Assembly: GCA_009268125.1 (NCBI GenBank)
Contig: WBOU01000026.1
Span: 1-45,491 of the forward strand
Reading direction: 5' to 3'
Length of the DNA: 45,491 bases
Origin: Chloroflexia bacterium SDU3-3
Lineage (GTDB): Bacteria > Chloroflexota > Chloroflexia > Chloroflexales > Roseiflexaceae
Of this stretch, positions 1 through 45,491 are shown piece by piece; the stretch's first letter is position 1, and each line of letters begins with the position of its first letter. Both the position numbers and the translations under genes were made by a program. The notes beneath the pieces were generated by a model. It ran no database searches. It was not told the origin of the DNA and saw only the letters and a program-made list of their open reading frames with translations.

Positions 1-488
<488 letters not shown>

Positions 489-532
489 GACTGTGCATTA
501 CTCCTTAGATAGGATTTAAGTTTGGAATGCAG

Positions 533-568
533 GTGCCTGGGCTATGGCTCCTGCCCTGGCCCAGGCAC
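533..568 (-). other. Hairpin between fusA and tuf
   Basis: A perfect 10-bp inverted repeat (533-542 with 559-568, GTGCCTGGGC and its complement) lies in the fusA-tuf gap. It has no following T-run, so it is more likely an RNA-stability or processing structure separating tuf from the rest of the str mRNA than a terminator. Confidence 0.45.
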
Positions 569-580
569 TGGTACCTATGC

Positions 581-2686
581 TTACTGACCGCGCTTCTCGA
601 TGATTTCCTTCGCCAGGTGGTCGGGCAGCGCCTGGTAGTACGCAAACTCCATCGAGGAGGTCGCGCGGCCCTGCGTTGCCGAGCGGAGGTCGGTGGTGTA
701 GCCGAACATACCTGCCAGCGGCACATATGCGCGCACCACCTGCGCGTTCGCGCGGCCCTCCATACCCTCAACCTGGCCACGGCGCGAGTTCAGGTCGCCC
801 AGCACGGTGCCGAGGAAGTCCTCGGGGGTGGTGACCTCAACCTTCATGATCGGCTCGAGCAGCACCGGGCGGCCCTTGCGGACGCCGTCTTTCAGCGCCA
901 TCGAGGCAGCGATCTTGAACGCCATCTCAGAGGAGTCAACCTCGTGGAAGGAGCCATCGTACAGGGTGGCCTTGATATCAACCACGGGGAAACCGGCGAT
1001 AACGCCTGTCTCCATCGCCTCTCTGATACCGGCCTCGGCTGGCCCAATGTACTCGCGCGGGATCGAGCCGCCGACGATGCTATTGATGAACTCGAAGCCC
1101 TTGCCCGGCTCGTTCGGCTCGAAGCGAACCTTCACGTGGCCGTACTGGCCCTTACCGCCGGACTGGCGGACAAACTTGCTGTCGATATCGGCAGCCTGGG
1201 TGATCGACTCGCGGTAGGCCACCTGGGGCTTACCAACATTCGCCTCGACCTTGTACTCGCGGCGCATGCGGTCGACGATAACTTCGAGGTGAAGCTCGCC
1301 CATACCAGCGATGATCGTCTGGCCCGTCTCCTGATCCGAGGAGACCTGGAAGGTCGGATCCTCTTCCGAGAGGCGAGCGAGCGCCATACCCATCTTGTCC
1401 TGGTCCGACTTGGTCTTCGGCTCGACGGCCAGCCGGATGACCGGCTCGGGGAAGCGGATGCTTTCGAGCACGATCGGGTTCTCAGGATCGCAGATAGTGT
1501 CGCCGGTGAAGCTGTACTTGGGGCCGATGATCGCGGCGATATCGCCCGCGTAGACCTCTTTAATGTCCTCGCGGTGGTTCGAGTGCATCTGCACCAGGCG
1601 ACCAATGCGCTCGCGCTGATTGCGGCTGGTGTTCAGCACATAGCTACCGGCCTCCAGCTTGCCCGAGTAGGCGCGGAAGTAGGCCAGCTTGCCGACGTAG
1701 GGGTCGGCCACGATCTTGAACACCAGGCCGGCGAAGGGCACATTCTCATCCGCAGCGCGGATGATCGGCTCGACGCCCTCTTCGCCAAGCACCTCGCCAG
1801 GGTGGGTACCCTGCACAGCCGGGATCTCCAGCGGCGAGGGCAGGAAGTAGACCACAGAGTCGAGCAGGCGCTGCACGCCCTTGTTCTTGAGGGCCGAGCC
1901 GCAGAGCACCGGCACCAGCTTGTTGTCGATGACGGCCTTGCGCAGAGCGCGGCGCATCTCTTCGAGACCAAGCTCCTCGCCCTCCAGGTAGAGCAGCATC
2001 AGCTCATCGTCGGTCTCGGCGATGGCCTCGATCATCTCCTGGCGAGCGGCCTCGACGCGCTCCTTGTACTCCGCCGGAACGTCCTCGAACTCCTCGTGGC
2101 GGCCAGCATCGTCGGTGTAGATGATCGCCTTGTTCTGCAGAAGGTCGATGATACCGCGGAAGCGGTCCTCAGCGCCGATCGGCAGCTGGATCTGCACCGG
2201 CTTTGCGCCGAGGCGATCCTTGATCATCTGCACCGTGCGCTCGAAGTTTGCGCCTGTGCGGTCCATCTTGTTGACGAAGCAGATGCGCGGAACGTGGTAC
2301 TTATCGGCCTGCCGCCACACCGTCTCCGACTGCGGCTCGACGCCGGCCACGGCATCAAACACCACCACACCGCCATCGAGCACGCGCAGCGAGCGCTCTA
2401 CCTCGGCAGTAAAGTCGACGTGTCCAGGAGTGTCGATAATGTTCACGCGGTAATCCTCGCCCGCAACCTGCCACGAAGCCGTGGTGGCCGCAGCCGTGAT
2501 CGTGATCCCGCGCTCACGCTCCTGCTCCATCCAGTCCATGATAGCAGTGCCCTCATGGACTTCGCCGATCTTGTAACTGCGACCGGTGTAGAACAGAATT
2601 CGCTCGGTCGTAGTCGTCTTGCCCGCGTCGATGTGGGCGATAATACCGATATTTCGAATTCTTTCGAGCGGGTATTCTCGTGCCAT
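581..2686 (-). CDS. fusA: Elongation factor G
   Basis: EF-G is the translocation GTPase of the ribosome. The 701-residue product has the G-domain motifs AHIDAGKTT (17-25), DTPGH and NKMD, and the length typical of bacterial EF-G. The start is set at 2686 ([20 protein letters not shown]), because it matches the family N-terminus and has AGGAG about 10 nt upstream; an in-frame upstream start at 2734 would add 16 residues with no family counterpart. It lies third in the str operon, between rpsG and tuf, and is co-oriented with both. The antisense strand contains a very long open frame, which is only a by-product of high GC codon use. Confidence 0.98.
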
Positions 2687-2767
2687 ACTGTTATATTTCT
2701 CCTCGACGCGTACGCTCAGACGACGCGCGGCCACATAGGCCGATGAGGGGTGCGCCGCGCCGCAGCG

Positions 2768-2782
2768 CCCGCGTAGCGCGGG
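2768..2782 (-). other. Short hairpin in the rpsG-fusA gap
   Basis: CCCGCG and CGCGGG flank a 3-nt loop inside a very GC-rich 114-bp gap between rpsG and fusA. In E. coli the str operon is autoregulated by S7 binding mRNA between rpsL and rpsG; nothing shows that this hairpin has that role. Confidence 0.3.
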
Positions 2783-2800
2783 GCGGCAGAAGCACCGCCC

Positions 2801-3274
2801 TTAGAATTTGCCATAGTGAGAGAACGCGCGGTTGGCCTCAGCCATACGCTGGACATCTTCCTTGCGCTTGATCGTGTTGCCGGTGTTATTGTAGGCATCC
2901 ACAATCTCAGTCGCAAGCTTCTCGTGCATCGGCTTGCCGGAGCGGGCGCGAGCCGAGATCAGCAGCCAGCGCATCGCCAGCGCCTGGCGGCGGTCGGCCT
3001 TCACCTCGACGGGCACCTGGTAGGTCGCACCGCCGACGCGCTTGGGCTTGACCTCGATGGCCGGGCCAGCGTTGCGCAGCGCGATCTCGAACACCTCAAT
3101 CGGCGTCTTGTTCAGCCGCTCGGCGGCCAGATCCAGCGCCTCGTAGACAATCTTCTGCGCCACGCTCTTCTTGCCGCGCTGCATCACCTTGTTGATGAAC
3201 TGCGACATCGGCACGCTATTGAACCGAGCATCCGGCGCCGGGATTCGCTTTTCGATCGTTCCTCGACGGGGCAT
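2801..3274 (-). CDS. rpsG: 30S ribosomal protein uS7
   Basis: uS7 is a primary 16S rRNA-binding protein that nucleates the head of the 30S subunit and lines the E site. The 157-residue product begins MPRRGTIEKRIPAPDARF and contains the conserved GGATYQVPVEV segment and the RWLL helix, with normal length. It is second in the str operon, 75 bp after rpsL and 114 bp before fusA. In several bacteria uS7 represses this operon by binding its mRNA; no S7-specific site could be assigned here. Confidence 0.98.
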   Translation of the reverse strand: MPRRGTIEKRIPAPDARFNSVPMSQFINKVMQRGKKSVAQKIVYEALDLAAERLNKTPIEVFEIALRNAGPAIEVKPKRVGGATYQVPVEVKADRRQALAMRWLLISARARSGKPMHEKLATEIVDAYNNTGNTIKRKEDVQRMAEANRAFSHYGKF

Positions 3275-3349
3275 TCTTTCACCTCAATGCGTAGAGCGTC
3301 GTTCGTGTTGCCGCGCGTTGCCGCAATACCAAGGACGCACCACAATTCA

Positions 3350-3781
3350 TTACTTCTTCTTGGCCGGAGCCGCGTTCTTCTTCGTACCGTACTTCGAGCG
3401 GCCCTGCTTGCGGTTGGCGACGCCCTGGGCATCCAGCGTGCCGCGCACGATGTGGTAGCGCACGCCTGGCAGGTCTTTCACACGACCGCCGCGGATGAGG
3501 ACCACCGAGTGCTCCTGCAGGTTGTGACCCTCGCCCGGGATATAGGCGGTCACTTCCATATTGTTCGAAAGGCGAACGCGGGCGATCTTGCGGAGCGCCG
3601 AGTTCGGCTTCTTCGGGGTCATCGTGCGGACCTGCGTGCAGACGCCGCGCTTGAAGGGAGCACCCTTGCCACGGGTCATCTTGCCCTTCAGCGAGTTGTA
3701 GGTGAAACGCAGCGCGGGCGCCTTCGTCTTCTTCAAGACCGGCTTACGCGGCTTCCGAACGAGCTGATTAATAGTCGGCAT
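3350..3781 (-). CDS. rpsL: 30S ribosomal protein uS12, with an insertion
   Basis: uS12 sits at the decoding centre and affects fidelity. The 143-residue product starts [18 protein letters not shown] (start at 3781) and has the streptomycin-site segment [11 protein letters not shown] (residues 55-65) with both lysines, plus the [27 protein letters not shown] core split by no gaps. Compared with the remembered E. coli and Thermus sequences, about 15 extra residues occur around 25-41, just before the KRGVC segment. It is the first gene of the str operon. An in-frame start 13 codons upstream is rejected because the family N-terminus begins at the chosen ATG. Confidence 0.98.
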
Positions 3782-4171
3782 CCTGTTACTTTCCTCCGTT
3801 CGACGCCTTCCGGGTTCCAAAGGTTCGTTCTAAAAACGATATCTTTTCGGCATCAAGCCGTTGGCAAAAAAAGATGGAACCCTGGTCTGGTACGCAGCCG
3901 CGACCGCGCCTTAGAATAGGGTTCACCACTACACTGCGTGCGAAACATAAAGTTAGAGCACAGCGATTTGGGAGTATACCACACGCGTTATGGCGTGTCA
4001 AACGAATATTTCACGTAGCCCATTCTCGATACGGAGATCGCAACCTTGGGTTGGGAAATCTCCTCCAGCGACAACGTGCAGGTTTTCGCATCTAGCAATT
4101 ATGTCACATAGAATCAGGCAGCAACCCCAGGCCTGCGACTACAAGACGTAGGGATGCAGACCGGCGCAGAT
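3782..4171 (-). other. Leader and promoter region of the str operon
   Basis: No gene is visible in these 390 bases. They hold the rpsL promoter (3973-4001) and an untranslated leader of about 185 nt between the predicted transcription start near 3966 and the rpsL ATG. The length leaves room for autoregulatory RNA structure, but I could not assign one. The stretch from 4002 to 4171 shows no clear feature. Confidence 0.5.
3973..4001 (-). promoter_or_regulatory. Sigma-70-type promoter of the str operon
   Basis: Read on the minus strand: TTGACA (-35, at 3996-4001), 17-bp spacer, TATACT (-10, at 3973-3978). It is a perfect -35 and a one-mismatch -10, as expected for a highly expressed ribosomal-protein operon. 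Confidence 0.85.
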
Positions 4172-4172
4172 A

Positions 4173-4200
4173 AAGGGAGCGAACGGTGGCTCGCTCCCTT
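4173..4200 (-). terminator. Terminator after the DUF11 surface-protein gene
   Basis: A perfect 10-bp stem (4173-4182 with 4191-4200, AAGGGAGCGA and complement) lies 34 bp beyond the stop codon at 4234. On the minus strand it is followed by a short T-rich tail (TTTATC). Confidence 0.65.
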
Positions 4201-4233
4201 CTCGCTAGCTACTCTACCGAACGTCGCTAGGTA

Positions 4234-6417
4234 TTAGATACGCGTCTGCGACCGATGAATGCGCACAGTTCGCACCATCATGGTCATACCCAGCAGGGCG
4301 AAGCCCATGAGCGGCACGCCAGTGCTGGTATCGGGCAGGGTTCCGGCAGCAGCCGCCCCAGCCACCACGGTTGCGGTGGGGGCCACAACAGCCGTGGCCG
4401 TAGCCGTGGCCGCCGCAGCGTCGGGCTGCGCATTAGCCGCCCCGCCAGCCGTATTGGTCAGCGTGCCCGTGCTGGTCACAGCGGCCGTACTGGTCAGCGT
4501 GCCCGTGCTGGTGATCACCCGCGACGCCACAGCGGTGGCGCTGGCGTCGGGCGTGGCCGTGGCCTGCAGCTGGGGAGCGCCCACCACCAGCAGCGACACA
4601 ATATTCGAGTAAGCCTGGAAAGGCAGGCCGTCGGCGGTTAGGGCTGTCTGACCGACAATGGTGGTGCCCGCCGACACGCCCTTGCGCACCTTGGTGGCGA
4701 TCACCACCTCGACACCCTCGCCGGGAGCCAGGGCTGCAAGCTTGAGCGAGACCGTATTGCCCGCTATGGTGGGGTCGCCGCCACGATCGGCCTTGGCGCT
4801 TACAATCTCTAGGTTGGCCGGCATCTCGCTTGATAGCTCTAGGTTGGTGTACTTATCGGCCCCAAGCGGGCGGTTATTTCGCAGCGCGACCACATAGTTT
4901 ACGGCCTGTTCGGGGTAGGCGCTACCCCAGTCGCTGGCCATGCGGAAGTAGAGATCGCTATTGGGCGCAAGCACGGCTGGGGTTGGCGTCGCGCTGGGCG
5001 TCGGCGGAACCTGGGTAGCCTGGGCCTGCTCGGTCGATCTGGCCTGCTCAGTCGATCTGGCCTGCGTGGTGGCCTGCTGACCAGGGCGCGCGGTAGCCTG
5101 CTGGCCAGGGCGCGCGGTGCGCACCGGCCGCGCGGTGGGCGCAGCGGGCGCGGGTGCCGAGCCGCCTGGCTGTGGCACAGGCGGCAGCGGCGGCAGCGCT
5201 GGGCTGGTCGGCGTCGCGCTATCGCTGCCGCCACCGCCGCCACCACGATCATCATCGTCGTCATCGCTCTTCGACGTAGGCCGCGCTGTAGAATTTGGCC
5301 CGCTGGTCGGGTTCGAGCCAGGTGTGTTGGTCGGGTTCGAGCCAGGTGTGTTGGTCGGGTTCGAGCCAGGTGTGTTGGTCGGGTTCGAGCCAGGTGTGTT
5401 GGTCGGGTTCGAGCCAGCGGTCGGGCTAGGGCCATCGGTTGGCGTCACCCCAGTGCCAGTGGTCGGAGTCGCGGTGACCGCCGAGCCGCTGATATTGACG
5501 ATCACATCATCCGATACATCGGTGGTACCCTGATTCTCGCCGCTCATGATCTGGCCAAGGGCGGCATTGCTGGCGGTATCCGATGAGACCGCTGCCTTTA
5601 CTCGCACACGTAAAGTGATCAGCTCACCCGATTTTGTCACATTCAGGGTGCATGTCACCGTCGTTGTGCCCGAGCACGAGCCATTCGTCGCAGTAGCGCT
5701 AACAAACTCTAGGTTTGAATCTAGCTCATCGGAAACCTGCACCTGCTCGGCTGTCGTCGAGCTGGTAAACACCGTGATCGCGTAGCTAAATTCTGTCCCG
5801 GGGCGCGCGGCTGACACATCTGCAGACTTGGAAACAATCAGCTTCTTGCTGCCTGTGGGCGTATTTGTGGGAGCCTCGCTAGTCGACGTGGCGGTCGCCT
5901 CCACGGTGTCGGTCGGCGTGATGTTCGGGTCGGTCGTCGACGTGGCGGTTGCTTCCACCGTGTCGGTCGGCGTGATGTTCGGGTCGGTCGTCGACGTGGC
6001 GGTCGCTTCCACCGTGTCGGTCGCCTCCACCGTGTCGGTCGGCGCGCTGGTGTTGGTCGGCGTGACGTTCGGGTTGGTTGTGGCCGTCGGCCCGGCGGTG
6101 GCCGTCCCAGGCCCCGGCGTAATGGTCGCGCGCGCACGCCCTTCGCCAGAAGCAGCCGCATCGGGCACAACCTCGCTCGGCACAACCTCGCTCGGCACAA
6201 CCTCGCTCGGCACAACCTCGCTCGGCACAACCTCGGCAGTGGCCGTATCCTGCTGCGTGCGATCGGCTGCAGGGGCTGAGGGCGGCGCGATCCAGCGGGT
6301 GGTCTCAGCATAGAGCGGGAACGCGATCATCGCGAGGCTGACTACGATCAGCAGCGCCTCAAGCGGCGTCCAGCGCGCCGTGCCACGCCGCGAGCGGGGC
6401 CGATTATTGCTTCTCAT
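4234..6417 (-). CDS. Sortase-anchored DUF11 surface protein, repeat-rich
   Basis: A 727-residue exported protein. Visible order: basic N-terminus and membrane/signal segment (about 18-37); a PSEVV repeat tract; Thr/Ala/Asp-rich repeats; a first DUF11-like beta-sandwich (about 190-310, beginning KKLIVSKSADVSAARPGTEF); NPTNTPGS repeats; an acidic then glycine run (DDDDDD, GGGGGG); a Pro/Thr/Arg linker; a second DUF11-like domain (about 490-610); a Thr/Ala linker; and a C-terminal sorting signal with LPDTS at 694-698, a hydrophobic helix and a basic tail. DUF11 domains are typical of cell-surface adhesive or stalk proteins. It follows a sortase gene by 24 bp, so that enzyme is the likely anchor. 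The repeats are tandem at DNA level and probably vary in number. Ligand and exact function are unknown. Confidence 0.85.
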   Translation of the reverse strand: MRSNNRPRSRRGTARWTPLEALLIVVSLAMIAFPLYAETTRWIAPPSAPAADRTQQDTATAEVVPSEVVPSEVVPSEVVPSEVVPDAAASGEGRARATITPGPGTATAGPTATTNPNVTPTNTSAPTDTVEATDTVEATATSTTDPNITPTDTVEATATSTTDPNITPTDTVEATATSTSEAPTNTPTGSKKLIVSKSADVSAARPGTEFSYAITVFTSSTTAEQVQVSDELDSNLEFVSATATNGSCSGTTTVTCTLNVTKSGELITLRVRVKAAVSSDTASNAALGQIMSGENQGTTDVSDDVIVNISGSAVTATPTTGTGVTPTDGPSPTAGSNPTNTPGSNPTNTPGSNPTNTPGSNPTNTPGSNPTSGPNSTARPTSKSDDDDDDRGGGGGGSDSATPTSPALPPLPPVPQPGGSAPAPAAPTARPVRTARPGQQATARPGQQATTQARSTEQARSTEQAQATQVPPTPSATPTPAVLAPNSDLYFRMASDWGSAYPEQAVNYVVALRNNRPLGADKYTNLELSSEMPANLEIVSAKADRGGDPTIAGNTVSLKLAALAPGEGVEVVIATKVRKGVSAGTTIVGQTALTADGLPFQAYSNIVSLLVVGAPQLQATATPDASATAVASRVITSTGTLTSTAAVTSTGTLTNTAGGAANAQPDAAAATATATAVVAPTATVVAGAAAAGTLPDTSTGVPLMGFALLGMTMMVRTVRIHRSQTRI
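5305..5416 (-). repeat. 24-bp tandem repeat inside the DUF11 gene
   Basis: Four identical 24-bp units (5305-5400) plus a partial fifth encode NPTNTPGS units of the linker. There are no spacers, so this is a coding minisatellite and not a CRISPR array. Identity between units implies recent expansion or active slippage. Confidence 0.9.
5881..6050 (-). repeat. 54-bp imperfect tandem repeat in the DUF11 gene
   Basis: About three copies of a 54-bp unit encode a Thr/Asp/Val/Glu-rich linker with the recurring words TDTVEATATS and DPNITP. Copies differ at a few silent positions, so they are older than the 24-bp and 15-bp arrays of the same gene. Confidence 0.8.
6171..6230 (-). repeat. 15-bp tandem repeat in the DUF11 gene
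   Basis: Four identical 15-bp units encode repeated PSEVV just after the membrane segment. The perfect identity suggests recent copy-number change. Confidence 0.9.
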
Positions 6418-6441
6418 GGCGTATCCTTCCTACCGCGCCGG

Positions 6442-7317
6442 TCATTCGCCGGGTGACGGCGTCGAGTCAAGCAGATCCGCAACGACCACCAGCCGCTGCG
6501 TATCCCAGTTCGTACATGTGATAAGGGTAAGCTCGGGTTTCTGGCGGGATGCCAGCACCTCGACCTGGGTAGGCCAAACGCTGGTCGACTCGCGCACCCG
6601 GTAGTGAAAGCGCCAGCCGCCCGCATCGATATAGATATCATCCCCAGCAGCCAGCTGGGGCAAATCGCGGAACACCGCACCACGGATGCCAGCGTGGCCT
6701 GCCAGCACGGTATTGCCCTGGTCGCCCGGCAGCGCGGTGCCGTGCATAAAGCCTGCGGCATAGTCGGCCACCTCCCACACGCCGTCGATCACGAAGACCT
6801 CTTTCACTGGCGTGTCGAGGGCGATCTTGGGTACGACGAGGCGCGTTGGCGTGCGGGGCTGCTCGGCGGGCTTGGCGGCAACCGCCCCCGGTGCTGAAAG
6901 AAAGATATCGCCATCGCGGGCGCTGGGGCTAGAATAGGGCAGCAGCGCGGCCACACGCCCGGCCAGCGGATCGGGTGTGGCGCTAGGGGCTGGGGTGGCC
7001 TGGGCAGGCGAAGCCAGCGCCTGGTGCTGCTGCTGGGTGTGCAGCCAGTCGCGCAGCGGGCCATCGGCGACCCAAATGCCAAAGACCATCAGGGCGGCGA
7101 AGATCAGCACGCGCTCGGTGTGGGTGAGCACATGGTCAACCCATGTGCGCCGCAGGAAGCCGCTCAGCGTGTGGTCGCGCTGGCGCTCGATCGAGCGCAG
7201 CGCAACAGGCACCGGGCGATTGGCGCGCGGCGCGGGCGGGGTTTCGATCAACGCTTGCAGCAGGTCGATCTCTTCCTGGTTTTTGTTTCCCCGGCGCGAG
7301 CGAGGAGGAACCGCCAT
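6442..7317 (-). CDS. srt: Sortase (class D/E-like), membrane-anchored
   Basis: Sortases are extracellular cysteine transpeptidases that cleave an LPxT-type signal and attach the protein to the cell wall. The 291-residue product has a cytoplasmic basic N-terminus, one membrane helix (about 69-84), a Pro/Ala-rich linker, and a sortase domain with the catalytic triad visible: His208 in LAGHAG, Cys268 in TLITCTN and Arg275 in DTQRLVVV. The start at 7317 (MAVPPRSRRG) is chosen because it has GAGGA upstream and because the promoter at 7373-7401 overlaps the longer in-frame start, which therefore cannot be transcribed. The gene next downstream, 24 bp away, encodes an LPDTS protein, so this is a dedicated sortase-substrate pair. 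The exact sortase class is an inference. Confidence 0.9.
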   Translation of the reverse strand: MAVPPRSRRGNKNQEEIDLLQALIETPPAPRANRPVPVALRSIERQRDHTLSGFLRRTWVDHVLTHTERVLIFAALMVFGIWVADGPLRDWLHTQQQHQALASPAQATPAPSATPDPLAGRVAALLPYSSPSARDGDIFLSAPGAVAAKPAEQPRTPTRLVVPKIALDTPVKEVFVIDGVWEVADYAAGFMHGTALPGDQGNTVLAGHAGIRGAVFRDLPQLAAGDDIYIDAGGWRFHYRVRESTSVWPTQVEVLASRQKPELTLITCTNWDTQRLVVVADLLDSTPSPGE

Positions 7318-7372
7318 AGTGCGACCGCTTGATAGAAGTTGAGAAATGGTTGAATTAGCTGAACTGGCTGCG

Positions 7373-7401
7373 ATTATACACGAACGATATGGCAGTTGCA
7401 A
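7373..7401 (-). promoter_or_regulatory. Promoter of the sortase-DUF11 unit
   Basis: Minus strand: TTGCAA (7396-7401), 17-bp spacer, TATAAT (7373-7378, perfect). The predicted transcript starts near 7366, giving a leader of about 50 nt before the chosen sortase start. Confidence 0.8.
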
Positions 7402-7484
7402 TAGTACCTAGGTCTATTGCGATCTACAAAGTGTAACAGCTAGCTCTGGTGTAAAGAGATATCACAAGCTCGATAGCTTCATGG

Positions 7485-8579
7485 TCACAGCTGATGCAGG
7501 CCCGCATCCACGCCCACCGCCTCGCCCAGCGAGCGGAAGCCATCGCGGCGCAGCAGGTCGGCTAGGCCCTGCTTGAGCGTGCGCACCACGCCCGGCCCCT
7601 CGTAGACCATCACGGTGTAGATCTGCAGCATCGACGCGCCAGCGCGCAGGTGCAGGTAGGCATCTTCGGCGTTCATAATACCGCCCACGCCGATCACTGG
7701 CATATTGCCGCTGGTGGCGCGGTGCAGGTGCGCGATCAGGCTGCGGGCGCGCAGGGTCAGCGGTCGACCGCTCAGGCCGCCGATCTCGCCGCCTACAAAG
7801 CTGCGGATGCCCGCGCGCGACACGGTGGTGTTGCCCGCGATAAAGCCCGCCATCCCCGTACCCAGCGCCGCCTCGACCACCGCATCCAGCTGCGCGGGCG
7901 TCTCGTCGGGCGAGACCTTGACAAAGATCGGGCGGGGCTGCGGCAGCTGGCGGTTGCGCTCGGCCAGCGCGCCCAGCAGCTCGGCCAGGGCGGCGCGGTC
8001 GTGCAGCTTGCGCAGGCCGGGCGTGTTGGGCGATGAGATATTGACCGCCACATAGCGGCCAAACGACGCCAGCTGGTCGAAGGCGCGAACGTAGTCATCG
8101 CTGGCGCGGGCCAGCGGCGTAACCTTGTTCTTGCCGATATTGACGCCCACTAGGGCGTGGCCGCCAGCGCCGTGGCGCTCAAGGTTGCGGGTGGCCACAT
8201 ACATGCCCTCGCTGTTGAAGCCCATGCGGTTAACCAGCGCATCATCCCGCAGCAGTCGGAACATGCGGGGGCGCGGGTTGCCCGGCTGGGGCAGCGGCGT
8301 GACCGTACCGATCTCCACATGGCCGAAGCCCAGCATGGCTAGGCCGGGGATCAGCTCGGCCTGCTTGTCGAAGCCTGCCGCCATGCCAAACGGGTTCACA
8401 AAGCGCATGCCCGCGCACTCGCCTGCCAAGATCGGATCTTCAAAGTGGAACAGCGCCTCAAGCGCACGATGGGCGAGCGGGATGCGCTGGGCCAGCTTCA
8501 GCGCGTGCACGGTCTGATCGTGGGCCAGCTCGGGCGGAAAGCGGAAGATGATCGGCTTAAGAAGATGGTAGAGTGTCAT
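7485..8579 (-). CDS. pyrD: Dihydroorotate dehydrogenase, class 2 (quinone-type)
   Basis: Oxidises dihydroorotate to orotate in UMP synthesis. The 364-residue product has the class 2 hallmarks: an N-terminal amphipathic segment (MTLYHLLKPIIFRFPPELAH) that docks on the membrane, and NISSPNTPGLRKL, where class 2 enzymes carry a catalytic serine while class 1B carries cysteine. The C-terminal FMN phosphate loop (GVGGI) is present. The start at 8579 matches the family; an upstream in-frame start adds 7 residues. It is the last gene of the pyr operon, 42 bp after a PyrK-like gene. This is odd because PyrK partners class 1B PyrD, whereas class 2 enzymes pass electrons to quinone. Confidence 0.93.
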   Translation of the reverse strand: MTLYHLLKPIIFRFPPELAHDQTVHALKLAQRIPLAHRALEALFHFEDPILAGECAGMRFVNPFGMAAGFDKQAELIPGLAMLGFGHVEIGTVTPLPQPGNPRPRMFRLLRDDALVNRMGFNSEGMYVATRNLERHGAGGHALVGVNIGKNKVTPLARASDDYVRAFDQLASFGRYVAVNISSPNTPGLRKLHDRAALAELLGALAERNRQLPQPRPIFVKVSPDETPAQLDAVVEAALGTGMAGFIAGNTTVSRAGIRSFVGGEIGGLSGRPLTLRARSLIAHLHRATSGNMPVIGVGGIMNAEDAYLHLRAGASMLQIYTVMVYEGPGVVRTLKQGLADLLRRDGFRSLGEAVGVDAGLHQL

Positions 8580-8621
8580 AGTATCGGCTCTGCAAGGCAT
8601 TACAAAAGGCAGCTTAAAAAT

Positions 8622-9443
8622 CTACAGGTCGCGAAGATCGAACACCGGGCCATCCGAGCAGCGCATGCGCGTACCCACCCGCAGCTCGGCTGCGCACACG
8701 CCGCACGCGCCCGTGCCGCAGACAAACGGGCCATCCAGCAGGGCGCTGGCGAACCCACGCTCCCAGCGCAGCTTGGCCAGGCGCACCTGATCGCACAGCG
8801 TCGCCGCATCCTCGATAGGGAGGGCGGCGCACACTTGGTCGGCCCAAGCAATCAGCTCGGGGCGGGCGGCGGGGCGCGGCGGCTCGGGGCGGCGCTTGCC
8901 CTTGGCGGGCGCAGGCGCGGCGGGCGGCAGCAGCAGGCCCAGGGGCGAGCCAACGGTGCTCTGGTACTCGACCTCGTCGGGCAGCAGGAAGGCGGGCGGC
9001 AGCAGCGCCGGGTCGGCAGCACCGGCCAGCAGGGCGACGGCGCAGCCCCGCCGCACGCTCTGCGCGGCCAGCAGCAGCAGCGCACCCAGGGCATCGCCCT
9101 GGCCCACCAGCAGCAGCGTGCACGTGCGACGGTCGACCTCGAATCCGTGGCCAAATGGCCCCAGCACATCGATCGGCTCGCCGGGGCGGGCGCGGGAGAG
9201 CCAGCGCAGGCCGCGCTCGCTGGGCGCGTAGAGCAGGCCGATCTGGCCCAGCGACTCCTCGGCGGCGGCCACAAACAGCGGGCGGCGCAGCAGCGGGTCA
9301 GCGCTGTCGGCATCGGCGCAGCGCACCAGCAGGTACTGGCCGGGCCGGATGCTGCGGGCGATGGCCGGGGCGTGGAGCGTGAGCCACATCAGACCGCCAG
9401 CTGCGCGCTGCTCGGCCACAGGGAACATATGTTGCGTGATCAT
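8622..9443 (-). CDS. pyrK: PyrK-like iron-sulfur flavoprotein
   Basis: PyrK is the FAD/[2Fe-2S] subunit that couples class 1B dihydroorotate dehydrogenase to NAD. The 273-residue product has the ferredoxin-reductase layout, with RPGQYLLVR near residue 34 and, at the C-terminus, the PyrK cluster motif C-x4-C-x2-C-x11-C (CGTGACGVC followed by a late Cys). The FAD segment usually read as RRPxSI is here RRPLFV, and the usual glycine-rich NAD loop is replaced by LLLVGQGDALGAL. About 35 Pro/Ala/Lys-rich residues interrupt the middle. It lies between the dihydroorotase homologue and a class 2 pyrD. It may serve another electron-transfer reaction, or PyrD here may have an unusual partner. No strong ribosome site precedes the start at 9443, and ATG at 9428 is an alternative. 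Confidence 0.8.
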   Translation of the reverse strand: MITQHMFPVAEQRAAGGLMWLTLHAPAIARSIRPGQYLLVRCADADSADPLLRRPLFVAAAEESLGQIGLLYAPSERGLRWLSRARPGEPIDVLGPFGHGFEVDRRTCTLLLVGQGDALGALLLLAAQSVRRGCAVALLAGAADPALLPPAFLLPDEVEYQSTVGSPLGLLLPPAAPAPAKGKRRPEPPRPAARPELIAWADQVCAALPIEDAATLCDQVRLAKLRWERGFASALLDGPFVCGTGACGVCAAELRVGTRMRCSDGPVFDLRDL

Positions 9444-9490
9444 GAGCGTGCTGGGGCTGCCGCTACGCGCGCCAGCCCCACCTGTAGCGC

Positions 9491-10990
9491 CTAGTCTTTA
9501 TCGGCGTCGTCGAGAATACCCTCCAGCTTGCTGGCCTGGCGCAGCATGCCGGTACCGACCCCAAAGTTGCCGCGTCGGAACGCGATCTCGCCGCCCACCA
9601 TGGTCATCATCACCTGGCCCTTGAGCTGCTGGCCAGCCAGCGGCGTGTTGCGGCCCTTGGATGCGAAGTCCTTGGGGTCGACCATCCAGGTCTGGTCGGT
9701 ATCGAAAATCACGATATCGGCCACCGCCCCTGGGCGCAGCGTGGCCGGGGTGCGGTCGAGCACGCTGGCGGGGCCTTCGGTGAGCTTGGCCACCATGTCC
9801 ACCAGATCGATCTCGGCGCGGTGCACCAGCGACAGCATCAGGCCCAGCGCCGTCTCTAGGCTAGAGATGCCAGGCGCCGCCAGGCGGTACTCAACATCTT
9901 TTTCCACCATGCTCTGCGGCATATGGTTGGTGGCGATCGCGTCGATCGTGCCATCGCGCAGGCCCTCCAGCAGGGCCTCGACATCCTCCTCGCTGCGCAG
10001 CGGGGGGTTGACGCGCGTGCTGCTGTCGTAGGGCGGCAGCAGCGTGGGGTCGAACCAGCTGGGCAGGCCTAGGCCTGGCTCGCTCTTCTTGGCCCGCTTG
10101 CGCTTCTTGCCCTCGGGGGCAGGCGCGGGGCCGGTGGGCGGCGTGCTCTGCGCCAGCGAGCCGAGCACCCAGCGGTCGCTCAAGGTCAGGTGGTAGGGCG
10201 TCACCTCGGCGGTCACGCGGATGCCGCGCTCCTTGGCGTTGCGGATGAGCGCCACGCCGCCCGCCGTGCTCACGTGGCAGATGTGGATGTGCGCGCCGGT
10301 GAGCTCGGCCAGGGCGATGTCGCGGGCGATCATCACCTCCTCGGCGGAGGAAGGGTAGCCCTGCAGGCCCAGCCGCGTGCTGATCGTGCCCTCGTGCATG
10401 GCCCAGCCTTTGGTGAGGCGGGTGTCCTCGCAGTGGGCCATCACCGGCAGATTGAGCATGGCGGCGTAGGAGAGGGCGTTGCGCATCACCGCCGGGTCGG
10501 ACACGGTGTGGCCAGCGTCGGAGAAGGCCACGCAGCCAGCCTCGGCAAGCTCGGCCATCTCGGTCAGGCGCTCGCCGCTGCGGCCCTGGGTGATCGCGCC
10601 GATCAGGTCGACCCGCACCGCGCCGCGCTGTCGCGCGATCTCGCGCACGTAGCGGGCCGTGCCAGCCGAGTCGATGGCGGGCTGGGTGGCGGGCATGGCG
10701 CACAGCGTAGTGAAGCCACCGCGCGCCGCCGCCTGGGTGGCGCTCTCGATCGTCTCGCGGTGCTCCTCGCCCGGCTCGCCCAGGTAGGTGTGCAGATCGA
10801 TAAAGCCAGGGGCCACGATCGAGCCGCGCGCGTTGATCACCTCCACCTCGCCGGTTGGCTCGGCGGTCATGTTCAGGTCGGCCAGGTCGAACAGCTGCGA
10901 GACCTTGCCATCCTCGATCAAAATATTGCCAACCGTCGCAATGCGGCGGGCCGGATCGATAATATTGCCGTTTTTAATCAGATAGCGCAT
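9491..10990 (-). CDS. pyrC: Dihydroorotase homologue, probably catalytically inactive
   Basis: Clearly a type I dihydroorotase by fold and full length (499 residues, ordinary blocks MAHCED, ICHVST, VNPPLRSEED, GAVADIVIF). However, active-site residues are changed: the metal motif HxH plus substrate Arg (HVHxREPG in active enzymes) reads HTYLGEPG (67-74); MPNT reads MPAT with Ala101; the DDG block reads DAG (158-160); PHH reads PYH (265-267); and the catalytic Asp of IATDHAPH is Asn355 in IATNHMPQ. Lysine-rich residues 293-303 lie in an insertion. Its place directly after pyrB recalls the inactive PyrC' subunits that hold aspartate carbamoyltransferase together in Pseudomonas. Start at 10990 with AGGAG upstream. 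A catalytic PyrC should be encoded elsewhere. Confidence 0.9.
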   Translation of the reverse strand: MRYLIKNGNIIDPARRIATVGNILIEDGKVSQLFDLADLNMTAEPTGEVEVINARGSIVAPGFIDLHTYLGEPGEEHRETIESATQAAARGGFTTLCAMPATQPAIDSAGTARYVREIARQRGAVRVDLIGAITQGRSGERLTEMAELAEAGCVAFSDAGHTVSDPAVMRNALSYAAMLNLPVMAHCEDTRLTKGWAMHEGTISTRLGLQGYPSSAEEVMIARDIALAELTGAHIHICHVSTAGGVALIRNAKERGIRVTAEVTPYHLTLSDRWVLGSLAQSTPPTGPAPAPEGKKRKRAKKSEPGLGLPSWFDPTLLPPYDSSTRVNPPLRSEEDVEALLEGLRDGTIDAIATNHMPQSMVEKDVEYRLAAPGISSLETALGLMLSLVHRAEIDLVDMVAKLTEGPASVLDRTPATLRPGAVADIVIFDTDQTWMVDPKDFASKGRNTPLAGQQLKGQVMMTMVGGEIAFRRGNFGVGTGMLRQASKLEGILDDADKD

Positions 10991-11038
10991 AACTCACTCC
11001 TCTTGTGTCGCATCATCGGCGCTGCGAAACCGCCCAAG

Positions 11039-12007
11039 CTACTCGCCCGCCAAACGGTAGAGCAGCGCCATACGCACCGCCACGCCATTTGTCACCTGAG
11101 TCTCGATCACCGACTGCGACGAGACCGCGACCTCGGGCATGATCTCCACACCCTCGTTCATCGGGCCGGGGTGCATCACAATCGCCTCGGGCGCGGCCTT
11201 GGCCATGCGCTCGGGCGTGATGGCGAAAAGGCGGTTGTACTCGCGGAGCGAGGGCAGCAGCCCGGCCTGCTGGCGCTCTTTCTGCAGGCGCAGGGTCATC
11301 ACCACATCGGCCCCGGCAATCGCCTCATCCAGGTTGGATGTGATCGTCACATCGGGCCAAGTGGCCAGCCAGAACGCGGTGGGGCCAAGCAGCGTGGGCG
11401 GCGCGCAGAGCGTGACCTGCGCGCCCATCTTGGTGAGGCCCCACAGGTCGGATCGCGCCACGCGGCTGTGCAGGATGTCGCCCACGATCACCACCTTCAG
11501 GCCCTCGATCCGGCCAAAGCGCTCCTGGATGGTGAACAGGTCGAGCAGGCCCTGGGTGGGGTGGGCGTGGCGACCATCGCCCGCGTTGAGGATGGAGCCG
11601 TGGAAGTGCTGGGCCAGAAAGTAGGGCGCGCCCGCCTCGCTGTGGCGCATCACGATCACATCCGCGCCCAGCGCCTGCAGCGTGCGCATCGTATCCATCA
11701 GCGACTCGCCCTTCTCGACGCTGCTGCCCTTGGCGCTCATCGACACTACGTTGGCCGAGAGCGAGCGGGCCGCAAGCTCGAACGAGATGCGGGTGCGCGT
11801 GCTATCTTCAAAGAACATATTGACCACGTTCTTGCCGCGCAGCGCCGGAACCTGCTTAATCGAGCGCCCCAGCACCTCTTTCATGCTGGCGGTCGTCTCA
11901 AGCACCTCGGCGATCTCGGCGGCGCTGAAGTCATCCAGGTCGAGCACGTGGCGGCGGCGCGGCGCAGCCTCGGGCGCTGGTACGGTGGTCGTATTCTTGG
12001 CTGGCAT
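11039..12007 (-). CDS. pyrB: Aspartate carbamoyltransferase catalytic chain
   Basis: Condenses carbamoyl phosphate with aspartate, the committed step of pyrimidine synthesis. Motifs visible: FFEDSTRTRISFE (carbamoyl-phosphate site), HPTQGLLDL and HPGPMNEGVE. The start at 12007 (MPAKNTTTV) gives 322 residues and has AAAGGAA upstream; the longer in-frame start at 12067 would overlap pyrR by 23 nt and add low-complexity residues. No pyrI regulatory chain gene is present. It lies directly upstream of an inactive-looking dihydroorotase, which suggests a mixed PyrB/PyrC-like complex. Confidence 0.95.
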   Translation of the reverse strand: MPAKNTTTVPAPEAAPRRRHVLDLDDFSAAEIAEVLETTASMKEVLGRSIKQVPALRGKNVVNMFFEDSTRTRISFELAARSLSANVVSMSAKGSSVEKGESLMDTMRTLQALGADVIVMRHSEAGAPYFLAQHFHGSILNAGDGRHAHPTQGLLDLFTIQERFGRIEGLKVVIVGDILHSRVARSDLWGLTKMGAQVTLCAPPTLLGPTAFWLATWPDVTITSNLDEAIAGADVVMTLRLQKERQQAGLLPSLREYNRLFAITPERMAKAAPEAIVMHPGPMNEGVEIMPEVAVSSQSVIETQVTNGVAVRMALLYRLAGE

Positions 12008-12044
12008 CGGGGTTCCTTTCCCGGCTGGCTCGGCAGGGCCGCGC

Positions 12045-12790
<746 letters not shown>

Positions 12791-12791
<1 letters not shown>

Positions 12792-12819
12792 TCTTAGCAC
12801 GCTCTCATGCGGGCGTCAA
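12791..12819 (-). promoter_or_regulatory. Promoter of the pyr operon
   Basis: Minus strand: TTGACG (12814-12819), 17-bp spacer, TAAGAT (12791-12796). The predicted start near 12784 places the PyrR hairpin at the 5' end of the mRNA. The -35 box is 11 bp from dispersed repeat locus A. Confidence 0.8.
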
Positions 12820-12830
12820 CCGCACGCTAC

Positions 12831-12964
12831 GCAGGGCCTCTGCGTTCTCGTTACCAAAACTCCAAGGCACCAAGGAAAACGGGAACAAAGGGAACAAATA
12901 CCCACGAAGGCATGCACATTCAAAAAGGGATAGAGATCCTCGAATCTGCGCGTCTTCGTGGTAA
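12831..12964. repeat. Dispersed repeat locus A (pyrR-rpsU gap)
   Basis: Contains GCAGGGCC and TGCGTTC, then the module ACCAAAACTCCAAGGCACCA at 12853, a CCCACGAAGGC word at 12901, and the oppositely oriented CGTCTTCGTGGTA near 12950. The same modules recur at 19311, 19695, 28161 and 40643. No gene is encoded here. Confidence 0.8.
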
Positions 12965-13045
12965 AGAAGCTCCGATACATGCGGGCAGTTTGGCTCGCAC
13001 ATCATCCCGATGCCTACAGCAGAAAACGAGCCCAGCTGCGGCAAT

Positions 13046-13074
13046 TTGCACAAAGCCCTGAAAGCCTGTATACT
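13046..13074 (+). promoter_or_regulatory. Promoter of rpsU
   Basis: TTGCAC (13046-13051), 17-bp spacer, TATACT (13069-13074). The leader to the rpsU ATG would be about 90 nt. Confidence 0.8.
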
Positions 13075-13172
13075 AGCGAAGGCAATTTTTTGCACTATTC
13101 CACGCGGAGGGGGGGTGAACATTACGCTTCCACCGGCCCACAGCCCTGTGAGCCGTGCTGGACGTAGAGCTT

Positions 13173-13364
13173 ATGCGAATCGAGCGACGAGACGGCGAGA
13201 CCGTCGACCAGCTGCTGCGGCGCTTCAACAAGATTGTTGTGGCGGAGCGCATCACCAAGACCTACCGCGAGAAGATGCACTTCATCTCGAAAAGCGAGCA
13301 GCGCAAAGAGAAGGCGCGCCGTGCAGAGCGCAACCGCCGCAAGCGGATGGCCCCCGCGCGTTAG
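13173..13364 (+). CDS. rpsU: 30S ribosomal protein bS21
   Basis: bS21 is a small basic protein near the anti-Shine-Dalgarno end of 16S rRNA that aids translation initiation. The 63-residue product has the family pattern ETVDQLLRRFNKIV followed by a very basic tail (RRAERNRRKRMAPAR). The ATG at 13173 puts the conserved Glu-Asp segment at the usual distance from the start; a GTG at 13155 in frame would add six residues and cannot be excluded. It has its own promoter and a clear terminator, so it is monocistronic. Confidence 0.93.
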   Translation: MRIERRDGETVDQLLRRFNKIVVAERITKTYREKMHFISKSEQRKEKARRAERNRRKRMAPAR

Positions 13365-13384
13365 CTTTTGAACCTTTTGCAAAG

Positions 13385-13427
13385 CGCTCAGGATTCCGCG
13401 TAAGCGTGCAGTCCTGGGCGTTTTGTT
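13385..13427 (+). terminator. rpsU terminator
   Basis: Nine-bp stem (13385-13393 with 13412-13420, one G-T pair) followed by TTTTGTT, 20 nt after the rpsU stop. Confidence 0.85.
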
Positions 13428-13541
13428 ATCCACCTAGCTACCACTTGAGACCCCAGCAGAGCCGAGCGCGGCTCTTCCCGACCCAATAGAATCTGGCGCC
13501 AAACGACAGACTACGAAAAAAAACATCAAGGCTGCGTTCAT

Positions 13542-14624
<1,083 letters not shown>

Positions 14625-14722
14625 CACAACGGCAGGCGGACGTTCAGCGGCAGGGGGTCACGACATATGGCGCGGCCTCCTTTTTTGACCCTTGAACGAC
14701 CCCGCATCGGAGGCGAGAACTC

Positions 14723-15778
14723 GTGAATAGGAAGGCTCTGCCAGAGGCGCTCGACACATTCATCACCCGCATGCCGAAGGTGGAGACCCATCTGCACCTC
14801 GAAGGCTCCATCCAGCCTGCGACGCTGCTGCGGATCGCGCGGCGCAACGGCGTGCACATCCCCGCGCACGACGAGGCGGGCGTCGCGCAGCTGTTCCGCT
14901 ACCAGCACTTCCACGATTTCCTGGGCGTGTTTATGGTGCTGGCCAAGGTGCTGGTGCGCGGCGAGGACTTCGAGCTGATCGCCTATGAGCTGGGGCACCA
15001 CCTGGCCGACCAGCAGGTGCGCTACGCCGAGGTGATGATCTCGCCCAGCCAGTACTACAACCGCGGCATGGATCTGGATGAGGTGGTGCAGGGCGCGGCG
15101 GCGGGCTTCGCGCGGGCGCAGGCCGAGCGCGGCACGCAGGTGTGCCTGGCCTTCGACTACGGCCGGCAGTTTGGCACCGCCCACGCCTGGCCGCTGGTCG
15201 AGGTGGCCATCCGCAACCGCAAGCACTCGCTCGTGGCCTGGTCGATCGGCGGCGACGAGCTGCACTACCCACCCGAACCATTCGCCGAGGTGTTCGCGGC
15301 GGCGCGGCGCGGCGGCCTGCACCTGATGGCCCACGCGGGCGAGGTGGTGGGGCCTGCCAGCGTGTGGGGGGCCGCGCGCACACTGGGGGCCGAGCGACTG
15401 GGCCACGGCATCCGCAGCGTGGGCGACCCAGCGCTGCTGGAGTACCTGCGCGCCCAGCACGTGGTGCTGGATGTCTGCCCGTCGAGCAACCTGCTGACCG
15501 GCGCGGTGGCCCGGATCGAGGATCACCCGCTGCGCATGCTGTTCGACGCCGGCGTGCCGGTGACGATCAACACCGACGACCCAACCTTCTTCGCCACCAC
15601 GCTCTGCGACGAGTACCGGCTAGCTGCCAGCGCCTTTGGGTTCAGCGCGGGCGAGCTGGCGACGACTGTGCGCACCGCAGCAGGCGCGACCTTCCTACCC
15701 GCCGAGGAGCGGCGGCAGCTGGTCGAGCGCGTCTCGCGCGAGCTGGATGCGCTGCAGCACGAGCTAGGGCTGCCCTAG
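14723..15778 (+). CDS. add: Adenosine deaminase family protein
   Basis: Zinc hydrolase that deaminates adenosine or a related aminopurine nucleoside. The 351-residue product has all family residues: His23 and His25 (ETHLHLEGS), His204 and Glu207 (MAHAGE), His228 (RLGHGIR), CPSSN (252-256) and Asp285/Asp286 (NTDDP). The GTG start at 14723 has GGAGG nine nt upstream. Substrate could be adenosine, or 6-amino-6-deoxyfutalosine of the menaquinone pathway; the sequence alone does not decide. Its stop overlaps the convergent histidine-kinase gene by 4 nt, so no terminator separates them. Confidence 0.88.
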   Translation: MNRKALPEALDTFITRMPKVETHLHLEGSIQPATLLRIARRNGVHIPAHDEAGVAQLFRYQHFHDFLGVFMVLAKVLVRGEDFELIAYELGHHLADQQVRYAEVMISPSQYYNRGMDLDEVVQGAAAGFARAQAERGTQVCLAFDYGRQFGTAHAWPLVEVAIRNRKHSLVAWSIGGDELHYPPEPFAEVFAAARRGGLHLMAHAGEVVGPASVWGAARTLGAERLGHGIRSVGDPALLEYLRAQHVVLDVCPSSNLLTGAVARIEDHPLRMLFDAGVPVTINTDDPTFFATTLCDEYRLAASAFGFSAGELATTVRTAAGATFLPAEERRQLVERVSRELDALQHELGLP

Positions 15779-16833
15779 CTCGCCACATCGCCCTCGGGCG
15801 CCAGCGGCAGGCACACGGTGAATGTGCTGCCCTCGCCCACCACGCTCTCCACCATGATCTGGCCCTGGTGGCGCTGCGCCACGTGCTGCGCCACAAACAG
15901 CCCAACACCCGCGCCCGGGCGGCTCTCTTCGACATTGCTGGCGCGGTAGAACGGCTCGAAGATATGCGGCAGATCCGCCGGGGGGATGCCGATGCCCCGG
16001 TCTACCACACGCACCACCGCTGCCCCTCCATCGCTCGCCACCGAGATCACTATCGTGCCCTGCTGCGGGCTAAACTGCATGGCGTTCTGCAGCAGCGCAT
16101 CGAGCAGATGCCGGATGCGCGTCTCGTCGGCCAGCACCACCACCGGGTGGGGCGGGGCCACCAGCTGCAGCGTGTGGCGCTTGGATGTGGCTTGCAGATC
16201 CTCAACGAGGCGCTGGGCCAGCGCGACGAGATCGATCGGGCGGCTGTCGAGGATCATGCGGTCCAGGCTGATCCGCGAGAAGTCCAGCAGCTGATCGAGC
16301 AGCATGGTCATACGCGACACCTGGGTGGAGATGATCTCAAGGCCTTTGCGGTTCGGGTCTTCTTCGAGCTTGGCGCTGCGCCGCCGCATCAGGTCGGCGT
16401 AGCCCTTGATCGAGGCCATGGGGTTCTTCAGATCGTGGGCGATGTGCGAGATAAACTCGTCCTTCTTCTGGGCGACGCTGGCGGCCTGCTGGAGCAGCAG
16501 GGCTGGGTCGTCGTCGCCGCGCGCGGCGCAGGCCCCCACGGCGGCGCGCACTGCGCCGCATAGCTCGGCGGGCGCGGCATCGGCGGGCAGCCAGCCCACC
16601 ACCCAGCAGCCGTGGGCGGGCGCAGGCGGCGCGCTGGAGACCACCAGCACCGGAAGGCCCTGGGGCGCACCCAGCGTGCCCAGCGCGGCAGCAGGCTGGC
16701 CTGCGAGGTCGGCGAGCACCAGCTGGCAGGTTCCCGGCTCAGCGGCAGCCGCAAGCTCGATGTCGTGCTGGGCCAGCGGCGCAAGCGCGGCACGCAGGCT
16801 GCTAGCGGGCGGAAGAAGAAGCACACGCGGCAT
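15775..16833 (-). CDS. Soluble sensor histidine kinase with receiver-like N-terminus
   Basis: 352 residues without membrane segments. Residues 1-105 resemble a worn receiver domain: LVLADLAG places Asp42 where the phosphoacceptor would be, but the acidic pair of the first strand is missing. A HisKA dimerisation helix follows, with the phosphoacceptor His133 in SHIAHDLKNP, then an ATPase domain with an N box (LLDALLQNAMQFSP), DRGIGIP and GAGVGLFVA. It most resembles intracellular PAS-less kinases that receive signals from other proteins. No response-regulator gene adjoins it, so it is an orphan. Start at 16833 with GAGG upstream. Confidence 0.88.
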   Translation of the reverse strand: MPRVLLLPPASSLRAALAPLAQHDIELAAAAEPGTCQLVLADLAGQPAAALGTLGAPQGLPVLVVSSAPPAPAHGCWVVGWLPADAAPAELCGAVRAAVGACAARGDDDPALLLQQAASVAQKKDEFISHIAHDLKNPMASIKGYADLMRRRSAKLEEDPNRKGLEIISTQVSRMTMLLDQLLDFSRISLDRMILDSRPIDLVALAQRLVEDLQATSKRHTLQLVAPPHPVVVLADETRIRHLLDALLQNAMQFSPQQGTIVISVASDGGAAVVRVVDRGIGIPPADLPHIFEPFYRASNVEESRPGAGVGLFVAQHVAQRHQGQIMVESVVGEGSTFTVCLPLAPEGDVAS

Positions 16834-16906
16834 GATGATTATCCTCGATAGCTGTTGGATTCGGCACAGGCGGCCTCGTGCTGGCAGCGGCTAACACCTT
16901 GTTTGT

Positions 16907-16915
16907 ATCATAGCA
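16907..16915 (-). promoter_or_regulatory. Extended -10 promoter of the histidine kinase gene
   Basis: Minus strand TGCTATGAT; no good -35 at the usual distance. It faces away from the extended -10 of the RusA gene 55 bp away, so the two genes share a divergent promoter region. Confidence 0.45.
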
Positions 16916-16960
16916 GCGGTAGCAAATAGCGTTCCAACGCCAAACAATCCCGACCACATG

Positions 16961-16969
16961 TGCTATAAT
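16961..16969 (+). promoter_or_regulatory. Extended -10 promoter of the RusA-like gene
   Basis: TGCTATAAT (perfect -10 with TGn extension), about 38 nt before the ATG. No clear -35 hexamer. Confidence 0.6.
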
Positions 16970-17007
16970 ACCTCGCACACGCACGAATGTGCTAGGAGCA
17001 AGGTGCC

Positions 17008-17433
17008 ATGATCCATCGGCTTCACGTGACGCTGCCGCTGCCGCCGAGCGTCAACAACCAGTATGCCACCGTCGAGGGGCGGCGGGTGCTGAGCAAAGAG
17101 GCCCGGCGCTACAAGACCAACGTGATCCGCAACCTTGAGCGGGCGCGCGGTCAGGGGCAGATCAGCGACGCGCTCTGCGAGGCGGCGCAGCGCGGCTACC
17201 TTGCGCTGTTTATCGACTTCTACTTTGAGACGCCTATGCGCCGTGACCTAGATGGTGGGCTGAAGATCGCCCAAGATGCTATCTGCACCGCGCTAGAGGT
17301 AAACGATAACCGCGTGGTGGACATTCATCTGGTGAAGCGGATCGACCCGGCGAACCCGCGGATCGAGGTGGAGGTAGAGGTGCTGGATGACTGGCAGTTC
17401 GAGCACGAGCGCGAGGTCTACATCCGCGAGTAG
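17008..17433 (+). CDS. RusA-like Holliday-junction resolvase family protein
   Basis: RusA proteins are small dimeric, metal-dependent nucleases that cut four-way DNA junctions and are common in prophages. The 141-residue product shows the family pattern: LPLPPSVNNQY at the N-terminus and the acidic block RDLDGGLKIAQDAICTAL followed by NDNRVVDIHLVK, with Asp residues for metal binding. AGGAG precedes the ATG at 17008. No other phage gene is nearby, so it is either a domesticated copy or a core repair nuclease of this lineage. An inverted repeat (GCGGGC/GCCCGC) follows at the stop codon. Confidence 0.85.
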   Translation: MIHRLHVTLPLPPSVNNQYATVEGRRVLSKEARRYKTNVIRNLERARGQGQISDALCEAAQRGYLALFIDFYFETPMRRDLDGGLKIAQDAICTALEVNDNRVVDIHLVKRIDPANPRIEVEVEVLDDWQFEHEREVYIRE

Positions 17434-17447
17434 CGGGCGCTAGCCCG
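17432..17447 (+). other. Hairpin at the RusA-like stop codon
   Basis: GCGGGC and GCCCGC around a 4-nt loop, immediately after the stop; no T-run. Confidence 0.4.
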
Positions 17448-17466
17448 CGCGGGGTGGCAAGGGGGA

Positions 17467-17496
17467 GCGAAGGGGTGGCCAAGGCCGCCCCTTCGC
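17467..17496. terminator. Probable bidirectional terminator between RusA-like gene and gpmI
   Basis: Strong hairpin: GCGAAGGGG, one mismatch, GGCC, a 2-nt loop, and the complement. It lies between two convergent genes. No good T-run on either strand, so the role is inferred from position and stem strength. Confidence 0.55.
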
Positions 17497-17509
17497 CGTT
17501 TCGAACATC

Positions 17510-19084
17510 CTACTTGCGCACCACTAGGCTCTCGCCGGTCATGGCGGCGGGCTTGGGCAGGCCCATCAGGTCGAGCACCGTGGGGGCGATGTCGGCCAGC
17601 TTACCACCCGCGCGCAGCGACACCTGCCCGAGGCCCAGGCCAGCATCCGCCGGGGCGATCAGGAAGGTGGGCACGGGGTTGGTGGTGTGGGCGGTGTGCG
17701 GGCCGCCGGTCGCCGGGTCGATCATCAGCTCGGCGTTGCCGTGGTCGGCCATCACGATCGCCGCGCCGCCCTTGGCCAGCAGCGCCTCGATGATCTGGCC
17801 GGTGCACTCATCCACCACCTCGCAGGCCTTGATCACCGCCGGGATGACGCCGGTGTGACCGACCATGTCGGGGTTGGCGAAGTTGACCAGGATAAAGTCG
17901 TACTTCTCGGACTCGATGGCCTTCAGCACCTCGTCGCGCACGCCGTGGGCGCTCATCTCGGGCTTGAGGTCGTAGGTGGCCACGTCGCGCGGCGAGGGCA
18001 CCACCTGCCAGTCCTCGCCGGGGTGCGGCTCCTCGCGCCCGCCGTTGAAGAAGAAGGTGACGTGCGGGTACTTCTCGGTCTCCGCCGAGTGGAACTGGCT
18101 GAGGCCAGCATCGCTGATCACGCGGGCCAGCGGCATGGCCACATCGTCGTTCTCGAAGGCCACGTGCACTGGCAGATCCTTCTCGTACTCGGTCATGGTC
18201 ACGAAGTAGAGATCTTTGAGCAGCTCGCGCTCGAAGCCGTCGAACTTGGGCAGCGTGAACACACGGGTGAGCTGGCGACCACGATCCGAGCGGAAGTTGA
18301 AGAAGATCACCGTGTCGCCCGGCTTCACGGTGGCCACCGGCGCACCAGCGGCATCCACGATCACGGCGGGCTTGATGAACTCGTCGGTCACGCCCTCGTC
18401 GTACGAGCGCTGGATGGCGGTGAGCGCGTCGCTGGCCGGGGTACCGATGCCGTTGACCAGCAGATCGTAGGCCAGCTTGGTGCGCTCCCAGCGCTTATCG
18501 CGGTCCATGGCGTAGTAGCGCCCGATCACGCTGGCCACCTGGCCCACATTCTTCTCGTGCATGAAGCTCAGCAGGTCGCGCGCGAAGGCGATGCCGCTCT
18601 GGGGCGGGGCGTCGCGGCCATCGGTGAACATGTGGACGTAGACCTGCTCGACGCCGGTGCGCACGGCCATCTCCAGCAGGGCCTTCTCGTGGTTCACGTG
18701 GCTGTGCACGCCGCCCGAGCCGAGCAGGCCGATGATGTGGACCTGGCCATCGTTCTTCTTGGCGTGGTTGTAGGCATCCACAAGCACGCCATCCTCGAAG
18801 AAGGTGCCGTCCTCGATCGAGTCGTCGATGATCGTGATGTCCTGGCGCACCACAAAGCCAGCGCCGAGGTTGGTGTGGCCCACCTCGGAGTTGCCCATCT
18901 GGCCCATGGGCAGGCCCACATACTTCTCGGCGGCGCGCACCAGAGTCCAGGGGTAGGCCTTGCGCCATGCGTCGTCGTTGGGGGTGTTGGCCAGCTTCAC
19001 GCCATTGGCCTCGGTCTCCTCGCGCTCACCCCAGCCGTCGCGGATCACCAGCATCACAGGCCGTATATTACGTCGAGCGGTCAC
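17510..19084 (-). CDS. gpmI: 2,3-bisphosphoglycerate-independent phosphoglycerate mutase
   Basis: Interconverts 3- and 2-phosphoglycerate in glycolysis using two manganese ions and a phosphoserine. The 524-residue product has the catalytic serine in GNSEVGHTNLGAG (Ser66), the FTDGRD block, NFRSDRGRQ, FFFNGG and the metal blocks NPDMVGHTG and MADHGNAE. Start is a GTG at 19084 with GGGAAG upstream. Length is typical. It is monocistronic between a hairpin and a repeat-rich gap. Confidence 0.97.
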   Translation of the reverse strand: MTARRNIRPVMLVIRDGWGEREETEANGVKLANTPNDDAWRKAYPWTLVRAAEKYVGLPMGQMGNSEVGHTNLGAGFVVRQDITIIDDSIEDGTFFEDGVLVDAYNHAKKNDGQVHIIGLLGSGGVHSHVNHEKALLEMAVRTGVEQVYVHMFTDGRDAPPQSGIAFARDLLSFMHEKNVGQVASVIGRYYAMDRDKRWERTKLAYDLLVNGIGTPASDALTAIQRSYDEGVTDEFIKPAVIVDAAGAPVATVKPGDTVIFFNFRSDRGRQLTRVFTLPKFDGFERELLKDLYFVTMTEYEKDLPVHVAFENDDVAMPLARVISDAGLSQFHSAETEKYPHVTFFFNGGREEPHPGEDWQVVPSPRDVATYDLKPEMSAHGVRDEVLKAIESEKYDFILVNFANPDMVGHTGVIPAVIKACEVVDECTGQIIEALLAKGGAAIVMADHGNAELMIDPATGGPHTAHTTNPVPTFLIAPADAGLGLGQVSLRAGGKLADIAPTVLDLMGLPKPAAMTGESLVVRK

Positions 19085-19264
19085 GGATCTTCCCTTTCAT
19101 CTATTCCATCAGCTGCGGGGTACGCCGCATGGCCGCCCGCAGTCTGGCAGCCAGCGCAGATCGCACTGCTCCAAGCGACCATTGTAGCGCACGTGGCGGG
19201 CGGCAGAGTTGTGATCTTGCCAGCGAGCCGAAGCGATTAGCTACGCAGCCTGGGGCGCGGCCCC

Positions 19265-19293
19265 ATTGTAGTATGGCTGAGACCGCACCACAA
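19265..19293 (-). promoter_or_regulatory. Possible gpmI promoter
   Basis: Minus strand: TTGTGG (19288-19293), 17-bp spacer, TACAAT (19265-19270). The leader would be about 175 nt, rather long, so a second TACAAT nearer the gene (around 19180) is an alternative. Confidence 0.4.
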
Positions 19294-19310
19294 GTGGCGA
19301 CAATCAACCG

Positions 19311-19400
19311 GCAGGGCCGCTGCGTTCTTGTTCGTCAGAACGTTTTACCACCAAGGCTCCAAGTCTCCAAGGAACACAAGGTATGTACCACGAAAATGCG
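19311..19400. repeat. Dispersed repeat locus B
   Basis: GCAGGGCC and TGCGTTC followed by ACCACCAAGGCTCCAAGTCT (from 19348) and ACCACGAAAATGCG. Same orientation and same upstream words as loci A and D. Confidence 0.8.
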
Positions 19401-19514
19401 AACAGAAGGCATAGACCCTGGTTCGGCCGCTGCAAACGCAACATCGACCAGATTGAGCTTTTTCCTATCAGCGATGGCGGTGGTGAAGTGGGTGGATGCC
19501 CTACGCGGGCAGCG

Positions 19515-19558
19515 CCGAGGGGCCAGCCCCTCGGAACCCCGCCATGGGGCGATGCCCC
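19515..19558. other. Palindrome pair in gpmI-secA gap
   Basis: CCGAGGGGC/GCCCCTCGG (9-bp stem, 2-nt loop, 19515-19534) followed by GGGGC/GCCCC (3-nt loop, 19546-19558). Could be a small transcribed structure or part of a GC-rich dispersed element; nothing else supports an RNA gene. Confidence 0.4.
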
Positions 19559-19694
19559 CTTGGAACTCGCAATGTGAGGCGTTCCTGTGCTGTCCGCTGG
19601 CAGCTAGTATGCGTGTATATGGCCAGTTTACACGAGCAGCACCTTCGCCGCATGGGCCAGGTGGTAAGGGCTGATTCTCACCATATTCTGCCGT

Positions 19695-19820
19695 CTCTTC
19701 GTGCCTTCGCGTCTTCGTGGTAAAACGCTCCTCTGTCTTCTTGGTGTCTTGGAGTCTTGGTGGTACATCGGTTCTTGTGTTCTCTTCGTGCCTTCGCGTC
19801 TTCGTAGTAAAACGCTCCTC
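19695..19820. repeat. Dispersed repeat locus C (module 1 - module 2 - module 1)
   Basis: Two 39-bp copies of module 1 (from CTCTTCGTGCCTTCGCGTCT, 19695-19733 and 19782-19820, one mismatch apart) flank module 2 (TTGGTGTCTTGGAGTCTTGG, 19741-19760). Orientation is opposite to loci A, B and D. It lies next to the secA terminator. Confidence 0.85.
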
Positions 19821-19826
19821 CTGCAA

Positions 19827-19861
19827 GCAAAAGGCCCCGCGCAGCGTTGCTGCGCGGGGCC
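19827..19861 (-). terminator. secA terminator
   Basis: Perfect 12-bp GC stem (19833-19844 with 19850-19861) with a 5-nt loop, followed on the minus strand by TTTTGCTT, 16 nt after the secA stop. Confidence 0.9.
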
Positions 19862-19876
19862 TTGGGGGATATGCGG

Positions 19877-23095
<3,219 letters not shown>

Positions 23096-23250
23096 ATGTG
23101 GTACTCCAACACGTGAGAGGTCAGATCAAAGAGGCCAGCAAGCAGACTGCGGCCCCCAGCGCCAACATTGGCATCTCGCTACATTCCCATGAGAAATGAT
23201 CGGGGAGTAGACGACGAAGGGTTGATAGTCATCCTCTATTGCTGCGGCTC

Positions 23251-23280
23251 ATTATACCCGAGGCAGGCAAGGCACCGCAA
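23251..23280 (-). promoter_or_regulatory. secA promoter
   Basis: Minus strand: TTGCGG (23275-23280), 18-bp spacer, TATAAT (23251-23256, perfect). Leader of about 150 nt before the ATG. The -35 touches the terminator of the upstream VanW gene. Confidence 0.7.
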
Positions 23281-23320
23281 GAAAGAGCGAGCGCGGCGGC
23301 CTGTGGGGCTGCCGCGCTCG
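23281..23320 (-). terminator. Terminator of the VanW-domain gene
   Basis: Ten-bp stem (CGAGCGCGGC at 23288-23297 with its complement at 23311-23320), followed on the minus strand by TCTTTCTTG, 10 nt after the stop. Confidence 0.8.
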
Positions 23321-23329
23321 GCGGGAGGG

Positions 23330-24754
23330 CTATGCGCCGGTGGTGGACGGCGGGACGATGATCGCGCCCCTGGGCGGCGTGACGCCTGGGCCGTAGAGGT
23401 AGAAGTCGGCCCACGGCTCGTAGTGGGTGGCGATGTTCTCGTTGCGCAGCACCTTGCCGTCAGGCATGGTGACGATGCGGGTGAGGCTCACATCCATGCC
23501 CGCGCGCCCGTGCACCATCTGGCGCACCGCGCCCCTGGGCAGGGTGGGGTCGTACTGCCAGTTGGCCGCGCCGGGCTGGCGCTTGTTGCTGATCGTCGGC
23601 CCCTGGTAGGTGGTCTTACGGCCGTCGCTGGTGCCCCACAGCTCGAAGGTGACGCTGGATGTGGCCGCGTCGGTGCTGGTGAAGATCGTGATCGGGCCGG
23701 GCGAGTCGTTGCGCCAGCGGAAGTCGACGTCGGGCGTGAACACGGTGGCGTCAAAGCCCAGAATGTTCTCGTAGAAGTAGACCACGTAGCTGTGGGCCAC
23801 ACGGTGGGTGATCTGCAGGCCCGCGTTGGCCACGGCGCGGTACATGGTGGTGGAGACCTGGCACAGCCCGCCGCCCACCATCTTCTCCATACGCCCGCCC
23901 ACGATGCCGTAGCCCTCGACAAAGCCGCCATCCTCCGAGAACTCGCCGCTGTTCAGGAACGAGTACTCCTGCCCGGCGGGCACCACCGCGCCGTTGAACA
24001 TGTCGGCGGCGCGGAAGATATTCTGCTCGCGGGCCTCGGCGGATGTGCGGAAGCCAGTGGTGGCTTTGCCCAGCAGCACCATGCGCGGCACGGCGGCCTG
24101 CTGGGCCTGGGCGGCGGGGCGCTGGGCGATCAGCTCGCTGCCCAGCAGGCCCAGCTGCACTTCGTCGGGGGTGCCCACCTTGTCGGCGTGCAGCTCGAAG
24201 CGGGCGCGCTCGAAGAACTGGACAGTGTAGGTCTGCCCATCGTTCGGGTTCGCCTCCTGCAGCTCCTCGGAGATCGGGTAGCCGAACACGGCGAGACCGC
24301 CTTTGCCCTCCCAGAAGCCCCGGAAGGCCCCGCCGAGCGAGTGGCCGCTCTCGGGGAAGAAGCTGCGCTGGCCGCTGGGGTCGGGGTTCTGGCCCAGCCA
24401 CTGGAACGCGGGCGTGGCTGCACGGTCGTTGGTGAACCAGCGCCCGATCTGGGTGAGCTGCACCCGCTGGCCCGCAGGCAGCTCGGGGTGGTACTCGAAG
24501 CGGGCGCGCTGGAAGTACTGCACCTGCAGGCCATCCTCTACGAACATCTCGGTGAGCGGCAGGCCGAAGATGGCCAGGCCGCCGTTGGCGTCGTAGAACT
24601 TCTTGAAGTGGGAGATGACGTGGTGCCCGGTCTCGGGGTAGTAGGCCACCAGGGTGCCCGGCGGGTTGGCCGGGGCCGCGCTGGCCTGGGCGCTGGGCAG
24701 GCAAAATGCCGCCAGCATCAGGCAGACGCCGAGCAAAGAGAGCTGCTTTCGCAT
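23330..24754 (-). CDS. Secreted VanW-domain protein with two N-terminal repeats
   Basis: 474 residues with a signal peptide (about 1-26, cleavage near AQASAAP). Two homologous repeats follow (about 40-125 and 130-215), each with a SGHSL/TGHHV-like opening, a GGLAxFGxP core and a VQxFxRARFExH ending; such repeats are frequent in Chloroflexota exported proteins. A VanW domain (about 225-400) contains the hallmark GGGLCQVSTTMYRAV. The last 60 residues include RNENIATHYEPW, similar to the G5-type ends found after VanW. The biochemical role of VanW is not established; it occurs in vancomycin-resistance clusters and wall-associated proteins. Start at 24754 with GAGG upstream. Confidence 0.85.
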   Translation of the reverse strand: MRKQLSLLGVCLMLAAFCLPSAQASAAPANPPGTLVAYYPETGHHVISHFKKFYDANGGLAIFGLPLTEMFVEDGLQVQYFQRARFEYHPELPAGQRVQLTQIGRWFTNDRAATPAFQWLGQNPDPSGQRSFFPESGHSLGGAFRGFWEGKGGLAVFGYPISEELQEANPNDGQTYTVQFFERARFELHADKVGTPDEVQLGLLGSELIAQRPAAQAQQAAVPRMVLLGKATTGFRTSAEAREQNIFRAADMFNGAVVPAGQEYSFLNSGEFSEDGGFVEGYGIVGGRMEKMVGGGLCQVSTTMYRAVANAGLQITHRVAHSYVVYFYENILGFDATVFTPDVDFRWRNDSPGPITIFTSTDAATSSVTFELWGTSDGRKTTYQGPTISNKRQPGAANWQYDPTLPRGAVRQMVHGRAGMDVSLTRIVTMPDGKVLRNENIATHYEPWADFYLYGPGVTPPRGAIIVPPSTTGA

Positions 24755-24866
24755 GAGTTACCTCTAGTGTTGTGTTGACCTCATATGCTTGGGGTATCTT
24801 ATCATGCTTCGCAGCGCATCTCTATCCGATTCAGCGCTGGATTTTGTAAAGAAATTCTTTAAACAT

Positions 24867-24902
24867 CTGGCTGTCTTTCTGTTAGGCGGCAAAAACAGCC
24901 AG
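24867..24902 (-). other. Weak hairpin after the RNA methyltransferase gene
   Basis: Eight-bp stem CTGGCTGT/ACAGCCAG with a long T-containing loop right after the stop at 24904. Possible weak terminator. The rest of 24755-24903 shows no convincing promoter for the VanW gene. Confidence 0.35.
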
Positions 24903-24903
24903 G

Positions 24904-25965
24904 CTAGCGCGCGCGCCGCCACAGGAAGATGCGCGGGGTCATGCCGCCGGAGCGCACGGGGATAACATCCTGCAGCGCCCAGTAGGCCTCGAAGGGGGCG
25001 GCGGCGCGCTCCAGCAGGCGCACCTCGTGGGTGATCAGGGCCATACGCGCGCCGGGGGCGGCCAGGCGGGTGGCCTCGGCCAGCAGGCGGGGGTAGGTCT
25101 CCTCGTTCTCGCGGTGCGAGCCGATCAGCTGGCCAAAGGGCAGGTCGGCCAGCAGCACATCGAACGAGGCGTCGGGCATGGGCACAGCGGTGGCGTCCCA
25201 CGGCTCTAGGCGCACGGGCTGGCCGTGGGGCAGCTCGTAGCCCTCGGCGGCGGCCAGGTTCTGGCGGGCGCACTCCAGCGCGGCGGGGTCGGTGTCGCAG
25301 CCCAAGGCCAGCGCGGCGCGGGCCAGGGCCAGCCGCTCCACCAGCAGCGTGCCCGAGCCGCACATCAGGTTGATCACGCGGTCGACGGGGCTGGGCTGGG
25401 TCAGGTGGGCCATGGCGTGGGCCAGCGAGGCGTTGAGCGCGCCGGGCATGTTGCACACCCGCCAGGGCCGCGTGGCCAGCGGCCGGGGCGAGAGCCGCAC
25501 CAGCAGCTCCCAGCCATCGGGGGCGCGGCGCAGGCGCAGCAGCAGGTCGCCCTCCTCGGCATCGGGTCGCAGGCCGGTGTGCTGCGCGATCTCCTGCTGG
25601 ATGCGCTGCATCACCGAGGACTCGGCCCCGGCGGCGCTCAGGCGTAGGCTTTGGAAGCGACCCGGCGGCCACAGCTCCATGGCCTGCCCGATCATCTCGG
25701 CCATCACCGCCCAGTGCTGGTGGCCCAGCAGGGCCTTGGGGCGCGGCACCGCGAAGGCGTGGACCAGCGACACCGCGACCACACTGCGCAGGTCGAGCAG
25801 GTCGGCCAGCGGGCCACGGTAGGTGAAGCCCAGCGCATCGGGGCGCGGCGCGCCGCCCAGGCGCACGGCGTCGCCCAGGCGGCGCTGCAGCTCGTCGCGG
25901 GCCAGCGGCGCGAGGCCCTCCAGCACATCGGCCTCGCAGCGGAAGGTAGGTTGGTTCGATCTCAT
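24904..25965 (-). CDS. THUMP-type RNA guanine-N2 methyltransferase (Trm14/RlmL-like)
   Basis: 353 residues. The N-terminal half resembles a THUMP RNA-binding region (RCEADVLEGLAPLARDEL opening); the C-terminal half is a Rossmann methyltransferase of the UPF0020 type with SAM motif NLMCGSGTLLVE and a catalytic loop LLADLPFG in place of the common NPPY. Relatives methylate N2 of a guanosine in tRNA or 23S rRNA; which one cannot be told. Its ATG overlaps the stop of the upstream glycosyltransferase (ATGA at 25962-25965), so the two are translationally coupled although no shared pathway is obvious. Confidence 0.85.
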   Translation of the reverse strand: MRSNQPTFRCEADVLEGLAPLARDELQRRLGDAVRLGGAPRPDALGFTYRGPLADLLDLRSVVAVSLVHAFAVPRPKALLGHQHWAVMAEMIGQAMELWPPGRFQSLRLSAAGAESSVMQRIQQEIAQHTGLRPDAEEGDLLLRLRRAPDGWELLVRLSPRPLATRPWRVCNMPGALNASLAHAMAHLTQPSPVDRVINLMCGSGTLLVERLALARAALALGCDTDPAALECARQNLAAAEGYELPHGQPVRLEPWDATAVPMPDASFDVLLADLPFGQLIGSHRENEETYPRLLAEATRLAAPGARMALITHEVRLLERAAAPFEAYWALQDVIPVRSGGMTPRIFLWRRAR

Positions 25966-27191
25966 TGTTTCTGCTCGAAGGTGGCGTGGGCCGCGTGGTC
26001 GGGCTGGCCCAGCGGGTCATCGGGGGAGGGCTGGGTGGCGCTAGGGGCGGCGTGCTCGGCGCGGCGGGGCAGGCCCTTGGCCACGCGCTCGTAGATCGCC
26101 AGGGTCTCGCGGGCGGCGCGCTGCCACGAGAAGCGCTGCGAGCGCGCCATGCCCAGGCGGCCAAGCTCGCGCTGGCGGTCCTCATCATCCCACATGCGCT
26201 CGATCGCGTCGGCCCATGCCTCCACATCCATCGGCGGCACATAGGCCACCGCGTCGCCGCCGATCTCGGGCAGGCTGGAGGACTGCGAGGCCAGGCTGGC
26301 AGCGCCGCAGGCCATGGCCTCCAGCAGGGGCAGGCCAAAGCCCTCGTAGATCGAGGGGTTGATGTAGACCCGGCAGGCGTTGTAGAGCCAGCGCAGGTCG
26401 TACACGCCCACGCCGCCGGTGAACAGCACGTGGTCGCCCAGGCGCAGCTCGCGGGCGGACTCAAAGATCGGCTCGTCCTTCCAGCCGCGCCCGCCCACGA
26501 TCACCAGGCGGTAGGGCCGCTCGGGGCGGCGGTCGATCGCCACCCGCAGCGCGCGCAGCAGGGTCGGCAGGTTCTTGCGCGGCTCCAGCGTGCTCACAAA
26601 CAGCATGAAGCTCTTGGCCACCACCGGCTGGCCGCCCAGCACACGGGCCTCGCCCTCGCGCAGCAGCACGGGGCGGAACAGCGACGCGGCGGCCTCGTAG
26701 ACCACATCGATCTGGTCAGGCGCGACATCCAGGTACTGCGCGATGTCCTGGCGGGTGGCCTCAGAGACGGCGATGACGCCCTCGGCGCGGGCGGTACTGC
26801 GCGCGATCTGGCCGTAGTAGCGGCGGGCGTCGTCATCCAAGATCTCGGGGTAGTGCATGAACGCCAGGTCGTGGATGGTGACCACCGCTGGAAACGGGCG
26901 GCGGGTGGGCGCGATAAAGTCGGGGCAGTGCAGCACCTGCGGACGCACCGCCATCAGCTCCAGCGGCAGCGACCATGGCTCGAAGCGGTTGTGGGGCGGG
27001 GTGTAGATCACGTGGCGGCTCACGTGCGGGGCCACCGCCAGCGGGCGCTCCATCTTGCGGTGCTGCAGGCAGATATACTGGTGCCTCTGATCGACCTCGG
27101 CGAGAGCCGCCACCAGACTCCGTGTATATTGTGGTATCCCGCCGCGCCGGTACGCGTTCAGGCGGGCATCTATCGCAATACGCATGATCAT
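25962..27191 (-). CDS. Glycosyltransferase family 4 protein
   Basis: 409 residues with the GT-B fold. N-terminus MIMRIAIDARLNAYRRGGIPQYT has the acceptor-side Gly-rich loop; the C-terminal donor site includes STLEPRKNLPTLLRA, IVGGRGWK and the GT4 signature NPSIYEGFGLPLLEAMACG (278-296). It is probably a retaining sugar transferase using a nucleotide-sugar, of the mannosyl/glucosyl type. Two ATGs (27191 and 27185) are possible; the long in-frame extension to 27608 overlaps the next gene and is rejected. The acceptor is unknown, and no polysaccharide cluster surrounds it. Confidence 0.88.
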   Translation of the reverse strand: MIMRIAIDARLNAYRRGGIPQYTRSLVAALAEVDQRHQYICLQHRKMERPLAVAPHVSRHVIYTPPHNRFEPWSLPLELMAVRPQVLHCPDFIAPTRRPFPAVVTIHDLAFMHYPEILDDDARRYYGQIARSTARAEGVIAVSEATRQDIAQYLDVAPDQIDVVYEAAASLFRPVLLREGEARVLGGQPVVAKSFMLFVSTLEPRKNLPTLLRALRVAIDRRPERPYRLVIVGGRGWKDEPIFESARELRLGDHVLFTGGVGVYDLRWLYNACRVYINPSIYEGFGLPLLEAMACGAASLASQSSSLPEIGGDAVAYVPPMDVEAWADAIERMWDDEDRQRELGRLGMARSQRFSWQRAARETLAIYERVAKGLPRRAEHAAPSATQPSPDDPLGQPDHAAHATFEQKQ

Positions 27192-27283
27192 TCCGGCGCA
27201 CATATTCCACCGCAGCACAATATGTGCAATAGCTCTCAACGTGCGCGCTATACGGGTACGAATGGCGGCCCCGCAGCCCACGG

Positions 27284-28075
27284 TCAGGCAGGCGCAACCC
27301 CTGGCGGGTCGGCCAGCTCGACCGACAGGCCATCGTGGGCGAGCCGGATGTGCTCTGGAAGCAGCGCGTTGGTCTCGGCGTGGTCGAGATCGTGCGTCAT
27401 ATGCACCAGCAGGGCGCGGCGCGGGCGCAGCCGCTCGATCAGCGAGACCGCCTGGCCAAGCGAGATGTGGTTCGGGTGCGGCTCGTGGCGCAGCGCGTTC
27501 AGCACCAGCAGATCCAGCCCGCCCAGCGCCGCCATGGTCGGCTCGCCGATCGCGCTGGCGTCGGTCACGTAGCCCAGGTCGCCGACCCGAAAGCCGGTGA
27601 TCGTCCACGAGCCATGCTCGACCGCCAGCGGCAGCACATCCAGGCCAGCGGCAACGAACGGCTGGCCGTGGGCCACCTCGCGCAGCTCGATCATGGGGCG
27701 GCTCGACCCCGAGTTGCTCTCGCCAAAGGCGTAGTCGAAGCGCTTGCGGATCTCGCCCAGCGTGCCCGCCGTGCTATAGATCGGGATCGCCGCATTGCTG
27801 ACCATGGTCAGCGGGCGCAGGTCGTCGATGCCCGCGATATGGTCGGTGTGCGAGTGCGTGACCAGCACCGCATCCACATGCGCCAGGCCGACGGACAGCG
27901 CCTGCTGGCGCAGATCCGGCCCAGCGTCGATCAGCACGACCTTGCCGCCCACCTCCAGCAGCGCCGAGGTGCGCAGGCGGCGGTTGTGTGGGTCCGCCGA
28001 GGTGCAGACGCGGCAGCAGCAGCCGATCATCGGGAGGCCCATGGATGTGCCGGTGCCAAGAAATGTGATTCGCAT
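27284..28075 (-). CDS. PhnP-like metallo-beta-lactamase-fold phosphodiesterase
   Basis: 263 residues. The metal motif HSHTDH (74-79) and further His residues (NALRHEPHPNHIS, VHMTHD) define the fold. The N-terminal segment GCCCRVCTSADPHNRRLRTS is the Cys-rich zinc site found in PhnP, which opens 5-phosphoribosyl 1,2-cyclic phosphate in phosphonate use. No phn genes are nearby, so it may instead act on other cyclic nucleotides or be a housekeeping phosphodiesterase. Start at 28075 (MRITFLGTG); the frame stays open upstream through a dispersed repeat to 28381, but that extension is repeat translation and is rejected. Confidence 0.85.
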   Translation of the reverse strand: MRITFLGTGTSMGLPMIGCCCRVCTSADPHNRRLRTSALLEVGGKVVLIDAGPDLRQQALSVGLAHVDAVLVTHSHTDHIAGIDDLRPLTMVSNAAIPIYSTAGTLGEIRKRFDYAFGESNSGSSRPMIELREVAHGQPFVAAGLDVLPLAVEHGSWTITGFRVGDLGYVTDASAIGEPTMAALGGLDLLVLNALRHEPHPNHISLGQAVSLIERLRPRRALLVHMTHDLDHAETNALLPEHIRLAHDGLSVELADPPGVAPA

Positions 28076-28113
28076 GGACAGATCGCCTACTTTACCAGAG
28101 CGTTGTAGAGCAC

Positions 28114-28122
28114 AGTATAGCA
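28114..28122 (-). promoter_or_regulatory. Extended -10 promoter of the PhnP-like gene
   Basis: Minus strand TGCTATACT; no convincing -35. About 40 nt upstream of the ATG. Confidence 0.5.
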
Positions 28123-28160
28123 CAGGCATCCGCATCGGGCGGCAGATCCCAGCGCCTCTG

Positions 28161-28259
28161 ACAGGGCCTATGCGTTCGCGACAGATCGCCAATTCTTTTA
28201 CCACCAAGACTCCAAGACACCAAGGAAAAAGAGAACCAGGAACCACGAAGGTGCGAAGG
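28161..28259. repeat. Dispersed repeat locus D
   Basis: ACAGGGCC and TGCGTTC, then ACCACCAAGACTCCAAGACA (from 28200) and AACCACGAAGGTGCGAAGG. Same orientation and layout as loci A and B. Confidence 0.85.
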
Positions 28260-28363
28260 CGACCGATCTTGGATAGGGCGTACCGCTCCAGCCCAGTGGT
28301 TTTGGAGGGCACACAGGCCCAGCGCGGGCTGCACCCATGTCGGCGTAGCATCGCCAGATCGCC

Positions 28364-28369
28364 TATACT
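28364..28369 (+). promoter_or_regulatory. Possible -10 of the PIG-V-like gene
   Basis: TATACT 50 nt before the ATG; no -35 hexamer at the normal distance. Confidence 0.4.
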
Positions 28370-28419
28370 AGTGCCTAGCACACGCAGGCCGTGCGGCCCG
28401 CTAGCAGACGAGGCAGACC

Positions 28420-29658
28420 ATGCTCCACACCATCTCGATCCCGCCCCGTGACACCGCGCAGCCCCCCGAGCCAGACAGCGCGGGCGGGCGGCTGCGCCGG
28501 ACCTGGAACTTCTACCAGCCCGCGATCGCCATCTTTCTGATCAGCCGGATCTTGTTCTACCTTGTGGTCTTCGCCGGGAAGGACATGTTGCCGGTCATCT
28601 ACGCCATCACCAACCCGGTGCAGGAGCGCTACGGCTGGGGGATGGCCGCCCACTACCGCTGGAACGCGCTCAACTACCTGCAGATCGCCACCGATGGCTA
28701 CCCCGCCAGCATCACCGAGCAGGATGGCGGCAACCTGGCGTTTTTCCCGCTGCTGCCGCTGGCCATGCGCATCGTCGGGCTCGGCAGCGAGCTAGCCAGC
28801 GCGGTGGGCGGGATCGCACTGGTACACCTGGCCTCGCTGCTGGCCTTCTGCATGCTCTACTGGCTGGCCATGGAGGACACGGGCGACGCCGAGACCGCGC
28901 GGCGTGCGGTGTTCTACACCGCGCTGTTCCCGCTGGCCTTCTTCTACGCCGTGCCCTACACCGAGTCGTTCTTTCTGGCGCTGAGCGTGGGTTTCTTTGT
29001 GGCTATGCGGCGGCGGAAATGGATGTGGGCTGGCGCGGCGATCGCGCTGGCCTCCATATGCAGGCTGGCCGGCGTGCTGCTGGGGGTGGTGATGGCGGTG
29101 GAGCTAGGGCTGCTACTGTGGCGCGGCGGGCTGGTGGGCCGCGACAGGCTGCGCGCCGCGCTGGGGCTGGGCATCGCGCCGCTGGGCATGCTGGCCTACA
29201 TGGCCTACCTGCTGTGGCACACCGGCGACCCGCTGGCCTTCCAGCACGCCCAGAGCCACTGGGACCGCGAGACCATGCTGCCGCCGCTGACGCTGGCGCG
29301 CGGCATCGGCTACGCGCTCAACCCGGCGCTCACCAACGACCCGCACCTCTACATGATCGGCGCGATCAACACCGTGATCGTCTTTGCCTTCACCGCGATC
29401 GTCGCGCTCTCGTGGCGGCGCACCCCGCTGGCCTACACGCTCTACGCCGCGCTCAGCCTGTGCCTCGCGCTGGTGTCGCCCCTGGCTGGTCCGCTCACCA
29501 TGCAGGGCACCGGGCGCTACGCCATGGTGCTGTTCCCGGTGATGATCGTGATGGCCTCGTGGCGATCCAAGCCGGTGTACTATGCGCTGATCGCGATCAC
29601 CACCGCGCTGTATCTGATGCTTGCCGCGCTGTTCACGCACGCATTCTATATTGTATGA
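28420..29658 (+). CDS. PIG-V-like integral-membrane glycosyltransferase
   Basis: 412 residues with about nine to ten hydrophobic helices after a 30-residue Pro-rich cytoplasmic start. The first extracytoplasmic loop carries the aromatic block HYRWNALNYLQIATDGYP, where PIG-V and related GT-C enzymes keep a WD/DS acceptor motif, and FFPLLPLAMR follows, as in that family. Such enzymes transfer mannose or another sugar from a polyprenyl-phosphate donor on the outer face of the membrane. The substrate is unknown. A tRNA gene on the opposite strand lies 49 bp past its stop; no terminator is obvious. Confidence 0.75.
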   Translation: MLHTISIPPRDTAQPPEPDSAGGRLRRTWNFYQPAIAIFLISRILFYLVVFAGKDMLPVIYAITNPVQERYGWGMAAHYRWNALNYLQIATDGYPASITEQDGGNLAFFPLLPLAMRIVGLGSELASAVGGIALVHLASLLAFCMLYWLAMEDTGDAETARRAVFYTALFPLAFFYAVPYTESFFLALSVGFFVAMRRRKWMWAGAAIALASICRLAGVLLGVVMAVELGLLLWRGGLVGRDRLRAALGLGIAPLGMLAYMAYLLWHTGDPLAFQHAQSHWDRETMLPPLTLARGIGYALNPALTNDPHLYMIGAINTVIVFAFTAIVALSWRRTPLAYTLYAALSLCLALVSPLAGPLTMQGTGRYAMVLFPVMIVMASWRSKPVYYALIAITTALYLMLAALFTHAFYIV

Positions 29659-29707
29659 GAGACAGGTGAGAAAACCGCAGGTGTAAGGAAAAAAGAGGGG
29701 GAACTGA

Positions 29708-29781
29708 TGGTACGGGAGACGGGAATCGAACCCGTGACTTGAGCTTGGAAGGCTCTCGCGTTACCACTACGCCACTCCCGC
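29708..29781 (-). tRNA. tRNA-Gly (anticodon TCC)
   Basis: A full cloverleaf of 74 nt including an encoded CCA. Acceptor arm GCGGGAG/CTCCCGT (first pair G-U), D arm with AGTGGTAA, anticodon loop CTTCCAA giving TCC (reads GGA/GGG), T arm with GGTTCGATTCC. A -10/-35 promoter lies just upstream, and a run of six T follows 13 nt after the 3' end. Confidence 0.97.
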
Positions 29782-29793
29782 ACAGCGGAGATG

Positions 29794-29822
29794 ATTGTAC
29801 CCGCTCGCCGTCCATCCGTCAA
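29794..29822 (-). promoter_or_regulatory. Promoter of tRNA-Gly
   Basis: Minus strand: TTGACG (29817-29822), 17-bp spacer, TACAAT (29794-29799). Predicted start about 6 nt before the mature tRNA. Confidence 0.8.
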
Positions 29823-29887
29823 GCCGCGCGGCAGGCGCTGCCAAGCCGAAGTGTTGCTTGCTGTAGCATACACGCCCGCCGAAACGC

Positions 29888-29917
29888 TTGACACTCTGTT
29901 TCCAAGCAACATATAAT
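29888..29917 (+). promoter_or_regulatory. Promoter of the small zincin / GH18 unit
   Basis: TTGACA (29888-29893), 18-bp spacer, TATAAT (29912-29917); both hexamers are perfect. It overlaps the ATG at 29916, which fixes the real start of the next gene at 29940. Confidence 0.88.
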
Positions 29918-29939
29918 GCCCGCGAGGAGGCACGACGCC

Positions 29940-30305
29940 ATGGATGAAGAGACCTTTGAGGCCGTTGTGCTGGAGGCCATCAACGATCTGCCCGAGGAGT
30001 TTGGCCGCCACCTGGCGAACGTCGAGGTGCTAGTCGAGGCCCAGCCTACGCCCGAGCACCGTCGCGCCGCCCGGATCAAACCCTGGCAGACGCTCTACGG
30101 CCTCTACCAGGGCGTGCCGCTCACCGTCCGGCAGAGCGGCATGGTGCTGATGCCCGACACCATCACGATCTTTCGCGAGCCGCTGAGCCACGATTTCCCC
30201 AGCCGCGAGCAGCTCCGCGCGCAGATCCGCCGGACCGTGCTGCACGAGATAGCCCATGTTTTTGGGATCAGCGACGACCGCCTGCGCGAGCTTGATGCCT
30301 ACTAG
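29940..30305 (+). CDS. Small zincin-like metallopeptidase family protein
   Basis: 121 residues, no signal peptide. The C-terminal block LHEIAHVFGISDDRL gives the zinc motif HExxH (His102, Glu103, His106) with an Asp six residues later, as in the small putative protease family with one compact domain (DUF1025/PF06262 type). Members are cytoplasmic and of unknown substrate. GAGGAGG sits nine nt before the ATG. The next gene (GH18) starts 48 bp downstream on the same strand, so they probably share the strong promoter at 29888. Confidence 0.85.
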   Translation: MDEETFEAVVLEAINDLPEEFGRHLANVEVLVEAQPTPEHRRAARIKPWQTLYGLYQGVPLTVRQSGMVLMPDTITIFREPLSHDFPSREQLRAQIRRTVLHEIAHVFGISDDRLRELDAY

Positions 30306-30353
30306 TGGCAGCGGCGGCCCAGGCGCGCCCGCTGGGAGCCAGCCATACACGCA

Positions 30354-31634
<1,281 letters not shown>

Positions 31635-31639
31635 GTGCC

Positions 31640-32650
31640 ATGTCAGAACGATCTGTCAAATACAACACCGAGGAGGCCGCAGCCCTGTTCGCGCGCGGCG
31701 TGGGCGCTGCCAAGGGCGGCCAGAAGCGCGTGGCCGCCAGCCTGCTCTCTCGCGCGGTGCAGCTCGACCCCACCCACGAGCAGGCATGGCTCTGGCTCTC
31801 GGGCGTGCTCGAAGACCCCAACGAGATCGCCTTCTGCCTGCGCTCGGTGCTGTCGATCAACCCCAGCAGCGAGCGCGCCCGCCAGGGCCTAGCCTGGCTT
31901 GAGCAGCGCAAGATGGTGGCCGCCCAGCCCGTGCCTGCTGCCATCCCCGCCGCCCAGCCCCAGCAGAGCGAGCGCGACCGCAGCGACCGCGAGCACCGCG
32001 AGAACTGGTGGGTCGGCTGGCGGCGCAACCGCCGCGAGACCAGCCGCGCCTGGCAGATCGTGCTGGTCGCGATGATCATGCTCTACGCCCTGACGATCGG
32101 CCTGAACTACCAGCTGCGCCAGATCATCAGCCAGAGCAAGGCCCAGCACATCCCCACCGCCGCCCCCGACATGCCGCAGGCCACCCTGGCCCCCACGGCC
32201 ATCCCGCTCTACCAGAAGAGCCTGGCCGCCAGCGAGGACGCCCAGGCCCTGGCCTACCTGAGCGCCTTCGAGGCCCAGCGCGGCGACCTGCGCACCGCTG
32301 TGGATGCCTACCGCGAGGCCACCAGCAAGCTGGGCAACTCGTCGCTGCTGCACGCCTCGGCGGCCCGCGCCCTGCGCGAGAAGGTGGATGGGTCGTACAA
32401 GGCCATCGCGGCGCTCAGCCCGCCCGCGTCGCTGCGCGAGGCCCACACCGCCTACCTGAAGGGGCTGGACGAGGAGCGCGCCGCCATGGACGACATGCTG
32501 GAGTTCTACGGCAGCTTCAGCGTGCAGCTGGTGAACCGCGCCGTGCTGCGCCTGGAGGACGCCAGCCAGCAGATCGCCCAGGCCCGCGCCGTGTTCGGCA
32601 GGGCCAGCCAGCGCGCCAACACCAGCTTCCCCGCCTACACCATCCGCTAG
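31640..32650 (+). CDS. TPR-containing membrane protein
   Basis: 336 residues, no signal peptide. TPR-like helices lie at about 10-90 (AWLWLSGVLEDPNEIAFCLRS is characteristic of Chloroflexota TPR proteins), then a charged Arg/Glu linker, one membrane helix (about 138-157, IVLVAMIMLYALTIGLNY), a Pro/Thr stretch and a second helical domain outside (about 185-336). The topology is N-in/C-out. It may link a cytoplasmic partner to the wall hydrolase encoded just upstream. Function not known. Confidence 0.75.
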   Translation: MSERSVKYNTEEAAALFARGVGAAKGGQKRVAASLLSRAVQLDPTHEQAWLWLSGVLEDPNEIAFCLRSVLSINPSSERARQGLAWLEQRKMVAAQPVPAAIPAAQPQQSERDRSDREHRENWWVGWRRNRRETSRAWQIVLVAMIMLYALTIGLNYQLRQIISQSKAQHIPTAAPDMPQATLAPTAIPLYQKSLAASEDAQALAYLSAFEAQRGDLRTAVDAYREATSKLGNSSLLHASAARALREKVDGSYKAIAALSPPASLREAHTAYLKGLDEERAAMDDMLEFYGSFSVQLVNRAVLRLEDASQQIAQARAVFGRASQRANTSFPAYTIR

Positions 32651-32692
32651 CCCGCCCCACTTCGCGCCGCCGCCTCGTTCTTCTCAGAAAGC

Positions 32693-32723
32693 AAGCTGTG
32701 GGACACCCGCCCACAGCTTTTGT
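32693..32723 (+). terminator. Terminator of the zincin-GH18-TPR unit
   Basis: Perfect 10-bp stem (AAGCTGTGGG at 32693-32702 with 32710-32719) followed by TTTTG. Confidence 0.88.
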
Positions 32724-32762
32724 TGTACTATGGTGTGGCTCTATTTGGCAGAAGAGGAACAC

Positions 32763-33812
32763 ATGAACACCGCATTTCTCAAACAGCTTCTGGATACCCC
32801 CAGCCCATCCAGCGAGGAGGCCGCCGCCGCCCGCCTGTGGCGCGAGGAGGCCAGCACCTTCGCCGACACGGTCTACGCCGATGTGCGCGGCAGCTCGTTC
32901 GCCGTGCTGCAGGGCGGCAAGCCCCGCATCATGCTGGCGGGCCACATCGACGAGATCGGCGTGATGGTCAGCTATATCGACGACGACGGCTACCTCTACT
33001 TCTCGGGGGTGGGCGGCTGGGACTCGCAGGTGCTGGTGGGGCAGCGCATCCGCCTGGTGGGCCGCAGCGGCCCGGTGGTGGGCGTCATAGGCAAGAAGGC
33101 CATCCACCTGATGAAGCCCGACGAGCGCGAGCGCGTGAGCAAGATCGACGACCTGTGGATCGACATCGGCGTGGCCAGCCGCGCCGAGGCGCTGGAGCTG
33201 GTGCGCGTGGGCAGCGTGGGTGTGGTCGAGGGCCAGGTCTACGATCTGCCCCACGGGCGCATGGTCTCGCGCGGGATGGACAACCGCATCGGCGCGTTCA
33301 CCGTGCTGGAGGCGCTGCGCCTGCTGTCGCAGGATCGGCCCAGGGCCACCGTGGCCGCCGTGGCCACCAGCCAGGAGGAGATCACCTTCGCCGGGGCGCA
33401 CACCGCCGCCTACGGCTTCGACCCGCTGGCCGCGATCATCGTGGATGTGACCCACGCCACCGATGTGCCCGGTGCCGACAAGCGCCACAGCGGCGATGTG
33501 AAGCTGGGCGGCGGCCCGGTGCTCGACCGCGGCTCGGCGGTCAGCCCGGTGGTGTTCGACATGCTGGTGGGTGCCGCCGAGCGCGAGGGCATCCCCTACA
33601 CCGTCACGATCAGCCCAGGGCGCACCGGCACCGACGGCGATGCGATCAACGTGGCGCGCGCGGGCGTGGCCTGCGGCCTGGTCTCCATCCCGAACCGCTA
33701 TATGCACTCGCCCAGCGAGATGATCGCGCTGCCCGATGTGGAGCAGGCCGCCCGCCTGATCGCGGCGTTCGTGCGCTCGATCGACGAGGGCACCGACTTC
33801 ATCCCACGCTAG
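32763..33812 (+). CDS. M42 family aminopeptidase / endoglucanase-like metallopeptidase
   Basis: 349 residues. Dinuclear-metal residues of M42 are visible: His61 (AGHIDEIG), Asp in RGMDNRIGA, the Glu pair in SQEEIT, Asp in VDVTHATD and His in NRYMHSPSE. These enzymes form large dodecameric shells that trim short peptides in the cytoplasm. The start at 32763 has GAGGAA upstream; an in-frame ATG 11 codons earlier lacks one. It has a strong terminator and converges with a TPR gene. Confidence 0.93.
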   Translation: MNTAFLKQLLDTPSPSSEEAAAARLWREEASTFADTVYADVRGSSFAVLQGGKPRIMLAGHIDEIGVMVSYIDDDGYLYFSGVGGWDSQVLVGQRIRLVGRSGPVVGVIGKKAIHLMKPDERERVSKIDDLWIDIGVASRAEALELVRVGSVGVVEGQVYDLPHGRMVSRGMDNRIGAFTVLEALRLLSQDRPRATVAAVATSQEEITFAGAHTAAYGFDPLAAIIVDVTHATDVPGADKRHSGDVKLGGGPVLDRGSAVSPVVFDMLVGAAEREGIPYTVTISPGRTGTDGDAINVARAGVACGLVSIPNRYMHSPSEMIALPDVEQAARLIAAFVRSIDEGTDFIPR

Positions 33813-33840
33813 GCGCTGGCAGATCGCCGCACCAAGTGGC

Positions 33841-33882
33841 AAAAAAACACCCGCATGTGTTGCCCACATGCGGGTGTTTTTG
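33841..33882. terminator. Bidirectional terminator
   Basis: A 17-bp perfect stem (33843-33859 with 33865-33881) with A-run on the left and T-run on the right, between convergent genes ending at 33812 and 33896. It works as an intrinsic terminator in both directions. Confidence 0.95.
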
Positions 33883-33895
33883 TAGTGCGAAAAAG

Positions 33896-35125
33896 CTAGA
33901 GGAAGCGCAGATTCGGGTGCTTGTCGGTATAGTAGCTGATCTGCGCGCCCAGAGTCGGGTCGGCATCCAGATCGGCGCTGGCGGCCATGATCTGATCGAG
34001 CGCGCTGGCAAGACAGCGCTCGACCTGCTCGGCGGGCGCGCCCAGCGAGCGCAGGCGGCGCAGCTCCGGCTCCCACGGCACGCTGCAGGCCCCGCGCGCG
34101 ATCACGCCGATGATGTCGGGGTGGTAGCTGCCCCGGCCCAGCCAGTTCAGGCCCAGGCAGAAGCTCGCGCCGCAGCCGCCGTTGCGCTCGCGGGCGATGT
34201 CGAGCAGCTCCTGCTCGCGCCCGACGGCCATCACCAGCAGGGGCCGCGAGTTGCAGCAGAGCGCCTCAGTGCCGCACATGGGCAGGCCCAGCATGGCCGA
34301 GAGCGCGCTGGCCACCGGCGCGGCCAGCCGATCGAGGCCGATCACGCACGAGAAGCCCCACGCGGCGGCCTGGGCCAGGCCGACCATGCGCCGCAGGGTG
34401 GTGGCGATGTCGGGGTAGGTGAAGTGGTACTCGGCCACCTCGCGCAGATGGATGCCGTCATCCTGGGCCGAGCCGAGCTGCACGATGCCGTAGCTGGCGT
34501 AGAGCTGATCTTTAAACGATGGCTCCTCGCCGCACTCGCGGTGGCGCTCGACCGAGGCCAGCAGCGCGCCGATCTCGGCCTGGGCCTGGGGGCGCGTGGC
34601 CCAGGTGCGGGCGCGCTCGAAGGCGATCTGGGCCTCGTCGTAGTTGCCCAGGCGCAGCATGCAGCAGCCGCGCAGCTTGTAGAGCGCCCAGTCCTCGGCG
34701 TAGCGCTCAAGCGCGATCTGGGTGTGCTGCAGCGCCTCGATGTAGCTGCCGCGGATGTAGTGCAGGCAGGCGACCTCGTAGTTGGTGGCCGGGTCATCGG
34801 GGATGAGCGACAGGCAGTGCTGGAAGACCTGCATCGACTCATCGTGGCGGCCTATTTCCAGCAGCACATAGCCAAGGTTAAAGTGGGCGAGGAAATCGCC
34901 GCCCTCCAGCTTCACGACAAAGCGGAACTCCTCAGCGGCCTTGGCGTAGAGGCCGTAGCGCTGGTAGTAGAGGCCGAGGGCATCGTGGGCTTCGCGGAGG
35001 TGGGGATCGCGGGCGATCGCGCGGCGATATTCCTCAACGGCTTCATCGACTCGGTGTGCCCGCTCAAGGACGAGGCCGCGCTGAAGGTGAAGGATGGCCT
35101 CATCACGCTGATACTCATCGAGCAT
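33896..35125 (-). CDS. TPR protein with unrecognised C-terminal domain
   Basis: 409 residues, no signal or membrane segment. Residues 1-205 are five to six TPR units (AVEEYRRAIARDP, AHFNLGYVLLEIGRHDES and similar). Residues 206-409 form a separate domain rich in Cys and Gly that I do not recognise; the stretch VIGLDRLAAPVASALSAMLG followed by LPMCGTEALCCNSRPLLVMAV recalls the alternation of a phosphoribosyltransferase-like fold, but the PRPP signature is absent. It ends in YYTDKHPNLRFL. The TPR part suggests protein-protein contact. Promoter with a perfect extended -10 upstream. Confidence 0.7.
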   Translation of the reverse strand: MLDEYQRDEAILHLQRGLVLERAHRVDEAVEEYRRAIARDPHLREAHDALGLYYQRYGLYAKAAEEFRFVVKLEGGDFLAHFNLGYVLLEIGRHDESMQVFQHCLSLIPDDPATNYEVACLHYIRGSYIEALQHTQIALERYAEDWALYKLRGCCMLRLGNYDEAQIAFERARTWATRPQAQAEIGALLASVERHRECGEEPSFKDQLYASYGIVQLGSAQDDGIHLREVAEYHFTYPDIATTLRRMVGLAQAAAWGFSCVIGLDRLAAPVASALSAMLGLPMCGTEALCCNSRPLLVMAVGREQELLDIARERNGGCGASFCLGLNWLGRGSYHPDIIGVIARGACSVPWEPELRRLRSLGAPAEQVERCLASALDQIMAASADLDADPTLGAQISYYTDKHPNLRFL

Positions 35126-35215
35126 CGCCAGACTCCCGGCGCGTGTGCGCCATACCCAATACGCGCAGATATTTTGACGAAGACAATATGCGCGGCTCGT
35201 AGGGTGTTCCTCGTC

Positions 35216-35224
35216 ATTATAGCA
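35216..35224 (-). promoter_or_regulatory. Extended -10 promoter of the TPR gene
   Basis: Minus strand TGCTATAAT, a perfect extended -10, about 85 nt before the ATG; a weak TGCCAG lies at -35. The remaining 160 bp to the rph terminator show nothing clear. Confidence 0.6.
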
Positions 35225-35386
35225 TAATGTTCTGGCGCTGGCAGGACGATTTTCACCAGGGTTGCCGATCTTGCGAGCGCATTACAGTGCGGTGAATGCG
35301 CAGATCTGCGCTTGGGAATATACACCGGACGCAGTTGGGCAGCGTGGTGCGACTCTTCAACGTACCGTTAGGAAGCATATGCTCAC

Positions 35387-35436
35387 AAAAACGGCATGGT
35401 CGGCTGGGCAGAACGTTTCCAGCCAACCATGCCGTT
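35387..35436 (-). terminator. rph terminator
   Basis: Long stem: AACGGCATGGT and GGCTGG pair with CCAGCC and ACCATGCCGTT around an 11-nt loop, with a T5 tail on the minus strand (35387-35391), right after the rph stop at 35442. Confidence 0.92.
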
Positions 35437-35441
35437 GGGCG

Positions 35442-36164
35442 TTAGAATCCCGCACCCGCCAGAGCCTGGCGCTGGGCCTCCAGCAGCGTGGCGATTCCCG
35501 CCTCGCCCAGATCGAGCAGGCTGTTCAGCTCGGCCCGCGTCACCGCGCGGCGCTCGGCGGTGCACTGCACCTCCACAATACCGCCGGTGCTGGTCTGGAT
35601 GATGTTGCAGTCCATCTCGGCGGTGCTATCCTCGCTATAGTCCAGGTCGAGCAGGGCGCTGCCGCCCACATAGCCCGCGCTGATCGCGGCCACCGCCTGC
35701 ACCAGCGGCAGCTGGGCCAGGTCGCCGCGCCGCACCATGCGGTGTAGGGCCAGGGCCAGCGCCAGATAGCCGCCGGTGATCGAGGCGCAGCGGGTGCCGC
35801 CATCGGCCTGCAGCACATCGCAGTCGATGGTGATGGTGTGCTCGCCCAGCAGCTGCATGTCCACCGCCGCCCGCAGCGAGCGCCCGATCAGGCGCTGGAT
35901 CTCCTGGGTGCGGCCCGAGGCCCCGCTGCGCTCGCGGCGCGAGCGGGTGGTGGTGGATCGCGGCAGCAGCGAGTATTCGCCGGTGACCCAGCCCTGGCCC
36001 TGGCCGCGCAGCCAGCCGGGCACGCCCGCCTCCACGCTGGCGGTGCAGAGCACGCGGGTGCCGCCCTGCTCGATCAGGGCCGAGCCTTCGCCATAGCCAA
36101 AGGTGTCGAGCGTGATGCGCAGGGGCCGGATCTGGTCGGCGGCGCGCTCGTCGGATCGCTGCAT
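35442..36164 (-). CDS. rph: Ribonuclease PH
   Basis: RNase PH is a phosphate-dependent 3'-5' exonuclease that trims tRNA precursors. The 240-residue product has the family blocks [35 protein letters not shown] split around conserved Arg residues, [17 protein letters not shown] and [15 protein letters not shown]. Normal length; AGGAAG precedes the start at 36164. It lies 24 nt after the phosphodiester-glycosidase gene and probably shares its promoter. The common partner rdgB is not adjacent. Confidence 0.96.
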
Positions 36165-36188
36165 GGTCTTCTTCCTCTATACTATCGG

Positions 36189-38012
36189 CTATTTTGCCGT
36201 CAGGTACATGAAATCGCGCTCCTCGGCGCCCAGGTACTTGCCGCGCTCGCGGGGCATAGCGCTGATCAGCGGCTGGGCCAGCAGCGCGCCATCCTGGCCG
36301 CGCTGGTAGGTGACGAAGCGCACCCAGTAGTTGTTTATGTCCATCTGCATGGCGCTCTGCGCGCCTGCGGCGGCCAGGGCCTGGGCCAGCCGCGCGGATG
36401 TGAGCGCGTCGCCCACGGCGTAGAACAGCGTGCGCCCATCCGCGCTCACGCCCACGCCCGAGCGCCAGGTCTCCACCTGCTTGTCCACCGACGCGCCCCA
36501 GCCCGCGCCGCCCTCAAGCGCGCGCGGCGTCACCTGGCCCGCATCCACCAGCAGCTGGCCGTTCTGACGCCACGCCGCCAGGCCCATCTCGGCGGTGAAG
36601 TCGCGGCCCCACAGGCCAACGCGCACCTCGCCGCTGGCCAGCACGGCCAGGGTGGCCCGGCCATCCACCGGCTGGCGAAACACCATGTCGCCAATGCCCA
36701 TGCCGTCGTTGCCGTGGATGGCCTTAAACCCACCGTTGAAGGCGGCCAGCAGGCGCTCGCGGTCGGCGTCGGGGATGCGGCCATCGCGCACCAGCGGCAC
36801 CGTGGGGGTCAGCACATTGGTCTGCGGCTCCAGCGTGCCCGCCACCATATGCAGCTGGGCGCGCGCCAGATCGACCGCCACGACGGCCACCTGGATATCG
36901 GGCCGCGCCGGGTCGGGGCGGAACGCGGTGACGGCCATGGCCGGAGCGCCGCCGTCGCTGGCGGCGGGCAGGAACTGCCACTGGCCCTCGTAGGGCAGCT
37001 GGCCATCGGCGATGGCGGTGGGGATGGGCGCGAGCGCCCAGGTGGTGTCGGGGGCGCTGGGCGGCGGCGCGCTGGGCTGCACCAGCCCAATCGTGGGCAC
37101 GGCGGTGGGCGGCAGCGTGGGGCGCGGCGTGTGCAGCGGCCTAGGCGTAGGCGTGACAGTGGGGATGAAAATCGTGGCGCTGGGACTGGCCGTGGCGCTC
37201 GGCGCGGCGCTCGGGCTGGCCGTGGCGCTCGGCGGCTCGCCCAGCTCCAGCAGCTGGGCCGAGATCCAGCCCACCGTGCCTGGCCGCAGCGGGCGCTCGT
37301 TGGCGGCGCTGCCCGGCGCGACCACCCGCACCTTGGCCCAGCCAGGGCTGGCAAGCGGGTCGTCGATCACCTCCAGGCGGTCGCCCGGCAGCACCCAGCC
37401 CAGCACATTCTCGCCCACCGTCGGGTCGGAACGCAGGTTGCCCCCGCGCAGCACCGTGGCCGCGCTGCGGTTGGCGGGCACGCTGGCCTGCGTGGCGGTG
37501 GCACTAATGGCGACAGTGGCGGTAGGCAGCGGCGTGGGCAGCAGGCCCACCGTGGGCACAAGAGCCTGAGGAGCACGGGCATCTGGCGTGGCCGCGATCT
37601 CCACCTCCCAGCGCGGGGCATCGTAGCCGAACGCCACCTGCGCCTCGCGCAGCAGCGTGCCCGCGCGAAACACCTGCGACTCGACAAAGGCCACTGGCCC
37701 CGGCCCGACGATGGCGCGCGCCGCATCTACGGCCTTCAGCAGCAGCGCGGGCTGGAGCGAGATCGCCCACGCCGCCGTGAGCACCACGATCAGGAATGAC
37801 ACCAGGGCTATCGGTTTATCGAGCGCGCGGGCCTGCGAGGTGAGGTGCTGCTGGGCGCGCGCGGCCTGCTCGGCGGTGCGGAAGGTGTAGCGCCGCCCAC
37901 GGAAGCGAAAGGCGACCCGCTCTTGCCCCAGCCAGGTGCGCACGCGAAACAGCTGCGACGGGCGGTCGGCAAGGCGGGATGGAAAGCGGGTTGACTGCTC
38001 TGAACGTTGCAT
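36189..38012 (-). CDS. Membrane protein with SH3b and phosphodiester-glycosidase domains
   Basis: 607 residues. A basic N-terminal cytoplasmic part is followed by one membrane helix (about 67-88), an extracellular helical segment, an SH3b-like domain (about 185-255, with GGNLRSDPTVGENVLGWV then GDRLEVID), a Pro/Thr/Ser linker (about 258-330), and a C-terminal NAGPA/DUF2233-type phosphodiester glycosidase domain (about 345-607) with AAFNGGFKAIHGNDGMGIGD, GVSADGRTLFYAVG and MQMDINNYWVRF. These domains hydrolyse sugar-phosphodiester bonds, so wall teichoic-like or sugar-1-phosphate polymers are possible substrates. It is the first gene of a unit with rph. It is a strong candidate for cell-surface turnover; substrate unproven. 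Confidence 0.82.
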   Translation of the reverse strand: MQRSEQSTRFPSRLADRPSQLFRVRTWLGQERVAFRFRGRRYTFRTAEQAARAQQHLTSQARALDKPIALVSFLIVVLTAAWAISLQPALLLKAVDAARAIVGPGPVAFVESQVFRAGTLLREAQVAFGYDAPRWEVEIAATPDARAPQALVPTVGLLPTPLPTATVAISATATQASVPANRSAATVLRGGNLRSDPTVGENVLGWVLPGDRLEVIDDPLASPGWAKVRVVAPGSAANERPLRPGTVGWISAQLLELGEPPSATASPSAAPSATASPSATIFIPTVTPTPRPLHTPRPTLPPTAVPTIGLVQPSAPPPSAPDTTWALAPIPTAIADGQLPYEGQWQFLPAASDGGAPAMAVTAFRPDPARPDIQVAVVAVDLARAQLHMVAGTLEPQTNVLTPTVPLVRDGRIPDADRERLLAAFNGGFKAIHGNDGMGIGDMVFRQPVDGRATLAVLASGEVRVGLWGRDFTAEMGLAAWRQNGQLLVDAGQVTPRALEGGAGWGASVDKQVETWRSGVGVSADGRTLFYAVGDALTSARLAQALAAAGAQSAMQMDINNYWVRFVTYQRGQDGALLAQPLISAMPRERGKYLGAEERDFMYLTAK

Positions 38013-38056
38013 GGTCTCAAAAGCGCTCTATGGCGAAGGTCGCGCTGCGCCCACGT

Positions 38057-38084
38057 ATCATACCACGCGTCTAGGCCGTCACAA
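38057..38084 (-). promoter_or_regulatory. Promoter of the phosphodiester-glycosidase/rph unit
   Basis: Minus strand: TTGTGA (38079-38084), 16-bp spacer, TATGAT (38057-38062) with TGG extension. Confidence 0.65.
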
Positions 38085-38117
38085 TGAGCAGGGCCTGATA
38101 TCTAGCTCGCAGCCGCC

Positions 38118-39080
38118 CTAGCGCGCGCAGCCCACCAGCGGCTCGGGGTCGATGTTCACCCCGGCGGGCGAGCGCACCTCGTAGTGCAGGTGCGGGCCGG
38201 TGGAGTAGCCGGTGGTGCCCGCCGTGCCCAGCCGCTGGCCCGCCGACACCACCTGCCCGTCGGCAATCTCCAGGGTGTTCAGGTGGCCGTAGGCGGTGGC
38301 GTAGCCGCTCTCGGCGTTGGTGATGATGATAAAGTTGCCGCCTGGCCAGCTGTTGGGGAAGACCTGCGCGGTGCCGCCCAGCGTCGTCACCACCGGCGAG
38401 CCAAAGGTCGCATCCGAGTTATCGTAGCCGTTGTGGTCGGAGTCGATCGCCAGATCGACCGCGCCCATGGTCTCCGCTGGAACATGGGTGCCTACACCAA
38501 ACGGCTGCGTGATCACCACCGACATACCGGCGGGCGCGATCAGCGGGCAGCCGTGCGGGCCATCGGCCTGAAGCGAAAACGCGGGCGTGGCGGTGGGCGC
38601 GGGCGTGGCGCTGGGCGGGATGGTGGGCGCGATCTCCACGGGCGTGGGAGTGGGCGTGGCGCTAGGGGCCGCCGTGGGCGTGGCGCTGGGCAGCGCCGCA
38701 AAGGCATCTGCGCCCTGCCCGGGCTGGGCGCTCTGGGCGGTGCTCAGCGCGGCCATCACCTGCTGGATAATCGCGCCGCCCGCCTCGGCCTGGCCCTGCA
38801 GCATGGGCGAGAGCGCCAGCGCGCTAGCCACAGTGGCGATGCCAAGCGCCGCCAGCTGCTGCGGGGGGTTCCGGGGCGCGGGGCGGGCCTGCGGGGCGCT
38901 GCCCGCCAGCAGCAGCGGCTCCAGATCGAAGATCGCAGCCAGCAGCACGCGGCTGGTCTCATCCAGCGCCCGCATGCCATACTCGATCTCGGCCAGAGTG
39001 CGGGCAGATATGCCGCTGCGCAGGGCAAGATCCGAAAACGTCATGCCGTGGCTACGACGGAGTGCGCGAATGGTGGGCAC
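38118..39080 (-). CDS. XRE-HTH / M23-type membrane protein with a lost zinc ligand
   Basis: 320 residues from a GTG at 39080, which has AAAGGA seven nt upstream and starts at the conserved PTIRALRRSHGMTFSDLAL helix-turn-helix (XRE family, with SARTLAEIEYG). A hydrophobic helix (about 78-95) follows, then a Thr/Pro linker and a lysostaphin-like M23 domain at the C-terminus (about 190-320). The M23 motif Hx(G)xD reads MGAVDLA, so the first zinc His is absent, while YGHLN and GPHLHYEVR are kept. It is therefore probably a non-catalytic LytM-type regulator, or a divergent enzyme. The HTH on the cytoplasmic side could sense or bind DNA or protein. An in-frame ATG at 39128 is an alternative start. 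Confidence 0.82.
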   Translation of the reverse strand: MPTIRALRRSHGMTFSDLALRSGISARTLAEIEYGMRALDETSRVLLAAIFDLEPLLLAGSAPQARPAPRNPPQQLAALGIATVASALALSPMLQGQAEAGGAIIQQVMAALSTAQSAQPGQGADAFAALPSATPTAAPSATPTPTPVEIAPTIPPSATPAPTATPAFSLQADGPHGCPLIAPAGMSVVITQPFGVGTHVPAETMGAVDLAIDSDHNGYDNSDATFGSPVVTTLGGTAQVFPNSWPGGNFIIITNAESGYATAYGHLNTLEIADGQVVSAGQRLGTAGTTGYSTGPHLHYEVRSPAGVNIDPEPLVGCAR

Positions 39081-39118
39081 GTCTTTATCCTTTTTCCAGA
39101 GAGCATCCTGCGATGGTG

Positions 39119-39147
39119 AGCATAGCACGGCGGGGTGCGATTGAACA
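39119..39147 (-). promoter_or_regulatory. Possible promoter of the XRE-M23 gene
   Basis: Minus strand: TGTTCA (39142-39147), 17-bp spacer, TATGCT (39119-39124) with TGC extension. It ends 32 bp from the left edge of the TnpB element. Confidence 0.45.
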
Positions 39148-39178
39148 TGACAGCATGTTTACGGATGCTTGCCTTTAG

Positions 39179-39217
39179 GCGTTTCATCCCACCGCTGAAG
39201 CTGGTGGGATGAAACGC
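39179..39217 (+). repeat. Left-end palindrome of the TnpB element
   Basis: Fifteen-bp perfect inverted repeat (39179-39193 with 39203-39217), core CATCCCACC/GGTGGGATG. A second small palindrome, CCGCTTGAGCGG, follows at 39219-39230. Such subterminal hairpins are the TnpA recognition structures of this family. Confidence 0.7.
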
Positions 39218-39260
39218 TCCGCTTGAGCGGCTTTCGCCCACGGTCGGTATAGCACATATG

Positions 39261-39289
39261 TTGCATTTTACGTAGCGGTGTGCTATGCT
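39261..39289 (+). promoter_or_regulatory. Promoter of tnpB
   Basis: TTGCAT (39261-39266), 17-bp spacer, TATGCT (39284-39289) with TGC extension. The predicted start is at or next to the A of the ATG (39296), so the mRNA may be leaderless. Confidence 0.65.
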
Positions 39290-39295
39290 TAACAT

Positions 39296-40405
39296 ATGCA
39301 GAAAACCTACAAATACCGCATCTATCTCACCAAAGGTCAGCGCCGATTGCTTGAGCAGCAATTGGAACTGTGCCGTTGGGTCTATAACGAGACGCTTGCC
39401 GAACGCACACGTGCGTATGAAGAACGCGGCGAGCGGTTGCGGTTGTACGATACCCAGGCCCTGCTTCCGATGTGGAAGAGGGCAAAACCTGCATTGAAAG
39501 GCGTTCACTCACAAGTCTTGCAAAACGTCTCGGTGCGGGTTGATTTGGCGTATCACGCCTTCTTCCAACGCGTCAAACGTGGCGCTGAACAAGCAGGCTT
39601 TCCCCGGTTCAAAGGCAAAGGACGATACGATTCGATCACCTACCCGCAGTACGGGAACGGGGTGCGGCTGGAGGGCAATCGGTTGCTCCTCTCGAAAGTC
39701 GGCGCGGTCCACGTTGTTTTGCATCGTCCCGTTGAGGGAACGCCCAAAACCGTGACGATACGCCGTTCTCGGAGTGGCAAGTGGTTTGTCTCGTTTTCCT
39801 GCGAGCTGGAAACGCATGAACAACGCCCCACGGGCGAGGTGGTGGGCGTGGATATGGGGCTGGCATCGTTCGCGACGTTCTCCGATGGGGAGCAGATCGC
39901 TAACCCGCGTTTCTACCGCCGCGATGAAGTAGACCTGGGGCGCGTCCAGCGGCGGAAGGACGCCGCCAAGCAAGCAGCAAACTGGGCAGAGCACGCCAAA
40001 CAAACGGTGATCCTTGCCAAGATCCACGAGCGCATTGCCAACCGACGCAGCAACTTTGCGCATCAGGCAAGCCGCAGGCTCGTCAATCGCTTTCAGGTCA
40101 TCGTGTTTGAAGCCCTTGCCCCGCAAGCCATGGGCACGAGCAGCGGGATGCGCAAGAGTATTATGGACGTGGCGTGGTCGCAGTTTATCGCGATGACCGT
40201 CAGCAAAGCGGCAGAAGCTGGCAGGCGGGTCATTCTGGTGGACCCCCGCAATACGTCCAAGCGGTGTTCCCGCTGCGGCACATTGGTCGATAAGACCTTG
40301 TCTGACCGTGTGCATAGGTGCCCAACGTGTGGGCTGGTGATGGATCGTGATATGAATGCGGCGATCAACATCCTCCAACGCGGCCTCGCTACCCTTCGTA
40401 CCTGA
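39296..40405 (+). CDS. tnpB: TnpB, RNA-guided RuvC nuclease of an IS605-type element
   Basis: TnpB is the ancestor of Cas12: it uses an RNA from the right end of its element to cut DNA and so keeps the element in the genome. The 369-residue product is full length. RuvC residues are all present: Asp186 (GVDMGLA), Glu272 (IVFEALAP) and Asp352 (DRDMNAA). The zinc finger has CxxC at 324/327 and CxxC at 342/345. The N-terminal YKYRIYLTKGQ and the helix WVYNETLAERT are standard. It looks active. Codon use is less GC-rich than the host, consistent with transfer. Confidence 0.95.
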   Translation: MQKTYKYRIYLTKGQRRLLEQQLELCRWVYNETLAERTRAYEERGERLRLYDTQALLPMWKRAKPALKGVHSQVLQNVSVRVDLAYHAFFQRVKRGAEQAGFPRFKGKGRYDSITYPQYGNGVRLEGNRLLLSKVGAVHVVLHRPVEGTPKTVTIRRSRSGKWFVSFSCELETHEQRPTGEVVGVDMGLASFATFSDGEQIANPRFYRRDEVDLGRVQRRKDAAKQAANWAEHAKQTVILAKIHERIANRRSNFAHQASRRLVNRFQVIVFEALAPQAMGTSSGMRKSIMDVAWSQFIAMTVSKAAEAGRRVILVDPRNTSKRCSRCGTLVDKTLSDRVHRCPTCGLVMDRDMNAAINILQRGLATLRT

Positions 40406-40466
40406 CATGGTGGAGTGGGGCGGCACTCCCTTGAAGCCCACGCGCGTTAGCCGTGGGAGCCGTCAC
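40406..40466 (+). ncRNA. Putative 3' end of the TnpB guide (omega) RNA
   Basis: Directly after the tnpB stop come two hairpins: GGAGTG/CACTCC (40412-40429) and CCCACG/CGTGGG (40437-40457), then GAGCCGTCAC. In related elements the omega RNA covers the tnpB 3' end and this right end, and the bases just beyond serve as guide, so the guide here would begin about 40467. The 5' end of the RNA was not located. Confidence 0.45.
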
Positions 40467-40642
40467 AACCGCTGTTTGCTTAAAACAGTCCGACCGTATC
40501 ACGTAGGTTTTTATGGTAAAAAGAGATAGCTATCTGCTGTCTATTCTTGATAGCAACTATTAATTGTGCAACATGTGCATTTTTCGCTCATAGCAGCAGA
40601 AAAAGGCTATTGCGCCACGAGGGAGCAAGACATCCATTTCGG
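40467..40642. other. Gap between the TnpB element and repeat locus E
   Basis: No gene. A CTGTTT/AAACAG hairpin (about 40472-40487) with a later T-run at 40507-40511 is the only structure; the stretch is AT-rich compared with the window. Confidence 0.5.
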
Positions 40643-40757
40643 CCCTTCGTGTCCTCGTGCCCTCGTGGTATTCGTTCCCGCTTCTCGCCCTCGTGTCTTC
40701 GTGTCTTCGTGGTATTCGTTCCCGTTTGTTCCTTGGTGTCTTGGAGTCTTGGTGGTA
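40643..40757. repeat. Dispersed repeat locus E
   Basis: Two copies of module 1 (CCCTTCGTGTCCTCGTGCCC and a close variant, each ending CGTGGTATTCGTTCCC at 40679 and 40723) followed by module 2 (TTGGTGTCTTGGAGTCTTGG, 40733-40752). Orientation matches locus C. Confidence 0.85.
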
Positions 40758-40785
40758 AGAAGTCCTGAAATGCCCCAAGATGTCC

Positions 40786-40791
40786 TACAAT
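40786..40791 (+). promoter_or_regulatory. Possible -10 of the HExxH lipoprotein gene
   Basis: TACAAT 32 nt before the ATG; no clear -35. It lies only 28 bp after repeat locus E. Confidence 0.4.
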
Positions 40792-40822
40792 ACCCCCACT
40801 TCGATTGAGAGTGGAGAATGCT

Positions 40823-42802
40823 ATGCAACGACGTATCGCCATGCTCGCCCTCGCGCTCACGCTTGGCGCGTGTATGCCGGGGCGGGCCAGCACCCCGCCC
40901 ACCACCCCCACGCCCACCGCAGGCGCGACCGAGGCCGCCCAGCCCACCGAGCAAGATGCCCAGCCCACCGCAGGCGCGACCGAGGCCGCCCAGCCCACCG
41001 AGGCCGTGCCTGCCGCCGTCGACGACCTGGCCACGCTCACCCAGGCCAAGTCGGGCGACCGCGACCAGACCGCGCTGGCCGAGGCCTTCAGCGGCAAGGA
41101 TCTGCCCGAGGTGGCTCGCACCACCCCGCTGGATGTGAAGGTGGGCGATGTCGAGACCTTCTGGGTGGCCGACAGCCTGGAGAACACCAACTACCAGATC
41201 AAGGCCAAGCTGCGCTACGCCGGGCCGGTGGTGCTCATGTATGTCGACACCGAGGTCGAGGGCGATATCGCGCAGGAGACGATCGAGGACTCGGCCAAGC
41301 GCTTCGAGAACGAGATCTACGCCCGCGACCGCGAGATCTTCGGCGAGGAGCGCGCGCCGGGGGTCGATGGCGACGCGCGGCTCACGATCCTCAACACCGC
41401 CGTGCGCGGCGCGGGCGGCTACTTCTCATCCGCCGACGCCGTCACCAAGCAGGTCAACCGCTTCTCCAACGAGCGCGAGATGTTCGTGATCGGCATCGAC
41501 TCGTACCCGCTGGGCAGCGACGGCTACGCCGAGACCCTGGCCCACGAGTTCCAGCACATGATCGAGTGGAACGTGGCGCGGCGCAGCCCCAGCTGGTTCA
41601 ACGAGGGCATGTCCACCAACGCCGAGGAGCTGTTCGGCTTCCGCGACCCCTACCAGGAGGCCCAGCACCTGGAGGAGCCCGACATCCAGCTGACCACCTG
41701 GAGCGCCGAGGCCGCGCAGACCGGGCGGCACTACGGCACCTCGCGCCTGTTCCTGCGCTACATCGCCACCCACTACGGCGGCGAGCAGACCCTGGGCGGC
41801 CTGGTGAAGGCCGACGCGGGCAACAACACCCAGGCCTTTGTCGACCTGGCCCAGAAGAAATACCCTGACATCACCAGCTTCGCCGACGTGGTATCGGACT
41901 GGACGGTGGCCAACGTGCTGAACGACAAGGGCGTGGACGAAGGCCGCTACGCCTACGACATCGCCGAGACAGCCAGGACCGAGAAAGCCCTGCCCAGCGA
42001 TCGCACCGATGTCAGCCAGTTCGGGGCCGACTACCTGACGCTAGAGGGGCCTGCCACCCTGCACTTCGACGGCGCCAGCACGGTGTCGCTGGTGGGGGCC
42101 ACGCCCAAGGGCGGCACCGGCATGTGGTGGAGCAACGCAGGCGACGACAGCGTGCAGATGCTCACCAAGGAGTTCGACCTGAGCGGCCAGACCAAGGCCA
42201 CGCTCAGCTTCGACGCCTGGTACGAGATCGAGCGCCACTACGACTACGCCTTTGTCACAGCATCCACCGACGGCGGCACCACCTGGCAGACCATCAAGGG
42301 CGGCACCACCACCGACGAAGACCCCCAGGGCCAGAACTTCGGCAACGGCATCACCGGGGTCAGCGGCTCGCCCTCATCCGAGATCAACGAGGGCGTGGAT
42401 GGCCAGTGGCTGCCCGAGCAGTTCGACCTCTCGGCCTACGCGGGCAAGAAGATCCTGCTGCGCTTCTGGCTGATCAGCGACAGCGCCCTGAACGGCGCGG
42501 GCCTGCTGATCGACAACATCCAGATCCCCGAGCTGGGCTACAGCGACGACGTGGAGCAGGGCGACGACGGCTGGCAGGCCACGGGCTTCGTGCGCACCAG
42601 CGGCACCCTGCCCCAGCTGTGGGCGCTGCGGCTGGTGCGCACGGGCGCGCAGGGCACCACAGTGGAGCGCGTGGCCACCGACGCCCAGGGCGACGCCGAC
42701 ATCACCCTAGCCGCAGGCGAGCGCGCCACCCTGGTGGTGATGGGCAGCACCCCGATCACCACCGAGCCGGCCAGCTACCGCTACACCCTGGCCAGCAACT
42801 AG
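40823..42802 (+). CDS. Secreted HExxH metallopeptidase lipoprotein (M6-like C-terminus)
   Basis: 659 residues. A lipobox LTLGAC puts the lipidated cysteine at residue 17. A Thr/Pro linker with a duplicated AGATEAAQPTE segment follows, then a peptidase domain with LAHEFQHMIEW (His241, Glu242, His245) and WFNEGMS (Glu261) as the third ligand. The C-terminal 250 residues form beta-sandwich domains of the kind found after M6/immune-inhibitor-A peptidases (LSFDAWYEIERHYDYAFVTA, STDGGTTW). It is exported and anchored to the membrane outer face. The ATG at 40823 has GGAG upstream; a TTG at 40805 is rejected because it would break the signal peptide. Confidence 0.88.
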   Translation: MQRRIAMLALALTLGACMPGRASTPPTTPTPTAGATEAAQPTEQDAQPTAGATEAAQPTEAVPAAVDDLATLTQAKSGDRDQTALAEAFSGKDLPEVARTTPLDVKVGDVETFWVADSLENTNYQIKAKLRYAGPVVLMYVDTEVEGDIAQETIEDSAKRFENEIYARDREIFGEERAPGVDGDARLTILNTAVRGAGGYFSSADAVTKQVNRFSNEREMFVIGIDSYPLGSDGYAETLAHEFQHMIEWNVARRSPSWFNEGMSTNAEELFGFRDPYQEAQHLEEPDIQLTTWSAEAAQTGRHYGTSRLFLRYIATHYGGEQTLGGLVKADAGNNTQAFVDLAQKKYPDITSFADVVSDWTVANVLNDKGVDEGRYAYDIAETARTEKALPSDRTDVSQFGADYLTLEGPATLHFDGASTVSLVGATPKGGTGMWWSNAGDDSVQMLTKEFDLSGQTKATLSFDAWYEIERHYDYAFVTASTDGGTTWQTIKGGTTTDEDPQGQNFGNGITGVSGSPSSEINEGVDGQWLPEQFDLSAYAGKKILLRFWLISDSALNGAGLLIDNIQIPELGYSDDVEQGDDGWQATGFVRTSGTLPQLWALRLVRTGAQGTTVERVATDAQGDADITLAAGERATLVVMGSTPITTEPASYRYTLASN

Positions 42803-42830
42803 CCCCGGCTGAGATTCTGATCACAAGATC

Positions 42831-42865
42831 GCGCCGATGTCGCCACGCCGCAGCGACATCGGCGC
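42831..42865 (+). terminator. Strong hairpin after the HExxH lipoprotein gene
   Basis: Perfect 13-bp stem GCGCCGATGTCGC (42831-42843 with 42853-42865), 28 nt after the stop; no T-run. Confidence 0.65.
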
Positions 42866-42875
42866 TGCCGCGCAG

Positions 42876-42904
42876 TTGACAACCCCCCAGCGCTGCACTA
42901 CACT
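42876..42904 (+). promoter_or_regulatory. Promoter of the small lipoprotein gene
   Basis: TTGACA (42876-42881, perfect), 17-bp spacer, TACACT (42899-42904). Leader about 36 nt. Confidence 0.8.
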
Positions 42905-42946
42905 GCGGGCCGTTGAATCGCGCCTTGTAATGACGAGGAAAGCCAC

Positions 42947-43156
42947 GTGAAGAAACTGCAGATTGCCATCATCGGCATGGCCCTGGCCGCAGGGCTTGTC
43001 GGCTGCGATACGGTCTCGCCCAGCACCCCGACCACCGCGCCCGCCACGGCGCCCGCCGAGGCCACCGCCTACCCCGCGCCCGAGGCCCAGGCCACCCCCG
43101 AGTCGTACCCCGCGCCCGAGGCGCTGACCACGCCCACCGCCTACCCCGCGCCGTAG
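42947..43156 (+). CDS. Small lipoprotein, Pro/Ala/Thr-rich
   Basis: 69 residues from a GTG with GAGGA upstream. The signal MKKLQIAIIGMALAAGLVGC ends in a lipobox with Cys20; the remaining 49 residues are low-complexity with the thrice-used word YPAP. No domain is present. Its own strong promoter argues that it is real and expressed. Possibly a surface spacer or a lipid-anchored peptide; function unknown. Confidence 0.75.
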   Translation: MKKLQIAIIGMALAAGLVGCDTVSPSTPTTAPATAPAEATAYPAPEAQATPESYPAPEALTTPTAYPAP

Positions 43157-43190
43157 CCTGGCCCGCCGCGCTGCCCTGCCTAGCCAGCGT

Positions 43191-43219
43191 TTGCGCCAGC
43201 CCAGCGAAAATGGTATACT
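43191..43219 (+). promoter_or_regulatory. Promoter of the nusA-infB operon
   Basis: TTGCGC (43191-43196), 17-bp spacer, TATACT (43214-43219) with TGG extension. Leader of about 105 nt before nusA. Confidence 0.75.
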
Positions 43220-43220
43220 T

Positions 43221-43242
43221 AAAGCCGCTAGTCAAAGGCTTT
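43221..43242 (+). other. First hairpin of the nusA leader
   Basis: AAAGCC (43221-43226) pairs with GGCTTT (43237-43242) at the very start of the predicted transcript, a few bases before the terminator-like hairpin. Confidence 0.5.
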
Positions 43243-43247
43243 GCAGG

Positions 43248-43278
43248 AAAGTGGGTATCCCCCACTTTTCTTCTTGTT
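43248..43278 (+). terminator. Terminator-like hairpin in the nusA leader
   Basis: AAAGTGGG/CCCACTTT, 8-bp stem with a 5-nt loop, then TTCTTCTTGTT. It lies downstream of the promoter at 43191 and 52 nt before nusA, so it could act as an attenuator of nusA, or simply terminate the lipoprotein transcript. Confidence 0.7.
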
Positions 43279-43330
43279 AACGTCAAAAATTCGGGCAAAC
43301 CCCGTAGAGGTATAGAGCAGGCGAGGTGGT

Positions 43331-44641
43331 ATGAAGAGCGATTTCTACGCGGCTATCTCCCAGATTGCGGCAGAGCGCGGTATCCCGAAGGAAGCCATCA
43401 TCGGGCAGGTAGAGAAGGCGCTGGTGACGGCGTACCGCCGCACGCTAGGCAATAACCCACCGCCGATCGAGATTAATGTCCGCCTCGACCCCGCCACCGG
43501 CTCGTGGCGCGTGTTCGCCGAGAAGCAGGTGGTGGATGAGGTGTTCGACGACCGCTTCGAGGTCGATATCGAGCACGCCAAAAAGTTTAAGGCCGACGTC
43601 GAGATGGGCGAGACCATTATGGTCGAAAGCACGCCCAACGACTTCGGGCGAATCGCCGCGCAGACGGCCAAGCAGGTGGTGCTGCAGGGCATCAAAGAGG
43701 TCGAGCGCGAGCATGTCTACGGCGAGTACCTGGAGCGCGAGGGCGAGCTGATCACCGCCACGGTGCAGCGCATGGCCAAGGGCAATGTCATCCTTGAGAT
43801 GGGCAAGGCCGAGGCCGTGCTGCCGCCCAAGGAGCAGGTGGACGGCGACCGCTACTACCACGGCCAGCGGCTCAAGGTCTACATGATGGAGATCCGGCGC
43901 GAGGAGCGCGGCCCCCGCCTGATCGTCTCGCGGGCGCACAAAAACCTGATCACGCGGCTCTTCGAGATGGAAGTGCCCGAGATCTACAACGGCACGGTCG
44001 AGATCAAGTCGATCGCCCGCGAGCCGGGGCTGCGCACCAAGGTGGCCGTGGTGGCCCGCCAAGAGGGCATCGACCCGGTCGGCTCGTGCGTGGGCATGCG
44101 GGGCATCCGCATCCAGAACATCGTAAACGAGCTGAACGGCGAGAAGATCGACGTGGTGCAGTGGTCATCCGACCCGAAAGAGTTCATCGCCAACGCGCTC
44201 TCGCCCGCCCAGGTGGTGGAGGTGCAGCTGCGCGACGACGAGCACGCCGCCACCGTGATCGTGCCCGACAAGCAGCTGTCGCTGGCCATCGGCAAAGAGG
44301 GCCAGAACGTGCGGCTGGCCGCCAAGCTCACCGGCTGGCGCATCGACATCAAGAGCGCCACCGCGCTGCTGGATGAGGAGCGCGCCGCCGCCGAGGCCCG
44401 CGAGGCCGCCGAGCACGAGCAGATGGCCACCGAGGTGGCCCTAGCCACCGCCAAGGTCGAGACCCGCAAGGTGCGGCCCGATGGCACCGTGCTCTACCAG
44501 AACCAGCGCTACGGCCCGCTGGGCGACGCCCTGATCGGCGAGGATGTGCAGCTTCGCGCCACCCCGGCGAAGATCTACATCTACCGCGACGACCGGCTGA
44601 TCGCCTCGTACATGCTGATCGAAGATACCAGCGAAGAGTAG
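43331..44641 (+). CDS. nusA: Transcription termination/antitermination factor NusA
   Basis: NusA binds RNA polymerase and nascent RNA and controls pausing, termination and antitermination. The 436-residue product has the N-terminal polymerase-binding domain ([17 protein letters not shown]), an S1 domain (about 130-200), KH1 ([18 protein letters not shown]) and KH2 ([20 protein letters not shown]), then a short Glu/Ala-rich tail. GAGG precedes the ATG. It heads nusA-rnpM-infB. The gene that normally precedes nusA, rimP, is absent from this place. Confidence 0.97.
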
Positions 44642-44655
44642 CGGACACCTACAGT

Positions 44656-44692
44656 ACGTGCGGATCGAACTCGCTCCGTTCGATCCGCACGT
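44656..44692 (+). other. Long hairpin between nusA and rnpM
   Basis: Fifteen-bp perfect stem (44656-44670 with 44678-44692) with a 7-nt loop in a 79-bp gap. No T-run, so readthrough is expected; it may be an mRNA processing or stability site. Confidence 0.6.
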
Positions 44693-44720
44693 GCTATGTT
44701 AGGGCCGCCCACCGATATCT

Positions 44721-45053
44721 ATGGCAAAGCAAAAGGCCCCGCGACAGAAGCATATTCCCCAGCGGACATGCATCGCATGCCGCCAGACGGATGCCAAGCG
44801 CGGGCTCATGCGAATCGTGCGCGATGCCGAGGGCCGGGTCGGCTACGACCCGACCGGCAAACGCGCAGGGCGTGGCGCATACCTCTGCCACGACCCGGCC
44901 TGCTGGGAACTCGCGCTCAAGCGCGGCGCACTCGCCCGTGCCCTGCGCGTCGATTCTATTCAGCAGGAAGACTTGGAAGCGCTGCAAGCACTGGCAAAAC
45001 GTGTCACCGCAGAGACGCGGGACAGCGAGCCACAGCAGGCAGCGGGGGGATAG
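44721..45053 (+). CDS. rnpM: RnpM (YlxR), RNase P modulator
   Basis: 110 residues. The family signature PQRTCIACRQ (14-23) and GRGAYLCHDPACW is clear, with basic N-terminus. YlxR-type proteins bind RNA and modulate RNase P in Bacillus. It sits between nusA and infB, the conserved order. The C-terminal 25 residues are an Ala/Glu tail. Confidence 0.93.
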   Translation: MAKQKAPRQKHIPQRTCIACRQTDAKRGLMRIVRDAEGRVGYDPTGKRAGRGAYLCHDPACWELALKRGALARALRVDSIQQEDLEALQALAKRVTAETRDSEPQQAAGG

Positions 45054-45058
45054 ATTGG

Positions 45059-45080
45059 GGGGCGTTCGCTGGAACGCCCC
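45059..45080 (+). other. Hairpin between rnpM and infB
   Basis: GGGGCGTTC/GAACGCCCC, 9-bp stem with a 4-nt loop, followed by TTCGT; weak terminator or spacer. The rest of the 171-bp gap has only the infB ribosome site. Confidence 0.5.
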
Positions 45081-45224
45081 TTCGTACACTCACTGCACCT
45101 TGGTATGTGAGCGTTCACAGGCCGCTACAGATAGCGAGATTGGGCAGCCAGCAGGCGGCGCGCGAGCCGCCAACCAGCTGAAGCACGCTAATTGCCTCTG
45201 TCTGAGCCGGCGGGAGAAATACGA

Positions 45225-45491
45225 ATGGTTTTTGGTCAATGTGTAACGCCGGGTTGGCTCTCGAAGGTCGCCCCTGTTCTTCTTGCAATGAGCGAGGGTG
45301 GCAGTCGAGGCGGTGGTGGCAATAGCGGCGGCGGTGGCGGCGGGCGTGGCCCCGGCGGCCCTGGCGGCGGCGGCGGCGGGCGTGGCCCCGGCGGCCCTGG
45401 CGGCGGTGGCGGCGGCTACCGTGGCGGTGGCGGCGGCGGGCGTGGCCCCGGCGGCCCTGGCGGCGGCGGCGGCGGCGGGCGTGGCCCCGGC
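45225..45491 (+). CDS. infB: Probable translation initiation factor IF-2, Gly-rich N-terminus (cut by window edge)
   Basis: IF-2 brings initiator tRNA to the ribosome. Only 89 residues are visible. The assignment rests on the nusA-rnpM-infB order. The ATG at 45225 has GGGAG about 9 nt upstream; an in-frame ATG at 45288 has none. Residues 1-21 are unremarkable, then from about residue 30 the sequence is tandem Gly/Pro/Arg units of the type GRGPGGPGGGGG. IF-2 N-terminal regions are often low-complexity, but the GTPase domain lies outside the window, so another Gly-rich protein cannot be excluded. Confidence 0.65.
   Translation, partial: MVFGQCVTPGWLSKVAPVLLAMSEGGSRGGGGNSGGGGGGRGPGGPGGGGGGRGPGGPGGGGGGYRGGGGGGRGPGGPGGGGGGGRGPG
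45346..45491 (+). repeat. 36-bp tandem repeat in the putative infB N-terminus
   Basis: Four copies of a unit beginning GGGCGTGGCCCCGGCGGCCC, with variable GGC/GGT triplet runs between them (one copy interrupted by TACCGT). It runs off the window edge, so copy number is unknown. Confidence 0.8.

What the first reader, a model, noticed from the sequence alone, without database searches (positions are those of the whole stretch)
39179..40466. Intact TnpB-only element with a likely guide-RNA right end
TnpB retains Asp186, Glu272, Asp352 and the zinc finger, and the right end folds into two hairpins ending in a GTCAC-like tail. No TnpA is present, yet nothing in the nuclease is worn, which points to recent arrival or selection on the nuclease. 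The guide would be read from about 40467 onward.
Basis: partly seen in the sequence, partly recalled or inferred. Interest (0 to 1): 0.55.

Follow-up and report, generated by a model that had tools for sequence, protein, structure and literature searches.

The report
TnpB-only jumping element, guide-RNA end
This is an ordinary bacterial jumping gene that carries an RNA-guided DNA-cutting enzyme (TnpB) and, at its right end, the matching guide-RNA scaffold; the enzyme looks intact, but the sequence that a borrowed transposase would need at the left end appears to be altered, so this copy may now be stuck in place.

Summary
An intact TnpB (369 aa; D186, E272, D352, four zinc cysteines) is followed by a right end with two hairpins ending in GTCAC. 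Three other ~96% identical copies in different flanks of the same genome fix the ends: element 39163-40466 (1304 bp), inserted 3' of TTTAC. The right end is a genuine omega-RNA terminus: over 27 right ends 97% of pair cells are kept with 41 compensatory cells, plus a loop-tail pseudoknot that covaries between subfamilies. Purifying selection on tnpB is supported; recent arrival is not (dS 0.07-0.11 between copies; one of the four has a stop codon). TnpA is absent from the element, but the genome has two; one heads a related TnpA+TnpB element with the same right end. New: relatives obey an IS608-like target code (4th base of the flanking TTAN pairs with the 4th base of the left guide in 40 of 43 scorable elements), and the window copy breaks it: TCAT stands where relatives with TTAC have AAAG, inside a perfected palindrome. 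It is probably not excisable. Relatives also hold TnpB-less elements with the same RNA end.

The parts
39158..39162 (+). TTTAC: target site retained in the left flank (core TTAC 39159-39162 = left cleavage site CL); predicted TAM for the guide
   Evidence: Precedes all four copies (TTTAC x3, CTTAC x1) and the more distant copy L017 (TTTAC)
39163..40466 (+). whole element, 1304 bp (right boundary uncertain by one base)
   Evidence: Sequence shared by four copies in four different flanks starts after TTAC and stops at GTCAC/GTCACA (blastn ends)
39179..39217 (.). perfect palindrome of the left end (15-nt arms, 9-nt loop); its loop is reverse-complemented relative to L002, L003, L004 and L017
   Evidence: arms; comparison; 39163-39245 folded as single-stranded DNA has z = -5.0
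39184..39187 (+). position of the left guide tetranucleotide GL: TCAT here, AAAG expected for TTAC
   Evidence: IS608 rule from PMC5934647
39219..39230 (.). small second left-end hairpin CCGC-TTGA-GCGG
   Evidence: read from sequence; same in the other three copies
39296..40405 (+). tnpB, 369 aa plus stop
40412..40429 (+). omega-RNA hairpin 1 (GGAGTG / CACTCC, loop GGGCGG)
   Evidence: changes on both sides at 3 of 6 pairs
40419..40423 (+). pseudoknot 5' strand GGCGG, pairs with 40460-40464
   Evidence: covaries between subfamilies (GACTA:TAGTC, GGCTA:TAGTC); invariant within the close set
40433..40436 (+). right guide tetranucleotide GR, GAAG
   Evidence: analogue of IS608 GR GAAT
40437..40457 (+). 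omega-RNA hairpin 2 = right-end hairpin (CCCACG / CGTGGG)
40460..40464 (+). pseudoknot 3' strand CCGTC
40463..40466 (+). right cleavage site CR, TCAC; end of scaffold
40467..40482 (+). predicted guide (first 16 nt of the right flank)
   Evidence: inference from the end and from ISDra2 / SisTnpB

Best explanation
A non-autonomous IS200/IS605 element that carries only tnpB. Shown by sequence: its ends, the conserved nuclease residues, the two-hairpin-plus-pseudoknot RNA terminus and purifying selection on tnpB. Inferred: the tnpB transcript (or a shorter RNA) is processed to an omega-RNA that ends at 40466 plus about 16 nt of flank; TnpB with this RNA cuts the TTAC-flanked empty site and so restores or homes the element by recombination. 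Movement needed a Y1 transposase TnpA in trans, such as the one of the related TnpA+TnpB element at G000:C1. At some time the left palindrome of this copy was perfected, most simply by template switching or conversion; that put TCAT where the left guide should be (AAAG in relatives, AACG in two sister copies) and flipped the loop. By the IS608 rule TnpA should no longer pair it with TTAC, so the copy is probably fixed in place while nuclease and guide stay usable.
For: Family. Catalytic and zinc residues. Ends from four copies. RNA end: 27 right ends (24 distinct), 97.1% of 408 pair cells kept, 41 cells changed on both sides against a shuffle mean of 10.8 and at most 5 in slid controls, covariation score 0 of 500 shuffles as high; pseudoknot covariation between subfamilies. 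TnpA in the genome: two, one directly upstream of a TnpB 68% identical to the query whose right end is GAAG-hairpin-GCCGTCAC. Target code: TTAC/AAAG 31, TTAT/AAAA 6, TTAG/AAAC 3; 40 of 43 TTAN elements with a scorable hairpin have a Watson-Crick pair at position 4, 0 of 100,000 permutations as high. GL is TCAT in the window copy and L002, AACG in L003 and L004, TCGT in L017 (listed as L006, the same element). Selection.
Against: No expression, cleavage or excision data. The single-sequence fold is not unusual. In the pair counts the measure 'further pair types' is no better than shuffles (221 of 500) and 'pairs with a change on both sides' only moderately so (12 of 500); sequences are related, so shuffles overstate significance. 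No sigma-70-like promoter in 39100-40600 (0 found, 0.6 expected). The 5' part of the omega-RNA was not resolved. All five window-type copies in this genome (window, L002, L003, L004, L017) deviate from AAAG, so either all are disabled or this lineage tolerates another guide; the GL position in the 21-nt-spacer type rests on four relatives (L057, L058, L062, L179), two of which share one orthologous insertion (L058, L062). An orthologous empty site was not found.
Confidence: 0.8

Rival explanations
1. A dead relic: TnpB and the RNA end look intact only because decay has been slow; nothing is used.
For: One of the four copies (L003) has a TAG at codon 30; the left guide is off-code in all five window-type copies.
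Against: Changes private to single copies are depleted of nonsynonymous ones (window copy alone 6:7, p = 0.019; L003 5:4, p = 0.14); three of the four ORFs are open; the last 64 nt of the element differ by one base in L003 and not at all in the other copies.
Confidence: 0.25
2. TnpB has been taken over by the host as a regulator or defence nuclease (as recalled for TldR proteins), not a transposon helper.
For: Purifying selection and a left end that seems immobile.
Against: RuvC triad intact; four dispersed copies with unrelated flanks and so unrelated guides; the first 18 nt of the guide have no exact match in the viral contig collection.
Confidence: 0.07
3. The element is still mobile: GL is not the tetranucleotide next to the hairpin in this type, or TnpA tolerates TCAT/AACG.
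For: The copies must once have inserted next to TTAC; variants are shared pairwise (TCAT in window and L002, AACG in L003 and L004) and could be functional.
Against: 40 of 43 relatives with a scorable left end keep the pairing, and the TCAT and TCGT forms are just what copying the other palindrome arm gives (read).
Confidence: 0.25

Closest known systems
ISDra2 (Deinococcus radiodurans) TnpB and its reRNA/omega-RNA
   Same: TnpB family (phmmer 9.6e-53 over residues 3-364), RuvC triad, CCCC zinc finger, RNA from the right end, pseudoknot, guide from the right flank (PMC8612924 passages; PMC10097598 sections 7 and 8 and passages)
   Different: ISDra2 has its own tnpA and target/TAM TTGAT; here no tnpA and TTTAC
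IS608 (Helicobacter pylori)
   Same: Target TTAC; left guide AAAG in relatives; right pair GAAG/TCAC corresponds to GAAT/TCAA with the fourth base changed on both sides (PMC5934647 passages)
   Different: IS608 carries tnpA; the window copy has TCAT in place of AAAG
IS605-type TnpB7 of Sulfolobus islandicus
   Same: guide begins right after a conserved UUCAC; TAM TTTAA, little preference at position -1 (PMC11043419 passages)
   Different: archaeal, different tail and TAM
PATE-like elements of IS200/IS605 (Halanaerobium, Haloquadratum)
   Same: ends-only derivatives; tnpB copies apparently shuffled by recombination (PMC7290912 passages; PMC3119063 seen in a listing only)
   Different: several RNA-only relatives here keep a conserved, structured ~230-nt RNA

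Membership tests
TnpB, IS200/IS605 type | OrfB_IS605 plus Cas12f1-like TNB domains over curated cut-offs | tested here: met
   PF07282, PF01385, PF12323 all above gathering score; NF040570 312 bits, cut-off 100
TnpB, IS200/IS605 type | RuvC D-E-D triad and CXXC...CXXC zinc finger | tested here: met
   D186, E272, D352; C324, C327, C342, C345, aligned to ISDra2
TnpB, IS200/IS605 type | NCBIfam IS200_TnpB (NF038281, an exception-level model) over its own cut-off | tested here: not met
   282 bits against 425; the subfamily model NF040570 is met, so filed as TnpB, not as this exception model
omega-RNA / reRNA | conserved structured RNA at the right end with pseudoknot, ending at the element boundary | tested here: met
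   transcription not tested
omega-RNA / reRNA | RNA bound by TnpB, with flank-derived guide | not testable with these tools
   needs RNA sequencing or co-purification
IS200/IS605 element | insertion 3' of a tetra/pentanucleotide without target duplication; subterminal hairpins | tested here: met
   four copies after (T/C)TTAC, ends TTAC and TCAC share only AC; no empty site to compare
IS200/IS605 element, mobile | left guide able to pair with the left cleavage site | tested here: not met
   TCAT at 39184-39187 where relatives with TTAC have AAAG
autonomous IS200/IS605 element | own Y1 transposase gene | tested here: not met
   PF01797 in this genome only at C1:263293-263646 and C4:181851-182204

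The most novel reading that the evidence does not exclude
In this clade TnpB guide RNAs have become mobile elements of their own: TnpB-less, TnpA-less elements with the same right end keep the omega-RNA terminus (hairpin 1, pseudoknot, hairpin 2), eight of them behind a dedicated, conserved ~170-nt 5' RNA domain. They would use TnpA and TnpB of elements such as the window's in trans, as double parasites that carry only guides, while the TnpB elements themselves switch target base (TTAC, TTAT, TTAG) by compensatory change of the left guide.
Probability: 0.35. Interest if true: 0.7.

Novelty: new member of a known kind. Interest (0 to 1): 0.4.

Why it matters
The element itself is ordinary. Its value is as a test case: a TnpB and RNA end kept by selection on a copy whose left end looks broken separates nuclease function from current mobility. 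Its relatives form a natural series in which related TnpBs (67-85% identical to one another for the window, L089, L023, L028, L013 and L027) sit at TTAC, TTAT or TTAG with matching left guides, so whether TnpB's TAM follows TnpA's target choice, or is indifferent to that base, can be tested directly. The RNA-only relatives ask whether omega-RNAs spread on their own.

Tried and rejected
Empty-site comparison: the left flank DNA (38118-39162) finds no orthologous locus in 60 genomes, only weak gene-level or repeat matches apart from the window itself. The flanking genes lie on different contigs, or far apart on one contig, in the relatives where both have strong matches (G002, G004, G009, G012, G028, G034); most are draft assemblies. 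The ends therefore rest on copies within the genome.

Folding energy as evidence for the RNA: rejected, z = +0.76. Rfam: in the window only a tRNA elsewhere; in 20 other loci only one CRISPR repeat; nine low-threshold hits in a search of seven loci, all far below gathering scores. Plasmids: no match for the element or for an RNA-only element. Viral contigs: no encoded relative, no exact 18-nt guide match. Genome contigs: six relatives, best segment identity 68%.

IscB as user of the RNA-only elements: IscB-type genes exist in 4 of 8 genomes tested, but in the part of the output I could see (it was cut) blastn of ten RNA bodies showed only a 27-nt hairpin match to one of these loci, L137; not pursued. 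Compensatory changes in the left palindrome (L017) as proof of selection: rejected, because copying one arm onto the other gives the same result. A single tree for the four copies: rejected; 2:2 sites outside the palindrome split 8/8/6 (the first split has 13 sites, five of them adjacent palindrome positions). A motif check of the 5' body was mis-specified and is not used; that part rests on reading. Structure prediction was not used.

Full report
What is there. Window 39296-40405 encodes a 369-aa TnpB. It scores above the curated cut-offs of three Pfam domains and of NCBIfam NF040570, guided_TnpB (312 bits, 5.4e-93); the narrower NF038281 model is not met (282 of 425 bits). ISDra2 TnpB is among the nearest solved structures (9.6e-53). 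D186, E272 and D352 and cysteines 324, 327, 342 and 345 are present and correspond to D191, E278, D361 and the CCCC zinc finger of ISDra2 (PMC10097598, passages).

Ends. The genome holds three further copies at about 96% identity. Aligned with the window copy, all four are shared from GGATGCTTG, directly after CTTAC or TTTAC, to GCCGTCAC, and their flanks are unrelated. The element is therefore 39163-40466 (1304 bp). The next base is A in all four, so the right boundary is uncertain by one base. The insertion site resembles that of IS608, which inserts 3' of TTAC (PMC5934647, passages). An orthologous empty site could not be found.

RNA end. A single-sequence fold is unremarkable (143 nt as RNA, z = +0.76; 64 nt as DNA shows both hairpins, z = -1.0). 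Comparison is decisive. From the motif hits, 27 right ends were listed. A first count used 24 of them, leaving out two duplicates of the window end and L081, whose hairpin 1 is broken: 98.5% of 391 cells paired. With all 27 (24 distinct) it is 97.1% of 408 cells; 41 cells have both sides changed against 10.8 in shuffles and at most 5 in slid controls; the covariation score is reached by 0 of 500 shuffles, but 'further pair types' by 221 of 500. The loop of hairpin 1 (GGCGG) can pair with CCGTC just before the end. This pair never varies in that set, but in more distant elements it reads GACTA:TAGTC (L017, L033) or GGCTA:TAGTC (L036); L007/L011 and L161/L176 have one mismatch each, and in several rows the script picked another hairpin or a broken one (for instance L005, L058, L084, L163, L178). 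A pseudoknot is also part of the ISDra2 omega-RNA (PMC10097598, abstract passage; sections 7 and 8 read). The guide should begin at 40467, as in SisTnpB where it follows the conserved UUCAC (PMC11043419, passages).

TnpA. None lies in the element. The genome has two Y1 transposases. One (C1:263293-263646) lies directly upstream of a TnpB 68% identical in protein to the window's, and that element ends in the same GAAG-hairpin-GCCGTCAC. Supply in trans is therefore possible.

Selection and age. Pairwise dS between the four copies is 0.07-0.11 and dN/dS 0.23-0.36; against relatives dN/dS is 0.11-0.23 with dS above 1. Changes private to one copy are 22 nonsynonymous and 27 synonymous (76% nonsynonymous expected by sites; p = 2.5e-6; window copy alone 6:7, p = 0.019; L003 5:4, p = 0.14; sites shared by two copies not counted). 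Two of the window's six are steps of one serine codon, so the count is conservative. L003 has a TAG at codon 30. This supports selection on the nuclease and speaks against a very recent arrival. Sites split 2:2 among the copies support the three possible pairings about equally outside the palindrome (8, 8 and 6), which suggests exchange between copies; such shuffling has been proposed for tnpB in Halanaerobium (PMC7290912, passages).

The left end. In IS608 the cleavage site TTAC pairs with a guide AAAG at the foot of the left hairpin. Searching 60 genomes (this one and 59 relatives) for the left-end motif TAGSSCGTAAANCCC found 19 with matches; the reversed control pattern gave at most one match per strand in any genome. 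Of 68 distinct stretches in hand, 46 were followed by a scorable hairpin; 43 of these had TTAN at the expected distance and 40 of the 43 had a Watson-Crick match between the fourth bases (TTAC/AAAG 31, TTAT/AAAA 6, TTAG/AAAC 3; mismatches TTAT/AAAG, TTAA/AAAG, TTAC/AAAA; permutation maximum 36 in 100,000). The 22 stretches without a scorable hairpin were dropped, among them further TTAG/AAAC, TTAT/AAAA and TTAC/AAAG cases, one TTAT/AAAG mismatch and several chance hits. Without this filter, and allowing 12- to 14-nt spacers, the count is 54 of 58 with 10 others. Related elements share ancestry, so these are not independent events. The window-type left end has a longer spacer (21 nt); its relatives L057, L058, L062 and L179 have TTAC/AAAG. 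The window copy and L002 have TCAT, L003 and L004 AACG, and L017 TCGT. In the window copy and L017 the left arm is the exact complement of the right arm over 15 nt, in L002 over 14, and in the window copy the loop is also reversed. The simplest reading is that template switching or conversion perfected the palindrome and erased the guide. Whether this abolishes excision is inference.

Relatives without TnpB. The right-end model R1 was run on 15 genomes: 13 of the 21 that had matches, and two without. Of 43 copies at 57 bits or more, 20 have TnpB sequence directly upstream. For the remaining 23, a recheck by tblastn (one of the 23, at a contig edge, had no locus to check) gives 16 with no TnpB sequence (at least 360 nt upstream searched), 2 with a remnant or an interrupted TnpB (G037:C56, G028:C125), 1 with a gap of unknown bases and, by eye, a tnpB remnant (G055:C35:13544), and 4 at a contig edge. 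In the window's genome all five strong copies have TnpB. At most 150 candidates per genome were scored, so counts are lower bounds. Ten loci share the 3' part of a ~230-nt RNA; by reading, eight have its 5' part too (not L152, L161). Seven of the eight were aligned (L058, with a deleted hairpin 1, left out): 62 predicted pairs, 12 with at least one double change (no shuffled control). L058 and L062 share their left flank, one insertion inherited by two genomes. Hairpin 1 and the pseudoknot are not known to be needed by TnpA, so their retention hints at use by a TnpB in trans; but the copies were found by similarity to this very end, and some have lost parts of it (L058, L081, L094, L163). G004 has such a copy but no TnpB match at E 1e-5. 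I found no description of TnpB-dependent RNA-only elements in the searches, which cover open-licence papers only; stand-alone omega-RNAs for IscB are recalled (Altae-Tran 2021), not seen here.

Verdict. A new member of a known kind: a TnpB-only IS200/IS605 element with a well-supported omega-RNA end, a selected nuclease, a TTAC target and a probably disabled left end.

Noticed in passing
L057, L058, L062, L085, L152, L160, L161, L169, L170, L172 (related genomes): TnpB-less elements with the window's omega-RNA end; eight of the ten share a ~230-nt structured RNA. No Rfam family for the ones tested (L057, L058, L062, L085).
   Followed up: partly
L059, L063, L064, L067, L069, L095; also the flank of L011 (G000:C30): A second kind of element with a different RNA body; its last ~100 nt (L067, L069) match a stretch near the 3' side of TnpB in L060, L061 and L068.
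   Followed up: no
left ends of related elements: Fourth base of the flanking target TTAN covaries with the fourth base of the left guide AAAN: natural retargeting TTAC, TTAT, TTAG. By eye, L059 and L063 read TCAC/GAAG, which suggests a second coding position.
   Followed up: partly
L094 (G031:C95), L163 (G056:C119): About 50-bp elements in which the left-end hairpin runs straight into the right end GCCGTCAC.
   Followed up: no
G000:C25:15107-16421 (L003): Sister copy with TAG at codon 30 of tnpB.
   Followed up: yes
G000:C1:260817-263820: TnpA+TnpB element with TTAG/AAAC next to a second TnpB of another subfamily on the opposite strand.
   Followed up: partly
G000:C6:118084-118611 and C31:8368-8901 (L139, L140): Two RRXRR (IscB-like) ORFs, each beside a divergent ORF that by eye looks like a two-HTH XRE-type regulator.
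   Followed up: no
40644-40770: Three degenerate 40-nt repeats (CCTTCGTGTCCTCGTG...) at 43-44-nt spacing in the right flank.
   Followed up: no
right flanks of copies in G000: The base after GTCAC is A in L001-L004, L017 and L011 but T in L013; over distinct right ends in hand it varies (A 21, T 18, G 14, C 5).
   Followed up: no
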